NCBI RefSeq assembly: GCF_000217815.1
Contig: NC_015707.1
Coordinates: 1,538,014-1,602,013, forward strand
Direction of reading: 5' to 3'
DNA: 64,000 nucleotides
Source of the DNA: Pseudothermotoga thermarum DSM 5069
GTDB lineage: Bacteria; Thermotogota; Thermotogae; Thermotogales; DSM-5069
In this document: piece after piece, positions 1 to 64,000 of the stretch
Position numbering within the stretch: position 1 is the stretch's first letter
Layout: every line of letters begins with the position of its first letter
The notes under the pieces: model-generated
What the model saw: only the letters and a program-made list of their open reading frames with translations
Told to the model about the DNA's origin: nothing
Databases searched by the model: none
Made by a program: the position numbers and the translations under genes

Positions 1-20
1 CAAAGAGATTTGAAGACTGA
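1..20 (+). CDS. 3' end of an upstream gene (partial)
   Basis: The first 20 bases can be read as the last codons of a gene ending K-R-F-E-D-stop, with TGA at 18-20, 11 bases before the next start. In related antiporter operons the preceding gene is a small MnhG/DUF4040-type membrane subunit, so that is the natural guess. Six codons are too few to identify it. Confidence 0.3.
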
Positions 21-31
21 GGAGAGGGACA

Positions 32-793
32 ATGAAAAGACTTGTTCACATAACAGTGTTGACAGCTTGCGCCGTTTTGTTGAGCTTTTTTGTGCATTCT
101 TTAACTGGATTGGATGTGGAAGAACGTGTGTCAATCTGGTATTTCAAAGCAGCTTTTAACCCAGAGAATCGCTATGAATCTTGTATGTCTCCACAGACAG
201 TTGCATCAATAGTTTGGGATTTTAGGGGAATTGATACGTTCTTCGAAACTGCCACGCTGTTTTTCTCTTTGGTTGGAATATTGGTTCTTTTCAAAGAGGA
301 AAAAATCGGTTCAGGAGAGCAATGTGACAGCATTTATGCTCAGACGGGTTTGAAGATAACCTTTCTGTTGATGCTTGTGATGAGTTTCTCTTTGACAATT
401 TTTGGTCACATTTCACCTGGTGGTGGTTTTCAAGGAGGTACACTTGCTGCTACAGCTGTTCTTGTTTTGGTTGTAGGTTATTCTTTGGAATTTTTGGTAA
501 AAGAAAAAGGTATCACTTTGGATAAGTTTATATACCTTCGCATGTTTGGGCTAACTGGTATATTTGTGGTATCACTTTTACCGCTGATTGGAAGAATCTT
601 TGGAAAAGGTGGATATATATTCCAGAATCTTGCAAAAAGCCAGGAAAACTTTGGCTTTCCAGCAACCTTACTTGGAATGCACATAAGTGGTTCCATATTT
701 CTCTACAATTTGTTCGAGTTTTTGGCAGTTCTTGGTGGTTTTTCGCTGGTGACAATTATCCTGAGCCATGTTGAATTGGACAGAGGTGAATGA
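32..793 (+). CDS. Mrp/Mbh antiporter subunit, fused MbhE-like + MnhB
   Basis: Membrane subunit of a multisubunit cation/proton antiporter of the Mrp (Mnh) or Mbh family. The 253-residue protein has an N-terminal membrane segment (about 5-24). It then has the stretch with D-F-R-G-I-D-T (63-69) that is typical of the small MbhE-type subunit. The C-terminal half (about 105-245) is an MnhB domain with the hallmark H-I-S-P-G-G-G-F-Q-G-G at 126-136. MbhE and MnhB are usually two genes, so this looks like a fusion. The start is supported by GAGAGGG upstream. Its stop overlaps the next start (ATGA), so the genes are probably translationally coupled. Family assignment is firm; the transported ion is not shown by sequence. 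Confidence 0.85.
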   Translation: MKRLVHITVLTACAVLLSFFVHSLTGLDVEERVSIWYFKAAFNPENRYESCMSPQTVASIVWDFRGIDTFFETATLFFSLVGILVLFKEEKIGSGEQCDSIYAQTGLKITFLLMLVMSFSLTIFGHISPGGGFQGGTLAATAVLVLVVGYSLEFLVKEKGITLDKFIYLRMFGLTGIFVVSLLPLIGRIFGKGGYIFQNLAKSQENFGFPATLLGMHISGSIFLYNLFEFLAVLGGFSLVTIILSHVELDRGE

Positions 794-1194
794 AAATGGA
801 TTGGGCGCTTTCCTTGACAGCGTCTTTCGTGATACTCAACTTTCTTCTTGCCTTGATATTCTTCATCGTCAAGAAGAACTTGATCAAGAAACTGATACTG
901 CTTACGATTGCAACCGATTCGATAAACCTTCTTGCCATTTTTGTGGGTTATCGCAAATGGATTGACAAACAAACTTCTCCAGAGGTACCGATTTTTGACA
1001 ACCTTTATCCAAACTTAAACCAAGTTGAAGAACTTGCAAAAAGAGCCGTGGATCCACTTCCACAGGCTTTCGTTTTGACTTCGATAGTTATAGAGCTTGC
1101 CATTCTGATGGTCATAGTCTTTTTCATTCTCAAATTCTACATTCTTACAAAGACTCTGAATTACGATAGCATTGAAAGGCGTGAAAATGAGTGA
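790..1194 (+). CDS. mnhC: Mrp/Mbh antiporter subunit MnhC (NuoK-like)
   Basis: Small NuoK-like membrane subunit of the same antiporter, 134 residues with three hydrophobic helices (about 8-28, 34-54 and 95-118). The motif D-P-L-P-Q-A-F-V-L-T-S-I-V-I at 88-101 is the MnhC/MbhG signature. It overlaps the upstream gene by ATGA and the downstream gene by four bases, so it sits in the middle of a coupled operon. Residue 3 is an alternative ATG start. In this family the subunit packs against the large MnhD-type antiporter subunit in the membrane. Confidence 0.85.
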   Translation: MKMDWALSLTASFVILNFLLALIFFIVKKNLIKKLILLTIATDSINLLAIFVGYRKWIDKQTSPEVPIFDNLYPNLNQVEELAKRAVDPLPQAFVLTSIVIELAILMVIVFFILKFYILTKTLNYDSIERRENE

Positions 1195-1691
1195 AAAAAG
1201 TTTCCATTACGATGGCAGCGTTGATTTTTGCCTTATTTATCTTTGCAATATACATAGCTTTCTCAGCTAATACAAGTCCTTTGGCTATTGTATCTGGAAT
1301 TTTCATCGCGCTGGTGATGGGATTTGCATTCGGAAAAAACTATGTTCGCAGTGCAAGGAAATTTCTTCAGCTTAAAAGGTATTGGCATTTTTTGGTGTTT
1401 ATTTTCAAGTATTTTCTGATCGATGAAGTCAAAGCTCATTTGGAGGTAATTCATCTAATTCTCAAGCCTTCGAAGATAACAAATCCCAAGATAGTCAAGC
1501 TTAAATACGACGTGGAAAATGAATATTCTGTCTTTTTGCTTTCTACTTGTATAACCAACACACCGGGTACTGTGGTCGTTGATGTGGACAAAAAACAAAA
1601 GATACTTTATGTTCACTGGATAAATGCAAAAGACGATGAAAAACAGATTTCAGAACCTTTTGAAAAATACATCAAAAAGATTTTCGAATAG
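1191..1691 (+). CDS. mnhE: Mrp/Mbh antiporter subunit MnhE
   Basis: 166-residue protein with two or three hydrophobic segments at its N-terminus (about 7-25 and 28-48, possibly 64-78) and a soluble C-terminal half. This is the layout of MnhE/MbhA. The internal pattern N-T-P-G-T-V-V-V-D-V at about 123-132 matches the conserved 'TPGT' region of the family. It starts at GTG overlapping the previous TGA. In many Mrp operons MnhE follows MnhD; here it precedes it. Confidence 0.8.
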   Translation: MKKVSITMAALIFALFIFAIYIAFSANTSPLAIVSGIFIALVMGFAFGKNYVRSARKFLQLKRYWHFLVFIFKYFLIDEVKAHLEVIHLILKPSKITNPKIVKLKYDVENEYSVFLLSTCITNTPGTVVVDVDKKQKILYVHWINAKDDEKQISEPFEKYIKKIFE

Positions 1692-1703
1692 GGTGAAAAA
1701 GTT

Positions 1704-3176
1704 ATGGAAAATATCATCGGTTTAGGACCTTATCTGCTTGTTGGAGCTGCCTTTTTTCTTCTTGCAACAAGTTTTGTGATAAGAAAAAACATCTATTATC
1801 ACATTTTTTCTGCCATCGTTTCGGTTATGGTATTTTCAATATCCACGTATATTTTGATTAAAATTTGGAACAACCAACTTTTAAGGTATACCTTTGGCGG
1901 ATGGAAAGCACCTTACGGTGTGGAATATCGAATAGATAAATTGGCTGCAATTGTTGCTTTTGCATTCTCGATCACAATCTTTGCGATAATGCTTTTCAGT
2001 ATTGAATATTATAAAGAAGCAAAAAAGAATCTAGCTTATTACTACGTTTTGCTTTTGGGTGCTTTTGGAGGAGTTCTTGGAACGATCTACGCTGGGGATT
2101 TGTTTCATCAATACGTTATCATGGAAGTACTGTCAGTTTCAATTTTTGGAATAGCCGTCTTTGGTAAAGATTCTGTCAATGCTTTGAAGGCTGTGATAAA
2201 GTATTCGGTTTTCTCCTCCATCGCTTCTTCTCTCTCCTTCCTGGGTTTGGTGGTAATTTACTACGCCGTTGGGACAGTGAATATGGAAGATTTTATTAAG
2301 CGCCTGTTGACAGTTAGATCAATAAATGCCTTGACATTGACCATAGGATTTGCGCTTGCACTTGTTCTTTATTTGTTCAAATCGGCTATCTTTCCAAATC
2401 ATTTCTGGTTGCCGGATCTGCACTCTGAAGCACCCACACCTGTTTCTGCTTTGCTCTCTGGCGTGACGATCAAAGTTGGGCTTTTTGTTGTTGTAAGGTA
2501 TGTGTACACGCTTTTTCCGGCTTTTCTGGGTAAATCAGGCATGGAAAGAGTGCTGTTGACTCTGTTCATAATTGGTGCAGCAACATCCTTCTATGGTTCG
2601 ATGCAGTTGTTCTTGCAAAGAGATATAAAAAGATTTCTGGCGTACTCCTCTCTGGTCAATGTTGGAATGATATTGATGGGCATTTCTTCGAACAACGTCG
2701 TCGGAATATCCGCAGCAATCTTTTTGATGATAAGCCATTCTTTTGGTAAGAGTCTGCTCTTCATTTTGGCTGGAATTGTGAGTGATAAAGCCAAAAGCAG
2801 GGATATAGAGAAATTGTCGGCTATTTTCAAATCAAATCGATTGTTATCCGCAATCTATTTGGTTGGGTTGCTACAAATAGGCGGTGTTCCACCGTTGGGT
2901 GGATTTTTCAGCAAGTTTTTCATAGCGATGGGCTTTGTAAGGGAAGGACAATTGTTTAGACTGCTCTTGGTCTTGCTTGTTGCGATTGTTTCCCTTGTTG
3001 GATATCTTTGGCATTATCAAAGGGTTTCATCTGGACAGCATCATGAAACTGAAAAGATCTCGATACCTATAGCAAGTTATATCTTGACTTCTTTCAGTGC
3101 AATAACTGGGATCTTAGGTCTCAGGTTGTTTGAACTAATTCAGTTGGCAGTATCTGAGCTTTTGCAATTTCGGTAA
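1704..3176 (+). CDS. mnhD: Mrp/Mbh antiporter subunit MnhD (NuoN/NuoL-like)
   Basis: Large proton- or sodium-translocating subunit (490 residues, about 14 membrane segments) homologous to NuoL/M/N of complex I and to MnhD/MbhH. Visible hallmarks are the helix with Glu141 (Y-V-I-M-E-V), Lys166 in the following helix, and the H-S-E-A-P-T-P-V-S-A-L-L-S-G stretch near 239-252. These are the charged residues of the ion path in the family. It ends the operon and is followed by a strong bidirectional terminator. MnhA, MnhF and MnhG are not visible and may lie upstream of the window. Confidence 0.9.
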   Translation: MENIIGLGPYLLVGAAFFLLATSFVIRKNIYYHIFSAIVSVMVFSISTYILIKIWNNQLLRYTFGGWKAPYGVEYRIDKLAAIVAFAFSITIFAIMLFSIEYYKEAKKNLAYYYVLLLGAFGGVLGTIYAGDLFHQYVIMEVLSVSIFGIAVFGKDSVNALKAVIKYSVFSSIASSLSFLGLVVIYYAVGTVNMEDFIKRLLTVRSINALTLTIGFALALVLYLFKSAIFPNHFWLPDLHSEAPTPVSALLSGVTIKVGLFVVVRYVYTLFPAFLGKSGMERVLLTLFIIGAATSFYGSMQLFLQRDIKRFLAYSSLVNVGMILMGISSNNVVGISAAIFLMISHSFGKSLLFILAGIVSDKAKSRDIEKLSAIFKSNRLLSAIYLVGLLQIGGVPPLGGFFSKFFIAMGFVREGQLFRLLLVLLVAIVSLVGYLWHYQRVSSGQHHETEKISIPIASYILTSFSAITGILGLRLFELIQLAVSELLQFR

Positions 3177-3180
3177 AATT

Positions 3181-3210
3181 AAAAGAGCAGGGTTATGCCC
3201 TGCTCTTTTT
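3181..3210. terminator. Bidirectional intrinsic terminator between mnhD and cstA
   Basis: AGAGCAGGG (3184-3192) pairs perfectly with CCCTGCTCT (3198-3206) around a 5-base loop. A-runs and T-runs flank both sides, so it can end both the antiporter operon and the convergent cstA transcript. Confidence 0.9.
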
Positions 3211-3228
3211 GATCTATGAGTTTTCGAA

Positions 3229-4917
3229 TTAACAAGGACCTCTTTTGCTGTCTTTATAGCCTGTTTCAGCTGCCAGTTCAAGTTCCTCATACGTCTTAGC
3301 TGGAAATTGTTTTTTCACAAGAACTCTTGTTGCTTCGATAATCAACACAACAGCAAGTATGAACAAGATGGTTGCTATTGTGACGAGCAAGTAGTTCTTT
3401 GCAATCCAGTTGTTTCTAATTAGAATCACCAAGGCGCTCAAAGTTACCGAGAACATGAAGACCATAGGTATAACGACGTAGAAAATCTTCCTGCCTTGTC
3501 TTACAAGCCATGCGCTGAGAGAGAGTAATGCCAATGCGGCAAGAAGCTGGTTTGAACTACCAAAGATTGGCCAGATCTTGGTGTAACCGTAACTCAAAAG
3601 TCCCCAAGCAGCTCCAATTGTCAAAGCCGTCGCGACGTATCTGTTGTTCAGGAAAAAGTTCTTTCCAAACACAGTTTCCATGAGCTCTTGTAAAAGATAT
3701 CTGCCAAGTCGTGTTGCTGTATCAAGACTTGTCAAGGCAAAAGCTGTGAAAGCAAGAAGAACGAAAATCCTACCAACTTCAAAAGGTATTCCGAAACTCT
3801 TCATGAATGTAGCTACTCCTGTGGCAAAAATAGTTGCAGGTGCACCTTGAGCCCGAGCAACATAAGCAACCGATATCAAAGCCACTATTGCCACCATACC
3901 TTCGATCAACATTCCACCATAGCCAACAAGTTTGGCGTCTGTTTCCTTGTCAATTTGCTTTGCTGTTGTTCCAGAACTAACAAGAGAGTGGAACCCAGAA
4001 ATTGCACCGCAAGCGACTGTGACAAATAGTATTGGGAAAAGATATTGCGGTCCTGCCGCTGTTGTGACTGTAAAACCTTTAAATGCTGAAAGCTGAAGAG
4101 TCGGTCTTGTGATGAAAAGTCCAAGAATCGCTCCAGCAAGCATTGAATACAGCAAGAATGAACTCAAATAATCACGTGGTTGTAGCAACAGCCAAACTGG
4201 CAAAACTGAAGCAAGGAATATGTATACAACCAGAATGTAGTACCAAGTTTGCTTGGAAAAAGCCATGAAGGGAACCACATAACCGATATAAATAGTTAAA
4301 GCTAAAAGAGCTACTCCAACTATTGTTGAAATGGAAAGCTTCGTTTTGCGGCGATAAACCAAAAATCCAAACAAAATTGCCAGGAAAATGTACAAAACAG
4401 ATGAAGTTGCGGCAGCCGGACCAGGTTGAAAACCTGCTACTTGTGGATTGTAGGCAAACGACGAGGCGACAATATCAGTGAATGCCGCCACAACCAAGAC
4501 AAGGGCAAACCATGCAAAAAGGTTGAAAAGAATCTTTGCCCTTTTGCCAACGTTGTACTGAATGATTTCTCCAACGCTTTTTCCACCATGTCTCAGCGAT
4601 GAGAACAAAGCCCCAAAGTCGTGAACCGCACCAACAAAGATACTTCCAAGCACTATCCACAAGTACACTGGAAACCATCCAAACATCGATGCCTGAATTG
4701 GACCGGCTATTGGACCAGCTCCAGCGATGGATGAAAAGTGATGGCCTAAAACAACTTTTGAGTTAGCTGGTACGTAGTCTACTCCGTCGTACTTCTTGTG
4801 GGCAGGTGTTTTCCTACTTGGATCCACCCCCCACTGCTTTTCCAGAAATCTGGCGTAGAATCTGTACGCGAGGAAAAAGAACAATCCTCCCAAAAGTACC
4901 AACCACACTGCGTTCAT
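3229..4917 (-). CDS. cstA: CstA-family peptide/pyruvate transporter
   Basis: Integral membrane protein of the carbon-starvation CstA family (562 residues, many hydrophobic helices). The family signature G-H-H-F-S-S-I-A-G-A-G-P-I-A-G-P is at 58-73. Members import peptides or pyruvate; in an anaerobic fermenter peptide uptake is the likelier role (inference). The ATG is preceded by AGGTGTTGCG. The start overlaps the 3' end of the upstream gene by four bases, so the two are cotranscribed. No starvation-control site is evident. Confidence 0.9.
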   Translation of the reverse strand: MNAVWLVLLGGLFFFLAYRFYARFLEKQWGVDPSRKTPAHKKYDGVDYVPANSKVVLGHHFSSIAGAGPIAGPIQASMFGWFPVYLWIVLGSIFVGAVHDFGALFSSLRHGGKSVGEIIQYNVGKRAKILFNLFAWFALVLVVAAFTDIVASSFAYNPQVAGFQPGPAAATSSVLYIFLAILFGFLVYRRKTKLSISTIVGVALLALTIYIGYVVPFMAFSKQTWYYILVVYIFLASVLPVWLLLQPRDYLSSFLLYSMLAGAILGLFITRPTLQLSAFKGFTVTTAAGPQYLFPILFVTVACGAISGFHSLVSSGTTAKQIDKETDAKLVGYGGMLIEGMVAIVALISVAYVARAQGAPATIFATGVATFMKSFGIPFEVGRIFVLLAFTAFALTSLDTATRLGRYLLQELMETVFGKNFFLNNRYVATALTIGAAWGLLSYGYTKIWPIFGSSNQLLAALALLSLSAWLVRQGRKIFYVVIPMVFMFSVTLSALVILIRNNWIAKNYLLVTIATILFILAVVLIIEATRVLVKKQFPAKTYEELELAAETGYKDSKRGPC

Positions 4918-5438
4918 CGCAACACCTCCTGTGTTTTTGATATGAGCTTCTCAAGAAAGTTCTTGAGAATCCCAGCATTGCGGCTTTTGAAAATTCTTCC
5001 AGTGCTCTGATCGACAGCGCACAGTCTTATCTCACTCCAGCCATGAAGGTAGAACTTGTACACCTTTTTGTACTTAAACCTCTTGATGAATTTTTCGACG
5101 CTATCGTCAACTAAAGGGATTAAAAGAACGCAATTTGTAACAGTGGACATGTGGTATTCGTCTGGTTTGGTGTAATTTTCATGCAGAGAAACCACTTGAT
5201 TTACATATTCGATGAGGTGGGAAAGAGATTGCTCCTGAAATCTCTTAACCACAAAATACTCATAGTTCGTGTATTGATCTATTACGTCCTTCGAAGTAAT
5301 GAAGGTTCTTACCTTTGTATCTTGAAATTTTCCAAATAAATCGCAATAAAAATCATTTACCTTTACATCAAGGTAAACTTCAAAATTGTTGGAAAGCGAA
5401 TCGTACAGTTTTTGAATGAATTTTTCTTCATCAACCAT
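4914..5438 (-). CDS. Hypothetical protein coupled to cstA
   Basis: 174-residue soluble protein that I do not recognise. It is mixed charged and aromatic, with no signal peptide, membrane helix or cysteine motif. It is real by context: it ends in an ATGA-type overlap with cstA, has an extended -10 promoter upstream, and its codon use is like its neighbours. There is no clear ribosome site before the ATG. Coupling suggests a role with CstA, for example regulation or substrate handling, but nothing in the sequence shows which. Confidence 0.65.
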   Translation of the reverse strand: MVDEEKFIQKLYDSLSNNFEVYLDVKVNDFYCDLFGKFQDTKVRTFITSKDVIDQYTNYEYFVVKRFQEQSLSHLIEYVNQVVSLHENYTKPDEYHMSTVTNCVLLIPLVDDSVEKFIKRFKYKKVYKFYLHGWSEIRLCAVDQSTGRIFKSRNAGILKNFLEKLISKTQEVLR

Positions 5439-5485
5439 AATTGTTTAGCACTCATTGACAAAACTTGTATGAATGCTTTAATTCC

Positions 5486-5494
5486 ATTTTAGCA
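5486..5494 (-). promoter_or_regulatory. Extended -10 promoter for the hypothetical-cstA pair
   Basis: On the minus strand TGCTAAAAT forms an extended -10 element about 48 bases before the start at 5438. No good -35 is seen. Confidence 0.45.
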
Positions 5495-5536
5495 TATAAC
5501 ATTTAAAACAAACAAGTCACAAATAAAGCTAATGAT

Positions 5537-6337
5537 TCATCTTCTACAAATCAAAATTGCAACAGCTAAAGATGCAAAACTTGTAAGGGCTATAGTCGGT
5601 CCTGGGGGTAAATCGAAATGATATGCAAGAATGAATCCCACAAGTGAATTTATGGTCGAAAACAAAATGGAACTAGGGAGAATTTCCCTCAAGTTTTTCG
5701 ATACTGTCTTTGCAAAAACCCCAGGCATGACGATGTAAGTTCCCATGAGAATTATTCCGGAGATTTTCACAGTGGTAACCACAGTCAACGATACAAGGAT
5801 CATGATCAAAAGGCTGAGTAAATTAACGTTTATTCCATAGAACTGCGAAGCTTTTTCATCGGCAAGATAGTAAATCAAATCTTTCCACAAAAATAAGTAG
5901 AAAATCAACGTCAAACTAAAAACAATAAAGGCAAAAACAATATCGCTTTTGTTTATCAAAAGTACATTACCGAAAAGAAAGCTGGATAAATCGGTAGTGT
6001 AACTTTTACTTTTGGATAACGTTATCACACCCAAAGCCATGAAAACTGGAAGAAGTGTTCCAATGGTGCTACTTTCGGAGAATTTGCCTTTTTTTGAAAA
6101 ATACCACACGAACGCTGCAAAAACAACGCTGGTTACTGTTACCAGTGGTATGGGACTTAAAGATAAGATCGATGCAACCGCAAGTCCTGCAAAAGTTGCG
6201 TGTGCAACACCATCTCCTATGAACTCCATCTTCCGATAGACAACTATCGGAGAAACGAAAGCCGAAAGAACAGATACCAACGTTGTCCCAAGAATAGCCG
6301 TTCTGAGAAACTCGTATTTTACAAGATCCGCCAGCAT
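5537..6337 (-). CDS. znuB: Zinc ABC transporter permease (ZnuB-like)
   Basis: ABC-3 family permease of 266 residues with seven to nine hydrophobic helices. It forms the membrane channel of a Zn/Mn uptake system with the two genes upstream. An early F-I-G-D-G-V-A-H-A-T-F-A-G segment is characteristic of ZnuB/MntB permeases. I place the start at the ATG at 6337, spaced six bases from AAGGTG. Two upstream start codons overlap the end of znuC and sit too close to that site. It is the last gene of the zur-znuACB operon. Confidence 0.88.
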   Translation of the reverse strand: MLADLVKYEFLRTAILGTTLVSVLSAFVSPIVVYRKMEFIGDGVAHATFAGLAVASILSLSPIPLVTVTSVVFAAFVWYFSKKGKFSESSTIGTLLPVFMALGVITLSKSKSYTTDLSSFLFGNVLLINKSDIVFAFIVFSLTLIFYLFLWKDLIYYLADEKASQFYGINVNLLSLLIMILVSLTVVTTVKISGIILMGTYIVMPGVFAKTVSKNLREILPSSILFSTINSLVGFILAYHFDLPPGPTIALTSFASLAVAILICRR

Positions 6338-6342
6338 GTTCA

Positions 6343-7065
6343 TCACCTTCGATGCTCGATTTCATAATGGCCGTTGGAACGTATCCATATGTCGAACTGA
6401 CCAAACAGATCTTTCAACTTTTCTGGACTTATCTTTTCAGTTGGGGCATGACAGTGCAAAGTTTTGTTCAAGCACATAATGGTACTACATTCTTTGAAAA
6501 TCAACCCTATGTCGTGACTAACCATTACGATCGTCAAATTTCTTTCCTTCTTCAATTCGGAAAGCAATTCGTAGAAACTGCTTTTGCCCATTTCATCGAC
6601 CCCAGAATCTGGTTCATCGAGCAAAAGTATGTCGGCATCCGAAAGCAAAGCCCTCGCAAGTGATAGTCTTTGAAGTTCTCCTCCCGAAAGGCTGCCAACA
6701 GGAAAGCTGACTTTCTCAGCAAGTCCAACCTTTTTCAACATTTCAACAGCTTTGGCTTTTAATTCCTTGGAAAATTTTCTGTGTTTCACGTACAAAGGCA
6801 AAGAAACGTAGGTTAAAACATCTATGGGAAATTCTCTGTTAACAGTATGAAACTGCGGCTGATAACCTATTTTTCCATTTATCTCCACTCTTCCAGAATA
6901 GTTCTTTATCTCACCAACCAAAACTTTTAAAAGCGTTGTTTTTCCAGCTCCGTTGGGCCCTATTATCCCAACGAATTCTTTTTCTTTTACCTCGAAGGAA
7001 ACGTTTTTCAAAGCGTAGTATTCTCCAAATTTAACGCAGAGGTTTTCAACTTTGATTTTCACCAT
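6343..7065 (-). CDS. znuC: Zinc ABC transporter ATPase (ZnuC-like)
   Basis: 240-residue ABC ATPase that energises metal uptake at the inner face of the membrane. Walker A G-P-N-G-A-G-K-T is at 36-43, the signature L-S-G-G-E at 126-130, Walker B I-L-L-L-D-E-P at 146-152, and a switch histidine in V-S-H-D. It is five bases after znuA and just before znuB. Cofactor specificity (zinc rather than manganese) is inferred from the His-rich binding protein and the Fur-type regulator in the same operon. Confidence 0.92.
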   Translation of the reverse strand: MVKIKVENLCVKFGEYYALKNVSFEVKEKEFVGIIGPNGAGKTTLLKVLVGEIKNYSGRVEINGKIGYQPQFHTVNREFPIDVLTYVSLPLYVKHRKFSKELKAKAVEMLKKVGLAEKVSFPVGSLSGGELQRLSLARALLSDADILLLDEPDSGVDEMGKSSFYELLSELKKERNLTIVMVSHDIGLIFKECSTIMCLNKTLHCHAPTEKISPEKLKDLFGQFDIWIRSNGHYEIEHRR

Positions 7066-7070
7066 GATAG

Positions 7071-7922
7071 TTACCTCGCTTGCACCGCTTCTTGAAAAGC
7101 TTTAAGAAGATTCTCGTAGTACTCAACAATATTGTTTGCTTCGACGCCAAGATGGTCTATGACGATTATTTTTTGCTTCAACTCTTTGGCTATTTGTTCA
7201 AGCAGTTTTGGGTTGAACTGTTTTTCGGCAAATATACCCAAAAGCTTTCTCTGTTTTGCTTCCTCTATGATTTCTTTGATTTTCTTTGCACTTGGTTCTT
7301 TTCCGTGTCCCTCTTCAAGTGCCAGAGTTTTTATCTTGTATTCGCTAGTCAAATAAACCGTGGAGGGATGGGTTATCACCAAAACACCGTTTTCAAAATT
7401 TCTTAAGGTTTGATCCAGTCGTACTTGAATATCTTCCAAACGTTTAATCAGATTAAATGCGTTTTTTCTATAGATTTCCTCGTTCTGCGGATCTTTTTGA
7501 GATAGCACTTCTACCACTTTAGGAATGATGAAATCCTTAACAAGCTTTGGAGAAAGCCAGATGTGCGGGTTGAACTTTCCATGATCGTGATGATCTTCTT
7601 GATGTTCGTCGGCTTCTATCAAAAATTCTTTCGGGATAAAATCGCTTGCGTAAATCACGTTTTTGTACCCTTTAAGATAAGGTTCCAAATCAAGTCCGTT
7701 TGCCAACACGAAATCAGCTGCAGAAAGTTTTTTGACGTCTGAAATTGTTGGAGAAAAGGTATGTGGATTGCTGGTTGGTTTTATAAGCAAATGTATCCCG
7801 CAATTGGTTGAGGCAACTAAGTCTTTCAAAAGAAGATAATATGGATTTATCGTTGCCACAAGATTTAAGCCAAAAAGTGTTGTAGTCAAAATAACCATGA
7901 TGAAAGGAATGATTTTTCTCAC
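7071..7922 (-). CDS. znuA: Zinc-binding lipoprotein-like periplasmic protein (ZnuA-like)
   Basis: Metal-binding receptor of the transporter, family SBP_bac_9/ZnuA. The GTG start at 7922 is chosen because AAAGGAGG lies seven bases upstream; an upstream TTG is in frame but lacks a ribosome site. The 283-residue product has an N-terminal hydrophobic export signal. It carries the acidic and His-rich loop H-Q-E-D-H-H-D-H-G typical of zinc-specific members, followed by N-P-H-I-W with a metal-ligand histidine. Later histidines occur in T-H-P-S and in D-H-L-G. No lipobox cysteine is obvious, so it may be held by an uncleaved anchor. Confidence 0.9.
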   Translation of the reverse strand: MRKIIPFIMVILTTTLFGLNLVATINPYYLLLKDLVASTNCGIHLLIKPTSNPHTFSPTISDVKKLSAADFVLANGLDLEPYLKGYKNVIYASDFIPKEFLIEADEHQEDHHDHGKFNPHIWLSPKLVKDFIIPKVVEVLSQKDPQNEEIYRKNAFNLIKRLEDIQVRLDQTLRNFENGVLVITHPSTVYLTSEYKIKTLALEEGHGKEPSAKKIKEIIEEAKQRKLLGIFAEKQFNPKLLEQIAKELKQKIIVIDHLGVEANNIVEYYENLLKAFQEAVQAR

Positions 7923-7924
7923 AT

Positions 7925-8299
7925 TTAAACCTCCTTTCGCAGACAATCTTTACAGATTCCCTGAAAGATTACGGTGTGATCTAAAATTTTTCCTCCTATT
8001 GATTTTTCGATCTCTGCTTCTTTAATTTGACAGGGCATAACCGGTAATATTGCACCGCAATTGTTGCACACAAAGTAATGCACGTGCCTGTCCGCCGGAT
8101 AGTAGTAGCTAAAACCACGAAACTCGAAAGACTTTACAAGGTTTTCTTCCTCAAGAACGCTTATGTTTCTATAAACACTGGGCACAGGTATTTTTGCTTT
8201 TTTCGAAATTTGATATGCATTCAAGGGAAGATAGGTATTTTCAAGCAATTTTAGGATTGTCATGGCAGTTTTTGTAAGGTGTTCTCGCTTCGGTTTCAT
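7925..8299 (-). CDS. zur: Fur-family zinc repressor (Zur-like)
   Basis: 124-residue Fur-family repressor. An N-terminal winged helix carries V-P-S-V-Y-R-N-I-S-V-L. It is followed by the His-rich R-H-V-H-Y-F metal site and two C-x2-C pairs (V-C-N-N-C-G and I-C-K-D-C) that bind structural zinc. I choose the ATG at 8299, seven bases from GGGGGC; the longer frame upstream reads through the operator. It is the first gene of the operon with znuA, znuC and znuB, so it very likely represses its own operon when zinc is sufficient. Fur or PerR activity cannot be excluded from sequence alone. Confidence 0.87.
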   Translation of the reverse strand: MKPKREHLTKTAMTILKLLENTYLPLNAYQISKKAKIPVPSVYRNISVLEEENLVKSFEFRGFSYYYPADRHVHYFVCNNCGAILPVMPCQIKEAEIEKSIGGKILDHTVIFQGICKDCLRKEV

Positions 8300-8318
8300 T
8301 TTGATGCCCCCTTGATCG

Positions 8319-8341
8319 ATAATGATTATCATAATCATTAT
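8319..8341. promoter_or_regulatory. Fur/Zur box
   Basis: ATAATGATTAT-C-ATAATCATTAT is a perfect 11-1-11 inverted repeat that matches the Fur-family consensus core. A TATAAT -10 hexamer on the minus strand (8337-8342) lies within and beside it, so bound repressor would block RNA polymerase. Confidence 0.9.
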
Positions 8342-8406
8342 ACACCGAAAGAAAAAACCACGGATTATTTGGAAGCCCAAGTTTTTTAATTGTTGATAGA
8401 TATAAG

Positions 8407-9645
8407 CTATCTCAGCAAACCCTTTTTCACGCCATATTCAACAACCGCTTGTTTTAACCTTTTTACCCCTTCGATTATCTTTTCCTCTGGTGGAAGACAG
8501 TAAGAAAGTCTCATTGAAGAACTTGGCTTTTCATCCACGGTGAACAATTGACCTGGTACGTAAAAAACACCTTTTTCCTTGGCAAAGTGAAGCATTTCCA
8601 ATGTATCAAAACCCTCTGAAAGAGTAAGCCAGACGAACAAACCTCCTTCGGGTTTTACCCACCTGGTGTTTGGTATATCAGAAAATTCGTTCGCAAGCGC
8701 TTCAACCATGATATCACGCTTCCTTTTGTAAATCTGTATAGCATTTTCAAGTTGACTGATCAAATCATATCTTTGAAGGTACCTGGCAGCTATCCTTTGG
8801 TTCAAACTAGGGCTGCAAAGGTCCACAATTTGTTTGGCATCGGCAAATTTTTCTATAAGTTCTTTCGGGCCAACTATAGTTCCTATTCTTAAACCTGGTG
8901 TCAAAACTTTGCTGAAGGTGTTCAACAACAAAACTCTTTCACAACCTGCAAGCGAAAACAAACTTGGAAGATGCTTTCCTTCAAATCTAAGAAGACCGTA
9001 TGGATCATCTTCCAATATTAAAAGATCGTATTTTGCCGCAATCTCCAAAAGACGTTTTCTCTTTTCAAGTGACATCGTTACACCTGCTGGATTGTGAAAA
9101 TTTGGAACAGTGTAGATGAACTTCACCTTCTTAATCTTTCCTCCCATGTCTAGGTTTTGAAGAACGTTTTCAAGAACGTCAAGGTTCATCCCATCATCTT
9201 CCAAAGGTATACCGATGATAGTTGGCAAGGCCGTCTTAAACGAAGCAAACGCCACAAAGTAGACGGGATTTTCAACTATGCATATGCTTTCTTTGTCCAA
9301 CAAAACGCGTGTCACAAGATCGATTGCCTGTTGCGAACCATTGGTAAAAAGTATGTTTTCGTGTTTTAGGTTGTCCACACCATAAACTTTTTTGAAGAAT
9401 TTAATCATTTGATCGGCAAGCAGAGAATCGCCCTCGGTGCTGTTGTACTGCAAAGTGTAGTAATATTCGTTTTCAATCACTTCTTTGGCTATTTCAGCAA
9501 GCTCTTTTCTCGGAAACGTTTCAGGATCCGGTACCCCACCACCAAAAGATATCGCACCAGGAATTGCTGCAAACTTCAACAGTTCTTTCACGATGGAAAG
9601 ATTCAAATTCTTTCCAAAGTCCGAATAAAGTTCTTTGTAGTTCAC
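8407..9645 (-). CDS. PLP-dependent aminotransferase (fold type I, LysN/aromatic type)
   Basis: Class I/II aminotransferase of 412 residues, resembling 2-aminoadipate (LysN-like) and broad-specificity aromatic/branched-chain enzymes. The PLP lysine is Lys246 in N-T-F-S-K-V-L-T-P-G-L-R. The conserved N-F-H-N-P-A-G-V is near 182-189. The early F-G-G-G-V-P-D-P-E-T-F-P motif is typical of this subgroup. The GTG at 9645 is chosen because AGGAGG lies seven bases upstream; the in-frame ATG is directly on the ribosome site. It stands alone between the zinc operon and the arginine operon. Substrate is not determinable here. Confidence 0.85.
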   Translation of the reverse strand: MNYKELYSDFGKNLNLSIVKELLKFAAIPGAISFGGGVPDPETFPRKELAEIAKEVIENEYYYTLQYNSTEGDSLLADQMIKFFKKVYGVDNLKHENILFTNGSQQAIDLVTRVLLDKESICIVENPVYFVAFASFKTALPTIIGIPLEDDGMNLDVLENVLQNLDMGGKIKKVKFIYTVPNFHNPAGVTMSLEKRKRLLEIAAKYDLLILEDDPYGLLRFEGKHLPSLFSLAGCERVLLLNTFSKVLTPGLRIGTIVGPKELIEKFADAKQIVDLCSPSLNQRIAARYLQRYDLISQLENAIQIYKRKRDIMVEALANEFSDIPNTRWVKPEGGLFVWLTLSEGFDTLEMLHFAKEKGVFYVPGQLFTVDEKPSSSMRLSYCLPPEEKIIEGVKRLKQAVVEYGVKKGLLR

Positions 9646-9686
9646 TTGCATCCCTCCTGAGACAGTTATCAATTTGTGTTTTAAGC

Positions 9687-9695
9687 ATTGTACCA
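9687..9695 (-). promoter_or_regulatory. Extended -10 promoter of the aminotransferase gene
   Basis: The minus strand reads TGGTACAAT, a TGn-extended -10, about 42 bases before the GTG start. It is divergent from the arg promoter. Confidence 0.5.
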
Positions 9696-9766
9696 CAAAC
9701 TGATTTTGTGTTGTCTTTACAAACTTGTATCCAATACTTTGTTACATCATGTTTTTTCACTTGATC

Positions 9767-9780
9767 GCAAATAAATTTGC
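9767..9780. promoter_or_regulatory. Small palindrome upstream of the arg promoter
   Basis: GCAAAT-AA-ATTTGC, a perfect 6-2-6 inverted repeat about 35 bases upstream of the arg -10. It could be a repressor half-site or nothing. It does not match the ArgR consensus (TGAAT/ATTCA). Confidence 0.25.
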
Positions 9781-9813
9781 AAGGAATTTTAACCACAAAC
9801 TAAGTCTTTATCT

Positions 9814-9822
9814 TGTTATAAT
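9814..9822 (+). promoter_or_regulatory. Extended -10 promoter for the arg leader
   Basis: TGTTATAAT is a consensus extended -10, with transcription expected to begin near 9829. No convincing -35 is present, which is usual for extended -10 promoters. Confidence 0.65.
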
Positions 9823-9848
9823 TTTGCCAAACAAGGTGGGAGTATATC

Positions 9849-9938
9849 GTGAAGAGGATACTTGAAGTTACAAAATCAATGTTTCCAACAAAGAACATAA
9901 GGCGAACGAAGGGCCGGTGGGTGCAAGAAGGCACCTAA
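9849..9938 (+). CDS. Candidate arginine leader peptide (29 codons)
   Basis: A short GTG-initiated frame follows AAGGTGGG by eight bases, begins about 20 bases after the predicted transcription start, and ends at TAA 9936-9938. Its 29 residues include four arginines, at positions 3, 18, 19 and 23. Two of these use CGA and CGG codons, which should be rare if this genome favours AGA/AGG. The AGG-CGA pair (9900-9905) sits at the 5' arm of a terminator hairpin, and the stop codon sits in its apical part. This is the arrangement expected of a translational attenuator for arginine genes. The peptide is inferred; a chance frame in a structured leader is possible. Confidence 0.45.
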
Positions 9939-9956
9939 GCCCTTCGTTGCCTTTTT
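9901..9956 (+). terminator. Terminator 1 / candidate attenuator in the arg leader
   Basis: The arm 9901-9914 pairs with 9939-9951: AACGAAGGGC with GCCCTTCGTT perfectly, extended by GGC/GCC with one bulged base. TTTTT follows. An inner helix GGTGC/GCACC (9920-9924 with 9931-9935) stacks inside. It contains the end of the leader frame. Confidence 0.8.
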
Positions 9957-9963
9957 GCATCCA

Positions 9964-9996
9964 GCGGCCATATCGAAAGATATGGCCGCTTTTTTT
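9964..9996 (+). terminator. Terminator 2 upstream of argG
   Basis: GCGGCCATATC-GAAA-GATATGGCCGC, a perfect 11-bp stem with a GAAA tetraloop, followed by seven Ts. It is a very strong intrinsic terminator only about 30 bases before argG. It is also a 26-bp palindrome in DNA. Confidence 0.9.
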
Positions 9997-10001
9997 ATAC
10001 T
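9973..10001 (+). promoter_or_regulatory. Possible second promoter embedded in terminator 2
   Basis: TCGAAA (9973-9978), a 17-base spacer and TATACT (9996-10001) could form a promoter starting argG mRNA near 10008. This would leave the upstream RNA as a separate short transcript. The -35 matches only four of six bases. Confidence 0.35.
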
Positions 10002-10026
10002 ATGGCAACCTTTAGGAGGTGAACTT

Positions 10027-11286
10027 ATGGGTGAAAAAGTAGTTCTTGCTTACAGTGGAGGATTGGATACTTCGGTCATCCTGAAATGGTTGGTCGAAAA
10101 AGGATTTGAAGTCATCGCCTACGTTGCCGATGTTGGGCAGCAGGACGATTTTGATTACATCAGGCAAAAGGCGCTTGCAACAGGAGCCTCAAAAGTTTAT
10201 GTTGAAGATTTAAAAGAAGAGTTTGTAAGAGATTACATCTTTGTTGCTTTGATGGGTAATGCGATGTACGAAGGCAGATATCTTCTTGGAACAGCCCTTG
10301 CCAGACCTTTGATAGCCAAGAAGCAAGTTGAAATAGCTCACAAAGAAGGTGCCAAGTACGTTGCACACGGTGCGACGGGTAAGGGAAACGATCAAGTTAG
10401 ATTCGAGTTGACCTACGCCGCCTTGGATCCAACGCTCAAGGTGATCTCGCCTTGGAAAGATCCAGAATTTTTGAGTAAGTTCAAAGGAAGAACTGATTTG
10501 CTGAAATATGCCAAGGAGAAAGGTATACCAGTCAAAGCAACTATTGAAAAACCATACAGTGAAGATGAGAACTTAATGCATATTTCCCATGAAGCTGGAA
10601 AACTTGAAGATCCAGCTTATGTGCCAGATGAGTCTATCTTTACCAGGACTATTTCACCAAAGGATGCCCCCGATGAGGAAACGCTGCTTCAAATTCACTT
10701 TAAAGATGGTATACCGATAAAAGTAGTTAACCTAAAAGATGGCACCGAGAAAACAACGCCTTTGGAGCTTTTCATGTACTTGAACGAAATAGGTGCAAAA
10801 AACGGCGTAGGAAGAGTTGACATGGTTGAAAATAGGTTCATCGGAATCAAATCAAGAGGTGTGTATGAGACTCCTGGAGCAACGATACTTTGGATTGCCC
10901 ACAGAGACCTTGAAGGCATAGCGATGGACAAAGAAGTCATGCACCTTAGAGATATGTTGGCACCGAAATTCGCCGAATTGATTTACAACGGCTTTTGGTT
11001 TTCTCCTGAGATGGATTTTCTTTTGGCTGCTTTCAAAAAAGCTCAAGAGAAAATCGATGGATGGGTGATCGTGAAGGTATACAAAGGAAATGTCTGGCCA
11101 GTCGCAAGGTATTCTCCAACCTCGCTGTATGATCAAAATCTTTCGAGCATGGATGTGGAAGGTGGGTTTGATTCAACTGACTCAAAAGGATTCATAAACA
11201 TTCACGCGATTCGTTTGAAAGCACACAACGTAGTTCTTGGATCAAAAGATCCATTTGAATGGAGAAAGGGGCTTGTGGATGTCTGA
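10027..11286 (+). CDS. argG: Argininosuccinate synthase
   Basis: Joins citrulline and aspartate with ATP to make argininosuccinate, the seventh step of arginine synthesis, in the cytoplasm. The 419-residue protein begins with the PP-loop A-Y-S-G-G-L-D-T-S at 8-16 and is about the normal length. The ATG at 10027 follows AGGAGGTGA at ideal spacing; in-frame upstream codons fall in the terminator and are not used. It heads the argGHCJBD-carAB run and overlaps argH by eight bases. Expression likely depends on the leader and terminators upstream. Confidence 0.96.
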
Positions 11287-12478
11287 GAAACTTTGGGATA
11301 AAGGTTATCAACTTGACAGTTTGATTGAAGATTTCACCGTAGGGGAAGATTACTTGCTAGATATGAAATTGATCGAATACGATATATTGGCAAGCATAGC
11401 ACACGCTCGAATGCTTCAAAAGAAAAATCTCCTAACGGTTGAAGAATTTTCAGCAATCGAAAATGCTTTGAAAAAGTTGTTGAACTTGGTCGAAGCTGGA
11501 AAATTTGAAATAAAAAAAGAGCAAGAAGATTGCCATACAGCAATAGAAAATTTCCTTGTTCAAGAAATCGGGGAAATTGGAAAGAAGATCCATACTGCAA
11601 GATCTAGAAATGATCAAGTTTTAACTGCCATAAGGCTTTATCAAAAAGATGAGCTAATGCAAATTTATAGTCTAATAAAGGATCTTCAAAAAAGTTTGAA
11701 AAAATTTGCCAAGAAATATCGTTCGGTGCAATTTGCTGGGTACACACATACAAGAAAAGCTATGCCAACGAATTTTGAAATTTATGCTTATGCTTTTGTA
11801 GATGCTCTACAAGACGATTTAAAATTGCTCAAAGCAATTTACGAAATAATCGATCAATGCCCCTTGGGAACTGGCGCTGGTTATGGTGTACCGATCGAGG
11901 TCGACAGGGAATTTACCGCGAAAGAACTTGGATTTAAAAAGGTTCAAGAAAATCCAATATACGCCCAAAACAGCCGAGCAAAGTTTGATGCACTTATTGT
12001 TCAAACTTTGCTGCAAATTGGATACGATTTGAATAAATTGGCTACGGATTTGATTTTCTTCTCTTTAGAAGAAATAGGTTACGTTGTGCTACCAAAGCAG
12101 TTCTGCACTGGTAGTTCTATAATGCCGCACAAATTCAACCCAGATCCCTTGGAATTGCTAAGAGCCAATTACCACAGATTGATTGGCAATTTGATGCAGA
12201 TACTTTCTCTCTCATCCAACTTGATATCTGGTTATCATAGGGATTTTCAACTGTTGAAGAAACCATTGATTGACAGTTTTGAAACGGTCAAACAGATGAT
12301 CGTTGTGATGAAAGTAATCGTCGATGGTTTGAAAGTTGATGAAGAAAAATGCAAGAAAAGTCTGACAGAAGAGGTATTCTCCACCCACAAAGTTTACGAG
12401 CTGGTCAAACAAGGAATTCCTTTTAGAGAAGCTTACAAAATGGTTGCTATCCAATATTCAAAGGGAGGTCAAGTATGA
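11279..12478 (+). CDS. argH: Argininosuccinate lyase
   Basis: Splits argininosuccinate into arginine and fumarate. 399 residues of the aspartase/fumarase superfamily, with H-T-A-R-S-R-N-D-Q at 105-113 and the signature loop [12 protein letters not shown] at 278-289, which holds the catalytic serine. It is somewhat shorter than the roughly 460 residues usual in other bacteria, missing part of the C-terminus. The ATG at 11279 lies inside the end of argG with an AAAGGGGC site. It overlaps argC by ATGA. Confidence 0.95.
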
Positions 12479-13497
12479 TAAAGGTCAGCATCGTTGGAGT
12501 AACAGGTTATACAGGTTTGGAACTTTTGAGGATACTCAAAAGACACCCATACGTAAATCTCGAGGTGATATCCTCAAAAAGCCATGCCGGTAAGAGTTTA
12601 AGTTACCATTTTCCGTTCAGCTTCGAAGAAAAAATGATTGAAGATCTTGAAAGATCCATCGAATTAGCTCAAGAGAGTGATGTGGTGTTTTTAGCTGTTC
12701 CAACTGGTGTATCTTACGAAATAGCCAACAAGCTTTCAAAACCAAAAATCATAGATCTTGGGGCGGATTTCAGATTCAACGATCCAAAGGTTTATGAACA
12801 GTGGTACGGCAAGAAATTGGAAAACTACGAAAAATTCGACAGAGTTTACGGTTTAACGGAAATTTATCGCGAGCAAATTAGAAATGCAAGAATCGTGGCA
12901 AACCCAGGTTGTTATCCCACATCGGTTATCTTGGCTTTGGCGCCGCTGCTGAAGGAGAAACTTTTGCTGGACCAGACGATAACAGTCGATTCGAAATCGG
13001 GAGTTTCTGGAGCTGGAAGAAAAGACAGCGCTGAATATTCTTTCTGCGAACTCAACGAAGGCATGAAACCCTACAGCGTGGTCAACCACCGACATGTACC
13101 TGAAATGGAACAAGAACTTTCAAAACTTTTTGGTGAAAAAGTGCAACTGGTGTTTACTCCTCAACTTGCACCGATGACGCGCGGTATCCTTTCCACGATT
13201 TATGTTAAGACGAAAGCTTCGCTGTTAGATGTTTATCATTTGTATAAAAAATTCTACGAGAAGGAAAAATTTGTGCACGTGTTGGAACCAAATGTTTTTC
13301 CTTCAACCAAATGGACTGTTGGTTCAAACCACGTTTTCATATCTATGACAAAGGATGAAAGAACCGATACCTTAGTTTTGATCAGTGTTCTAGACAACTT
13401 AGTGAAAGGAGCTTCTGGACAAGCCGTTCAAAACATGAACGTCATGTTCTCCCTTGAAGAAGATTTAGGACTTGTTGAAAATCCAATTTTCCCGTGA
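12475..13497 (+). CDS. argC: N-acetyl-gamma-glutamyl-phosphate reductase
   Basis: NADPH-dependent reduction of N-acetylglutamyl phosphate to the semialdehyde. 340 residues. The N-terminal Rossmann motif [10 protein letters not shown] is at 8-17 and the catalytic Cys146 is in N-P-G-C-Y-P-T-S. The catalytic histidine lies in the H-R-H-V-P-E region. Overlaps argH by four bases and is followed after 16 bases by argJ, with AGGAGG between. Confidence 0.95.
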
Positions 13498-13513
13498 GAA
13501 AGGAGGAGGTTGC

Positions 13514-14703
13514 ATGGAGCAAATTCCTGAAGGATTTTTATTCTCCTCCGTTCATTGTGGAATAAGAAGAAAAAGAAAGGACCTTGGGATAATATATTCC
13601 CTTGCACCTTGCAGTGCAGCGGGTACTTTCACAACCAACACGATCAAAGCCGCACCGGTTGTGTACACTTCAAACGTGCTTGAAAGAAATAACACAAACA
13701 TTAGAGCAGTGATTGTCAACAGTGGTGTTGCAAATTCTTGCACCGGCGAACTTGGTTTGAAAAATGCCATTGCAACGGCAGAGTTTCTGGCAAAAAAGCT
13801 GATGCTTGACGAAGATAGCGTTTTAGTTGCTTCCACTGGTTTGATCGGTGTTCAACTTCCTATGGACAAGATAATCAACGGTATAGAAATGGCCGTTGAA
13901 AATTTTACAACGGATCCACTTGGCTTTGCGGAGGCAATAACGACAACCGATACCACTTTGAAACTTTCCTCGGTTTGTTTGAATTTGAACGGTAAAAAGG
14001 TGAAAATTTTGGGAATTGCAAAGGGTAGCGGGATGATTCATCCAAACATGGCTACAATGCTTGCCTTTATCTTGACTGACGCAAAGATCTCTCCACAGTT
14101 GTTGAAAAAACTTTTCAAGGAATCTGTTGATCAAACTTACAACATGATCGACGTTGACGGTGACACAAGCACAAACGATATGGCTTTGATTTTGGCAAAC
14201 GGTTTTAGCGATGTGGAAATAAACGAAGGGACAAAGGAATGTGAGGAATTTTTCAAAGCCCTAAACCAGATAAACATGGAATTGGCAAGGAAAATAGTTG
14301 AGGATGGTGAAGGGGCAAGCAAAGTGATAGAAGTTGAAGTACTTGGGGCACCAGATATTGAAAAAGCTAGGAAAATTGCACGAACAATAGCTTCATCCAA
14401 TCTAGTTAAAACGGCAATTCATTTGGAGGATTTAAACTGGGGAAGAATACTAGCTGCCGCTGGGTATTCCGGAGTCATATTTGATTATTCAAAAGTTGAT
14501 CTTTACCTTTTGGCGGAGGGAAAGATGGTAAAACTAGTTGAAAATGGTTGTGGATGCAGCTTTGACGAGGAAACAGCAAGATCAATCCTTGCTCAGAAAG
14601 AAGTTAAGATCGTTTTGGATCTTAAGCAAGGTCAGGCAAGTGCTAAAGCGCTTGGTTGCGATTTAACAGAAAAATTCATCGAAATATCTGGGAGGTACAA
14701 AAG

Positions 14704-14707
<4 letters not shown>
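13514..14707 (+). CDS. argJ: Glutamate N-acetyltransferase / ornithine acetyltransferase
   Basis: Transfers acetyl from N-acetylornithine back to glutamate, closing the cyclic arginine pathway. 397 residues. The self-cleavage and nucleophile threonine is Thr181 in [10 protein letters not shown], and [10 protein letters not shown] follows near 208-217. The ATG at 13514 follows AGGAGGAGG. No argA is in the operon, so a bifunctional ArgJ that also uses acetyl-CoA is likely (inference from other Thermotogae). Overlaps argB by ATGA. Confidence 0.94.
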
Positions 14708-16733
<2,026 letters not shown>

Positions 16734-16753
16734 TAAGTTGGAGGGAAATTGAA

Positions 16754-17908
16754 ATGGGTAAAAAAGCCTTGCTCGCGTTTGAAGATGGAAGCTATTTTTT
16801 CGGAACCAATTTTGGTGCCAGTGGAGAAACCTTTGGAGAAGCGGTTTTCAACACCAGCTTGGTTGGATATCAGGAGGTTTTGACGGACCCTTCTTACGCT
16901 GGACAAATAGTGATCATGACTTATCCAGAAATAGGCATTTATGGAATTAACAACGAAGATTTTGAGTCCGATGGAATTAAAGTTAACGGTTTTGTAGTTT
17001 TTCGTGCGATAAAAGAAGCTTTTAACTTCAGGGCGACAACAACTTTAGATGAATTTTTAAAGCGTTACAACGTGATTGGCATCGAAGGAGTGGATACAAG
17101 AGCGATAACCAAAAAGATAAGATCCAAAGGGACGATGAAAGCCGCGATTTCAACACTAGATCTTGAACCAAGTTCTCTTGTAAAAAGGGTGAGAGAATCA
17201 GCAGATATAGGAAAACTTGATCTTGTAAAAAAAGTTACCTGTCAGCAAGAAGCAGTTGAAGACTTTGATGGGGCAAAGATAGTTGTAATAGATTGTGGTG
17301 TTAAGTATGGGATTATTAGGGAGCTTGAGCAACTTGGAGCAAAGTTGATTCGCTTAAGATACGATTTTGAAGTTGATCAGATTAAAAAGATAAAACCAGA
17401 TGGAGTTTTGATTTCAAATGGTCCTGGAGATCCAAAGATTCTTAAGAAAACAGTCGAAAATATTCGCAATTTGCTGAAATTCGAGGTACCTTTGGTTGGT
17501 ATTTGTCTCGGCCATCAACTTATAGCTCTCGCCGTAGGCGGACAAACTTACAAAATGAAATTTGGTCATAGAGGGATAAATCATCCTGTAAAGGATTTGA
17601 GAACTCAAAAGGTTTTGATAACTACTCAAAATCATGGTTATGCTGTGGATCCAAAATCTTTTGGAATAGATCTTCCCGAGGAAGTGTGGAAAATAGATTT
17701 TTCGAAATCTTTCGTTGGAAAAAGCTTGGAAGGTTTTGGTCAGGTACAAATAACGCACATTTCTTTAAATGATTGCACTGTGGAAGGCCTCAGATTGATT
17801 GACAAGCCGGTCTTTTGTGTTCAATTTCATCCCGAGGCATCCCCAGGTCCACACGACAGTAAAGACTTTTTCAAGGACTTTGCCAAGTTAATGAGGGGGG
17901 ATTGTTGA
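16754..17908 (+). CDS. carA: Carbamoyl-phosphate synthase, glutaminase subunit
   Basis: Hydrolyses glutamine and passes ammonia to CarB. 384 residues: an N-terminal CPSase small-chain domain (about 1-150) and a C-terminal class I glutamine amidotransferase domain. The nucleophile is Cys251 in G-I-C-L-G-H-Q, with His359 and Glu361 in Q-F-H-P-E-A. The ATG at 16754 follows GGAGGG; an upstream in-frame TTG is ignored. The stop shares its last base with the carB start (TGATG). Confidence 0.95.
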
Positions 17909-20900
17909 TGCCAAGAAGAAATGATATAAAAAGAATTCTTGTGATAGGTTCAGGACCCATAACTATAGGCCAAGCCGCTGAATTTGATTATTCTGGTTCA
18001 CAAGCTTTGAAAGCCCTGAAAAAAGCAGGATATTATACTATTGTTGTAAACTCAAATTCCGCCACAATTATGACTGATCCACAACTTTCAGATGCAGTGT
18101 ACATAGAACCGCTTACCGTGGAATTTTTGGAAAAGATCATAGCGAAAGAAAGACCAGATGCAATTTTGCCAACTCTTGGTGGTCAAACGGGGTTAAATCT
18201 TGCAGCAGAATTGGCGGAAAAAGGTATTCTTGAAAAATATGGTGTACAGTTGATAGGTGTAAACCTTGAATCTATAAAGAAAGCCGAGGATAGAGAGCTT
18301 TTCAAACAGGCCATGCTTGAAGCAGGTTTAGAGGTTCTAAGAAGCAGATTGGTTTCAAGCGTTGAAGAAGCTTTAGCGGTGGTTGAAGAATACGGATATC
18401 CCGTTGTGATAAGACCAAGTTTTACGTTGGGTGGAACCGGTGGAGGAATCGCATACAACAGGCAAGATCTTGAAAGAATAGTGGCAACGGGAATTGCGGC
18501 CAGCCCTGTGGGAACAGTTTTGATAGAAGAATCCGTGATCGGATGGAAAGAGTACGAACTTGAGGTTATGAAAGATTCCAAAGGGAATTTCATAGTCGTT
18601 TGTTCGATAGAGAACTTCGATCCAATGGGTATTCACACCGGTGATTCCATCACCGTAGCACCATCGCAAACCCTTACAGACGTTGAATATCAAAAAATGC
18701 GCAACTGGGCAAAAGCTGCAATGAAAGCAATAGGAATGACTGCTGGTGGAGCGAATATTCAGTTTGCTGTAAACCCTGAAAATGGTAGGATGGTTGTCAT
18801 CGAAATGAACCCAAGAGTTTCAAGATCCTCAGCTTTGGCTTCCAAGGCAACTGGTTATCCCATAGCCAAAATAGCTGCTCTACTTGCTGTTGGTTACACG
18901 CTTGATGAAATACCTAATGACATAACTGGTAAAACGACTGCAGCCTTTGAGCCAACAATTGATTATGTTGTGGTGAAAATACCAAGATTTCAAATGGAAA
19001 AATTCCCTGGAGCAGATGAAAGACTTGGAACTCAAATGAAATCGATTGGTGAAGTTATGGCAATTGGAAGAACTTTTAAGGAAGCTATAGGTAAAGCTTT
19101 AAGAGCGTTAGAACTGGATATAGCACCTGAGCTGGATCTTACGAAAATTGATGAAAATCTTGCAAACCCAACTTGGAAGAGGTTGTCATACATTTTTGCG
19201 GCTTTTCGAAAGGGATATAGTGTTGAAGATGTTCACAGATTAACCAAAATTGACAAATGGTTTTTGACTCAACTTAAGGAAACAATGGATTTTGAGAATA
19301 AATTGAAAAAAGAAGGTTTGAATGAATATACACTGAGAATAGCGAAAGAACAAGGCTTTTCTGACAGAGAAATTGCGCAGATGTTTGGAAAAACTGAAAA
19401 GGAAATAAGAAAGCTTAGAGAAAAGTATGGTATCTTCCCTGTTTTCAAAATGGTTGATACATGTGCTGCAGAGTTTGAAGCCAAAACTCCTTATTTTTAC
19501 TCTACTTACAATGGTGTGGAAAATGAATCTAAACCTTCTAACAGGAAGAAGATCCTAATCCTTGGTTCAGGACCAAACAGAATAGGACAGGGAATAGAAT
19601 TCGATTACGCAAACGTTCACACAACCTGGGCATTTCAAGAAGAGGGTTACGAAGTTATAATGGTCAATTCGAACCCTGAGACCGTTTCAACTGATTATGA
19701 TACATCCGACAAACTTTATTTTGAACCACTTACAACTGAAGACGTTTTAGAAATAATCCGTTTAGAACAACCGATGGGAGTTGTCGTCAGCTTTGGCGGA
19801 CAAACTCCGTTGAAAATTGCCAAAAAACTTGCAGAAGAGGGAATAAAAATACTGGGAACAAACTTTGAATCTATCGACCTGGCTGAGGATCGAGAAAAAT
19901 TTGCAGTACTTCTGAAAAATCTAGGAATAAAATGTCCACCTTTTAGAACTGCGACAAGTGTAGAAGATGCTTTGAAAGCAGCAAAAGAACTTGGCTTTCC
20001 TGTGCTGGTTAGACCCAGTTTTGTTCTAGGTGGAAGAGCGATGGTTATCATTGACAGCGAGGAAAAACTCGAAGAATATGTACGTAAGGCAATCGTGATT
20101 TCAGATGGTCATCCAATTTTAATAGACAAATTTCTTGAAAATGCCATAGAATTCGATGTTGATGTGGTTAGTGATGGGAAAAGTGTTTGGATAGCGGGAA
20201 TTATGGAACAAATACAAGAAGCAGGTGTTCATTCAGGTGATTCCGCTTGCGTTTTACCTCCAATCAGCATTTCTGACGAAACTATAGAGGAGATAGAAAA
20301 CGTAGTTTTCAAGCTTGTTAAAGCGTTGAGGATCATTGGACCTGCGAATGTACAACTTGCTGTTAAAGACGGGCAAATTTATGTTCTAGAAGCCAATCCA
20401 AGAGCTTCAAGAACTTTTCCATTTGTAAGCAAAGCTATAGGTATACCAGTAGCTGAAATCGCAGCTAAGGTAATGATAGGAAAATCTTTGAAAGATCTTC
20501 TAAAGGAGTTTTGGCCATATCCTGCCAGAAGGGATTTTGATGAAAATAGCGAGCTTTTACCAACTCCTATACCAAAATATTACGCAGTCAAAGAAGTTAT
20601 CGTACCTTTCAGTAAATTCTTAGGGACTGATGTTACCTTTGGTCCAGAAATGAAATCAACAGGTGAAGTGATGGGATTTGGGCAAGATTTCGCCGAAGCG
20701 TTCATAAAAGCTGAAATAGCCGCTGGAAACTTTGAAAAAAGAAGCAAAACGATTTTGGTTAGTATAGCAGATAAAGATAAAAGAAAATTTATTCCCCTTC
20801 TTGTTTATTTGAAAGATATTGGGTTTGAAATCGTTGCAACTACTGGGACAGCCAAGGCTTTAAAGAAAGTTGGAGTTAATTGTAAAGAAATTAAAAAGGA

Positions 20901-21177
20901 CGAAGAAAAAGATATTGTTAGGTTGTTCAGAGAAAGAAAAATTGACATAGTTGTTGTGACAAATTCGCCTCAAAATGTTGAACAACTGAACGGCAGTAAA
21001 AGTTTTGGAAGGTTGCTCAGAACTTTGGCGGTTCAATACAGAATTCCTTGCATAACTTCCTATGAATTATTCAGCACACTGGTTATAACTTTGAAGAAAG
21101 CATTAAACCCTGACAGCCTTTCCGTCATAAGGTTGAACGATCTTCATGCCCTTCAAAAAGTTGTGATTAATGAATAG
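17908..21177 (+). CDS. carB: Carbamoyl-phosphate synthase, large subunit
   Basis: Makes carbamoyl phosphate from bicarbonate, ammonia and two ATP for arginine and pyrimidines. 1089 residues with two homologous ATP-grasp halves, each opened by a G-S-G-P motif: [10 protein letters not shown] near 12-21, and again G-S-G-P-N-R-I-G-Q near 553-561. A C-terminal MGS-like regulatory domain begins near 945. The ATG at 17908 is preceded by GAGGGGGG. It is the last gene of the operon, and I find no hairpin terminator after it. Confidence 0.95.
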
Positions 21178-21352
21178 TTTGACCGTAAAGATAAAAATTT
21201 TCGCGTTAAAGTTTCTGATAAAACCTGATAGTTCCAAGTAGAAAGAAAGAGAAAAAACAAAAAAGAACACGTTAAAGTAAGATTTTATCCATTAATTGCT
21301 AAATATAAGGAATTTTTTGATATTTTTCCCTAAAAATTGTCAATTTTTTTGT

Positions 21353-21384
21353 TTGACTTTTCAAAGGACACAGTATATTATAAT
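21353..21384 (+). promoter_or_regulatory. Promoter region upstream of the first LacI gene
   Basis: TTGACT (21353-21358) and TATAAT (21379-21384) are both good hexamers, but the 20-base spacer is long; an overlapping TATATT gives 15. The 344-base gap from 21178 to 21521 holds this promoter and the operators downstream. It has no convincing gene and no carB terminator. Confidence 0.5.
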
Positions 21385-21453
21385 AATAGCTTTCATGAAT
21401 GTTAACTTACAAAAAAGCGGTTTTAATCGAGATATTTTTTATTTTCTTTGCTA

Positions 21454-21480
21454 TGTAAACGATTACAGTAATCGATTACA
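21454..21480. promoter_or_regulatory. Tandem LacI-type operators
   Basis: TGTAAACGATTACA (21454-21467), an imperfect palindrome, abuts GTAATCGATTAC (21468-21479), a perfect one. Both have the central CG of LacI/GalR operators. They lie in the 5' leader of the LacI gene, so autoregulation is likely. Confidence 0.75.
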
Positions 21481-21521
21481 TTATCGATAGTTAAAAATTC
21501 TGTATTTTTGAGGTGACATAA

Positions 21522-22496
21522 ATGACCGTCAAAGATATTGCAAAACTTTGTGGGGTATCGGTTGCAACAGTTTCTAGGGTTTTCAACGAGCCAGAAAAAG
21601 TTAAGCCAGAAACCCGAGCCAAAGTTTTGCAAGTTGCTGAAAAATATGGATACGTTTCTCATGCTGTTGCAAGATCGCTTCGTAAGAGAAGAACAGGTGT
21701 TTTCTTGCTAACAGTTATGAGCAAAGTTGAGAGCGTATTCGAAGATTCATATGTTTCTAAGTTTTTAAAAGGTGCTGTGAGGTATTTCTCTGAAAAAGGG
21801 TTGAAGCTGATCGTGGATTGTTTTACCAAGGGTGATGTGAGAGAATACTACACAAAACTTGTGCGCTCGAGGTTAGTTGACGGTTATATCCTTATGGATA
21901 TAAAGGAAAACGACGAAAGAATAGACTTATTGAAAAACCTTGGTGTACCGTTTGTTTGCGTTGGACAGAATAGCAGAAAAGATTTCATTTTTGTAGATAC
22001 CAACAACAGAAAAGGCGGACAAATAGCTGCTCAACATTTGTGTGAATTAGGCTGTAGGAAACTTTTGTACGTTGGAGGCGAACCAGATTTACCTTTTGAG
22101 AAAGAGCGCTTGGCTGGTTTCAAAGAGGTGGCTTTAAAGCACGGTTCACAGATTACGGTTACGTACAGCCATTACGATAGAAACAAAACTTTAGAGATTT
22201 TCAGCACATACGATATTAAGCAATTTGATGGGATCTTTTGTACATCGGATGCCGTGGCTTACATTGTTCTTAGATACATGGAAGAGAATAGAGTAGAAAT
22301 ACCTTTGGTTGGTTTCGACAACATATTGATCTCCGAGATAGCAGGTATAACAACTGTTGATCAACAAATAGAATTAGTTGGACAAAAGGCAGCAGAAAAA
22401 ATTCATAAGCTATCACTAAGAGAAAAGGTGAAATCGGAGATCATCGATGTTCAACTCATCGTTCGTGGAACAAAAAAATTTATGCGCGAAAAGTGA
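21522..22496 (+). CDS. LacI/GalR-family transcriptional regulator (locus 1)
   Basis: Sugar-responsive repressor of 324 residues. The N-terminal LacI helix-turn-helix is at 1-45, with V-K-D-I-A-K-L-C-G-V-S-V-A-T-V-S-R-V at 3-20. The hinge helix follows, then a periplasmic-binding-protein-like effector domain. It is transcribed in the same direction as the transporter, pgmB and GH65 genes that follow, and sits just after two LacI operators. It most likely controls this whole locus. The inducer is presumably the disaccharide taken up. Confidence 0.9.
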   Translation: MTVKDIAKLCGVSVATVSRVFNEPEKVKPETRAKVLQVAEKYGYVSHAVARSLRKRRTGVFLLTVMSKVESVFEDSYVSKFLKGAVRYFSEKGLKLIVDCFTKGDVREYYTKLVRSRLVDGYILMDIKENDERIDLLKNLGVPFVCVGQNSRKDFIFVDTNNRKGGQIAAQHLCELGCRKLLYVGGEPDLPFEKERLAGFKEVALKHGSQITVTYSHYDRNKTLEIFSTYDIKQFDGIFCTSDAVAYIVLRYMEENRVEIPLVGFDNILISEIAGITTVDQQIELVGQKAAEKIHKLSLREKVKSEIIDVQLIVRGTKKFMREK

Positions 22497-22511
22497 TTGT
22501 TCCACACTTTT
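22489..22511 (+). terminator. Weak hairpin after the LacI gene
   Basis: AAAAGTG and CACTTTT can pair around a nine-base loop and are followed by more T and AT. The LacI stop codon is inside. It may lower transcription into the binding-protein gene, but it is weak. Confidence 0.35.
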
Positions 22512-22532
22512 TTATAAAAAGGAGGGATCTGT

Positions 22533-23747
22533 GTGAGAAAATTCCTGGCGATATTAATTGCGGTGGCATTTGTCGTCAATGTAGCTGCAGTAACAAGAAT
22601 CGTTATTACTGGGTGGCCGGGTAACCCTGTAGAGGAACAAGCTATAAAGAACATGGTGGACGCGTTCAACCGAAAGCACAAAGATATTCAAGTTGTCTGG
22701 GAGCCGATTGTTGGAGATTACAAACAAACATTGATGACGCGCTTATCAGCTGGAACTGGGCCAGATTTATTCTACGTGGATGTGTATGTTTTCGAAGAAT
22801 TAGCAAAAGCCAACGTATTGCTACCACTCGATTCTTACATAAGAAGAGACAATTTCGATCTAGAAGATTTCTTTCCATCGTTGGTTGAAGCGTTCAAATA
22901 TCGAGGCAAAATATATGGTATAGCAAAGGATTTCTCAACTTTGGCGTTGTGGTTCAACAAAGAAATCTTTGATAAGTACGGGGTACCGTATTTAACTAAC
23001 GATGAAACATGGGAAAGTTTATTACAAAAGTTGAGAATGCTTAGAGATAAGGGATTTGAAACTCCTCTGGGATTGGCAGCCGATTTCAACAGAGTCATAC
23101 CAGTGATCGTGAGCTTTGGTGGAAGAGTTGTTGACCCCGAAACCCTTATGATAGCACTGGGAGAGCCAAAGTCTAAAGAAGCCCTGCAGTTTTACGTTGA
23201 CCTTGTTGTCAAAGAAAAAGTCGCAAAAGAACCTGCTTCAGTTGGTGCAGGATGGCTTGGAGAGGCCTTGGCTAGAGAGTTGGTGGCAGTGGTTATGGAA
23301 GGTCCATGGACAATAGGTTTTATGAGAGAATCATTCCCAGATACTTTCAAAAAAATGGGCATAGTTGAAATGCCAAAAGGTACGCAGAAGTCAACCATGA
23401 TTTACACTGTTGCCTGGGCGATCAACAGAGAGACACCAAACAAAGATGCTGCTTGGGAAGTACTCAAGTTCCTTGTAACAGAAGGACAGGAAATTTTTGT
23501 GAAAGGCGCTGGTGTTTTAGCATCTAGAAGATCACTAGCTGAAAAAGATACAGACCCAATCAAGCAGGTGTTTTACAAAGGTGCCGAGTATGGGACACCT
23601 TGGAGAGTGCCAACACCAACAGGTATTTTCTCCGTGGCTAATGATCAAATTAATTCGGTTTTGAGGGATTTATTCACAGAGAAACTCACCATCGATGAAG
23701 CGATCAAATTCATTGAGGAAAACTACATGAAGTGGGTCTCGCAGTAA
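22533..23747 (+). CDS. Sugar ABC transporter binding protein (locus 1)
   Basis: Family 1 extracellular solute-binding protein (404 residues) that captures an oligosaccharide outside the cell. A hydrophobic export signal occupies about 1-19, with no lipobox cysteine visible, followed by V-I-T-G-W-P-G-N-P typical of MalE-like receptors. Starts at GTG after AAAGGAGGG. It is followed by a stable hairpin and then two permease genes, so the receptor is probably made in excess. The ligand is not readable; the GH65 and pgmB genes point to an alpha-linked glucose disaccharide. Confidence 0.88.
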   Translation: MRKFLAILIAVAFVVNVAAVTRIVITGWPGNPVEEQAIKNMVDAFNRKHKDIQVVWEPIVGDYKQTLMTRLSAGTGPDLFYVDVYVFEELAKANVLLPLDSYIRRDNFDLEDFFPSLVEAFKYRGKIYGIAKDFSTLALWFNKEIFDKYGVPYLTNDETWESLLQKLRMLRDKGFETPLGLAADFNRVIPVIVSFGGRVVDPETLMIALGEPKSKEALQFYVDLVVKEKVAKEPASVGAGWLGEALARELVAVVMEGPWTIGFMRESFPDTFKKMGIVEMPKGTQKSTMIYTVAWAINRETPNKDAAWEVLKFLVTEGQEIFVKGAGVLASRRSLAEKDTDPIKQVFYKGAEYGTPWRVPTPTGIFSVANDQINSVLRDLFTEKLTIDEAIKFIEENYMKWVSQ

Positions 23748-23757
23748 CAAAACTTTT

Positions 23758-23787
23758 CTGGGGGAGGAAAAAATTAGCCTCCCCCAG
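23758..23787 (+). terminator. mRNA hairpin between receptor and permease genes
   Basis: CTGGGGGAGG (23758-23767) pairs perfectly with CCTCCCCCAG (23778-23787). No T-run follows, so it more likely protects the 3' end of the receptor mRNA or pauses polymerase than terminates fully. Confidence 0.75.
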
Positions 23788-23817
23788 CTTCAATTAAAAA
23801 CAATTTGAGGGGAGCTT

Positions 23818-24993
23818 ATGAGGTACAAAACAAAGGAAGTATTAATTGGTTATCTTTTTTCCCTTCCCATGATTATCATATTTTCTCTGTTTTTGGTTTA
23901 TCCAATTATAATGGCTTTTTACTACAGCCTAACAAATTATCAACCTCTAGAGGCAAGGAAATTTTACCGCACTTTCAATCCGTTGGAAGCTGTAGAATTA
24001 CACACTGGTTTATCGCGAGATGAGATAATTTCTTACGCTGCCGAGGATATAGTTTCTCTAATGAATCCAATAGAATTTGTTGAGCTTGAAGTTGGAATTA
24101 CGCTCACAAAGACAGAAGAAAATATTGTGGAGAAAAACCTTGATCTATTGAAATTTATTCAGGATCTTAAAAGTGGGAAATTACCCCACGAAATGAAGGT
24201 TTCGGAATTTTTCAAGCGATATTTGACAAGCCAAGAAGGTGCAAAAAAGTTCTCCAAATATAGGCCTGACTTTGTGGGACTTGCAAATTTCAAATTGATG
24301 TTGAAAGATCCTTATTTTTTGTCATCTTTTCTTAACACTTTACTATACTCTTCAATCGTGGTCCCGACGCAAACTTTGCTTGCCATTGTACTAGCTGTCG
24401 CTGCAAATTCGCGAATTCGTGGTGTTATACTTTTTAAAATTGTTTTCTTTTTACCAGCTATAACATCATCTGCTGCTCAATCTATGATTTTTATGCTACT
24501 TTATTCAAAACCAGGGATTTTGAATAAATTGCTAACAACACTATTTGGTTGGGCAGGTTTTCAACCGATAGATTATTTGAACGACCCGAAATATGCTCTT
24601 TTTGCAGTTATGATAATGAACATATGGTCTACCGCTGGCTATTTCATGGTGACATTTTTGGCTGGACTTCAGGATATACCGGTAAGTTTAATTGAAGCAG
24701 CAAAAATAGATGGAGCAAATAACTGGGAAATATTTTGGAAAATTATTCTGCCGCTTTTAAGACCGCAAATAGTTTTTGTCTCAATAATGGGAACAATAGG
24801 TTGTATGCAAGTTTTTGATCAAATATACTTCCTGATCAAGAGTATGCGCAACATAACCATATCGTACTATATTTACAAAAATGCTTTTGAATACGGCAAG
24901 ATGGGATATGCATCAGCGTTGGCAGTCTTTCTTTTCACAGTGATACTTGCTTTATCGTTGATTCAAAGAAGGTTGATTAAAGAAACGTACTAG
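23818..24993 (+). CDS. Sugar ABC transporter permease, MalF-like (locus 1)
   Basis: 391-residue binding-protein-dependent permease. After the first membrane helix (about 10-35) there is an unusually long, charged soluble segment of roughly 120 residues (about 40-155), comparable in place to the extra P2 domain of MalF but different in sequence. A standard permease core follows. The EAA coupling loop I-E-A-A-K-I-D-G-A lies near residues 293-301. Paired with the next gene. No ATPase gene is in the locus, so it probably shares a general sugar-transport ATPase. Confidence 0.88.
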   Translation: MRYKTKEVLIGYLFSLPMIIIFSLFLVYPIIMAFYYSLTNYQPLEARKFYRTFNPLEAVELHTGLSRDEIISYAAEDIVSLMNPIEFVELEVGITLTKTEENIVEKNLDLLKFIQDLKSGKLPHEMKVSEFFKRYLTSQEGAKKFSKYRPDFVGLANFKLMLKDPYFLSSFLNTLLYSSIVVPTQTLLAIVLAVAANSRIRGVILFKIVFFLPAITSSAAQSMIFMLLYSKPGILNKLLTTLFGWAGFQPIDYLNDPKYALFAVMIMNIWSTAGYFMVTFLAGLQDIPVSLIEAAKIDGANNWEIFWKIILPLLRPQIVFVSIMGTIGCMQVFDQIYFLIKSMRNITISYYIYKNAFEYGKMGYASALAVFLFTVILALSLIQRRLIKETY

Positions 24994-25004
24994 GAGTGAG
25001 GCAA

Positions 25005-25883
25005 ATGAATAAAAAGTACAATGTTATTTCCTATTTTATTCTTTTAACTTACGCTTTGATAACTCTATTTCCTTTCCTTTGGGCAACATTAGTTTCTCTT
25101 GTTCCTATAAATTATGTGGATGAGTTTGGGGTCAAAAGAGGTGTAGATATATTCAAATGGCCTCCACATATTATCCTGTTTCCAAGACCTATGGCATTTG
25201 GAGCACCTCTGACGTTGCAAAATTATAAGCTCATATTCGAAGTGGTTCCATTCTTACGAAGGTGGTTTTTCAACACAATTATGTACGCAGGTATTCTTAC
25301 GGTAGGAAACGTTTTCCTAAACACTCTAAGTGGTTATGCTTTCGCTCGGCTAAGGTTTCCTTTTAAAAACCTGATTTTTATACTCTTTTTGGCCTCTTTG
25401 ATGGTACCAGGTCAAGTTACCTTGATACCTTTATACAACATGCTTGTGCGCTATAACTTGATAAATACCTACGTTGGCCTCTACTTGCCAAAAATTGCAA
25501 CTATTTTTGGCCTTTTCTTTATGAGACAGTTTTTTCTCACTTTTCCAAGAGAACTTGAAGAAGCCGCGCGAATTGATGGCAGTGGGATTTTGCGAACGTT
25601 TTTTACGATAGTCTTACCAAATGCAAAGCCCGCTATGAGCGCTCTAGGAATTTATACATTCCTTGGAGCATGGAACGATTTCATGTGGCCATTGATAGTT
25701 ACTTCTAGCAAAGAAATGTTCACCCTCACGATGGGATTGAACTTTTTCAGATCATCCTATTACGTTTATTGGCAATACATGATGGCTGCTTCTCTTCTCA
25801 TGACAATTCCGATGATAGTAATATTTCTAATTTTCCAAAAGCAATTTATAGAGACAGGTAAAGCAACTGCCATCAAAGGATAA
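25005..25883 (+). CDS. Sugar ABC transporter permease, MalG-like (locus 1)
   Basis: 292-residue inner-membrane permease with about six helices and the EAA loop E-L-E-E-A-A-R-I-D-G-S-G, which contacts the ATPase. The ATG at 25005 is chosen because GGAG lies eight bases upstream; an earlier GTG overlaps the ribosome site. It partners with the MalF-like subunit directly upstream and is followed after 12 bases by pgmB. Confidence 0.88.
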   Translation: MNKKYNVISYFILLTYALITLFPFLWATLVSLVPINYVDEFGVKRGVDIFKWPPHIILFPRPMAFGAPLTLQNYKLIFEVVPFLRRWFFNTIMYAGILTVGNVFLNTLSGYAFARLRFPFKNLIFILFLASLMVPGQVTLIPLYNMLVRYNLINTYVGLYLPKIATIFGLFFMRQFFLTFPRELEEAARIDGSGILRTFFTIVLPNAKPAMSALGIYTFLGAWNDFMWPLIVTSSKEMFTLTMGLNFFRSSYYVYWQYMMAASLLMTIPMIVIFLIFQKQFIETGKATAIKG

Positions 25884-25895
25884 GGAGGTATTTTG

Positions 25896-26546
25896 ATGAA
25901 GCTTGTTAAAGCTTGCATTTTTGATCTAGACGGTGTGATAGTAAATACAGCTAGATACCATTATCTTGCTTGGAAAAGGCTTGCAAACGAACTTGGATTT
26001 GAACTATTAGAGAAGGATAACGAGCTTCTTAAAGGTGTTGGCAGAATGGAGGCTCTTGAGATAATTTTGAAAATAGGTAACATTCAAATTTATGATCCAA
26101 AGTTTAAAGAACAACTTGCAGAAAAGAAAAATATGTATTATTTGGAATACATCAACCAAATGACGAAAGAGGAAATACTTCCAGGTGTTTTGAAATTCCT
26201 ACAACTTCTAATTGATCACAACATTAAAATTGCCATCGGTTCTGTTAGTAAAAATACTAGAACAATTCTAAAAAAGGTCGGCTTGGAATCCTATTTTGAT
26301 GTTGTAGTCGACGGATACAAAATATCTAAGGCTAAACCAGACCCTGAGGTTTTTCTAAAAGCATCACTGGAATTGAATGTACCACCAAATGAATGCTGTG
26401 TTTTTGAAGATGCAATCGTAGGTGTGATCGCAGCAAAAAGTGCAGGTATGAAGTGTGTTGGCGTAGGGGATCCAAGGATATTGAAGGATGCTGATAAAGT
26501 AATTCAATCTTTTGAAAATCAAGGATTAGAACTTGTAATGTTTTGA
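25896..26546 (+). CDS. pgmB: Beta-phosphoglucomutase (HAD family)
   Basis: Converts beta-glucose 1-phosphate to glucose 6-phosphate. 216-residue HAD phosphatase fold with the nucleophile Asp10 and acid/base Asp12 in F-D-L-D-G-V. The T-A-R-Y-H-Y-L-A-W-K cap-domain entry matches beta-phosphoglucomutases. Later motifs are I-G-S-V-S-K-N and K-P-D-P-E-V-F, and F-E-D-A closes the active site. The ATG at 25896 follows AAGGAGGT. Its position before an inverting GH65 phosphorylase, which yields beta-glucose 1-phosphate, makes the assignment strong. Confidence 0.92.
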   Translation: MKLVKACIFDLDGVIVNTARYHYLAWKRLANELGFELLEKDNELLKGVGRMEALEIILKIGNIQIYDPKFKEQLAEKKNMYYLEYINQMTKEEILPGVLKFLQLLIDHNIKIAIGSVSKNTRTILKKVGLESYFDVVVDGYKISKAKPDPEVFLKASLELNVPPNECCVFEDAIVGVIAAKSAGMKCVGVGDPRILKDADKVIQSFENQGLELVMF

Positions 26547-26558
26547 GAGGTGTTGGGC

Positions 26559-28817
26559 ATGTGGGAAGTGATCAGAGAAGTGTACGATCCCAAGGAAAAC
26601 TATATCTATGAAACTCTTTTTACACTTGCAAATGGTTTTGTTAGCATTAGAGGTATTGAGGAATTTTCTTCAACATATAAACCTTTGACTTTTGTTGCTG
26701 GTATCTTTGATGGCTATAAAGCTCAGGTTCCTGAATTGGTGAACTTACCAAACCCATTTGGTATAAATCTTTATGTTGAAAATGAAAGGATAAACATTGA
26801 CTTTTTAAAAATGACGAAATACCAAAGAAGGTTGAATCTTAGAAGTGGGGTATTGTCATCTTACTATGAACTATCAACTTTGGGATTAGCTATAGAATCT
26901 GAGCGATTTGTTAGTAGAAAATCTTTGCATCGAATAGGCATTAAATATACTATAAAAAGTATTGGTTTCAAAGGAAAAATCATTTTGGAAAATTATATAG
27001 ACAATACTACTGCGAACAATTTGTTTGATCCCGCGAATAAAGTACAACATTATAAGTTGCAGCAAATTGGTTCTTTGAAACCGGGGATTTATTCTGTCGT
27101 TAAGACCTACGATAGAAAGCATAAGATAGCCATTTCAAGCAGCCTGCTGGGTGTTGGACAAAACAATGATAACATCCTTCTAGACAGAAAATACATTGAA
27201 ATTGGTCCTAATCCAACGGAGCTGTACACTTGCTTTTTGAATAAAAATTCTTCTATTACCATCTACAAATTCGTGACAATTTTTACCAGTAGAGAGAGTG
27301 AAAAACCCTTCGAAGAATCTGTGAGTGAGTTAGAAAAATTCGTGGCACAAGGTTATGAAACGGAGCTTGAAGAACATCAAAAAGCAATGGAGAGTATTTG
27401 GGAAAACGTTGATGTTACCATAAAAGGAGATTCTTCAGCACAGCTAGGCATTCGGTTTAACATTTTTCATCTTTTTTCCTGCGCTTCAAATGATCCAACT
27501 GTGAGTATAGGTGCTAGAGGTCTTCATGGTGAAGGATACAAAGGCCATGTCTTTTGGGATACCGAAATTTTCATGTTTCCGTTCTTTTTGTACACATTGC
27601 CAAATTATGCCAAAAATCTTTTGCTCTATAGATATAACACTCTTGAAGGTGCAAGAAAAAACGCGTATGCGACAGGCTATAAAGGTGCAAGGTTTGCATG
27701 GGAATCTGCAGATGATGGGACAGAAGTAACCCCAAAATGGGGTGTGGATTACCTAGGTAACCCAGTGAGAATCTGGACGGCCGACGAGGAGATTCACATC
27801 ACTGCGGATATATCGATAGCTATTGTGAACTATCACATAGTAACTGGTGATGATGAGTTCATGAAAAATTATGGTGTTGAAATTCTACTTGATACTGCCA
27901 AATTTTGGATTTCAAGGTTAGAGTACAACAACAATATGGATAGATATGAAATTAAAAAAGTAATAGGTCCAGATGAGTTTCATGAGCATGTGGATAACAA
28001 TGTTTACACCAATTATCTTGCTAAATGGAATATCCTTAAAGCTTATGAATACTATCATTGGCTTAAGGAACGGGACAAAGGAAAACTTTGCTTGTTAAAA
28101 ACGCTTCTTGGTATAAGCGAGGAAGAGATAAACAAATGGAGGTTGATAGCAGAAAAAATATACATTCCTCGCAAAGACAACCAACTTTTACTTGAACAAT
28201 TTGAAGGCTACTTTAACCTTAAAGATTATGTGGTTACAGAGTTTGATGAGAAAGGAATGCCAGTTTGGCCAAAAGATTTGGATTTGTCAAAGCTTCAAGA
28301 AACACAGTTAATAAAGCAACCAGATGTTGTCATGCTCATATTGGTTTTACCAGATGAATTCAGTTATGATGAGATGAAGAAAAATTACGAGTATTATCTT
28401 AGAAGAACTATGCACAAGTCTTCCCTCAGTCTTCCTATGTACTCAATAATGGGACTAAAGGTTGGAGATACAAGAAATGCTTATAATTCTTTTATGAAAA
28501 CACTGCTTGTGGATCTTGAAAACACACACGGCAACACACATTTGGGCTTTCATGCAGCTTGTGCTGGAGGAGCATGGCAAGTAGTTGCCAACGGTTTTGC
28601 CGGAATACGTGTAAGGAAAGATGGAGAATTGGTATTAGATCCTTGGCTTCCAGAACATTGGGAAGAACTTTCGCTTAAAATTTTCTGGAAAGGCGTTCCT
28701 CTAAAAATAACTGTAAGAAAAGAAGAAATAATCATCGAAAGTTTGAGGGAAACTGATGTTATAGTCAAATCGAAACTTTATCATCTCAAAGAAGGAACTA
28801 ATAGGATAAAAATATAG
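26559..28817 (+). CDS. GH65 inverting disaccharide phosphorylase
   Basis: Glycoside hydrolase family 65 enzyme (752 residues). It is predicted to phosphorolyse an alpha-glucoside (maltose, trehalose, kojibiose or nigerose type) to beta-glucose 1-phosphate and glucose. An N-terminal beta-sandwich (about 1-265) leads into an alpha/alpha-toroid. This holds G-A-R-G-L-H-G-E-G-Y-K-G-H-V-F-W-D-T-E at 318-336 and the general acid Glu473 in V-I-G-P-D-E-F-H. The H-A-A-C-A-G-G-A-W-Q stretch near 666-675 is the phosphate-binding region. The ATG at 26559 follows GAGAGGTG. The exact disaccharide cannot be told from sequence. Confidence 0.9.
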   Translation: MWEVIREVYDPKENYIYETLFTLANGFVSIRGIEEFSSTYKPLTFVAGIFDGYKAQVPELVNLPNPFGINLYVENERINIDFLKMTKYQRRLNLRSGVLSSYYELSTLGLAIESERFVSRKSLHRIGIKYTIKSIGFKGKIILENYIDNTTANNLFDPANKVQHYKLQQIGSLKPGIYSVVKTYDRKHKIAISSSLLGVGQNNDNILLDRKYIEIGPNPTELYTCFLNKNSSITIYKFVTIFTSRESEKPFEESVSELEKFVAQGYETELEEHQKAMESIWENVDVTIKGDSSAQLGIRFNIFHLFSCASNDPTVSIGARGLHGEGYKGHVFWDTEIFMFPFFLYTLPNYAKNLLLYRYNTLEGARKNAYATGYKGARFAWESADDGTEVTPKWGVDYLGNPVRIWTADEEIHITADISIAIVNYHIVTGDDEFMKNYGVEILLDTAKFWISRLEYNNNMDRYEIKKVIGPDEFHEHVDNNVYTNYLAKWNILKAYEYYHWLKERDKGKLCLLKTLLGISEEEINKWRLIAEKIYIPRKDNQLLLEQFEGYFNLKDYVVTEFDEKGMPVWPKDLDLSKLQETQLIKQPDVVMLILVLPDEFSYDEMKKNYEYYLRRTMHKSSLSLPMYSIMGLKVGDTRNAYNSFMKTLLVDLENTHGNTHLGFHAACAGGAWQVVANGFAGIRVRKDGELVLDPWLPEHWEELSLKIFWKGVPLKITVRKEEIIIESLRETDVIVKSKLYHLKEGTNRIKI

Positions 28818-28823
28818 ATCTTT

Positions 28824-30968
28824 CTACTCACAAAGTTGAAGTGTCACAGCGAACACGTGAACATTTATCGAGTCGGAAAAAACTATTTCTTCTATGATGC
28901 TGTCAACATTGACAGTTATATGATCTATTCCACAGTTTATGAATTGCTTCTCACCTGTGGCAAGGTATCTGTATTCGAATTGAATTGGCTTTTTTCCAAC
29001 GCACCAGTCTCGAACCAAGAATTTCAGCGGTTGTTCATTTACAAAAATAGCGGTTTCATAATCTCCATGGTTTGCTGAACAAAGCAGATGAATCTTTTTA
29101 ACCTTTATTGGTTGTTCAAAAAGTATCTTTTGTGATCGCATTCTAACGTTGTCTTTTCCTTCTATTTTTATCATGAAAGGTACTTGTTCAACCATCAAAA
29201 TTCCCTCTTTCAAAAACTCTCCAGGATAATAAGAACCCACAACTCCTCCTAAGTTATCGAAGTTAGCCGGCTTTTCTCTAAAACCTATTCCATCGTTGTT
29301 GAAAAGTCGATTTAAGTCTAGCAACAGATATTCACCGTGTTCGATGTAGTTTGCCGCAATTTCTTGAACAATTAATTCTTTTAAACTTACAAAAATGGCT
29401 TCTTCTTTCAACTGTAGTTTATCCTGCGGTGAATACACTAAAGTGAAATATTTTCCATCCAGTTCGATTGATATCCCAATGCGTTCAGGCAAAAGAATAA
29501 GTTGATCTATTATACCTTCCCCTTCCAAGGAGATCCTCAAAGTTGAGGCTGGTTCAAGTTTTCCTATTTCAAAAATTCCCTCACCAATAAGCTCACTACT
29601 CAAATTGTTACCAGCGATAACGGTGATTTTTGCACTTTTAAACGCTCCACTTACTGCAAGAGTAGCAGGGTCAGTCAATTTCAAATTTGTCCATCGCAAT
29701 CTTGCTTTGCCCTTGAAAGCAATTGCTGCACCTGCGCCGAAATCACCAATAATTGTCGATACATCTGAAACGCCTGGATCAAAGCTTTCTGCTTCTAAAA
29801 TCATTAGCCCATTCATACCAACGAGCTTAGATTCAGTTGCAAGTCGTTGATAAAATTCTGGCAGTGTTGATAAATAAAGAATAGATCTTTGCGCACATAT
29901 TGTGGATTCTGCACCGGCATTGTGGTTGATGTGCATGTACTCCATGCCATCGTAACCTTCTCCTTTTGGTCCTACCATTGGTTGATTCAACCTGTTTAAT
30001 CCAAAGTACCAACCACCAGTCAAGGCACAAAGGAATGCAAGTTGCTCTTCTTTTGTAATATGATAAGCTTTTGCGGAAGCTACCAATAAACTTTCAACCG
30101 CATAAGACAACTCGGGAAAAAGTTTCACGGCCTTGTCAACGGAATATACAAAACCTGTACCCAAAAGAAGTGGTATCTGCTTTTTCAATGAATCCACTGC
30201 TGTTTGCAATAAACTTTCAATTCCAGTGGTTTTGTAAGCTTCAATCAACGCCTCAGCATATCTATTTCCCCAACCGTTCCAAGCAAACCTTTGATTATTC
30301 CAACTGAAAAATCCCTCGAAAATGCCAGACTGTTTTATGCAATTTTGCAATTCTTTAGCGATTGATTCTATGATTTTTACAGTGTCACTTGATATTTTAG
30401 CGTATTCACACAAACCCAAAAGGTATATAGCCTTTTGATCATTATAATTTGGGGGATTTCTAAGAATAGCCTTAAAAGCTCTTTGTAAAGGTTCTAACAA
30501 GTTTTGATCTTTGCTGACGTTGTAAAGCTTGGCAAGAGCCCAGAAAGCCCTCAAAGCCCACCAAGAGGTTGATTTTCTACTCGTAGAACCGTGTTGGTTG
30601 ATTGTTCCATCAAGATAGGCAAAGTTGTAAAACTCACCATCGCTTGCTTGCATCTGTAGAACAAATTTTGAAGCATCAAGGGCAAGTTTCAAGTACATCT
30701 CATCTTTCATAATTTCGTAAGCCTCAGAGTACAAAAGAATCACTCTTGCCACATCATCAACGCAGAAATCACCCTCTGACAACGCAGTAGTTGGAATGTA
30801 CTTGTCGTCTTTTCTTTCTGCATAAACCCAATACCCTTTTACTTGCTGATCCTTTAAATAAAACCACTGAGCAAGCGTCTTTTCTAAATGTTCTATGTTA
30901 AGAGATATCGGCATTGCCAACACCACCGTGAGAAAAACAATCATTATACAACTAAGAAAGAGTTTCAC
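28824..30968 (-). CDS. Exported alpha/alpha-toroid protein with CBM-like domain
   Basis: Secreted or surface protein of 714 residues with an export signal (about 1-18). Residues 25-370 are helical with repeated aromatic Trp/Tyr turns, like six-hairpin glycosidase or epimerase toroids. They include D-D-V-A-R at 71-75, S-T-S-W-W-A-L-R at 133-140 and A-G-A-E-S-T at 351-356. Residues 390-495 begin L-E-A-E-S-F, as in CBM6/CBM35-type carbohydrate-binding modules. The last 200 residues are beta-rich. I do not recognise a defined enzyme. The GTG start follows AAAGGAGTGA. It is downstream of the other exported protein and divergent from the GH130 locus, suggesting extracellular glycan processing. Confidence 0.7.
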   Translation of the reverse strand: MKLFLSCIMIVFLTVVLAMPISLNIEHLEKTLAQWFYLKDQQVKGYWVYAERKDDKYIPTTALSEGDFCVDDVARVILLYSEAYEIMKDEMYLKLALDASKFVLQMQASDGEFYNFAYLDGTINQHGSTSRKSTSWWALRAFWALAKLYNVSKDQNLLEPLQRAFKAILRNPPNYNDQKAIYLLGLCEYAKISSDTVKIIESIAKELQNCIKQSGIFEGFFSWNNQRFAWNGWGNRYAEALIEAYKTTGIESLLQTAVDSLKKQIPLLLGTGFVYSVDKAVKLFPELSYAVESLLVASAKAYHITKEEQLAFLCALTGGWYFGLNRLNQPMVGPKGEGYDGMEYMHINHNAGAESTICAQRSILYLSTLPEFYQRLATESKLVGMNGLMILEAESFDPGVSDVSTIIGDFGAGAAIAFKGKARLRWTNLKLTDPATLAVSGAFKSAKITVIAGNNLSSELIGEGIFEIGKLEPASTLRISLEGEGIIDQLILLPERIGISIELDGKYFTLVYSPQDKLQLKEEAIFVSLKELIVQEIAANYIEHGEYLLLDLNRLFNNDGIGFREKPANFDNLGGVVGSYYPGEFLKEGILMVEQVPFMIKIEGKDNVRMRSQKILFEQPIKVKKIHLLCSANHGDYETAIFVNEQPLKFLVRDWCVGKKPIQFEYRYLATGEKQFINCGIDHITVNVDSIIEEIVFSDSINVHVFAVTLQLCE

Positions 30969-30993
30969 AACATTTCACTCCTTTGAAAAATCC

Positions 30994-31019
30994 AAAGGCG
31001 GGCAAATGCCCGCCTTTTT
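30994..31019. terminator. Hairpin between the two exported-protein genes
   Basis: AAAGGCGGGC and GCCCGCCTTT pair around AAAT. On the minus strand it is followed by TTTGGATTTTT. It probably reduces transcription of the downstream toroid gene or stabilises the upstream message. Confidence 0.7.
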
Positions 31020-31020
31020 A

Positions 31021-32343
31021 TTATTCTCCTATCTTTAAAACTCTAAAGGATGCGGATTTTTGCTCCATCCATTTGATTGCTTGAGCAATGTTTTCTGCGG
31101 TGTATAAACTGTAAAGCCTTAAATGTCTGACTGTATCTCCTGCTTTATAACGATTTGGCATATCTTCAACTTTCATAGAATAAATGTTCTTTGTTGATTC
31201 ATAAGCGTCAAATTCACCAGGCATCCATTTGAAAATACCATCCCTGAATTCCAAGCTTTCATACACCCATGTGTCCGAATCAAGCCATTTTTTGTAATCT
31301 GCAGCAACAACGGGAATTTCTGGTAATATTTCCGCTATGCCAACCTTCGCCTTAGGTGAGTAGTTACTCCTGAATCTTTCCATCGATGCGAAGATGTAAG
31401 TAGCTCCCCACCAAAGAGGTTTCATGCTGCTTGAGGCTGGAAAGACTATATAAGGACGATTGTCAACATATTGTATAGCATTTCTTTCCAACCAATATTC
31501 AAGTGGTGTTATGTTCAACTGATCTGCCCAAACAAGTCTTCTGAAAACTGGTAGTATGTGCACGGCATCCTCGAAGGCTGGCGCAATTGGTCTTGTGACC
31601 ATCGTTTGTAATTTCATCATATCGGCATAAGTGTCAAATTTGAAGGTATTGTCGACAAGAATATCTCCGTTTTTGAAAACGTATGTTATGAGAATTTGGT
31701 TAAGGCCGTTGAATCTTTCGGATTTCAAATGAGATACAACACCAACGGCAACTGGTCCAGGTTCCAAAATCTTCAAAGACACCGTTCTAAATGCGCCAGA
31801 AGTTTCCTCATGGTGGTTACCAAGTCTACCATCTACATAAAAAGTTGATTCAGGCCATCCGCTGACCCTAGCGATACCAACTTCATCAACCATTTTGGCT
31901 TCAATACCTGCAAATTTTGTCACTGCTACCAATCCTTTTTCGTTGATTTCAAATTTCAGCATGCCATCTTTTGAGGTTACAATCAATTTTCCGGTTTCTT
32001 TTTCAACTTTAAAGAAAGGTTCTGTTTTGACTTTGGGTTTGTCCGCAACTTCGGATAGAACAATGCTATTTTTGCCTTTTGCAAGGAAAACTAAATTGTC
32101 CTGTGCCGATATTCTACCGTTTCCATCAACGTCATCAATTTGGAATAGTATTTCCTTGCCTTCAGATACAACTTTCAAGCTTTCCCAGTCAGGATCGAAA
32201 TCATCCGGCAAAAGGTCAAGAATTTTCCCAATTTGAATCACCACTGGTACTTCGACATCCCCACAAGTCACAGGAATTTGAAATGTTTTGGCTAGCGTGA
32301 GCATCGGAACAATCAGCAGAACAAACCAAAGAAACTTTTTCAC
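31021..32343 (-). CDS. Exported protein, DUF4861-like, with EF-hand-type loop
   Basis: 440-residue exported protein. The GTG start at 32343 is set by AAGGAGGGG five bases upstream and by the signal peptide that begins there; earlier codons lie in the operator. Mature residues begin near 19. D-V-D-G-N-G-R-I-S-A-Q-D at 71-82 is a canonical EF-hand/dockerin calcium loop followed by L-V-F-L-A. This resembles the 'DxDGDG..DELvFLa' region I associate with DUF4861 proteins of polysaccharide loci. The rest is beta-rich. No catalytic motif is evident. It is the first gene of the divergent transcript under the second LacI operator. Confidence 0.65.
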   Translation of the reverse strand: MKKFLWFVLLIVPMLTLAKTFQIPVTCGDVEVPVVIQIGKILDLLPDDFDPDWESLKVVSEGKEILFQIDDVDGNGRISAQDNLVFLAKGKNSIVLSEVADKPKVKTEPFFKVEKETGKLIVTSKDGMLKFEINEKGLVAVTKFAGIEAKMVDEVGIARVSGWPESTFYVDGRLGNHHEETSGAFRTVSLKILEPGPVAVGVVSHLKSERFNGLNQILITYVFKNGDILVDNTFKFDTYADMMKLQTMVTRPIAPAFEDAVHILPVFRRLVWADQLNITPLEYWLERNAIQYVDNRPYIVFPASSSMKPLWWGATYIFASMERFRSNYSPKAKVGIAEILPEIPVVAADYKKWLDSDTWVYESLEFRDGIFKWMPGEFDAYESTKNIYSMKVEDMPNRYKAGDTVRHLRLYSLYTAENIAQAIKWMEQKSASFRVLKIGE

Positions 32344-32357
32344 AACAACCCCTCCTT

Positions 32358-32375
32358 TGTGAAAACGTTTACACA
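32358..32375. promoter_or_regulatory. LacI-type operator for the exported-protein genes
   Basis: TGTGAAAACGTTTACACA, a near-perfect palindrome with one mismatched pair and central CG. It lies just downstream of the minus-strand promoter and only 14 bases before the GTG. Confidence 0.8.
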
Positions 32376-32380
32376 TTTTG

Positions 32381-32409
32381 ATAATACCAGTTGACATAAT
32401 GAACATCAA
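32381..32409 (-). promoter_or_regulatory. Promoter of the exported-protein operon
   Basis: On the minus strand TTGATG (32409-32404), a 17-base spacer and TATTAT (32386-32381) form a near-consensus promoter whose start falls at the operator. Confidence 0.75.
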
Positions 32410-32516
32410 GGTTAATAAATCTTTGATTTTGATAACCAGGGTTCGAATTTCATTAAAAATTTTGGATAAACTCTTTTTTTCTCTTTAAATCTCACGTTTT
32501 CTTTTGTTTTCTTGGT

Positions 32517-32545
32517 TTGCCAAAGTGAAACAAAACCGTTATACT
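32517..32545 (+). promoter_or_regulatory. Promoter of the second LacI gene
   Basis: TTGCCA (32517-32522), a 17-base spacer and TATACT (32540-32545). The expected start overlaps the operator at 32551. Confidence 0.8.
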
Positions 32546-32550
32546 ATTTG

Positions 32551-32564
32551 TGTAAGCGTTTACA
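32551..32564. promoter_or_regulatory. LacI-type operator upstream of the second LacI gene
   Basis: TGTAAGCGTTTACA, a palindrome with a single mismatched pair and central CG. It is very similar to the divergent site at 32358, implying one regulator binds both. Confidence 0.82.
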
Positions 32565-32580
32565 TAAGGGGATGTGAAAT

Positions 32581-33537
32581 ATGCCTACGATAAAAGATGT
32601 CGCTCAAAAAGCGGGAGTTTCCATTGCCACCGTTTCAAGATTTCTGAATGGAAGCGGTTATGTTTCGGAAGAAGTGAAGTTAAAACTGATACAGGTAATA
32701 AATGAACTTGGTTACAAAAGAAAGTACACTGCTCATATTCTTGCGTCAAGGAAAAAACGCAAAGTTGCCATGGTGATAAGCGAAAGAATCAAGCAACTTT
32801 TGAATACTGATATAGGTTACTTTTATAAAGTTATTGTCGAATCAATACAGCAAAATGCCGAAACTTTTCACTTTGAAATAAGTTTGCTGGATTTAAGAAG
32901 AGTAGAAAAATTCGATGGTTATCTTTTGATTGGTAGCGATGCTTTGGAACAAGATGTTCAAGAATACAAACGTCTTGGAAAAGTTGTCCTTGTGGATCAT
33001 CATGTAGAAGGTTTGATGGTGGATAGTGTTGTGAGCGCTGGTGCGGACGCAGCGACATTTCTGGTTAACAGATTTTTGGAAATGGGTAAAAAGCGAATAA
33101 TTCACGTGCATGGGCCACTTAAATATTATGGCTTTAGAGATCGCTATCAAGGTTATGTAAACACAATGCAGAAGTATGGTTTACTGCCGATAACATTTGA
33201 ATACGACGATCTACATGATGACATAGAGCCTGTCGTTAAGAAAATCTTGGCGAACTACGAACCAGACGTTATATTTTGTTCCAACGATGTCATTGCTTTA
33301 AGAGTCATGGAAAAATTGAAAGCGTTTGGATATGAGATTCCAAAAAAAATCAGTGTGGTTGGTTTTGACGACATTCCCGAAGCAGAAAGGCTAGGATTAA
33401 CCACTTTTCATGTTGACAAATACGAGATGGGAGTAACTGCTGTAAGAAGGTTGTACGATTTGCTGGTCGGTCACAATGTGCAACCACGGAAAATATGCCT
33501 TCATGCTTATTTTGTTAAAAGAAATTCTTCATTATGA
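32581..33537 (+). CDS. LacI/GalR-family transcriptional regulator (locus 2)
   Basis: 318-residue repressor: an N-terminal LacI DNA-binding domain with I-K-D-V-A-Q-K-A-G-V-S-I-A-T-V-S-R-F at 4-21, then a sugar-binding core ending in the usual V-V-G-F-D-D-I-P-E-A-E and T-T-F-H-V-D-K segments. It lies between two matching operators and heads the run to the receptor, two permeases and GH130 enzyme. It should therefore control both divergent halves of the locus together. The inducer is unknown. Confidence 0.9.
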   Translation: MPTIKDVAQKAGVSIATVSRFLNGSGYVSEEVKLKLIQVINELGYKRKYTAHILASRKKRKVAMVISERIKQLLNTDIGYFYKVIVESIQQNAETFHFEISLLDLRRVEKFDGYLLIGSDALEQDVQEYKRLGKVVLVDHHVEGLMVDSVVSAGADAATFLVNRFLEMGKKRIIHVHGPLKYYGFRDRYQGYVNTMQKYGLLPITFEYDDLHDDIEPVVKKILANYEPDVIFCSNDVIALRVMEKLKAFGYEIPKKISVVGFDDIPEAERLGLTTFHVDKYEMGVTAVRRLYDLLVGHNVQPRKICLHAYFVKRNSSL

Positions 33538-33549
33538 GGAGGTGTTGGT

Positions 33550-34800
33550 ATGAAGAGAGTACTTATTTGCTTAACTTTGGTAGCAATTACACTTTCAGCT
33601 TTTGCAGCAAAACTTTTGTTTTGGGTTGCACCAAATGCATTGCAGGAAGCATTTTGGAAATCGATGGTTGCCGAGTACAAAAATGTAAAGCCAGATGTTG
33701 AAATCGTCGTAGAGGTTATACCGGCTGCAGCAAGTTCGGAAGAAGCTATACTTACAGCTCTTGCAGCTGGAAGGGCCCCTGATTTCAGTGAGAACATTTT
33801 CATAGGTTTCGCCGCACAACTTGTTGACATTGGCGCAATAATTCCTTTCGATGAGTTTGGGCAAGATTTTTGGAAATTGGTCGAAATCAGAAAAATGCGA
33901 AACATCGTTGAAAGTTGGAAAATCAACGGGAAACATTATGTGTTTCCAATCTATTCGAATCCAATGTTATTCTGGTGGCGAGGAGACCTTTTGAAAGAGC
34001 TTGGTTACAGCAAGCCTCCAAGAACTTATTCCGAAGTTTACGAGGTCAGTAGGAAGTTCACTATCCCAAATGAAAGATATGGTGCACAGGTGATAGCAGG
34101 AAGAAACTGGTGGGATAGATGGTTCGATTTCATAATGTATTACTACGCTGCGTCCAATGGGAAACAATACATTGATCCTGTCAAAAGAAGGGCAGTATAC
34201 AATGATGAATATGGGATGAAAGTAACTACATTCATCTACGAGATGTTCAAGAATAACTATACTGCAGTCGATCTTGGAAGCAACCCATTTTACATGGGAA
34301 CTGTACTTGGAAAGGTTACAGGTCCATGGGAAATAAACTGGGCTCTTGAAACTTTCCCAAAGGTTATGGAGCACGTTTGGATATCACCACCCCCAGTTCC
34401 AGATGGTTTTCCAGAGAATGCACCTGTTTACACCTTTGCAGATACAAAAGGACTTGTGATATACAGCCATTCGAAATACAAAAAAGAGGCGTTTGAGTTC
34501 ATCTCGTGGGTCTTTTCAAGAGTTGAAAGTGATAAGAAGTGGATTGAAATAACTAAAATGCCTCCAGCAAGAGAAGATCTTGCGACCAATCCAGCCTTCG
34601 AAGAGTATATGAAGGATAGGTTTTTCAAAGCTTACGCTGAAGCTGTCGCATACGCAGTACCTCCTGCTCCAATTGATAAAACCATAGATGTGCAAATGGC
34701 TATGACCAATTATTTGATAGAACCTTTGATGCATCTCAAAAGTGATCCAAAAGAAGCCATTGACAAATCTGTAAAAGAAATCAACAAGATACTGTTCTAA
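33550..34800 (+). CDS. Sugar ABC transporter binding protein (locus 2)
   Basis: 416-residue family 1 extracellular solute-binding protein with an N-terminal signal (about 1-20, ending A-F-A-A-K) and no obvious lipobox. The mature part opens with L-L-F-W-V-A-P-N and is rich in Trp and Tyr, as in oligosaccharide receptors. The ATG follows GAGGAGGTG and lies 12 bases after the LacI gene, so it is cotranscribed. The ligand is presumably the manno- or gluco-oligosaccharide processed by the GH130 enzyme (inference). Confidence 0.86.
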   Translation: MKRVLICLTLVAITLSAFAAKLLFWVAPNALQEAFWKSMVAEYKNVKPDVEIVVEVIPAAASSEEAILTALAAGRAPDFSENIFIGFAAQLVDIGAIIPFDEFGQDFWKLVEIRKMRNIVESWKINGKHYVFPIYSNPMLFWWRGDLLKELGYSKPPRTYSEVYEVSRKFTIPNERYGAQVIAGRNWWDRWFDFIMYYYAASNGKQYIDPVKRRAVYNDEYGMKVTTFIYEMFKNNYTAVDLGSNPFYMGTVLGKVTGPWEINWALETFPKVMEHVWISPPPVPDGFPENAPVYTFADTKGLVIYSHSKYKKEAFEFISWVFSRVESDKKWIEITKMPPAREDLATNPAFEEYMKDRFFKAYAEAVAYAVPPAPIDKTIDVQMAMTNYLIEPLMHLKSDPKEAIDKSVKEINKILF

Positions 34801-34814
34801 TCTAAAAGAAAGGG

Positions 34815-34918
34815 CGGGTAGCCCCATGTCAAGAACGTTGAAAAGAAAAGAAGTAACATTCGGTTGGGCTATGGTTGGAACGTATTTGGCTTATACTGCT
34901 CTGTTTTGGGGCTACCCG
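34815..34918 (+). promoter_or_regulatory. Long-range inverted repeat enclosing the permease start
   Basis: CGGGTAGCCCC at 34815-34825, directly before the ATG, is the exact complement of GGGGCTACCCG at 34908-34918 inside the gene. Folding in the mRNA would close off a start that already lacks a good AGGAGG site. Confidence 0.5.
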
Positions 34919-35704
34919 TTTATCTGGATGTTTGTGTTGACTTTTTCTAAATGGAATTTTGTGAGCAAAATCAGATTTGTTGGTTTTCAAAACTTTCAGC
35001 GGATTTTTCTTGATCCAACATTTTGGAGAATTTTTCTTAACACAATTAATTTTCTCGCTTACCTAGTTCCGATGACTTTGATCGCATCGCTTTTGTACGC
35101 ACTTGCGCTTACAAAGGTTAAATACTTAAGAAGTTTTGTAATATTTGGTTTTTTGGTTGCAAATGTTTCTTCGGGTGTTGCGTACTCAATTATGTTTTCC
35201 AATCTCTTTGCCGTTAACGGGCCTGTGAATAGGTTGATTTACTCTCTGTTTGGAGTTACAGTCCCCTGGTTCAGCCATCCACAACTTGCTATTTTTTCAA
35301 TCTGTTTGATGATAATTTGGAAATTCGTTGGATATTATGGCTTAATTATCTATGCTGGATTGCAAGCTATCCCACAAAGTGTTATAGAAGCTGCAAGGAT
35401 TGAAGGTGCCACGGAAAGAGCGATTTTCATGAGAATAACTCTACCTTTATTAAATCCTTCTTTGGTTACAGTAACAATTTTGGTGACGACTCTTACCTTT
35501 GGGATCTTTACAGAACCTTATATGATAACCGGTGGTGGTCCAATGCAAAGAACAATGACACCTTTGATGTATATGTACGACACTGCTTTTAGAAGGATCA
35601 ATCCATCGTACGCAACGGTCGTAGCTTTTATGACAGCTTTGATCAGTTTTTGCTTGGTTATGTTGATCAAAAGACTTTTGGAAAAGGAAGTGAGTTTCGA
35701 GTGA
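34826..35704 (+). CDS. Sugar ABC transporter permease, MalF-like (locus 2)
   Basis: 292-residue inner-membrane permease with six predicted helices and the EAA loop V-I-E-A-A-R-I-E-G-A-T. It pairs with the following gene; the two overlap by GTGA. The ATG lacks a normal ribosome site and is flanked by an 11-bp inverted repeat, so it may be translated weakly compared with the receptor. No ATPase is encoded nearby. Compared with the locus 1 homologue it lacks the long inserted segment. Confidence 0.88.
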   Translation: MSRTLKRKEVTFGWAMVGTYLAYTALFWGYPFIWMFVLTFSKWNFVSKIRFVGFQNFQRIFLDPTFWRIFLNTINFLAYLVPMTLIASLLYALALTKVKYLRSFVIFGFLVANVSSGVAYSIMFSNLFAVNGPVNRLIYSLFGVTVPWFSHPQLAIFSICLMIIWKFVGYYGLIIYAGLQAIPQSVIEAARIEGATERAIFMRITLPLLNPSLVTVTILVTTLTFGIFTEPYMITGGGPMQRTMTPLMYMYDTAFRRINPSYATVVAFMTALISFCLVMLIKRLLEKEVSFE

Positions 35705-36525
35705 AAAGAAGAAAAATAATAGGGATGATTATAAATATTATCATGATCCTTTTGGCGGTTTTTTGGATCTATCCATACGTATGGCTTTTGCTCTCATCCT
35801 TTAAACCTGTTGATCAAATATTCACAAGGTTCATACCAACAAAGTTGACGTTGCAACATTACAAATTTATCTTTGTCACATCTGAAAGGCTTGAAAGGCC
35901 TTTTGTAAGAGCACTTTTTAATAGTATCTTTATATCAGTCACTGTCACGGTGCTTGTTATATTCACCTCATCTTTGGTAGGCTATGCTCTTTCTAGGATT
36001 AGTTTCAAAGGAGCCAAAATTACATCCAACTTTATACTTTTCCAAATGCTTTTTCCCGGTTTCATGTTCATCGTCCCTCTATTTGCCTTGATGAGAACTC
36101 TAGGTTTTTTGGATTCCTACGCTGCTCTTATTTTTCCAAGTGCCATGAGTGCTTGGGGAATTTTTATGTTCTCACAAGCTTTCAAAACAGTTCCGCAAGA
36201 TTACATTGATGCCGCCAAAATAGATGGTGCGAACAGATTTTGGATCATTTTTAGGGTCTTGCTTCCTCTTTCAAGAACGACAGCATCCATAGTCAGCCTT
36301 TTCACTTTCATTGGAACTTGGGATAACTTCTTGTGGCCTTTGATGGTTATCAAAACGCCAAGTAAAATGCCTTTGGCTGTTTTGTTGGCTGTGTTCAACC
36401 ATCAATATGCTGGATACATTGGACCTGTTTTAGCTGGCGCGGTGCTTCAAACGCTACCAATGTTAATAATATTCTGGTTGCTGAGGGATTACTTTGTGAA
36501 GGGAATAGCATTCACTCTAAGGTAG
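35701..36525 (+). CDS. Sugar ABC transporter permease, MalG-like (locus 2)
   Basis: 274-residue permease, second half of the channel, with six predicted helices and the EAA loop Y-I-D-A-A-K-I-D-G-A-N. The GTG at 35701 overlaps the upstream TGA and places the first helix at a normal distance; the longer upstream frame is antiquated coding of the partner gene. It is followed after 12 bases by the GH130 gene with its own AGGAGGTG site. Confidence 0.88.
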   Translation: MKRRKIIGMIINIIMILLAVFWIYPYVWLLLSSFKPVDQIFTRFIPTKLTLQHYKFIFVTSERLERPFVRALFNSIFISVTVTVLVIFTSSLVGYALSRISFKGAKITSNFILFQMLFPGFMFIVPLFALMRTLGFLDSYAALIFPSAMSAWGIFMFSQAFKTVPQDYIDAAKIDGANRFWIIFRVLLPLSRTTASIVSLFTFIGTWDNFLWPLMVIKTPSKMPLAVLLAVFNHQYAGYIGPVLAGAVLQTLPMLIIFWLLRDYFVKGIAFTLR

Positions 36526-36537
36526 GAGGTGCTAAAA

Positions 36538-37425
36538 GTGGAGCTGAAACTAAAACGATATTCGAAAAACCCCATTTTAAGCCCTGTCCCTTGGCATCTT
36601 TGGGAAAACAAGTTCGTGTTCAACTGCGGTGTAATCTACGACAATGGACTGTTTCATATGCTTTATAGAGCTCAAGGCCAAGACATGGTGTCGCGCTTGG
36701 GATATGCAGTTAGTGTGGACGGGGTAAATTTTTACAGATTTGATAAACCAGTTCTCACCCCGCAAAACAAGTGGGAACTTTACGGTGTGGAAGATCCAAG
36801 AATAACAAAGATAGGCGAAGAGTATTATGTTCTTTACACCGCATATTCGCCAATGGGTGTAAGAATATCCATGGCTTCAACTAAAAACTTCTTGACATGG
36901 AAACGTTATGGAGTTGTTATACCCGATATTGACAATAAGGATGCAGCATTATTTCCAGAAAAAATCAACGGTAAATACGTGATGCTTCATAGGATACCAC
37001 CGGATATATGGTTGGCTTTTTCTGATGATTTGATCCACTGGGGGGATTTTGTCTCAATCGCAAAACCAAGACAAGGTTATTGGGACAATTTAAAAATAGG
37101 AGCAGGTGCTCCTCCGATTAAAACACCGTACGGATGGTTGCTCTTGTACCATGGAGTTGAAGATGCCCCAAGACCTATATACAGGTTAGGTTTCATGTTG
37201 CTAGATTTGAACGATCCCACAAAAGTTTTGAAAAGAAGTGAGGAACCTATTTTAGAACCTGAAGAAGAATGGGAAATTTTTGGTGGGGTTCCCAACGTGG
37301 TCTTCAGCGACGCGATGGTTCAGTACAAAGATCAGTTCTACGTTTACTACGGTGCGGCAGACAACCACATAGCGCTTGCGACTATAAGTGTAGAAGAAGT
37401 CATGGAATGGTGTAGAAAGATTTAA
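36538..37425 (+). CDS. GH130 family glycoside phosphorylase
   Basis: Cytoplasmic inverting phosphorylase of family GH130 (295 residues, five-bladed beta-propeller), predicted to release mannose 1-phosphate from a beta-mannoside. Asp86 in Y-G-V-E-D-P-R-I-T is the catalytic acid of the family. Y-H-G-V-E and Y-Y-G-A-A-D are further blade motifs. The GTG at 36538 follows AGGAGGTG by six bases. The subfamily (mannosylglucose, mannobiose or mannan-chain phosphorylase, or a GH130 hydrolase) cannot be fixed. It ends the locus 2 operon, before a strong terminator. Confidence 0.9.
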   Translation: MELKLKRYSKNPILSPVPWHLWENKFVFNCGVIYDNGLFHMLYRAQGQDMVSRLGYAVSVDGVNFYRFDKPVLTPQNKWELYGVEDPRITKIGEEYYVLYTAYSPMGVRISMASTKNFLTWKRYGVVIPDIDNKDAALFPEKINGKYVMLHRIPPDIWLAFSDDLIHWGDFVSIAKPRQGYWDNLKIGAGAPPIKTPYGWLLLYHGVEDAPRPIYRLGFMLLDLNDPTKVLKRSEEPILEPEEEWEIFGGVPNVVFSDAMVQYKDQFYVYYGAADNHIALATISVEEVMEWCRKI

Positions 37426-37445
37426 AACATCAAAGGAAAAATTCT

Positions 37446-37471
37446 AGCCAGGCGGAAACCTGGCTTTTTTT
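37446..37471 (+). terminator. Intrinsic terminator after the GH130 gene
   Basis: AGCCAGG (37446-37452), loop CGGAAA, CCTGGCT (37459-37465), then a run of Ts. Confidence 0.92.
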
Positions 37472-37472
37472 C

Positions 37473-37481
37473 TGGTAAAAT
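37473..37481 (+). promoter_or_regulatory. Extended -10 promoter of the S9 peptidase gene
   Basis: TGGTAAAAT directly after the terminator T-run, 36 bases before the ATG. Confidence 0.6.
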
Positions 37482-37517
37482 AGTACTGAAAGCTAACAAT
37501 TTTGAGGGGGATAAGGT

Positions 37518-39515
37518 ATGGAAAAGCTAAAGCTTGAAGACTTTTTCAATTACAAGTTCATCTCCAACCTTTTGTTTTCACCGGATTCAAAGTTTCTTGG
37601 TTTTGTTGTTCACCAGATGAATCCAGAGGAAAACGACTATGTCTCAAAAATTTGGATGTACGATCTTGAAGCCAAAACCTTAAAGCAACTCACCAGCTTC
37701 GGTAAAGAAAGTTCTTTCATTTGGCTCGACGAGAAAACAATTCTTTTTCCAACGATTCGTGAAGAAAAAGACAAGAAACGAAAGGAAACAGGTGAACCTT
37801 TCACGGTTTATTACAAAATAAGCATCGATGGTGGGGAAGCTGAAAAGGCTTTTGAAATTCCTTTGAACGTTAAGCAAATCGAGAAAATCGATCAAGAAAG
37901 ATTTGTCTTAACGGCAGTTTACGATCCAAAAACAGCCAACTTTGCACATCTTGATGAGAAGGAAAAAGAAAAAGCTTTAAAGCAACTGAAGGAAGAAAAA
38001 GACTATGAAGTCATCGACGAAATTCCATTTTGGGCAAATGGAAGAGGATTTACCAACAAAAAGCGCATCAGACTTTATATTTTTGATTCATCCAACGCAA
38101 GTCTTTTGCCAATCACAGACGAACTTACAAACGTAGAATTTTTCACGTTAAGTCAGGATGGGAAAAAGATTTTGTTTATCTGCAATCGGTTCGAAAGCAA
38201 AATGCCTATTCGTTCGGATCTGTATTTGTACACCATCGATGATGGAAAACTTTTAAAGTTGACGCACGAAGATCCGTTTGATTATACTTATGCTTTCTTC
38301 TTGAAGAACAAGATAATTTTCGCGGGGACGAACATGAAAAAATACGGGATCAACGAAAATCCAAAATTTTACCTTTTGGATCCTGAAACCAGACAAGTTG
38401 AACTTTTAACGCCAGATTTTGATTTAAGCTTGTACAACAGTGTGAATTCCGATTGCCGTTATGGCTCAAGTAAAAACGCAAAAGTGGATGGAGATTACCT
38501 ATACTTTGTGACAACCGAATGGAGCAGTTCTCATTTGAACAGAATCGATATCACCGGAAAGATTGAAAAGCTCACCAACAAAAGTGGCTCTGTCGATGGT
38601 TTGGATGTTCAAAACGGAAAAATAGCTTTTGTCGGTATGAGGGATCTTAAACTGCAGGAAGTTTATCTGCTTTCTAAGGATGAAGAAATTCAGCTGACTT
38701 TTTTCAACGAATGGGTTGTGAAGGAAAGAACTTTGTCCAAACCTGAAAGGTTTACGTACAATTCAAAAGATGGAGTATTACTTGAAGGTTGGATCATGCG
38801 ACCAGTTGATTTTGATCAATCCAAGAAATACCCAGCGATATTGAACATCCACGGTGGACCGAAAACGGTTTACGGAGAAGTCTTTTTCCACGAAATGCAG
38901 GTATTGGCTAACGATGGGTTTGTCGTCATATACACCAATCCAAGGGGAAGCGATGGCAGAGGCAACGAGTTTGCCGATATTCGGGGAAAGTACGGAACAA
39001 TTGATTACGACGATCTAATGACCTTCGTTGATGAAGCTATCAAAAGGTATCTTTTCATCGACGAGCAAAGACTTGGTGTTTCAGGTGGTTCATACGGTGG
39101 CTTTATGACAAATTGGATTGTTGGTCACACCGATAGGTTCAAAGCTGCCGTTTCGCAAAGAAGCATTGCAAACTGGATTTCAAAATTTGCTACAACGGAT
39201 ATAGGATACTTTTTCGTTGAAGATCAACATCTTGCAACGCCTTGGTCAGATTACGAAAAACTTTGGTGGCATTCGCCGATGAAATACGCCGACAAGGTGA
39301 AGACTCCAACGCTTTTCATTCATTCGGATGAAGACTATAGATGTTGGCTCGTCGAAGGGATACAAATGTTCACATCTTTAAGGTACCACGGGGTAGAAGC
39401 AAGATTGGTCATCTTCAAAGGTGAAAACCACGAGCTAAGCAGAAGTGGGAAACCCAAGCATAGGCTAAGAAGACTTCAAGAAATCGTAAGTTGGTTTGAA
39501 AAATACCTAAAATAA
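37518..39515 (+). CDS. S9 family prolyl oligopeptidase (acylaminoacyl-peptidase type)
   Basis: 665-residue serine peptidase acting on short peptides in the cytoplasm (no signal). Residues 1-400 form a beta-propeller-like domain with tandem 'SPDSK' and 'SQDGK' repeats. The C-terminal alpha/beta-hydrolase domain has the oxyanion region N-I-H-G-G-P at 443-448. The catalytic triad is Ser525 in G-G-S-Y-G-G-F, Asp606 in S-D-E-D-Y-R-C and His638 in E-N-H-E-L. Single gene between two terminators, with its own promoter. Acylaminoacyl-peptidase rather than dipeptidyl-peptidase is favoured but not proven. Confidence 0.9.
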   Translation: MEKLKLEDFFNYKFISNLLFSPDSKFLGFVVHQMNPEENDYVSKIWMYDLEAKTLKQLTSFGKESSFIWLDEKTILFPTIREEKDKKRKETGEPFTVYYKISIDGGEAEKAFEIPLNVKQIEKIDQERFVLTAVYDPKTANFAHLDEKEKEKALKQLKEEKDYEVIDEIPFWANGRGFTNKKRIRLYIFDSSNASLLPITDELTNVEFFTLSQDGKKILFICNRFESKMPIRSDLYLYTIDDGKLLKLTHEDPFDYTYAFFLKNKIIFAGTNMKKYGINENPKFYLLDPETRQVELLTPDFDLSLYNSVNSDCRYGSSKNAKVDGDYLYFVTTEWSSSHLNRIDITGKIEKLTNKSGSVDGLDVQNGKIAFVGMRDLKLQEVYLLSKDEEIQLTFFNEWVVKERTLSKPERFTYNSKDGVLLEGWIMRPVDFDQSKKYPAILNIHGGPKTVYGEVFFHEMQVLANDGFVVIYTNPRGSDGRGNEFADIRGKYGTIDYDDLMTFVDEAIKRYLFIDEQRLGVSGGSYGGFMTNWIVGHTDRFKAAVSQRSIANWISKFATTDIGYFFVEDQHLATPWSDYEKLWWHSPMKYADKVKTPTLFIHSDEDYRCWLVEGIQMFTSLRYHGVEARLVIFKGENHELSRSGKPKHRLRRLQEIVSWFEKYLK

Positions 39516-39519
39516 AATC

Positions 39520-39562
39520 AAAGCCTTCGGCTGAATATACCTTTAAAGCCGAAGGCTTTTTT
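39520..39562. terminator. Bidirectional terminator between peptidase and mgtE
   Basis: AAAGCCTTCGGCT (39520-39532) pairs with AGCCGAAGGCTTT (39547-39559), with A and T runs on either side, serving both convergent genes. Confidence 0.92.
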
Positions 39563-39568
39563 GCATTA

Positions 39569-40912
39569 TCACATTTTAAGTATCCATTTCACAGTGTAAA
39601 AGTATACTGCAATTCCAGAGATATCAACCAAAGTTGTTAAAAGCGGTCCAGCCATTATAGCTGGGTCAACGTGTATCAGTTTACCTATGAATGGCAGCGA
39701 AGCTCCAAGTAGATTTGAATATATCGTCACAACAACCAATGCGGCGGCAACGGCAAAACTTACATTTAGTGAAGGGGTTGCTATCATAGATCTCAAGAAC
39801 AAAACAACGGCTAAAATGAATGCTATTATAGTCGAAACCACAAATTCTCTAACCATTACTTTCCACCAATCTTTTGGTTTTATCTCCCCAAGTGCCATTC
39901 CACGAATGATCAACGCAGAAATTTGCGAGCCAATGTTTCCCCCAGAATCAATCATCGCAGGCATGAAAGCGGCTATTACAGGCAAGGCTGCCAAAAGTTC
40001 TTCAAAACTTGCAATGATCCCTTGACTCACTGTTCCCAAAAGAAGCAATATCACAAGCCACGGCAGTCTTTTACCAACCAATTTAGGCAAACTCGTGTGG
40101 AAATACGATTCCTCTATTGTGATAACAGAACTCATCTTTTGGATATCCTCAGTTGCTTCTTCATCTATGACATCAACAATATCGTCTATGGTTATTATTC
40201 CAATCAATCTTTGCTCGCTGTCCACAACCGGTACAACAAACAAGTCGTATTTTCTCATTATCTGTGCCACTTGCTCTTGATCATCCGTTGCGTACACAAA
40301 CACCGGTTCTGGATTCATGACTTGGCTGACAAGATTCTCTGGGTCGGCAAAGATCAAATCTTGAAGTTCAACAATACCTACTAACTTGCGTGTTCTATCT
40401 ATTACAGGCATTACTTGAACGGTTTCTTTGTCCTTACCCTCCTTCCTGATTTTTTCAAGCGCTTCTTTAACGGTCATGTTTTCGTAAAGCTCAAGACATT
40501 TCGGAGTTGTTAAACGACCTGCAGAATTCTCAGGATAGTTGAGTAAGGACAAAGTCAAAGCTCTTTCCTCAGGGGTAAGGTAAGAAAGAAGCTGGTTGAC
40601 AACGTTTGCCGGCATTTCCTCCAAAAGCTCTGCTCTGTCATCTGGATCCATGGAAAGGAATATTTCACGAAGTTTTTCCTCTTTGAACAATTCTATCAAC
40701 GCTCTTTGATCATCTGCTTCCAATTCGCTGAAAACAATGGCAGCTTTATCTTTAGGTAATAAACGAAAAACGACGATTTTCTCGTCTGGTGGAAGTTCTT
40801 CTATCATTTCAAGTATTTCCGCTGGTTCTTGATCTGCAAGTAACATTTTCAACGTTCTAAAATCCTTGTTCTCGATAAATTTCTTGATATCGATTTGGAG
40901 CCTCACCTTCAT
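39569..40912 (-). CDS. mgtE: Magnesium channel/transporter MgtE
   Basis: Mg2+ channel of 447 residues: a helical MgtE N domain (about 25-125, with repeats such as D-P-D-D-R-A-E-L-L-E-E-M-P), a CBS-domain pair (about 130-260) and five membrane helices (about 285-445). The cytoplasmic part closes the pore when Mg2+ is plentiful. The M-P-A-M-I-D-S-G-G-N-I-G-S-Q motif is the ion-selective family signature. The ATG follows AGGAGGTGA. A short frame with its own strong ribosome site lies immediately upstream and may control translation. Confidence 0.93.
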   Translation of the reverse strand: MKVRLQIDIKKFIENKDFRTLKMLLADQEPAEILEMIEELPPDEKIVVFRLLPKDKAAIVFSELEADDQRALIELFKEEKLREIFLSMDPDDRAELLEEMPANVVNQLLSYLTPEERALTLSLLNYPENSAGRLTTPKCLELYENMTVKEALEKIRKEGKDKETVQVMPVIDRTRKLVGIVELQDLIFADPENLVSQVMNPEPVFVYATDDQEQVAQIMRKYDLFVVPVVDSEQRLIGIITIDDIVDVIDEEATEDIQKMSSVITIEESYFHTSLPKLVGKRLPWLVILLLLGTVSQGIIASFEELLAALPVIAAFMPAMIDSGGNIGSQISALIIRGMALGEIKPKDWWKVMVREFVVSTIIAFILAVVLFLRSMIATPSLNVSFAVAAALVVVTIYSNLLGASLPFIGKLIHVDPAIMAGPLLTTLVDISGIAVYFYTVKWILKM

Positions 40913-40922
40913 TCCATCACCT

Positions 40923-40973
40923 CCTAGGAAGTTTATGGTGGCAAACTTATGGAGTTACTGGTACCTTCCAAGG
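40923..40973 (-). promoter_or_regulatory. Candidate switch hairpin over the mgtE ribosome site
   Basis: In the mRNA CCTTGGAAG (40973-40965) can pair with CTTCCTAGG (40931-40923), eight of nine bases. This covers part of the mgtE AGGAGG and the leader TTG. An alternative hairpin, AAGTTT with AAACTT, shares bases with it, so the two folds exclude each other. Confidence 0.45.
40933..40971 (-). CDS. Candidate 12-residue mgtE leader peptide
   Basis: A TTG-initiated frame seven bases after AAGGAGGTG (40987-40979), a ribosome site as strong as any in the window. It encodes 12 residues, M-E-G-T-S-N-S-I-S-L-P-P, then TAA, eight bases before the mgtE ribosome site. A strong site with no other start codon in range argues it is translated. 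The Pro-Pro-stop ending could slow the ribosome. Leader peptides controlling Mg2+ transporter genes are known elsewhere (for example mgtL in enterobacteria), but this one has no recognisable sequence relation to them. Confidence 0.5.
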   Translation of the reverse strand: MEGTSNSISLPP

Positions 40974-41058
40974 CTTTTCACCTCCTTAAAAGTGATGTTC
41001 AACTTATATTTTAGCGATTCAACAATGCTTAAAAACCATGCTTGCCTAAAGTTATAAG

Positions 41059-41079
41059 CAAATTTTTGTTAAAAATTTG
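41059..41079. repeat. AT-rich inverted repeat between mgtE and tsaC
   Basis: CAAATTTTT-GTT-AAAAATTTG, perfect nine-base arms. It follows tsaC on the minus strand but has no T-run of its own. It may be a weak terminator or protein site. Confidence 0.4.
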
Positions 41080-41085
41080 AAAAAA

Positions 41086-42102
41086 CTATTCGACAACCTC
41101 GCTGGCAGCTTTTTTCAACCTGTTCATGACCGAGAAAAGTATTCCCTTAGGTTCCATGGCTAAAACTATCGCCGCCGAAACCGGCAAGTTATCTACACTT
41201 CTAAGAACGTTGTACAAATTCTGCGCTATGGTGAATGGTTCACTGAGTCGACCAAGAACAAGTATTCTTCGGTTTTTGAATTTGTGAGAGTACTCCTCAG
41301 GGCATATGATAACCGAATTTGGATACTTGGCAAAGACTTCGTCAAGTTGTTCTTCGTTGTAAACAAGAATCAATGGTTTGTTTGGAGAATAATGCCTGTA
41401 CGTCATGCCAGGTGAAAGAGGCCGGGATGGTTGTTTTTCCAACATCAATAGAAATTCTGGTACCTCCAAATCGGGAATAACTTGCTTAAGTTCTTCAATC
41501 GTTGCTGGCCCTGGTCGAAGCAGTATCGGACGATCTTTTGAAAAATCGATGATGGACGATTCGAGCCCAAGAGGTGTTTCGCCGGCGTCTATTATTACAT
41601 CGATCAACCCGTAGAGATCTTCCACGACATGTTCAGCTTTGGTTGGACTTGGTCTTCCAGAAAGGTTAGCACTTGGGGCAGCTATTGGGGTACCACTTAA
41701 CTTTATCAACAGCCTTGCAACCGGATGACTTGGCATCCTAACTGCAATGGTTTCAAGTCCACCAGTCACTTCTTTTGGTACTTTTGCGGATTTTTTGAAT
41801 ATCAAGGTCACCGGTCCAGGCCAGAATTTTTCGATGACTTTTTCAGCAATTTTTGTGTCTTGTTCTACAAGTTCATAAAGTTGCTGAAGTTCACAGATAT
41901 GAACTATCAAAGGGTTATCGGGTGGGCGATTTTTCACCTTGAAAATCTTCAAAACTCCAACTACGTTGAAACAATCAGCACCCAGGCCGTAAACGGTCTC
42001 TGTTGGGAACGCGACCACACCGCCTTCTTTTATAACCTTTGCGGCTCTTTGAAGAATACTTACATTTGGCTCAACAGCGTCTACTTTGAGAATCATCGTC
42101 AT
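41086..42102 (-). CDS. tsaC: L-threonylcarbamoyladenylate synthase (Sua5 type)
   Basis: Makes threonylcarbamoyl-AMP from threonine, bicarbonate and ATP for the t6A37 modification of tRNA. 338 residues: a YrdC/TsaC domain (about 8-205, with F-P-T-E-T-V-Y-G-L-G at 32-41, P-S-A-N and S-G near 144-149, and a late S-S-I-I-D motif) followed by the C-terminal Sua5 domain. This makes it the long Sua5 form. The ATG follows GGGAGGG. Its upstream region abuts the decayed insertion sequence. Confidence 0.92.
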   Translation of the reverse strand: MTMILKVDAVEPNVSILQRAAKVIKEGGVVAFPTETVYGLGADCFNVVGVLKIFKVKNRPPDNPLIVHICELQQLYELVEQDTKIAEKVIEKFWPGPVTLIFKKSAKVPKEVTGGLETIAVRMPSHPVARLLIKLSGTPIAAPSANLSGRPSPTKAEHVVEDLYGLIDVIIDAGETPLGLESSIIDFSKDRPILLRPGPATIEELKQVIPDLEVPEFLLMLEKQPSRPLSPGMTYRHYSPNKPLILVYNEEQLDEVFAKYPNSVIICPEEYSHKFKNRRILVLGRLSEPFTIAQNLYNVLRSVDNLPVSAAIVLAMEPKGILFSVMNRLKKAASEVVE

Positions 42103-42182
42103 ACAAAGTCCCTCCCAAATTACTTTATCATTATTTTGACCAATGGAGGTGTCAACTTAAGCTGGGGAATAAGATAAAATAA

Positions 42183-42220
42183 ACGGGAACCAACTCTTCT
42201 CACCGAAAGGAGGTTCCCGT
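42183..42220 (+). repeat. Inverted repeat over the transposase ribosome site
   Basis: ACGGGAACC (42183-42191) and GGTTCCCGT (42212-42220) pair in RNA and hide the AAAGGAGG site at 42206-42213. This is a device known in insertion sequences to block translation of read-in transcripts. Confidence 0.6.
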
Positions 42221-42224
42221 AAAG

Positions 42225-42658
42225 ATGAAAGTTACAACAACAAATATCACCCAGTACCTATACCAAATTATACCAAACCTTTTTCAAAGACAAAGAGTTC
42301 CACATGAGGCGAAAGTATGAACTTGCATTAAGGAAGGCAGCAGCCATAATTGGAGTCAGTCATGAAGCCTTGAGGAAATGGTGGGCAAGGATGAAAGAAG
42401 AGATATTTGCTGAGAAGATAGAAGGCAATGCAGTAGTAGCTATAGACAAGATGAAAGTGAACATAAATGAGGTTAAGAGGAAGAAAGTGATCTATGCGTT
42501 GGTCAGTAAGACACGAGAGAAAGGCAAAGCAAGGGCCATGGTACTGGGAAGCGAGAAAAAAGAATATGGGATATTGGGAACACGAGCATGAGAGGTTTGG
42601 GGAAAGAAGTCTTGTTGAGAGTGTGATAGGGATAACGAGGTACAGGCTGAGGACATAG
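42225..42658 (+). pseudogene. Transposase remnant (frameshifted, internal deletion)
   Basis: ATG at 42225 follows AAAGGAGG and opens about 31 codons ending V-P-H-E-A-K-V-stop near 42318. The homologous continuation K-Y-E-L-A-L-R-K-A-A-A-I-I-G-V-S-H-E-A-L-R is in another frame, marking a frameshift near 42312-42316. The second piece runs through a helix-turn-helix and V-V-A-I-D-K-M-K-V, probably the first catalytic Asp region. At about 42560-42591 the frame shifts again, joining to H-E-R-F-G-E-R-S-L-V-E-S-V, a C-terminal motif of these enzymes. The central catalytic part is missing. Confidence 0.78.
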
Positions 42659-42742
42659 TTAAGTGGCTATTTCCATTTCTTCTATTAGTGCAATTTTCCT
42701 TCTTAAGTTGACAGGTCCAAATGCATAAATTAGATTGTGAAA

Positions 42743-42751
42743 TGGTATAAT
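42743..42751 (+). promoter_or_regulatory. Extended -10 promoter of the NuoEF gene cluster
   Basis: TGGTATAAT, 48 bases before the TTG start of the first NuoE-like gene and 29 bases beyond the IS right end. Confidence 0.65.
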
Positions 42752-42798
42752 AACAACAGGGTTTGTGAATTTATTAACATCCCGAGGAGGTGGCTTAG

Positions 42799-43293
42799 TT
42801 GGCAGATGTATGCACAACCGGTGAAAGACTCTTCAAAGAGCTGGATGAGTACATAGAATCCGTTGGAGCAAAGCCGGACAAATTGATCTCGATACTTCAA
42901 AAAGCCCAAGAGTTGTTTGGCTATCTTTCTCCTGAGGTTCAACAACACATTGCCGATACTTTGAAGATTCCTGCCTCTCAAGTGTACGGTGTTGTGACCT
43001 TTTACAATTTCTTCTCCACCAAGCCCAAGGGTAAGATTCAGATAAAAGTCTGCTTGGGCACGGCTTGCTACGTAAAAGGCGCAGATAGAATCTTGGAAAG
43101 ATTTCTTGAAGAACTTCAAGTCAAACCAGAAGAACCTACCAAAGATGGTTTGTTCTCAGTTCACCCAGTTAGATGTCTAGGTGCGTGCAGCATGGCTCCT
43201 GTGATTTTGGTCGGGGAAAAAGATTTCTACGGAAGGCTTAAGCCTGACATGGTTCCGAGGATAATCGCAAAGTACAGGGAGGGTGTAAAATGA
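42799..43293 (+). CDS. NuoE-like [2Fe-2S] subunit, module 1 (HydC/HndA type)
   Basis: 164-residue thioredoxin-fold [2Fe-2S] subunit of an NAD(P)H-linked, probably electron-bifurcating complex. The four cluster cysteines are Cys85, Cys90, Cys126 and Cys130 (C-L-G-T-A-C and C-L-G-A-C). An N-terminal helical bundle precedes them. The TTG start follows GAGGAGGTGG. It overlaps the next gene by ATGA. Homologues include NuoE of complex I, HydC of Thermotoga hydrogenase and HndA. No hydrogenase catalytic subunit is in the window, so the partner is unknown. Confidence 0.9.
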   Translation: MADVCTTGERLFKELDEYIESVGAKPDKLISILQKAQELFGYLSPEVQQHIADTLKIPASQVYGVVTFYNFFSTKPKGKIQIKVCLGTACYVKGADRILERFLEELQVKPEEPTKDGLFSVHPVRCLGACSMAPVILVGEKDFYGRLKPDMVPRIIAKYREGVK

Positions 43294-43667
43294 GCAAAAT
43301 CAAATCCCTTGAAGAATTGATGAAGATCAAGGAAAAGGCTTTAAAAGAACTTCAGCTCAGAGATACTGGTAAAAGAGGAAAAATAACCGTTGCAATGGGA
43401 ACTTGTGGAATTGCCGCGGGAGCAAAAGAAACACTTAGGGCAATCGTTGAGGCTTTGAACGAAAACAACATTACAGACATCGCTGTGGTTCAGTCAGGTT
43501 GTATGGGACTTTGCGAGGTAGAGCCAACTGTTGAAGTGCGTTTGGAAGGTCAAGAACCTGTTGTCTACGGTCACGTTACTCCTGATAATGCCAAAAGGAT
43601 TGTCAAACTTCACATAATGAACAACCAAGTTGTAACCGATCTTCTTGTAAGAAGAGGCGAAATCTAA
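43290..43667 (+). CDS. Small thioredoxin-like [2Fe-2S] ferredoxin (HndB type)
   Basis: 125-residue protein with a thioredoxin-like ferredoxin domain and three visible cluster cysteines: Cys39 in M-G-T-C-G-I-A-A-G-A, and Cys71 and Cys75 in S-G-C-M-G-L-C-E-V-E-P. This matches HndB of NADP-reducing hydrogenases. It overlaps the NuoE-like gene and is 16 bases before the NuoF-like gene. It probably acts as an electron-carrying subunit of module 1. Whether a cluster is held with only three cysteines needs testing. Confidence 0.85.
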   Translation: MSKIKSLEELMKIKEKALKELQLRDTGKRGKITVAMGTCGIAAGAKETLRAIVEALNENNITDIAVVQSGCMGLCEVEPTVEVRLEGQEPVVYGHVTPDNAKRIVKLHIMNNQVVTDLLVRRGEI

Positions 43668-43683
43668 AAAGAGGTGATCCTAA

Positions 43684-45483
43684 GTGCCTTTGACAACAAG
43701 CACCATACTAATATGCGCTGGAGGAGCTTGTCTATCCGCAGGCGAAGAAAGTGTAAAATCGGCGCTTGAAAAGGAAATACAAAAGTACGCTTTACAAGAT
43801 GTGGTTAGAATAGTTGAAACCGGCTGCATGGGTGCATGCAGTTTGGGTCCTTTGATGGTTATTTACCCTGAAGGTGTTTTCTACCAGAAGTTGACACCCG
43901 ATGCCGCAAGAAAAATTGTTCAAGAGCATATTTTGAAAGGAAGAATAGTTCAAGAATATCTTTACAAACTTCCAACCGGCGAGGTTGTTCCACAAGCAGT
44001 TGAAAAATTGCCATTTTTTGCCAAACAAGTCAAAATCGCCACACGAAACGTTGGATACATAGACCCAACCAACATAGAAGAGTACATAGCAAGAGACGGT
44101 TACTTTGCTTTGGCAAAAGTTTTGAACGAAATGACTCCCGAACAGGTGATCGAGGAAATAAAAAAGAGTGGACTTCGCGGTAGAGGAGGAGCAGGCTTTC
44201 CAACGGGTTTGAAGTGGGAACTTACCAGAAAGGCAAAGGGAGAAAGGAAATTTGTCGTGTGCAACGCGGACGAAGGAGACCCTGGCGCATTCATGGACCG
44301 CTCAATCTTAGAAGGAGATCCTCATACAGTGTTGGAAGCAATGGCTATAGCAGGTTATGCCATAGGTGCCAACCAAGGTTACATCTACGTGAGGGCAGAA
44401 TATCCGCTTGCGATTGAAAGACTCACGATAGCCATCGAACAAGCCAGGGAATATGGCTTTTTGGGCGACAACATAATGGGAACAGGTTTTAATTTTGACA
44501 TAGAGTTAAGGATTGGAGCTGGCGCTTTCGTTTGTGGTGAAGAAACTGCTCTCATTGCCTCCATCGAAGGTAAAAGAGGTCAACCTCGCGTCAAACCACC
44601 GTATCCAGCTCAAAGCGGAGTTTGGGGAATGCCAACGGTTATAAACAACGTCGAAACTTTCGCATGTGTTCCACCCATTATCATAAAAGGTGCCGATTGG
44701 TTCAGGAGCATAGGTACGGAAAAATCTCCAGGAACAAAGGTTTTTGCACTGGCTGGTAAGATAACCAACACCGGTTTGGTGGAAGTTCCGATGGGTATAA
44801 CCTTAAGAGAACTTTTGTACGAAATCGGTGGAGGATCTTCAACTGGGAAGAAGATCAAAGCCGTTCAAACCGGTGGTCCAAGTGGAGGATGCATTCCTTC
44901 GGAGTACTTCGATACACCTGTTGACTACGAGTCGCTCCAAAAGCTTGGCGCGATAATGGGTTCTGGTGGAATGATCGTGATGGATGAAGATGATTGTATG
45001 GTCGACGTTGCAAAGTTCTTCTTGGAGTTTACCGTGGACGAATCGTGTGGAAAATGCACTCCATGCCGTGAGGGAACGAGGGAAATGCTCAGAATCTTAG
45101 AAAGAATTGTCTCCGGAGAAGGAACTATGGAAGATTTGGAAAAACTAGAAATACTTGGAAACGTTATAAAAGATTCTTCACTCTGTGGCTTGGGTCAAAC
45201 CGCTCCAAACCCTGTTCTCAGCACTCTTAAATATTATCGTCACGAATACGAAGCCCACGTGAAAGAAAAGCGCTGTCCAGCCTTAAGGTGTAAGAACTTG
45301 ATCAGGTACGTCATAGATCCTGCAAAGTGCGTCGGTTGTACCGCGTGCGCCAGAGTTTGTCCAGTCAACGCCATTTCTGGTGATGTGCGTAAAGTACACT
45401 CTATCGACAACGAAATTTGCGTTAAATGTGGTAGCTGTATAGAAGTGTGTCGATTTGGCGCCATAAGCAAAGTATCACCGTGA
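43684..45483 (+). CDS. NuoF-like NAD(P)H/FMN subunit with extra clusters, module 1 (HydB/HndC type)
   Basis: 599-residue flavin subunit. Domains in order: a thioredoxin-like [2Fe-2S] domain (Cys11, Cys16, Cys48, Cys52); the NuoF core with [10 protein letters not shown] for NADH/FMN near 165-174; the [4Fe-4S] site [12 protein letters not shown]; and a C-terminal 2x[4Fe-4S] ferredoxin domain ([11 protein letters not shown] and [11 protein letters not shown]). This is the layout of HydB in bifurcating hydrogenases. The GTG start follows AGAGGTGATC. All cluster ligands look intact. Confidence 0.92.
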
Positions 45484-45496
45484 AAGGGGGGCTAAG

Positions 45497-45988
45497 ATGG
45501 CGCTCGACCGCGAGAAGGTGTACGAAATAATCCAAAAAGCAAAAAGCGAGACTTTGGAAGAAAGAGATGTTTTGATCAACACGCTTCACAGAATTCAAGA
45601 CTATTTTGGAAATTACATTCCAATTGAAGCCGCACAACTTGTTGCACAGGAACTTAAAGTACCAGAATCAAAGGTTTATGAGGTTCTGACCTTCTACACG
45701 ATGTTTTCGACAAAACCAAGGGGAAAGTACGTAATAAGAGTCTGCGTCAACTTGCCGTGCCACGTCACCGGCGGAAGAGAGATCGTGAAAACATTGAAAG
45801 AGGTTTTGCAAATCGATTTTGATCAAACCACACCGGATGGGCTTTTCACTTTGGAGAAAACAAGTTGCCTTGGACTCTGCGGAGTGGCTCCCGTGATAAT
45901 GATAAACGACGAATACTTTGGAGACTTGACACCTAAGAAAGTTCGGGAAATTATAGAAAACCTTAGAAATGGTGGTGATAAAAAATGA
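45497..45988 (+). CDS. NuoE-like [2Fe-2S] subunit, module 2
   Basis: 163-residue second NuoE homologue with cysteines at 83, 88, 124 and 128 (C-V-N-L-P-C and C-L-G-L-C). It follows module 1 by 13 bases with AAAGGGGGGC before the ATG and overlaps the next gene by ATGA. It is clearly diverged from the first copy, so it is an old duplication rather than a recent one. It presumably pairs with the NuoF-like protein directly downstream. Confidence 0.9.
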   Translation: MALDREKVYEIIQKAKSETLEERDVLINTLHRIQDYFGNYIPIEAAQLVAQELKVPESKVYEVLTFYTMFSTKPRGKYVIRVCVNLPCHVTGGREIVKTLKEVLQIDFDQTTPDGLFTLEKTSCLGLCGVAPVIMINDEYFGDLTPKKVREIIENLRNGGDKK

Positions 45989-47613
45989 AGCCAACGATCG
46001 TACTGGTCTCGGTGGATTCAAACAGCGTTCTTTTGGGAGCCAGACAGTTTGTAAATTACTTAAGAGAATTGATCGATAAATACAACCTCAAAGACATGGT
46101 TGAAGTCCTTGAAACTGGTACCATGGGTGTCTACACGCAAGGTGTTTTGATGGCAGTCTTCCCCGACGATGTTTATTACTCTGTGAAAACGGTTCAAGAC
46201 GTAGAAAAGATCGTTTTGGAACATCTTTTAAAAGGTAGGCCTGTTTTAAGTCTGGAAATACCGAAAGAAAAACTGAAGGTTGTAGTAGAAAAAGAGAAAG
46301 TTTCTGCCGAAACTCGAATAGTTTTGAGAAATGTTGGAGTGATAAACCCAAAGAACATAGAAGAATACATCGCAAGGGATGGTTATTTTGCTCTGCACAA
46401 AGTTTTGACCCAGATGAAACCACACGAAGTCATAGAGGTTGTAAAAGCGTCCGGTTTGAGGGGACGCGGTGGGGCAGGTTTTCCAACCGGTTTAAAGTGG
46501 GAGTTCACAGCCAAAGCAAAAGCAGACCAAAAATACGTTATCTGCAACGCTGACGAAGGCGAACCAGGAACCTTCAAAGATAGGTTGATAATGGAAGGAG
46601 ACCCACATTCGGTTATAGAAGCCATGGTCATATGCGGATACGCCGTTGGAGCAACCAAAGGTTACATCTACATCAGAGGAGAGTACTACGGATCGGTGGA
46701 AAACATACAGAAAGCCATTCAGGATGCTTATGAATATGGATTTCTTGGCAAGAACATTTTAGGAACAGACTTTTCCTTCGATCTAACCGTAAGGCTGGGC
46801 GCTGGTGCGTACGTTTGTGGTGAAGAAACCGCTCTGCTTGAATCAATTGAGGGGAAAGCAGGCAGACCAAGGTTGAAACCACCGTATCCTCCAACCCATG
46901 GTCTTTTCGGAAAACCAACAGTCATAAACAACGTTGAAACTTTTGCCAACATCCCGATGATAATACTCAACGGTCCTGATTGGTTCAAATCCTTTGGAAC
47001 ACCAAATTCCCCTGGAACAAAAGTTTATTCACTCGTTGGAAACGTTGTGAGACGCGGTATCGTCGAGGTTCCAATGGGTACAACCGTTAGGGATTTGATT
47101 TACCGATTCGGAGGAGGATTGGTTGGAGGCAAAGAGCTTTACATGGTTCAAACTGGTGGAACGGCAGGTACCTTCATTGGCGTTGATAAACTCGATGTCC
47201 CATTGGACTACGATTCCTTTGCAAAGTACGGTGTTTCAATTGGTTCTGGCGTTATACTGGCGATGAGTGAAGATGTATGCCCCGTCGACGTGGCTCTCAA
47301 CACGATGCAGTTCTTTGAACACGAATCCTGCGGTAAGTGCACACCGTGCAGGGAAGGAACAAGGTTGGCTGTGCAGATACTTGAGAGAATGAGCAAAGGA
47401 CAGGGTAAAAAAGAAGATCTTGAGACTTTGAAAGAAATTGCCAAGGTTACCCAGGAAGCCTCACTTTGCGGTCTAGGTCAAAGTATAAACGTTCCTTTGC
47501 TTTCGATACTTCAAAACTTCGAAAGCGATTTCCTTGCTCACATCGGCGCAAAAAGTTGTCCACGAGGAGTATGTGAATTCGTCACTCCTCAGAAGAAGAA
47601 GGTGAAGGTGTAG
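45985..47613 (+). CDS. NuoF-like NAD(P)H/FMN subunit with degenerate N-domain, module 2
   Basis: 542-residue flavin subunit. The NuoF core is intact, with [22 protein letters not shown] and the cluster motif [12 protein letters not shown]. The N-terminal 85 residues are homologous to the thioredoxin-like domain of the first copy but have lost all four cluster cysteines: V-D-S-N-S-V replaces C-A-G-G-A-C, and T-G-T-M-G-V-Y replaces T-G-C-M-G-A-C. The C-terminal double ferredoxin is absent. Its 3' end overlaps convergent scpB by 32 bases. Confidence 0.9.
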   Translation: MKPTIVLVSVDSNSVLLGARQFVNYLRELIDKYNLKDMVEVLETGTMGVYTQGVLMAVFPDDVYYSVKTVQDVEKIVLEHLLKGRPVLSLEIPKEKLKVVVEKEKVSAETRIVLRNVGVINPKNIEEYIARDGYFALHKVLTQMKPHEVIEVVKASGLRGRGGAGFPTGLKWEFTAKAKADQKYVICNADEGEPGTFKDRLIMEGDPHSVIEAMVICGYAVGATKGYIYIRGEYYGSVENIQKAIQDAYEYGFLGKNILGTDFSFDLTVRLGAGAYVCGEETALLESIEGKAGRPRLKPPYPPTHGLFGKPTVINNVETFANIPMIILNGPDWFKSFGTPNSPGTKVYSLVGNVVRRGIVEVPMGTTVRDLIYRFGGGLVGGKELYMVQTGGTAGTFIGVDKLDVPLDYDSFAKYGVSIGSGVILAMSEDVCPVDVALNTMQFFEHESCGKCTPCREGTRLAVQILERMSKGQGKKEDLETLKEIAKVTQEASLCGLGQSINVPLLSILQNFESDFLAHIGAKSCPRGVCEFVTPQKKKVKV

Positions 47614-48100
47614 CTGTTTGAAGGTGCTCGGCAATATCGCCGGGCACTTCTTCTATCATCAGAAGTTCCTTGAACCTTTGAGAAAGATTGTAAATGTAAG
47701 AGTTTTTGTACCTTTTTCTGGTTAAAACTCCCATTTTGTGCAGCGATCTGACGAGCGCTGAAGAATCTTTTCCCCTGATCTCGCTTATTTGTTGTAAAGT
47801 CGAAGGACCGTTTATCATGATTATGGCAACGATTTCCAGTTGAGATACGGAAAGCTTTGTGTAGATGGATTTTCCAACGCTCTGTACAAGTTGTGCGTAT
47901 TCTGCCTTTGTGTAGAACCGATAAACGTCTCCCAATCTTTTAAGCTCCACACCGTGATCTGGCAAATTGTATTCATCGGCAAGTTCATTCAAGATTTTTT
48001 CAGTTTCCTCGGTTGTAATCCTCAAAATCTTAGCAAGTTTTTCCAACGTTATTCCCTTTGAGGCAAATATTATCGCCTCAGCCGCAGCTTTAAGGTTCAA
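47582..48100 (-). CDS. scpB: Segregation and condensation protein B
   Basis: Winged-helix kleisin-interacting subunit of the SMC-ScpAB complex that organises and segregates the chromosome. 172 residues with two winged-helix domains and the family stretch L-S-V-S-Q-L-E-I-V-A-I-I near 72-83. The TTG at 48100 is preferred because AAGGAGG lies seven bases upstream; the ATG two codons earlier is on top of the site. It overlaps the end of scpA. The C-terminus is a Ser/Pro/Glu-rich tail that overlaps the convergent NuoF-like gene. Confidence 0.88.
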   Translation of the reverse strand: MNLKAAAEAIIFASKGITLEKLAKILRITTEETEKILNELADEYNLPDHGVELKRLGDVYRFYTKAEYAQLVQSVGKSIYTKLSVSQLEIVAIIMINGPSTLQQISEIRGKDSSALVRSLHKMGVLTRKRYKNSYIYNLSQRFKELLMIEEVPGDIAEHLQTATPSPSSSEE

Positions 48101-48776
48101 GATCATTCCTCCTTAGAATGTAACCATCGCCTTTTTCAACCAGTAGTAAGCGTTTCAAATACAAAAGTTCGAGTACAGCAAGCACGTACACGATGACTTG
48201 GTATTTGGAAACACACATCGTCAACAAATCTTTTAATTCAATTTCGACTTTTTCCAAAATGATTTTCTCTATATCTTCCACGGCTTGATCAACGGTGAAG
48301 GCTTGGCGTCTAATTTTGTAGACATTCGTTCTAAGTCTAATCTCTTCGAGTACTGACTTTATGATTTTTTTCAACTTTTCCTCGTGTATAAACGGCAAGC
48401 CCGAAAGCCTCACCACTTTTCTGCCTGAAAATCTTTCAAGCCTTTCGTTCAAATCTTCAGCAAGGTTTTTTATTTTCTCATAAAGTTCTATTCTTCGATA
48501 AATTTCCTCTTCTTGTTGTTGAAGTTTTTCTGCTTCTTTTTTGCTCAAAGATGGAAGCAAGTATTTAGACTTGATTTCCATTAGTTGCGAAGCCATCACC
48601 AAAAAATCTGAAGTTATGTGCATGTCAAGTTTTCTCATCTGCTCTACGTACTGGATAAACTCATCTGCAAGCTGGGAAATGGAAATATCGCGTATGTTTA
48701 TCTTACGCTTTCTAACCAAGTATAAAAGTAAATCCAAAGGTCCTTCGAAGACTGGTAGGTGGAATACTAACTCCAA
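48090..48776 (-). CDS. scpA: Segregation and condensation protein A (kleisin)
   Basis: 228-residue kleisin bridging the two SMC heads. The N-terminal family signature V-F-E-G-P-L-D-L-L-L-Y-L-V is at 8-20 and is followed by I-N-I-R-D-I-S-I. The middle is charged and helical, and the C-terminal winged helix is near 150-225. Starts with TTG after GAGGTGA. Coupled to scpB, and 15 bases after trpS. Confidence 0.92.
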   Translation of the reverse strand: MELVFHLPVFEGPLDLLLYLVRKRKINIRDISISQLADEFIQYVEQMRKLDMHITSDFLVMASQLMEIKSKYLLPSLSKKEAEKLQQQEEEIYRRIELYEKIKNLAEDLNERLERFSGRKVVRLSGLPFIHEEKLKKIIKSVLEEIRLRTNVYKIRRQAFTVDQAVEDIEKIILEKVEIELKDLLTMCVSKYQVIVYVLAVLELLYLKRLLLVEKGDGYILRRNDLEP

Positions 48777-48791
48777 AAAATCACCTCGAGA

Positions 48792-49778
48792 TTAAAATAA
48801 AAGGTTCATTCTCTCACGAACAATTTGCATCGTTTTTCTGGCGACTTCTCTTGCTTTTTCATTTCCGCTGTAAATGACGTCGTCAACGTACCTTGGATCT
48901 TTGTCTATCTCTGCATACCTTTGCCAAATCGGTTCTAGTTCACGTTTCATATTCTTTAGCAACAACCTTTTACAATCAACACAACCGATTTTAGCCTGCG
49001 TACAACCCTCGATCACCCATTGACTCTCTTCTTCGCTTATTCCAAAAGCTTTATGATATTCCCAAACCGGGCAGTTTTCAGGATTACCAGGATCAGTTCT
49101 TCTTTTTCTTGCCGGATCTGTTACCATTGGCAAAATCATCTTTTCCAAGCTGACGGCGTCAAATTCAAGTGGGATTATGTTGCCGTAGCTTTTGCTCATC
49201 TTTCTACCATCTGTTCCAGGAAGTTTTGGTACAACCGAGAGCAGCGCCTGCGGTTCTGGGAAGGTTTCACCGTAGAAATAGTTGAATCTTCTTGCTATTT
49301 CCCTTGTTAGCTCGATGTGGTAAACCTGATCTTGTCCAACTGGAACTCCCTCGGCAAGGTATATGAGTATATCTGCAGCTTGAAGAACTGGGTAGAAAAG
49401 AAAACCAGTGTTTGACAAATCTTTGTTCGAAAGTTCTTGTTTCATCTCCTTGTAAGTCGGAACTCTTTCCAACCACGAAACGGGAACTATCATGGAAAAC
49501 AGCAAAGCAAGCTCAGCGTGTTCCTTGATTGCCGACTGGACAAAGAGAACCGACTTGTTTGGATCCAACCCACAAGCCAGAAAAGATCTAACCACATCCT
49601 TTGTGAGCTTTTTAAGCTCGCTGGTTTCAGAGTAATTCGTCGTCAAGGCGTGCCAGTCGGCTACAAAGTAAAAACATTCATGCCCTTCATCCTGCAATTT
49701 TTTCCAATTCTTCAAAGCTCCAACGTAATTTCCTATGTGAGGCTTTCCCGTTGGTCTAATACCACTTAAAATTCTCAA
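48792..49778 (-). CDS. trpS: Tryptophanyl-tRNA synthetase
   Basis: Class I synthetase charging tRNA-Trp. 328 residues with P-T-G-K-P-H-I-G-N at 9-17 (HIGH motif) and K-M-S-K-S at 193-197. Four cysteines (positions 237, 259, 266 and 269, in C-P-V-W, C-T-Q and C-V-D-C) could form an iron-sulphur or zinc site, as reported for the Thermotoga maritima enzyme. Starts at TTG. It is two bases from folD, inside the housekeeping run. No T-box is present, as expected for an internal gene. Confidence 0.94.
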   Translation of the reverse strand: MRILSGIRPTGKPHIGNYVGALKNWKKLQDEGHECFYFVADWHALTTNYSETSELKKLTKDVVRSFLACGLDPNKSVLFVQSAIKEHAELALLFSMIVPVSWLERVPTYKEMKQELSNKDLSNTGFLFYPVLQAADILIYLAEGVPVGQDQVYHIELTREIARRFNYFYGETFPEPQALLSVVPKLPGTDGRKMSKSYGNIIPLEFDAVSLEKMILPMVTDPARKRRTDPGNPENCPVWEYHKAFGISEEESQWVIEGCTQAKIGCVDCKRLLLKNMKRELEPIWQRYAEIDKDPRYVDDVIYSGNEKAREVARKTMQIVRERMNLLF

Positions 49779-49780
49779 CC

Positions 49781-50596
49781 TTAACCACCCCTGAAAGCAT
49801 TCCTCGCAACTCTGTACATGAGTATGGAAGTGGTCACAACTCCCACCCCGCCTGGAACGGGTGTTAGAAAAGCCTTCTTTTCCACATCAGGATGTACATC
49901 TCCAACTACTTTACCTTCAACCACGTTTATTCCCACATCCACCACAACAGCCTCTTCTTTGACCATTTCAGGCGTTAGAAAATATGGCTTTCCAACGGCA
50001 ACTACGACGATATCCGCACTTTTTGTCAATTCGACCAAATTTTTCGTTTTGGTGTGACACACTGTCACCGTCGCACTTCTGTCTTTTCTCAAAAGCATTA
50101 CAGCCACAGGTTGGCCAACGGTCACACTTCGGCCAACGATGACAGCCTTTTTTCCTTCTAAGCTGGTGGTACTTGTTAATATCTCAACCACCGCGGCAGC
50201 CGTGCAAGGTGCAAAGTCTTCTATTCCAAAGAAAAGCCTTCCCAAATTCACCGGATTTCTACCTTCGATATCCTTTTCGGGGTTTATCAAAGAAACTACC
50301 GACAGCTCGTCAATGTCTTTTGGCAGTGGATGTGCAACGAATATTCCATGCACCGTTTCGTCTTGAGAATCTTTCTTGAGGTTTTCCACAAGTTCTTGTG
50401 AATTGTCAAATATCTTCATCACATACTCAATTCCAAGCGTTTGCGCTTTTTTCTGCTGGCTTTTTAAGTAAGAAACAGTTGAAGGATCTGGATTTAAAGC
50501 ATAACTTACCAATTTGGCTTGTTTTTTGCTGTTTTTCAAAAGCTCAACTGTTTCTTCTTCTATCTTTTTTGCCAAGCTTTTGCAATCTATAAGCAT
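49781..50596 (-). CDS. folD: Methylenetetrahydrofolate dehydrogenase/cyclohydrolase
   Basis: Interconverts methylene-, methenyl- and formyl-tetrahydrofolate for one-carbon metabolism. 271 residues, slightly short. The catalytic region S-Y-L-K-S-Q-Q-K-K is near 58-66, the V-G-R-S-V-T-V-G-Q-P-V nucleotide-site motif near 160, and P-G-G-V-G at the end. Twelve bases after fhs, which supplies its formyl-THF partner reaction. Confidence 0.94.
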   Translation of the reverse strand: MLIDCKSLAKKIEEETVELLKNSKKQAKLVSYALNPDPSTVSYLKSQQKKAQTLGIEYVMKIFDNSQELVENLKKDSQDETVHGIFVAHPLPKDIDELSVVSLINPEKDIEGRNPVNLGRLFFGIEDFAPCTAAAVVEILTSTTSLEGKKAVIVGRSVTVGQPVAVMLLRKDRSATVTVCHTKTKNLVELTKSADIVVVAVGKPYFLTPEMVKEEAVVVDVGINVVEGKVVGDVHPDVEKKAFLTPVPGGVGVVTTSILMYRVARNAFRGG

Positions 50597-50608
50597 TGTG
50601 CAAGCACC

Positions 50609-52267
50609 TCACGAAAGTCCTACTATGTTTCCATTTTCATCGATGTCTATGTTCAAAGCGTTTGGTCTTTTGTTCAAACCGGGCATCAGCATTATCTCAC
50701 CACTGACTGCAACGACAAAACCTGCACCAGCCGAAAGTAAAAATTCTCTAACCGTAAAGGTGTGATCTTTTGGAGCACCTAACTTTGTCGGATCGTCAGA
50801 AAGAGAATACTGAGTTTTAGCGACTATAACGGGTAAGTTTCCATAACCAACCTTTTCCAATTTTTTCAAATCCTCCAAAGCTTCTTTGGTGAAAACAACT
50901 TCTTTTGCTCGATATATTTCTCTTGCTAGAATTTGCAACTTTTCTTTCACAGGAAGACCAAGATCAACAAGTGGCTTAAACTTGGATTCATCTGTCACTT
51001 CCACAACTTTTCTTGCAAGGTCCAAAGCACCTTCACTTCCCTTTGCAAACCCTTCGTTCAAAGCCACTTCTGCCCCAAAACTTTTTACAGCCTCTAGAAC
51101 ATAAGAAATCTCCCTGTCTGTATCCGATGCAAACCTGTTCAAAGCAACAACAACTGGCAAACCGTACTTTTTGACGTTTTCAATGTGCACCTTTAAATTT
51201 TCCATACCCTTTTCAAGTGCTTGAAGATTCTCTTGAGAAATGTCTTTCAATGGCATACCACCGTGGTACTTCATGGCTCTGATTGTTGCAACGATCACCG
51301 CTACTGCGGGTTTAAATCCGGCCGTCGGTGCAACAAAATCGAAGAATTTTTCCGCTCCAAGATCCGATCCAAAACCAGTTTCCGTAACGACGTACTCTGC
51401 CAGTCCCAAGGCAAGTTTTGTTGCGATTATGGAATTTGTTCCATGGGCAATGTTCGCAAAAGGTCCACCGTGAACGAAAGCAGGGGTATTTTCTATGGTT
51501 TGAACAAGGTTTGGATTGATTGCATCTTTGAGCAAAACGGCCACTGCACCTTCTATTCCAAGCTCGTGAACTGTAACAGGTTTTCCATCTTTAGACCATC
51601 CAACCACAACGTTTCCAACACGTTTTTTCAAGTCCATCAAGTCTTTCGACAAACACAATATTGCCATGATCTCGGATGCGGCGGTTATGACAAACCTGTC
51701 TTGTCTTGGATAGCCGTTGGCATGTCCTCCAAGTCCTATCACAATCTCTCTGAGTGCTCGGTCGTTCATGTCAATCGTTCTTGGCCAAGTTATTCTTGTA
51801 ACATCTATGTTCAACTCGTTGTCGAAACGAATGTGAGAATCTATCATAGCCGATATTAAATTGTGGGCAGCCGAAACGGCATGAATGTCTCCGGTGAAGT
51901 GTAAGTTTATATCCTCCATAGGTAAAACCTGCGCATAACCTCCACCGGCTGCTCCACCTTTTATACCAAAAACAGGTCCCAAAGACGGCTCTCTCAGGGT
52001 AACTATGGATTTATAACCTAGCTTGTTCAAAGCCATGGATAAGCTTATACTTGTAGTTGTTTTCCCTTCACCTGCTGGGGTTGGAGTCATCGCGGTGACG
52101 ATGATAAGTTTTCCCTTCTGAGGAAGCGATTCTGCTAATTTGTGCGAAACTTTGGCAATGTATTTTCCGTAGTTTTTTAAATCCTCTTCTTTCAATCCAA
52201 GTTCCTTTGCTATCTCGTTTATTGGTTTAAGTTTTGCAGTTCTTGCTATTTCAATATCACTCAGCAT
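50609..52267 (-). CDS. fhs: Formate-tetrahydrofolate ligase
   Basis: ATP-dependent activation of formate onto tetrahydrofolate. 552 residues with the P-loop [11 protein letters not shown] at 61-71 and the [21 protein letters not shown] segment shortly after. Start set at the ATG at 52267 behind GGGGGTG; an in-frame GTG nearer the site is less likely. Gene order fhs-folD is functionally coherent (formate to methylene-THF). Confidence 0.95.
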
Positions 52268-52286
52268 GATGTTCACCCCCTATTCA

Positions 52287-52709
52287 CTAAAGCAAGAATT
52301 TTTCTGCAGGTGCATAAGTTTTGGCTATCTTGTCCAAAACCCCGTTTACAAACCTGCCACTGTCTTCCGTTCCATACTTTTTTGCAAGCTCTATCATTTC
52401 GTCAAGCGTAACTTCTATGGGAACATCTGCTTCGTACAAAAGTTCATAGGTTCCAAGCCTGAGCAAACATTTGTCAACGGTGGATAATCTATCGAGCTCC
52501 CAATTTTCAAGACAAGAAGATATTTTTTCATCTATCAACTTTTTCTTTTCTTTTATATTTGCAACGTACCTTTCAACATCTGCTTTCAAAGAATCTGAAT
52601 TCTCCTTGCTGAGCAGTTCTTTTAAGATTTCATCTATTTCATCCTCACGAAATTCGCTTTGGAAAAGGACTTTGAAGACTAAATCCCTCATTTTTCTGCG
52701 ACGTCCCAC
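52287..52709 (-). CDS. nusB: Transcription antitermination factor NusB
   Basis: 140-residue helical RNA-binding protein needed for rRNA antitermination with NusE. N-terminal [16 protein letters not shown], and the [13 protein letters not shown] and [10 protein letters not shown] motifs near the end. The GTG at 52709 is preferred, eight bases after AAGGAGTGA; the upstream GTG overlaps that site. Confidence 0.92.
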
Positions 52710-52717
52710 GAAAGATC

Positions 52718-53065
52718 TCACTCCTTCTGCGAATCTTCTTTTTCCTCTTCTATGCTCACTTCTCCTTCTTCTATGTCCTCCACGGTGATGTTCACAGCCA
52801 ACACCTGAAGACCCGTCATTCTTTCGATATCGAATTTGACCTTTTCCATAACGCTTTTTGCCAGCTCTGTCAACGGCTTACCATATGGAAGCGTCAATTT
52901 TGCGTTGACGATGACGTTATCCTCCGGGGATCTCTCGATTTCGACAGATTTTCTAAGCTTTTTTATCTTCCGTTCGTCGGTTATCTCCAAGACGGAAGAT
53001 ATACTTCGAACCGCGATTTCTCTCAAAGCGTTGTCGGAAATGTCTATCGTGCCTTTGAAATCCAT
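52718..53065 (-). CDS. Asp23/Gls24 family envelope stress protein (YloU-like)
   Basis: 115-residue Asp23 family protein: beta-alpha-beta core with [10 protein letters not shown] near 8-17 and [10 protein letters not shown] near 53-62, ending in an acidic Glu-rich tail. Homologues of this single-domain type commonly sit between efp and nusB, as here. Their biochemical role is unclear; some are membrane-associated and linked to cell-envelope or phospholipid functions. The stop is eight bases before nusB. Confidence 0.88.
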
Positions 53066-53077
53066 ACACTCACCTCC

Positions 53078-53635
53078 TTATGCCCTTTCAACGTACTCGC
53101 CAGTACGTGTGTCAACCTTAACGTATTCACCTGCTTCAACGAAGAACGGAACGGTGATTCTTAAACCTGTTTCCAAAATGGCAGGTTTACCACTTCCAGA
53201 AACTGTGTCACCTTTGAAAGCTGGTTCTGTTTCCACAACCTTCAAGGTCACAACGTTTGGAAGCTGCACTCCGATGACTTGTCCTTCGAGGAAAACCAGG
53301 TTCAATTCCATGTTTTCAACCAAATACCATTTTGCATCCTCAAGTTCTTCTTCGCTCAAACTGTACTGTTCATAGTCGTCTAAACACATGAAGTAGTAGT
53401 GATCACCATCTTTGTACAAATACTGAGCTGGTTTGAAGGTTAGATCGGCTTCTTCAACCTTGTCTCCACTGTTGAAGTTTTGATCTCTTACAAGACCTGT
53501 TTTCACGCTCTTCAACTTCGTTCTTATTATTCCCCTTCCCATGGCCATGTGGTGTTTGTTAACATCGATAACCCTGTAAGGTTCCCCATCGACGAGTATT
53601 ATCATACCTTTCCTGAGGTCACCAACTTCTATCAC
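53078..53635 (-). CDS. efp: Translation elongation factor P
   Basis: Relieves ribosome stalling at polyproline. 185 residues in three beta-barrels (KOW-like 1-64, OB 66-125, C-terminal 130-185). The GTG at 53635 is chosen because it follows GGAGGTG and gives the family N-terminus [10 protein letters not shown]. The domain I tip reads [14 protein letters not shown]. By family alignment the usually modified Lys/Arg is replaced by Met, with an Arg two residues later, so post-translational activation may differ. Confidence 0.94.
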
Positions 53636-53649
53636 GCAGATCACCTCCA

Positions 53650-54729
53650 TTAGCGTAAAATTATTAACTCTCTTTGGAAAGTTGTAAGTCTTTCAAGCTT
53701 GTCTTCTTTCACCACAACGTCTTCTTCTATTCTAACACCGAATATTCCTTCAAGATAAATCCCAGGTTCAATCGTTACAACGCTGTTTACCGGCAAGGGT
53801 TTTTCGTTCAAACTGTTAACCCTTGGTTCTTCATGAACTTCCAAGCCCAAACCGTGACCAAGTCCGTGCCCAAAGAACTGACCATATCCACTTTGGTTAA
53901 TTCTTTCCCTTGCGATTGCGTCTAACTCTTTTCCACTCAACTTTGCGCTGCCTTTTTCAAGGGCCAAAGTTTGTGCCTCGTAAACTGTTTGATATACTTT
54001 CAAAAATTCCTCGCTTGGGTTGCCGTAAAAGAAGGTTCTGGTGATATCAGCACAGTATCCGTTAACCTGTGCACCGAAGTCAAAGAGTATCGGTTCGTTC
54101 TTGCCAAGCTTTCTAGTCGTTGGTCGACCGTGTGGCAGAGAAGTTCTTGGACCTGTGAGGACTATGGTTTCAAAAGCTGTTCCATCGGCTCCAAGTTTTT
54201 TCATGTTGTATTCGAGTTCTGCCGCAATGTCTTTCTCACTGACACCCTCTTTTACAATTTCCAAAGTCTTCTGCAAAGCCTTTTCGCTTATTTCAACTGC
54301 CTTTTTGATGTTTGCTATTTCTTCTTCATCTTTGATCATTCTCATCTCACTTAAAATTTGATCTATCGGAACAAATTCACTCTCGATTTTTTCCGAGATC
54401 TTCAAGAAAGTGGCGTGGCTGATCCTTTGAAATTCCAATCCAATTTTCCTTGGATTGAATTGCCTTACAACTGAAGCTATCGTACCTATGAAGTCTGGAC
54501 CTCTGAACTCAACAAGTTCAAAACTCGTTTGACTTTTTGCCTGTTCGAAATAACGCGAATCTGTTATGATGTACTGTTTTTCCTTGGCTATGACAAGGCA
54601 ACTGAAGGAACCGGTAAAACCGGACAAATAGTAAGTTGAGGGTTTGCTTGAATTTTCAACGCTGTATATCAGCACCAAATCTAGATCCATTTCGTTCATT
54701 TTTTCAATCAATTTTTGAACTTTTTTCAC
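53650..54729 (-). CDS. pepP: Xaa-Pro aminopeptidase (M24 family)
   Basis: Cytoplasmic metallopeptidase removing an N-terminal residue before proline. 359 residues: a creatinase N-like domain (1-130) and the pita-bread M24 domain. Metal-ligand motifs are [27 protein letters not shown] and R-I-E-E-D-V. The GTG at 54729 is chosen eight bases from AGGAGG; the ATG three codons upstream is closer to the site. First gene of the housekeeping run. It could equally be a Xaa-Pro dipeptidase (PepQ). Confidence 0.9.
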
Positions 54730-54749
54730 CTCATGCACCTCCTTTATTC

Positions 54750-54759
54750 ATTGTACAAT
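54750..54759. promoter_or_regulatory. Overlapping divergent -10 elements (pepP / nth)
   Basis: The palindrome ATTGTACAAT contains a TACAAT -10 on each strand. For pepP a TTACAC -35 is 17 bases away (minus strand, 54778-54773). The nth side has no good -35. Confidence 0.45.
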
Positions 54760-54780
54760 AAATTTTGCGGAGGTGTAAAT

Positions 54781-55407
54781 TTGACAAGGTCTCAAATCGT
54801 TTCAATCGCCGAAAAAATAATCGAAATGTTCTACCACGATTTTGATGAGAAAGATCCCTTTAAGATTTTGATATCCACGATCTTAAGTCAAAGAACCAGA
54901 GATGAGAATACATTGGTTGCATCACAAAATTTGTTTTCCAAATATCCAAACGTTGAATCCCTGGCAAAAGCCAAACCCGAGGAAATCTACGATTTGATAA
55001 AACCTTCCGGCATGTACCGTCAGAAAGCCGAAAGGATTATCGAAGTTTCAAAAATAATTCTTGAAAAATACAACGGCAAAGTTCCAAGTGATTTGGACGA
55101 ACTGTTGAAACTACCTGGTGTTGGAAGAAAAACCGCCAACATAGTCCTTTTCCAAGGTTTCTCCATACCAGCCATAGCCGTCGATACACACGTTCACAGG
55201 ATCTCCAACAGACTAGGTTTTGTGAAAACCAAAACACCAGAGCAAACTGAGGAAGAGCTTTCCAAAGTTCTTCCCAAAAGGCTCTGGGGTCCAATAAACG
55301 TTGCCATGGTGAACTTTGGAAGAAACATCTGTCTTCCAAGAAATCCAAGGTGTGAAAAATGCCCCTTCAGCAAAGAGTGTAAGTATCACAACTCAGCTGT
55401 TGATTAA
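54781..55407 (+). CDS. nth: Endonuclease III
   Basis: DNA glycosylase/AP lyase for oxidised pyrimidines. 208 residues: the helix-hairpin-helix L-P-G-V-G-R-K-T-A-N with the catalytic Lys, the catalytic Asp in A-V-D-T-H-V-H-R, and a C-terminal [4Fe-4S] loop C-x6-C-x2-C-x5-C. TTG at 54781 follows GGAGGTG and gives the normal family length; upstream in-frame ATGs lie in the pepP promoter. Its end overlaps convergent rnhC by 15 bases. Confidence 0.93.
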   Translation: MTRSQIVSIAEKIIEMFYHDFDEKDPFKILISTILSQRTRDENTLVASQNLFSKYPNVESLAKAKPEEIYDLIKPSGMYRQKAERIIEVSKIILEKYNGKVPSDLDELLKLPGVGRKTANIVLFQGFSIPAIAVDTHVHRISNRLGFVKTKTPEQTEEELSKVLPKRLWGPINVAMVNFGRNICLPRNPRCEKCPFSKECKYHNSAVD

Positions 55408-56565
55408 CCTCTCAACGTTCGAGAAAGTTGTTTTGGAGATCTTTTTAAACTCTTCTAAGCCAAATTTATTTATGAATCTTTTTGCAGCTTGAACGGCTTT
55501 TTCTGAACTTCCTGCTGGAATTTCAAGCCCATATTTTTCAGAAAGACTTTGCAGATGTTTCAAAAATTCAGCCCTTGCAACCACAGAGGCACTTGCAACG
55601 GCAAGGTTTCTTTCACCGTTTTTGAATCCAAAAACTTTTCTTCCAAAGAAAGCGTTGGTCAAATTTTTTGCTCCAAAATCGTCGAACACAATTATGAGTG
55701 AATCTGTTTCTTCAAGCAATTTCGAAATACATTCAAAATGCTTTCTTTCAAGTTGAAGGTTCGTTTGCCCTTTTTTCAAGCTAGAAGGTTCTATCGTACA
55801 AACACTGCAAGGACAAACTTCAGAAATGATCTTGGAAAATTCAAGAATTTTCTTGTCGCTGATAGACTTTGAATCCTTTATTCCAAGCTTTGACAACTTA
55901 TCATACTGTTTGAATCCAACGTACACAGCTGCAACAACGATTGGTCCAAAAAGATCTCCCTTGCCTGCTTCATCGGAACCAATAGCTGGAAGAATGTACT
56001 TTGGATCGACGATGTTCTGAGCAAGCACCCACCTTTGTAAAGCTTTGTCAACCGTTTTTTCTTCACAGCTGCAAAGTTTTTGAGCGATCTCCAAAGCCCT
56101 GTTTTCTTCCAGAGCCGCAAGCGATTCAAGCAAAGAAAGGGTATCTGCAGGAGCCGATGTTGAGTTTTCGATTTTTTGAAGAATTTCCTTTGGAGTTTTA
56201 CTGCTGAGCCTTAGAACAGTCAAAGTGTTCCCATCGTAAATCAACGTTAGACCAGTGGTCTTGGCAATCTCAACACTATCGAGTGAACGAACTTCTCCTT
56301 GGTATTTCAACACAGTTTGTTTCAATTCCTGCCAAGAAGTTCCATCTATCTTCCGTAAGTTCACCCCAAGTGCTTTCAAGAAATTGGCTCTGTACTCTGG
56401 TTTTATCTGGGAAGTATCGATGGAAACTGTACCGTCTTTCTTGAAGTAGATTCTCAAACAACCAATATCTTTGATCTTGTACTGTATGCCATTTTGAATT
56501 GTTTTCTCTTCTTCAACGTGAAAACCTTCAAAGCAATTACTGTTAAAACCAGAAAGATTTTTCAT
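55393..56565 (-). CDS. rnhC: Ribonuclease HIII
   Basis: Cleaves RNA in RNA/DNA hybrids. 390 residues. The catalytic domain starts near 195 with I-G-S-D-E-A-G-K-G-D (acidic residues at 198, 199 and 204), diagnostic of HIII, where HII has DEAGRG. The N-terminal 190 residues include a TBP-like hybrid-binding domain (G-C-L-R-I-Y-F-K-K-D-G-T-V-S). They are some 80 residues longer than in typical HIII proteins of about 310, with an extra helical linker. ATG at 56565; longer frames upstream lack a site. Confidence 0.88.
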   Translation of the reverse strand: MKNLSGFNSNCFEGFHVEEEKTIQNGIQYKIKDIGCLRIYFKKDGTVSIDTSQIKPEYRANFLKALGVNLRKIDGTSWQELKQTVLKYQGEVRSLDSVEIAKTTGLTLIYDGNTLTVLRLSSKTPKEILQKIENSTSAPADTLSLLESLAALEENRALEIAQKLCSCEEKTVDKALQRWVLAQNIVDPKYILPAIGSDEAGKGDLFGPIVVAAVYVGFKQYDKLSKLGIKDSKSISDKKILEFSKIISEVCPCSVCTIEPSSLKKGQTNLQLERKHFECISKLLEETDSLIIVFDDFGAKNLTNAFFGRKVFGFKNGERNLAVASASVVARAEFLKHLQSLSEKYGLEIPAGSSEKAVQAAKRFINKFGLEEFKKISKTTFSNVERLINS

Positions 56566-56770
56566 TGATACGCCCCCATCCTTGAACAATACTACCACAG
56601 CTGTCAAGGCTAGTTGTCTTTGCTTTCCAAGGTTAAGAATCGATTTCCGGTTTTCAGTCGCCGTATACTATATTTATGGACTGCAGTCTGGAATGAAAAA
56701 CCAGAGAATCTGGTTTGGTTTTTGCGTGCTGTTTTGGCCGACGTACATTATATCTTTTTAGTACAATAGA

Positions 56771-56795
56771 AAAACCACCGGGATTACCGGTGGTT
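56771..56795 (-). terminator. Terminator after the flavodiiron protein gene
   Basis: AACCACCGG and CCGGTGGTT pair around GATTA. On the minus strand a TTTTTC run follows, ending the fprA transcript before rnhC. The region 56566-56770 otherwise shows no gene; it should hold the rnhC promoter. Confidence 0.85.
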
Positions 56796-56815
56796 CACAA
56801 GCTTTGCTAAGATGC

Positions 56816-58018
56816 TCACTCTTGTTCAAGGATCCTTTTACCAAAGCTGTATCCAAGCTCCTCTGCCTTCTTAAGTGTCTCCTCAGTTGGACCTCCTTGA
56901 AAGTCAAAGATTTCAACTATTTCCCATTTCAAAGGTTCCACGATTTCTTTTATCCTTCTTGAAGCTCCACCGCTCCAGCCGTAACTTCCAAAAACCATCG
57001 TAGTTTTGTTTTGAACATGCTTAACCGATGCTATTCTCAAAACATCTTCCATTGGTGGGAACAACGAACCTTCGTAAGTCGGGGCACCTATGACCACACC
57101 TCTGTTTTTCCAAAGCGAAGCAAGGATATAGCTGACATGAGTTTCAGTGACGTTGTAAACTTCAACTGGGACTCCCGATTTGGTCAAACCATTCAAAATA
57201 CTGCTCATTACTCTTTCGGTGTTGCCATACATTGAACCGTATATTAAAGTCACGGCTTTTTCAGCAGGTTTTAAAGCGTACTCCGCCCATTGTTTGTAAA
57301 GGTTGATAACCATTGAAGGTTCTTTTCTCCAGATCAAACCGTGCGAAGGTGCAACGATCTCGATTTCAAGACTTTGAAGCTTTTCTATTGCTTTTAAAAC
57401 GTTCCTGCTAAACGTTGCCACGATGTTCGCATAATATCTGAGCATTTCCTTGATGTAAAACTCCTTGTCCTGACACTCGTCGTCGAAGATTGTCCCACGC
57501 AAAGCACCGTATCCACCAAAACCATCGCATGAGAAAAGTATCTTGTTTGTAGTTTCATAAGTCATCATCGTTTCTGGCCAGTGGACAAAAGGAGTGTAGA
57601 AAAATTTCAGATTCTTTTTCCCCAAGGAAAGTTCTTCTCCGTCTTTCACAACCTTCACGTTGGAATCAATGTGATAGTAAGCTTGAAGCATTTTCAAACC
57701 CTTATCGCTTATCAAAATCGTCGCATTCGGAGCCATCCTTTTGAAAAGACTCAAAACTCCCGTGTGATCTGGCTCCATGTGGTTTATAACTACATAATCA
57801 AGCTTGGATATCGGTATTATTTCCTCAATTTGATCGAAAAATTCATCGGTTTTAACAGCTTTGGCAAGGTCTATCAAGACGTTTTTTTCATCTGTGATTA
57901 GATACGAATTGTATGAAACCCCCTCGGCTCCTATCGGCCACAAACCTTCAAAAAGTTGTGTCAATCTGTCGTTGACACCAACCCAATAGATTCCAGGCCT
58001 GATTTCTATTGGCCTCAT
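56816..58018 (-). CDS. fprA: Flavodiiron protein (O2/NO reductase)
   Basis: Reduces O2 to water (or NO to N2O) in the cytoplasm of anaerobes. 400 residues: a metallo-beta-lactamase-like diiron domain with ligands His80, Glu82, Asp84 and His85 in N-H-M-E-P-D-H-T-G, then a flavodoxin domain from about 245 with the FMN loop Y-G-S-M-Y-G-N-T-E. There is no fused rubredoxin. ATG at 58018 follows AAGGAGG. A hairpin lies between it and the superoxide reductase gene upstream, so it is probably expressed by read-through. Confidence 0.93.
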   Translation of the reverse strand: MRPIEIRPGIYWVGVNDRLTQLFEGLWPIGAEGVSYNSYLITDEKNVLIDLAKAVKTDEFFDQIEEIIPISKLDYVVINHMEPDHTGVLSLFKRMAPNATILISDKGLKMLQAYYHIDSNVKVVKDGEELSLGKKNLKFFYTPFVHWPETMMTYETTNKILFSCDGFGGYGALRGTIFDDECQDKEFYIKEMLRYYANIVATFSRNVLKAIEKLQSLEIEIVAPSHGLIWRKEPSMVINLYKQWAEYALKPAEKAVTLIYGSMYGNTERVMSSILNGLTKSGVPVEVYNVTETHVSYILASLWKNRGVVIGAPTYEGSLFPPMEDVLRIASVKHVQNKTTMVFGSYGWSGGASRRIKEIVEPLKWEIVEIFDFQGGPTEETLKKAEELGYSFGKRILEQE

Positions 58019-58036
58019 AGTCTTTCCTCCTTGAAA

Positions 58037-58065
58037 AAGGTGCCGGAGAACCGGCACCTTTTTTT
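58037..58065. terminator. Hairpin between superoxide reductase and fprA
   Basis: GGTGCCGG-AGAA-CCGGCACC, a perfect 8-bp stem with T-runs on both strands. On the minus strand the fprA AGGAGG follows its T-run by only three bases. Confidence 0.88.
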
Positions 58066-58456
58066 ATTCAACTTTTATCTGCTTGCTGCTTTCCCAAAGA
58101 CCGTGTATGTTGCAGTATGCAAGGGCATAAAGAGTTCCAGGTTTTGTAACCTTCATCCATGTAACAGCTGCAGAGTGGGTCCAAACGCTTCCTTGGTTTG
58201 CACCAGCGACAGATTCCCCATGAACGTTGAATTCAAAAGTGGCAACGTCGTAGATAAACTTTTCTCCCTCCGGCATGAAGAACAACTTAATCCACTTGAT
58301 GTGATGTTCAGTTGTGTTTGGATGTGGTATTTCTTTTCCAACTGAAACTTTCACCTCAAACCATTCGTTTGCCTTGACGACGTCAGCGCATTCAATCACA
58401 GGTACATGTTTTTCCGCTTTCCAATCCGCACTTTGAATGTGATTTGAAAGGGGCAT
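58064..58456 (-). CDS. sor: Superoxide reductase (neelaredoxin type)
   Basis: Reduces superoxide to hydrogen peroxide without making O2. 130 residues, single-domain class II (no N-terminal desulforedoxin cluster). Iron ligands are visible: His17 in E-K-H-V-P, the histidines in I-P-H-P-N-T-T-E-H-H-I, and Cys/His in C-N-I-H-G. Lys15 next to Glu15-His17 region is the usual active-site lysine. Upstream of fprA on the same strand, so one O2-defence unit. Confidence 0.93.
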   Translation of the reverse strand: MPLSNHIQSADWKAEKHVPVIECADVVKANEWFEVKVSVGKEIPHPNTTEHHIKWIKLFFMPEGEKFIYDVATFEFNVHGESVAGANQGSVWTHSAAVTWMKVTKPGTLYALAYCNIHGLWESSKQIKVE

Positions 58457-58519
58457 TTAACCACCTCCTAAAAATATTTTACCATTATCTTTAAACAATG
58501 AAAAGCTTGCAAAAATTAA

Positions 58520-59353
58520 CTAAAGCTTTAAATTCTTCAGCTCAAGTTGTGCATTCACCACAGCTGTTATCACTCTTGTGAGAGTTTTGAATTTTTCAGT
58601 AACCATCTTCAGCAAAAATTCTGCATCTTGAAAGACTTGTTGTTGCTGATCAAGTTGTTTGCTGGTTGATGTTAGAACTTGAAGAGTCTGAGATAAAAGG
58701 TTTATGTTTTCTTGTATGCCATCAAAAAGTTTTGTCAATGAGTTTTGCAAAGTGGCAAAAATTTCTCCAACCATTTTTATACTCTTTGCCGATTCGCCTA
58801 CAGCTACAGCTAAATTGTTCATCTCATCAGTGATTCTTTTTGTTATCAAATTCGATTCATTTGCTAGTTTTTGTATCTCCGCGGCAACCACAGCAAAACC
58901 TCTACCGTATTCCCCTGCCCTTGCAGATTCAATAGAAGCATTTAAAGCAAGCAAATTGGTTTGTTTTGCTATTTTTTCGATATCCTTTACCATTGCTTGA
59001 ATATCACTAAAGCGCAAGATCGTCTTTGAAGTTTCTTCCAAGGCTTTTTGCACAGTTCCACTGATTCGAGAAATATCGGTGCCTGATTGTTTCAATTGTT
59101 CAAGTATGTCATTGACAACAGTTTTGTTCTTTTCAACCGCTGAAAGTAACTGTTGTCCTTCCTTTTCGAATGTTTCAGTTAAAGTTTCAACGGAATCTCG
59201 TAGTTTTTCAAATCTTTCTTCAAGGTTTTTAACTTTTTCAACTACTTCACGAACTCTTGAAAGCAATGCTTCATCTAATTGGTGCATGAAAGAGATCATT
59301 AAATTCTGACCATAAAAAGATGAAACCAATTTTTCGTAGGTTTCTTTATCCAT
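58520..59353 (-). CDS. Soluble cytoplasmic chemoreceptor
   Basis: Methyl-accepting chemotaxis-type signalling protein of 277 residues with no membrane segment and no separate sensor domain. Long coiled coils surround the conserved hairpin tip [19 protein letters not shown] near 130-148, which binds CheA/CheW. It follows the diiron protein gene by five bases. This two-gene arrangement matches the soluble receptor/ODP oxygen-sensing pairs known in Thermotoga and Treponema. The ATG at 59353 is set by AGGTG seven bases upstream. Confidence 0.9.
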
Positions 59354-59358
59354 GGTTT

Positions 59359-60120
59359 TCACCTACCATATATTTCGTCTATTATGTCAAGACCACATTT
59401 TAGATTTCTTAGCCAGTCGAAAAGTAGTTTCACATTTTTATCCTTAAAAATTGCTCCATGTTGTGGTGCAACAATATTTATTTCCTTTTTCTCAACTATC
59501 GATAACCACTTTCTAATTGCCGTATTGGATGTCATGTATCTTCGATGAAAAGCTTCCATCAATTTTACATGTTGGTTGAAGTCCTCAACGAACAGGTACC
59601 TTCCACCTTTTGGAAAAACACAAACACCGATGTCTCCAGAGAAAAGTATTTTAGCTCTTGGATCATACAAAGTGAAATTACCTGTAGCGTGAAGATAATG
59701 CGAAGGTATGAACTCAATTTCTGTACCACTTTTCAATCGGATTCTTTCACCTTTATCGGGAATTGCGACTACTCTCTTTTGATCATACACACCAAAATGC
59801 GGTAAAAATCTCGTCCACAATGCAGAAATATAGATGTTTGCCTTTTCTGCTATCGATAACCACAGAGTTATACCAGATGTTACATCAGGATCTTGATGTG
59901 TGAAAAAGATATATTTGATCTTACTTGGTTCTATCAACTCCGAAACATTCGCTAAAACTCTTGGAAAAACATGCGCTCCACCTGGATCAAGAAGAAATCC
60001 TTCGTCCGAATCAATTATCAAATATTGATTTGTTTGAACAATTCCTTCTTCTTCTTTTTCTTCCCATGCCAAGTGGACAAACTTGTGAACACCATCATCA
60101 TAAAGAATTGTGTTTTGCAT
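59359..60120 (-). CDS. ODP-type diiron oxygen-sensing protein
   Basis: 253-residue metallo-beta-lactamase-fold protein related to the diiron half of flavodiiron proteins but without flavodoxin. Ligand candidates are His75, Asp77 and Asp79 in T-H-Q-D-P-D-V, His141/His144, Asp163 in S-G-D-I-G and His221 in A-P-Q-H-G. The last histidine of the FDP motif H-x-E-x-D-H is replaced by Val80, and the Glu by Asp77. In the ODP family such proteins bind O2 and signal through a partner chemoreceptor, here the next gene. ATG at 60120, eight bases from AAGGAGG. Confidence 0.85.
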
Positions 60121-60219
60121 GCTTGCCACCTCCTTTGTAGTTATTTTATCAAATAAGACACGAAGATCCTAAATTGCATCGGATAAGAATTAAATTCATG
60201 TAAAAACATATAAATTTCA

Positions 60220-60250
60220 TTGAACTTTGTTTAACAACACAAGTTATAAT
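60220..60250 (+). promoter_or_regulatory. Promoter of the 5'-nucleotidase gene
   Basis: TTGAAC (60220-60225) and TATAAT (60245-60250) with a slightly long 19-base spacer, just before TGGAGGTGG. Confidence 0.55.
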
Positions 60251-60268
60251 TCCTATGGAGGTGGTAAA

Positions 60269-61762
60269 ATGAAAAGACTACTTGTATTTCTTTTGTTAAT
60301 ACTTGTCATTCTGTCATTTGCTGCGAAACTTACTATTCTTCACATTAACGATACCCATGGAAGAGCGTGGAGATTCGATGATCCAAACAATCAAAAAATT
60401 GGTGGTTTTGCAGCAATTGCAACCATCATTGAGCAAGTACGAAAAGAAGTGGAATCTCAAGGGGGTTATGTGATTTTCTTACACGCAGGTGATTTCAACA
60501 CGGGAGTACCAGAATCTGACCTTCTTGACGCTGCTCCAGATATAGTTGCGTTCAACTTGATGAAACTGGATGCTTTGGTTCTTGGCAACCACGAGTTCAA
60601 CAAACCAAAACAGCAACTTGCACGCCAGATGAAGCTTGCAAACTTTCCTTTCTTGAGCGCAAACTTTGTTGATCCTGAGGAAATTGTCAAACCGGAGCCT
60701 TACATCATCAAGGAATTTCCAGATTTGAAAGTTGCAATTTTTGGCTTGACGACGGAAGACACGTTGGTGCTTCAACCAATTCATCTAAACGGCGCGACTT
60801 TCTTGAGTGCCGTTGAAACAAGCAAAAAGCTTGTCCCGCAGCTTCGCGAAAAAGCCGACGTTGTCATAGCCCTTGCGCACCTTGGAATCGTCCCTGGAAG
60901 ATATCCGGATGCCACGACAAGCATCAAACTTGCGGAAGAAGTGGATGGAATCGACGTTATAATTGATGGACACAGCCACACAAAGATGGAAGAGGCAATG
61001 GTTGTGAACAGCACGATCATCGTCCAAGCGTGGGAATGGGGTAAGGTTGTTGGAAGACTCGACCTTGAGATTGAAGATGGGAAAATCGTTTCATGGAGTT
61101 GGAAAGCCATACCGGTTACAAGCGATGTTGAGGAGCATTTCTACGTAAAGACCGTGCTTGGCTACTTCAAAGCCCTTGGTTCGGAAAAACTTGATACCGT
61201 TATCGGCGAAACCAAGATTGTACTCGACGGCGAAAGGGCAAACGTCAGATCCAAGAGCACCAACCTTGCAAACTTGATAGCCGACGCCATGGCTTGGAGG
61301 GCCAACGCCGATGTCGCAATAATGAACGGTGGAGGCATCAGAGCATCTATAAAACCAGGAAAGATAAGTATTAGAGATGTTCTAACTGTCCTTCCGTTCA
61401 GAAACACGCTTTACGTCTTCCAAATGAAAGGTGAAGGTCTTTTGAAGATCCTTGAATATGCTTGCACGGTAAAACCTGGGCAAGGCGCATGGCCTCAAGT
61501 TTCTGGTTTAACTTTCAAAAGCGTTGGTGGAAAATTAGTAGAAGCCAAAGTGAAAGGCCAGCCCATCGATCCAGAGAAAACCTACATCGTTGCCACCAAC
61601 AACTACCTAGCACTTGGTGGAGATGGCTATGTTGTCTTCAAGCAACTCACAGGGTATGACACAGGTTTGGCTTTGGACAACGTTGTGATCGAATACATCC
61701 AAAACGTCTTGAACGGAATTATAGAAGACTACGATTCTTCACAAAGGTATGTTTACGAATGA
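60269..61762 (+). CDS. Exported 5'-nucleotidase/cyclic phosphodiesterase (UshA family)
   Basis: 497-residue exported enzyme that removes phosphate from extracellular nucleotides. Signal peptide about 1-19 (ends S-F-A-A-K). Calcineurin-like metal site with I-N-D-T-H-G-R at 26-32, G-N-H-E-F and G-H-S-H-T-K. The C-terminal nucleotidase domain has N-G-G-G-I-R-A and the late N-N-Y-L-A-L-G-G-D-G-Y. ATG at 60269 follows GGAGGTGG. No anchor is visible, so periplasmic or toga-space location is likely. Substrate could also be a sugar-nucleotide or UDP-sugar. Confidence 0.92.
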   Translation: MKRLLVFLLLILVILSFAAKLTILHINDTHGRAWRFDDPNNQKIGGFAAIATIIEQVRKEVESQGGYVIFLHAGDFNTGVPESDLLDAAPDIVAFNLMKLDALVLGNHEFNKPKQQLARQMKLANFPFLSANFVDPEEIVKPEPYIIKEFPDLKVAIFGLTTEDTLVLQPIHLNGATFLSAVETSKKLVPQLREKADVVIALAHLGIVPGRYPDATTSIKLAEEVDGIDVIIDGHSHTKMEEAMVVNSTIIVQAWEWGKVVGRLDLEIEDGKIVSWSWKAIPVTSDVEEHFYVKTVLGYFKALGSEKLDTVIGETKIVLDGERANVRSKSTNLANLIADAMAWRANADVAIMNGGGIRASIKPGKISIRDVLTVLPFRNTLYVFQMKGEGLLKILEYACTVKPGQGAWPQVSGLTFKSVGGKLVEAKVKGQPIDPEKTYIVATNNYLALGGDGYVVFKQLTGYDTGLALDNVVIEYIQNVLNGIIEDYDSSQRYVYE

Positions 61763-61768
61763 ACATTC

Positions 61769-61786
61769 GGGGGGCTTTAAGCCCCC
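61769..61786. terminator. GC hairpin between convergent genes
   Basis: GGGGGGCTTTAAGCCCCC, just after the nucleotidase stop and including the stop codon of the opposing gene. The T-tracts on both sides are poor, so it is a weak or pausing terminator. Confidence 0.6.
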
Positions 61787-63174
61787 TGCAAATTTTCTTG
61801 GTGTGTCTGAGCAACGCTTTGTTTTTCTATTTCATTCACTATTTCAAGTAGATCCAAATAGAACCTTTTTGCTTCATCCTCTAAAATCGGTTTTCCAGCG
61901 TACCTTACCTTTTCATAAATAAACGTTAGCTCCTCGAACGCCGGGATGTTCAGATTTGTAACCATTAGCAATTCTCTTGGTGTTAAATGGTGAAGGTTTG
62001 AAAAATACTTTCTTCTAAGCCACCAATAAGCTGATTTGACAAATTTTTCAGTCGGCTCAAAATCAGGTATTTTGTCCAAAGGATAAAGTTCCACGTCTTG
62101 AGGTATCTTTTCTTCTTGAACTTTTTCTTGCTTTGGCACAAGCAGTTGCTGTCGAACTTTTAAGATGTACAGCACGATCAAAACGGTCATGAAAGCAAGG
62201 ATTATCAAGGTTAAGAAATCTAAGAACAAAGCGAGATTGTAGTGCGTTTTTTCGGAAACTTTTTCAACGCTTTCATGTCTTTCAACAACCTTTCTTTCGA
62301 CAATTTGTTCACCCTCAAGACTGATCGAATACGCTTGACCAAGCGGTGGCAAATCAAACTTTGGCTTTACAGATCGTAAAACCATCGAAGTTACCGCAAC
62401 AAAGGCTGTAAATAGCAGAGCACCAAGTAGTAGCATTTTAAAAGTCCCTTTGATCCCAAAATTTGTTATCGAAAAAGTGAAGAGAAAGATCGCCGAAAGA
62501 AGCAAGATCAAAGGTATCCATATTTTCTCAATGATTTTGTTCAACCAAGTTTGCTTCGTCTCAACTGGTTGTTGTGAAATTGATTCACCACCAAAAGATG
62601 TTTCTTTTTCAACCTGCAACCTTTGTTCTTTTGCCTGCTTGCTTGAAGTTAAACTGCTCAAAAAAGTTCTAAATGGATAAAGGTTCACGTCCGAGGCGAG
62701 GATTATCACTAGTGTTGAGGCGATCAAGATCCAAAGTAAGGTCTTAACGTTTAATCGCTTCACTTTGATTAAATACCAACTTAAAACAAGTAATGTGAAG
62801 ATCAAAGCATCAACAATGGGAGAATGCGAACTTGCAAAGGTCAGATACAATCCCAAACCTATCATGGCCAAAACGGAAACAAACCTTTCTGCGTTGTAGA
62901 CAAGCAAAATTAAAATCGCTGAAAAACACATCAACAAAGCCGTTGTGAAATCGTATTTCAATATACCAACCGTAAAGATAACGCTAGCCATTACGAACGG
63001 TATAGCAAAAACCGTTGAGCAACCGCTGTTTTCCCAATTTACCACAGTCACAAAAGAGGCCGTCAGCGCCACCACCAGCGAAGCCCAGATCGGAAACAGA
63101 TTGGTCGCAAAGTAAAACGTAAACAAACCAACCAAAAAACCTTTTGACACCTGCTCAAAAACCTTCGATCTCAT
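61777..63174 (-). CDS. Membrane protein with C-terminal DUF4129 domain
   Basis: 465-residue membrane protein. The N-terminal half has about six or seven hydrophobic helices (up to about 150), then a linker region, two further helices (about 200-240 and 315-345) and a cytoplasmic DUF4129 domain at about 385-455 with W-W-L-R-R-K-Y and L-T-P-R-E-L. DUF4129 proteins occur with DUF58, MoxR ATPases and transglutaminase-like proteins in putative cell-surface assembly clusters; the role is not known. ATG at 63174 overlaps the end of the DUF58 gene by 20 bases. Confidence 0.8.
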   Translation of the reverse strand: MRSKVFEQVSKGFLVGLFTFYFATNLFPIWASLVVALTASFVTVVNWENSGCSTVFAIPFVMASVIFTVGILKYDFTTALLMCFSAILILLVYNAERFVSVLAMIGLGLYLTFASSHSPIVDALIFTLLVLSWYLIKVKRLNVKTLLWILIASTLVIILASDVNLYPFRTFLSSLTSSKQAKEQRLQVEKETSFGGESISQQPVETKQTWLNKIIEKIWIPLILLLSAIFLFTFSITNFGIKGTFKMLLLGALLFTAFVAVTSMVLRSVKPKFDLPPLGQAYSISLEGEQIVERKVVERHESVEKVSEKTHYNLALFLDFLTLIILAFMTVLIVLYILKVRQQLLVPKQEKVQEEKIPQDVELYPLDKIPDFEPTEKFVKSAYWWLRRKYFSNLHHLTPRELLMVTNLNIPAFEELTFIYEKVRYAGKPILEDEAKRFYLDLLEIVNEIEKQSVAQTHQENLQGA

Positions 63175-64000
63175 CGAAAACCTCCTGAACAGTTTGATTT
63201 GGTCTAACAATCCTAACTATTATTTGCTCCTTTTGAAGAATCTTGGCTTTTTCAAAAAGTCTTTGCATATCAAGTGGATACATCTCGTATGTTCTAGCAG
63301 GTTTGTACCTTGGATCTCTAAAACCGTATGGGATCAGAAAAACCATAACCCTTGCACACTTTGCCTTTGCCTTGATCAAAAGTGGCAGTACAGAATCTGT
63401 AAGATACATGGAAATGATCGTCAAAGTTGTTGAAGGATTCAACCTTTCCAAATCCTTTTCCAGTTCATCTGCAAGTTGTGGTCCATTTTCATCTCCTTTT
63501 GCCATTGCCAAAAGTTCCACTGCGCTTACCCAGTCGGACGTTGGTTTGTAATCGCGCTTTAAAACCTCTTTTCCAACGACTATCAAATCCACTAGGTTTC
63601 CTGTTTTTGTGAGTAGATACAAAATCGAAGAAGCAACCAAAACAGCATCCTCTTCGTAGTGGACTCTTATTTGAGCCCAAACGTTTTTTGCAAAAATTTC
63701 TTTGGACAAATTCAAATCGACGTATATCAAATTCCTGCTGATGGCAGTATAGTCCAGTTCCTTTGCGTACAATTTTCCAAATTTTGCGGAAACTTTCCAG
63801 TGAATTCTGTTGATCGGTTCTTTTGAATATTCCCTAACTCCTCTGATTTGCGTTGGATCTTCCAAAAGCTTGAAATCACATACTCTTCCAGGAATAAGCT
63901 CTCTCAAACGCGAAGGGAAGCTTTCAAGGTGCATTATTTTTGGGAGAACAAGCACTTCCTGCTGTGCTTCGTAAAAAGCCCAAATTTTGAAAAATAAAAG
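63155..64000 (-). CDS. DUF58 domain protein (5' end beyond window)
   Basis: The frame is open to the last base of the window, so the N-terminus (usually two membrane helices) is missing; 281 residues are visible. It contains the DUF58 core: E-V-L-V-L-P-K-I near the visible start, then the family motif G-V-R-E-Y-S-K-E-P-I-N-R-I-H-W-K. This is followed by a von Willebrand A-like fold with D-L-N-L-S. Coupled to the DUF4129 gene. A MoxR-type ATPase gene is expected upstream (outside the window). Confidence 0.85.
   Translation of the reverse strand, partial: LLFFKIWAFYEAQQEVLVLPKIMHLESFPSRLRELIPGRVCDFKLLEDPTQIRGVREYSKEPINRIHWKVSAKFGKLYAKELDYTAISRNLIYVDLNLSKEIFAKNVWAQIRVHYEEDAVLVASSILYLLTKTGNLVDLIVVGKEVLKRDYKPTSDWVSAVELLAMAKGDENGPQLADELEKDLERLNPSTTLTIISMYLTDSVLPLLIKAKAKCARVMVFLIPYGFRDPRYKPARTYEMYPLDMQRLFEKAKILQKEQIIVRIVRPNQTVQEVFDEIEGF

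Follow-up and report, generated by a model that had tools for sequence, protein, structure and literature searches.

The attenuators of the enterobacterial trp, his, leu, ilv, and thr operons carry cognate codons in region 1 of a leader open reading frame (ORF), can form mutually exclusive 1:2, 2:3, and 3:4 helices, and place an intrinsic terminator before a biosynthetic operon. The stop codon is located so that a terminating ribosome would cover the antiterminator sequence. Bacterial arginine operons are usually described under the ArgR repressor or T-boxes. In T-box leaders of arginine genes, tRNA-Arg charging sets termination or antitermination before the arg genes. In fungi, the arginine attenuator peptide is encoded in an upstream ORF of an arginine gene and stalls ribosomes at high arginine, but it acts on translation and mRNA decay and not on transcription termination. 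RNA control for arginine has been listed as the T-box (PMC1262725). Two consecutive Arg codons in the Salmonella speF/orf34 leader set the fold of the mRNA (PMC6386406); that system differs in working through Rho, RNase G, and exposure of a ribosome site, and its target is ornithine decarboxylase, not arginine synthesis. According to a genome-wide study in 2010, leader-peptide systems had until then been demonstrated in the Proteobacteria and Actinobacteria alone; that study added the Firmicutes (PMC2965389).

The leader of argG in Pseudothermotoga thermarum shares with the enterobacterial attenuators all of the features given above. It differs from them in its amino acid (arginine), in its host phylum (Thermotogota), and in having the antiterminator strand about 10 nt past the control codon, inside the leader ORF. 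In common with T-box leaders it would respond to the charging of tRNA-Arg, but it has no T-box and no direct tRNA binding, and with the fungal peptide it shares an upstream ORF on an arginine gene. We consider it very likely that this leader senses charged tRNA-Arg and controls transcription as a ribosome-mediated (leader-peptide) attenuator, a reading for which all of the support is computational. Its features place it among the leader-peptide attenuators of the trp/his type, and its arginine specificity and its phylum are, as far as could be checked, unreported. Our literature search returned no arginine-specific bacterial transcription attenuator and none in Pseudothermotoga; the broad survey of predicted attenuators by Lopatovskaya et al. 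(2010; Mol Biol 44:128) lay outside its coverage, and an earlier prediction in the phylum is possible.

The leader lies in a window of 64,000 nt (the whole stretch of DNA analyzed), part of a 2,039,943-base single-contig genome. Positions are those of the window and all features are on the forward strand. The promoter element is an extended -10, TGTTATAAT (9814-9822), with a weak -35, and transcription would be expected to start near 9829. A Shine-Dalgarno-like site, AAGGTGGGAG (9833-9842), precedes a putative leader peptide ORF of 29 codons that runs from GTG to TAA (9849-9938). Its four Arg codons are AGG at 9855-9857, the pair AGG-CGA at 9900-9905, and CGG at 9915-9917, which is modest for 29 codons by count alone. 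An earlier note on this DNA had pointed out the extended -10, the ribosome site, and the GTG frame with AGG-CGA and CGG, and all are confirmed in the sequence. The AGG-CGA pair (Arg-Arg) provides the putative control codons. argG (10027-11256) has its own ribosome site, AGGAGGTG (10014-10021), and is the first gene of the operon that would be controlled, followed by the closely spaced argH, argC, argJ, argB, argD, carA, and carB (11276-21177). The regulatory codons (AGR-CGN) are cognate to the product of the operon that they precede.

The folding z-score of the leader is -7.25, and 0/200 shuffles were equally stable. An intrinsic terminator at 9963-9997, made of a 12-bp stem (9963-9974/9979-9990) and a T7 run, is the only hairpin called by a consensus terminator scan. 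It corresponds to the second of two tandem terminators that the earlier note had placed before argG. The first of these, hairpin 1 (9899-9953), does have a 5' arm that spans the AGG-CGA codons as claimed, but it is not called as a terminator, and its U-run is partly paired inside its own stem and variable among relatives. The locus has one terminator, and from folding and alignment pairs hairpin 1 is better read as filling the role of the 1:2 helix in the classical attenuation scheme. The leader stop codon (9936-9938) sits at the junction of the apical and lower stems of this hairpin and not, as previously described, in its loop. The core of the terminator stem, GGCCATATC/GATATGGCC (9966-9987), is identical in the nine argG leaders described below, although the antiterminator takes up no more than its base. 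The switch does not need the upper part of the stem, ATATC/GATAT, to be invariant.

An antiterminator was said to be missing, but one is found by folding. With the RNA 5' of 9912 masked, which mimics a ribosome on AGG-CGA, the best fold pairs 9912-9933 (region 2) with 9948-9969 (region 3) at -39.7 kcal/mol, when computed only as far as the 5' arm of the terminator. None of 300 shuffles was as good. This helix captures 9963-9969, the 7 nt at the base of the terminator 5' arm, and the two helices are mutually exclusive. The U-run formerly read as the tail of a first terminator is part of the antiterminator 3' strand. Hairpin 1 competes with the antiterminator because both use the same 5' strand. 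In eight of the nine leaders, the minimum free energy (MFE) structure under masking of the control codons is the antiterminator. The ninth leader, also masked, gave -28.4 kcal/mol (0/300 shuffles as good), and modeling at 70 °C clamps its terminator base with a probability near 1. At 70 °C, where extrapolated parameters were used, the masked leader clamps the first bases of the terminator GGCC with a probability near 1. When a ribosome is modeled on the stop codon instead, the RNA left free adopts the terminator fold in 9/9 leaders.

Once the complete terminator is transcribed, it belongs to the MFE structure at equilibrium even with the control codons masked. Therefore, the switch must act through folding kinetics. 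The outcome when the leader is not translated is uncertain, since most species are predicted to favor the antiterminator over hairpin 1 in a ribosome-free leader whose terminator is incomplete. The Kosmotoga-like leader has a weak hairpin 1, and in several relatives the lower stem of this hairpin, tested alone, was no better than shuffles. The antiterminator therefore carries more of the case than hairpin 1 does.

We compared argG upstream regions across the Thermotogota and found the leader in nine genomes. These are the window's own, six more in its family, one MAG (L033, the same locus as G046), and the Kosmotoga-like G063. The leader is directly upstream of argG in all nine. The terminator core occurs exactly once in each of them and is absent from the 94 other Thermotogota genomes that were searched, and the 10-nt terminator tail has 7-9 T throughout. 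All nine have promoter-like sequence 142-166 nt upstream of the terminator, with 11/12 matches in eight of them. The leader frame is open in every genome, with 28-34 codons. The second control codon is always Arg, an invariant residue written with three synonymous codons (CGA, CGG, or CGT), and the first is Arg in eight of the nine (L026 has Lys). Among the three leaders in one genus, changes outside hairpin 1 number 2/2/7 at codon positions 1/2/3, as would be expected for a translated frame. From the open frame and this third-position bias, the leader ORF is predicted to be translated. The C-terminal part of the peptide is alike across genomes (R-R-x-x-x-R-W-V-x-x-G-T/A-stop), and the 5' part is not conserved between genera.

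A one-base bulge in the antiterminator moves between species, and column-by-column pair counts were for this reason replaced by a strand-swap duplex test. Cognate strands gave a mean of -24.2 kcal/mol, compared with -19.8 kcal/mol for swaps between species. Only 1/20,000 permutations was as good, a figure that serves as a guide and not as an exact probability because the sequences are related by descent. Each cognate pair also beats at least 498/500 shuffles. The Arg CGN codon and the core antiterminator strand are separated by 10 nt in 9/9, and the stop codon lies 23-26 nt past that strand. With a general-knowledge value for the ribosome footprint, this spacing fits a region 2 that is free at a control-codon stall and covered when the ribosome is at the stop. 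Attenuation via a cognate leader peptide, as the earlier note suggested, is strongly supported by this alignment of relatives, in which the frame, the Arg codons, and the co-varying alternative helices are kept across nine genomes; the note had itself called for such a comparison.

From the computed ORF, codons, promoter, alternative helices, co-variation, spacing, and phylogenetic distribution, we infer ribosome stalling, a response to arginine, and actual termination at the leader. Transcription would begin near 9829 and a ribosome would load onto the GTG ORF. With charged tRNA-Arg in short supply, this ribosome would stall at AGG-CGA (9900-9905) and cover the 5' arm of hairpin 1. With hairpin 1 blocked, the strand from 9912 would be free to pair with 9948-9969, taking the base of the terminator 5' arm, and RNA polymerase would continue into argG-H-C-J-B-D-carAB. 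Under arginine sufficiency, it would be the ribosome that reaches the stop (9936-9938) and covers one or both antiterminator strands. The terminator (9963-9997) would then form, transcription would end near 9997, and the operon would be off. The prediction is that the ribosome frees the antiterminator strand, instead of masking a first terminator as had been proposed.

ArgR governs arginine biosynthesis genes in Thermotoga, in the same phylum, and had been named as the described control. It differs from the leader in being a DNA-binding repressor, and it is missing from all nine leader genomes, including the window's own, in searches with PF02863. With no detectable ArgR in the genome, that control does not apply here. 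PF01316 likewise gave nothing above cut-off in the window's family. ArgR (PF02863) was detected in 8/103 Thermotogota genomes; these eight carry argG but lack the leader, and several other argG-bearing Thermotogota genomes have neither. ArgR is confined to one clade, so its mutual exclusion with the leader is a consistent pattern and does not represent many independent events. No T-box match was obtained in the window from 9000 to 11000 at E-values up to 1, using a search that recognized a real T-box in L028. The only Rfam matches at the window's leader were spurious miRNA-like ones on hairpin 1, far below the gathering score. The T-box leader in L028 (278-513), on a contig binned as Synergistetes, lies upstream of argG and constitutes a third control route for this gene.

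A covariance model built from the nine argG leaders only (R1) was run across the phylum. It recovered these nine together with other leaders whose codons match their operons (Arg, Lys, His, Trp), the operon gene names being read from translated sequence and not from a family search. Leaders with RRR and a GCCGGTGG...CGGCTACATC switch precede argJ in nine genomes of another Thermotogota family (L138, L139, L142, L165, L166; also L140, L141, L143, L144), and five were refolded. These are predicted to be arginine attenuators on a different first gene. Lys-codon leaders read NKKYVK before dapF-dapA (L145, L146, L159) and NKKQVK before lysC (L161), and are candidate lysine attenuators at sites where lysine riboswitches might be expected. 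His runs, HHH(H), are found before hisZ-hisG (L151, L154, L155). Trp runs, WW or WWW, are found before trp genes including trpE and trpB (L150, L164), and L153 is a further Trp-run leader. The refolded siblings form an antiterminator-like helix with the control codons masked and a terminator with a ribosome on the stop. No Rfam amino-acid leader family reached the gathering threshold at the other leader loci. R1 gave no match in 92 further loci, among them argG loci outside the Thermotogota and Thermotoga argG. The codons of the siblings match operons that were not used in building R1, and this provides strong outside support for the mechanism.

A leader peptide that acts within the ribosome would account for some of the same observations. 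The nascent peptide would sense arginine, or its lack, and the arrested ribosome would set the same RNA fold. The likeness of the C-terminal peptide among genomes points this way, but much of it follows from RNA strands that are obliged to pair. The Lys, His, and Trp siblings use runs of matching codons in unrelated peptides, which points to tRNA charging, and we regard arrest by the peptide as unlikely. The strong terminator, together with a promoter and an ORF belonging to the leader itself, might also suit an independent short RNA or small-protein gene with a constitutive terminator and no role in argG control. The first reading of the sequence had raised an independent small RNA as a possible model. 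It is not supported: the leader stands directly 5' of argG in nine genomes, its antiterminator strands co-vary, its codons match the operon, and the 5' part of the peptide is unconserved between genera. We judge this explanation very improbable.

The remaining alternatives give the leader peptide no function. argG could be transcribed from TCGAAA-17-TATACT within the terminator, a 9/12 promoter-like match at 9973-10001 that would make the leader irrelevant. By chance alone, however, 1.7 such sites are expected in the scanned region, and this promoter, which had also been put forward before, is not conserved in relatives, whereas the upstream one is. This is even harder to credit than the short RNA. 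Least credible of all is an attenuator controlled by a ligand or protein (a riboswitch or RNA-binding protein), with an ORF that plays no part. The invariance of the ATATC/GATAT upper stem, which the switch does not need, could be taken in its favor, but no Rfam riboswitch or T-box was found, and the frame and Arg codons are kept at a fixed spacing. Attenuation by a leader peptide that reports charged tRNA-Arg is the reading that we retain.

The Thermotogota probably share a set of such attenuators (for Arg, Lys, His, Trp, and probably amino-acid or peptide transport) of one compact design, with the attenuator replacing ArgR in the Arg-leader lineages. If so, arginine and possibly lysine would join the amino acids sensed by bacterial leader-peptide attenuation, in a phylum that lies outside those where such attenuators are usually described. 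Since the mechanism appears in the Thermotogota, never with ArgR, and has Lys, His, and Trp siblings, the age of ribosome-mediated attenuation and the swapping of a repressor for an RNA switch between genomes would become directly testable. A further question is how the switch would operate near 70 °C with transcription and translation coupled.

The window's own genome has a likely second attenuator at L170:801-923 (approximately G000:C1:475,523-475,645), where a WWWLW leader ending in VVCVNWWWLWGMPSLKGSPKATLIL and a stop precedes trpE. Its GGGATGCCCTCC is complementary to the terminator 5' arm. No evident His attenuator is found before hisZ-hisG in this genome. Some weak R1 matches with E-values above 4e-4 (L152, L156, L162, L167, L168) were rejected, as they resemble plain terminators that lack a matching leader. 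Five leaders (L149, L157, L158, L160, L163) carry Arg or Arg/Lys/His codons (NRRIK, NRKHDK, NRKHVK, RRHHR, NRKHHVK) before apparent peptide or amino-acid transporter genes, and their codons may hint at the substrates. In L147 and L148, a leader ending in VVYIVLILPAGGLAGV and a stop, with the same switch, precedes an amidohydrolase-like gene. The his leader of G005 (L154, on the reverse strand just upstream of the R1 match) is present twice, flanking an N run, possibly through an assembly gap or a tandem duplication.

Follow-up and report, generated by a model that had tools for sequence, protein, structure and literature searches.

The locus analysed here lies in a window (the whole stretch of DNA under study, 64,000 nucleotides, positions 1538014-1602013) of the Pseudothermotoga thermarum DSM 5069 genome, which consists of one contig of 2,039,943 bases. 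It carries mgtE, encoding a Mg2+ transporter, and immediately upstream a short open reading frame (ORF), here called the leader. The features of the locus, in window coordinates and in the order of transcription, are as follows.

41008-41013, minus strand: TAAAAT, likely −10 element, proposed from its recurrence in relatives; the mRNA would start about 30 nt ahead of the leader start
40979-40987, minus strand: leader Shine-Dalgarno (SD) site AAGGAGGTG, read from the sequence; a GGAGG-type site is kept in the Pseudothermotoga-type (f1), Thermotoga (f3) and most other groups
40933-40971, minus strand: leader ORF with a TTG start (40971-40969), encoding LEGTSNSISLPP-stop, assigned from the sequence and coding-type conservation
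40933-40941, minus strand: Pro-Pro-stop (CCA CCA TAA) end of the leader
40920-40925, minus strand: mgtE SD site AGGAGG, 7 nt past the leader stop; by the assumed footprint it would lie partly under a ribosome paused at that stop
39569-40912, minus strand: mgtE, Mg2+ transporter of 447 aa, ATG at 40912, assigned from Pfam domains

The leader has 12 codons, TTG GAA GGT ACC AGT AAC TCC ATA AGT TTG CCA CCA TAA, with the stop at 40935-40933. Seven bases (aaaagcc) separate its SD site from the TTG, seven (acttcct) separate its stop from AGGAGG, and tgatgga separates AGGAGG from the mgtE ATG. The first-pass annotation had described an SD site, a TTG start seven bases on and a 12-codon frame ending in L-P-P-stop before mgtE, and direct reading of the minus strand confirmed this arrangement. 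The mgtE product matched the Pfam domains MgtE (PF01769; 1.7e-33), MgtE_N (PF03448; 3.2e-27) and CBS (7.2e-23). A search of the entire 2.04-Mb genome for SD-NTG-GA...CCNCCN-stop gave a single match, at the mgtE leader. By reading of the sequence alone, the gene preceding the leader (41086-42102) encodes a Sua5/YwlC-type protein, and a 95-aa ORF on the plus strand (42304-42591) resembles a transposase fragment. The efp gene for EF-P is located at 53081-53629 on the minus strand, approximately 12 kb from mgtE.

The first-pass annotation had also proposed a comparison of mgtE upstream regions across relatives, and its expectation held: the frame, the ribosome site and the Pro codons are conserved across Thermotogota. 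At a threshold of E<=1e-40, 52 of 103 searched Thermotogota genomes qualified as bearing mgtE, and in 40 of the 52 a leader ORF ending in Pro-Pro-stop lay immediately 5' of the gene. Genus-type labels other than Pseudothermotoga were assigned by reading the sequences. The leader was present in all ten genomes of group f1 with full mgtE (TTG start; first residue followed by E[GS]TS[SNT]S[FLI]SLPP), all ten of the Fervidobacterium-type group f2 (VEYPSYSSNKPP and relatives), eight of nine of Thermotoga f3 (VESTSLPP, VEGTSLPP, VESNNLPP), the single genome of f5 (MEDYPGSRPP), two of three of f11 (MGEDYPSSRPP, MGDDCPSSRPP) and nine of 12 of f10 (MDSTGSFFEFSDLPP, MGSKSKNYSDLPP, MDNCDSSKQKPP, MEDPLSSYSNKPP, MDSASSSSIEYANQPP). 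No Pro-Pro-stop leader was found before mgtE in 12 of the 52 genomes, and loci lacking it were recorded in G033, G045, G047, G048, G080, G081, G082 and G100, and at the divergent f9 copies. Second mgtE copies in G079, G090, G101 and G102 also had no leader in front. In G090 and G082, a second and divergent mgtE copy (L153, L154) follows a short frame that has an acidic/proline start and no Pro-Pro-stop (MSNEDSVPDSSCIY... and MEEDLPDSYK...).

Beyond the phylum, the Pro-Pro-stop leader was absent from all 132 mgtE loci inspected, comprising 60 loci from other phyla and 72 Clostridia/Nitrospirae and other loci. Two different upstream elements were observed there. In Lachnospiraceae, mgtE is preceded by a conserved short frame starting MSDVPER or MADIPER (acidic/proline) with a GGTGGT or AGGTGG site (L015, L018, L019, L023, L025, L026, L028, L033, L041, L050, L065, L066, L080); in several loci it overruns out of frame into mgtE, and the loci tested gave no Rfam match. 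In other Clostridia, a conserved MDAGSSSGTGGRR or MDTGSTSGAAGGRR follows GAGGCGAGA about 160-330 nt upstream of mgtE, a candidate frame or RNA element (L039, L044, L049, L053-L055, L057, L059-L064, L067, L068, L071, L075, L077, L079, L084).

A blind pattern search across the phylum also detected such a frame in genomes that have no close mgtE, where the next gene encoded CorA, identified by its GMN motif and by Pfam CorA matches (E 8e-55 to 2e-51). The CorA search found 42 Thermotogota genomes with a match, and only four of these also have a close mgtE. A corA leader with a Pro-Pro-stop end was found in 25 of the 42: nine of Thermosipho type (for example MSSESYTSSYSDEPLPRPP and MNSESFSSYSDDPLPRPP), seven of Marinitoga type (MDYFSCSEDPLSRPP), one in G098 (MDSSSSSKDVVSLPP), six of the Kosmotoga/Mesotoga-type group f9 (MELYSSEGDLPP, MELYSSESEPPP) and two of f7 (MESASNTEIPLRPP and the doubtful VARNAEMPTRPP). 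Seven further f9 corA loci end in PPL-stop and one in MPN-stop, while nine of the 42 genomes were without a corA leader. Among the matches listed, 49 were in frame, 31 of them before mgtE or corA and 18 scattered elsewhere. These comparisons give good support to the view that the leader belongs with Mg2+ transporters, on the unrelated MgtE and CorA alike.

We next turn to the frame itself. In the leader frame, pN/pS was 0.21 over all groups and 0.15 in f1, whereas the other two frames gave 0.97 and 1.97 over all groups. Substitutions at codon positions 1, 2 and 3 numbered 169, 109 and 390 over all leader groups; these pairwise counts are non-independent events, although the groups mostly agree (ratios of 0.07-0.40, with 1.03 in one two-sequence group). 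Of 46 distinct leader peptides, 44 have Pro-Pro immediately ahead of the stop; the wobble base of the Pro codons differs between loci, and TAA, TAG and TGA are all in use. An acidic residue occurs at residues 2-4 in 44 of the 46, and somewhere in all. Apart from the early acidic residue and Pro-Pro-stop, the peptides vary greatly in sequence and length (8-19 aa). As background, 321 other short ORFs of 7-20 codons with an SD site were taken from 586 kb of mostly Thermotogota DNA, and only two of them end in Pro-Pro. Based on this low background, the single match in the genome and the recurrence at mgtE in 40 of 52 genomes, the leader frame is more than a chance occurrence. It is a short ORF with a strong ribosome site in a Mg2+-transporter leader, its translation being indicated by the coding-type conservation, and its selection as a peptide is likewise well supported by the substitution pattern.

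Codon usage was also distinctive. Ser codons in the leaders are 78% AGY, compared with 32% in genes (long ORFs), and reach 100% in f3 and f9. Pro codons are CCA or CCG in 18 of 18 cases in f1, 27 of 29 in f2 and 15 of 17 in f9, compared with a fraction of 0.40-0.59 in genes; the corresponding count in f3 was four of ten. The serine bias could arise because pyrimidine-rich codons are avoided close to two ribosome sites, or from an RNA-level signal.

A consensus promoter scan at the mgtE leader returned no full sigma-70 promoter. TAAAAT lies 40-43 nt before the leader start in 10 of 10 f1 genomes, TAGAAT 42-45 nt before it in f3, and TGnTATAAT 26-47 nt before most corA leaders. Over all leaders, a −10 motif was counted in 49 of 58, compared with 32.5 in shuffles; the argument rests on the constant position and the extended TG rather than on presence as such. 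With a −10-like element 26-47 nt upstream in most groups, the leader RNA would be short and would have this frame as its first ORF. Typical 5'UTR lengths in T. maritima are 11-17 or 26-32 nt (PMC3636130).

Outside f9, 11-33 nt lie between the leader stop and the transporter start, and 42 of the 50 distinct loci have a gap below 30 nt. A ribosome is taken to cover about 10 nt past a stop codon and about 20 nt before a start codon. With these assumed footprints, a ribosome at the leader stop and a ribosome initiating on the transporter could not coexist where the gap is below 30 nt. L144 and L146 have the ribosome site of the transporter immediately after the leader stop. At the studied locus, the leader start and the mgtE start are 59 nt apart, and f1 holds no conserved alternative stems.

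The first-pass annotation had further suggested that mutually exclusive hairpins before mgtE act as the switch. The sequence of this locus does allow such pairings, but they are not conserved among relatives: the CATCAC/GTGATG-type pairing was found in this genome only and was rejected as a switch, the f1 consensus being a different, weak fold between the Pro-Pro region and the mgtE site. Single-sequence folds differ among relatives, no fold is common to the groups, and spacers of the Thermosipho and Marinitoga types are rich in A and form little structure. Its idea of a proline-containing leader peptide regulating a Mg2+ transporter fared better, since frame, SD site and Pro codons are conserved and recur on corA; the hairpins as switch did not survive. 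Its remark that no M-box is visible also proved correct. Neither the window nor any of 20 related loci gave an Rfam match at the gathering threshold, the only sub-threshold matches being snoR71 and RT-6 (E 2.7 and 4.6, far below threshold), and an M-box or other riboswitch at the mgtE leader was rejected for want of a covariance-model match.

The Pro-Pro codons were also considered as an anti-ribosome-site RNA element. This is disfavoured by the preference for CCA/CCG over CCU/CCC, so that outside f3 these codons do not appear tuned to pairing with GGAGG; in f3, CTTCCTCC is complementary to the ribosome site. A conserved hairpin over the transporter ribosome site was detected only in the f9 corA loci, with 16 pairs in the Mesotoga type (one two-sided and several one-sided changes) and 11 in the Kosmotoga type, giving modest support for the pairing. 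At 70 C the downstream SD site is predicted to become more accessible in most loci, and in many it is about half or more open. At that temperature, however, predicted access is only near 0.3-0.65 in f1 and 0.05-0.5 in f3, so that structure may play a part in these two groups. The f2 leaders L120-L122 and L124-L130 contain a small internal hairpin, GGAATA..TATTCC, within the ORF, and its variant GGATTA..TAATCC in L124 appears compensatory.

Taken together, we consider it probable, although by no means certain, that a leader peptide acts in cis, through slow Pro-Pro-stop termination and occlusion, to gate translation of the main Mg2+ transporter of Thermotogota. A short mRNA leader would start just ahead of a strong ribosome site, and ribosomes would translate a frame of 8-19 codons with an early acidic residue, a Ser-rich middle and a C-terminal Pro-Pro. 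Pausing is expected at Pro-Pro-stop, and outside f9 the held ribosome would cover or crowd the transporter ribosome site 0-20 nt downstream. The fraction of time for which a ribosome is held at the leader stop would then set initiation on mgtE or corA. As to sign, sufficient Mg2+ would most likely allow stable, complete translation of the leader and keep the transporter low, whereas under Mg2+ shortage the leader ribosome would be destabilised or fail to reach the stop, and the transporter would be made. We infer that the leader regulates the transporter; the response to Mg2+ and its direction are proposed by analogy. Direct occlusion cannot apply to the f9 corA loci, because the corA start lies 72-87 nt past the leader stop, and what is seen there instead is the hairpin over the corA ribosome site. 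The match to the acidic/proline destabilising motif is weak, as the early acidic residue is often single (VESTSLPP), and a pure peptide model leaves the AGY serine bias unexplained. The PPL and MPN ends in f9, and the 12 mgtE and nine corA genomes that have no such leader, also speak against the model.

The direction of control could also be reversed, which we regard as unlikely but deserving of weight. Low Mg2+ would then prolong the Pro-Pro stall and free GGAGG from CCNCC, or the terminating ribosome would reinitiate, so that the leader activates the transporter. In folds at 37 C, masking the stretch under a ribosome at the leader stop left the downstream site, that of mgtE included, more open by prediction in most loci, which would suit activation; the weak f1 consensus fold and the adjoining sites of L144 and L146, a geometry suited to reinitiation, point the same way, and mgtB is promoted by mgtQ translation (PMC8092293). 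However, the stalled ribosome would itself cover or crowd the freed site in most loci under the assumed footprints, in some loci the predicted effect is smaller at 70 C, and the avoidance of CCU/CCC except in f3 suggests that pairing with GGAGG is not what is selected. Another reading, to which we give a small chance, is that the leader lowers or couples transporter translation by a fixed amount, with no Mg2+ response. Translational coupling via short upstream ORFs is common, but a fixed coupler would have no need of Pro-Pro-stop, and the presence of the leader on two unrelated Mg2+ importers points to a reason connected with Mg2+.

It is very improbable that an RNA structure, riboswitch-like or an anti-ribosome-site hairpin, is the conserved element and the frame incidental. 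Folds are predicted in single sequences, among them the f2 hairpin inside the leader, the f9 corA hairpin is conserved (mainly by one-sided G-U/A-U changes), and the serine bias shows some RNA-level constraint; yet the coding-type ratio of 0.21 is confined to the leader frame, a fold common to the groups and an Rfam match are both lacking, some spacers are nearly unstructured, and CCA/CCG is used over the anti-site CCU/CCC. A free trans-acting peptide, acting for example on the transporter, could be imagined from a conserved peptide beside a transporter gene, but we give it scarcely any credence, given the great variation in peptide sequence and length and the lack of a second copy of the pattern in this genome. 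Within the preferred reading of a gating leader peptide, a more specific and tentative proposal, which we hold possible rather than probable, is that Pro-Pro-stop termination is itself the Mg2+ sensor, used phylum-wide to control MgtE or CorA and evolved apart from enterobacteria, in a setting where small folds would switch poorly in the heat.

We found no report of mgtE or corA leaders of Thermotogota in the open-access literature searched, and the main text of a non-coding RNA screen that included Thermotogae mentions neither mgtE nor magnesium. In the papers found, Mg2+ sensing by the ribosome through a leader peptide is known from enterobacteria. The minimal 8-codon Thermotoga leader (VESTSLPP-stop) would offer a compact system for the effect of Mg2+ on Pro-Pro termination and the possible involvement of EF-P.

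Slow termination with a nascent chain ending in proline occurs in TnaC, which senses tryptophan. In E. coli, termination is likewise slow when the nascent chain ends in Pro-Pro; YbeL-PP shares this C-terminal arrest with the present leader but is not a regulator (PMC3834316). CruR of Bordetella is also an upstream ORF with a near-terminal Pro-Pro (RAPP) arrest motif controlling metal genes, but it exceeds 100 aa, senses copper by CXXC and is Rho-dependent (PMC9426467). The M-box (ykoK) riboswitch is a Mg2+-transporter leader element as well, but a structured RNA, and gave no Rfam match here.

Closer parallels are found in enterobacteria. MgtL, the mgtA leader of Salmonella and E. coli, is a short translated Mg2+-transporter leader that contains acidic residues and prolines (EPDP motif), and the more efficiently it is translated, the less transporter is made (PMC11282234, PMC11552253); low Mg2+ destabilises ribosomes on its early acidic/proline motifs (PMC11282234). 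It differs in its 264-nt leader, Rho-dependent transcription attenuation, P-type ATPase MgtA and prolines at positions 3, 5, 7 and 9, not before the stop (PMC6460261). The Thermotogota leader is not MgtL proper, an mgtA leader with an N-terminal EPDP-type motif, to which only a few peptides (MEDPL, DEPLPRPP) bear a likeness. CorL, on corA of the same two species, is translated from a UUG start, and its efficient translation, like that of mgtL, lowers the transporter (PMC11552253); unlike the present leader, it works with Rho and long alternative stems, has a single proline in its conserved part and has no known Pro-Pro-stop. The Salmonella mgtC-mgtB intergenic mgtQ, an 8-codon ORF with an AGGAGG site, acts on translation initiation of mgtB, and its early acidic residues matter (PMC8092293); in contrast, it is intra-operon, requires stem-loops, does not require its Pro codon as such and lacks Pro-Pro-stop. 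By analogy, we infer that the Thermotogota leader works like mgtL, corL and mgtQ yet is separate from all three. Compared with MgtL, it is much shorter, ends in Pro-Pro-stop, stands on MgtE or CorA and is most simply read as translational. If true, the separate use of this shorter, probably translational arrangement in a distant phylum of thermophiles, and on transporters of two unrelated kinds, would point to a general use of ribosomes as Mg2+ sensors.
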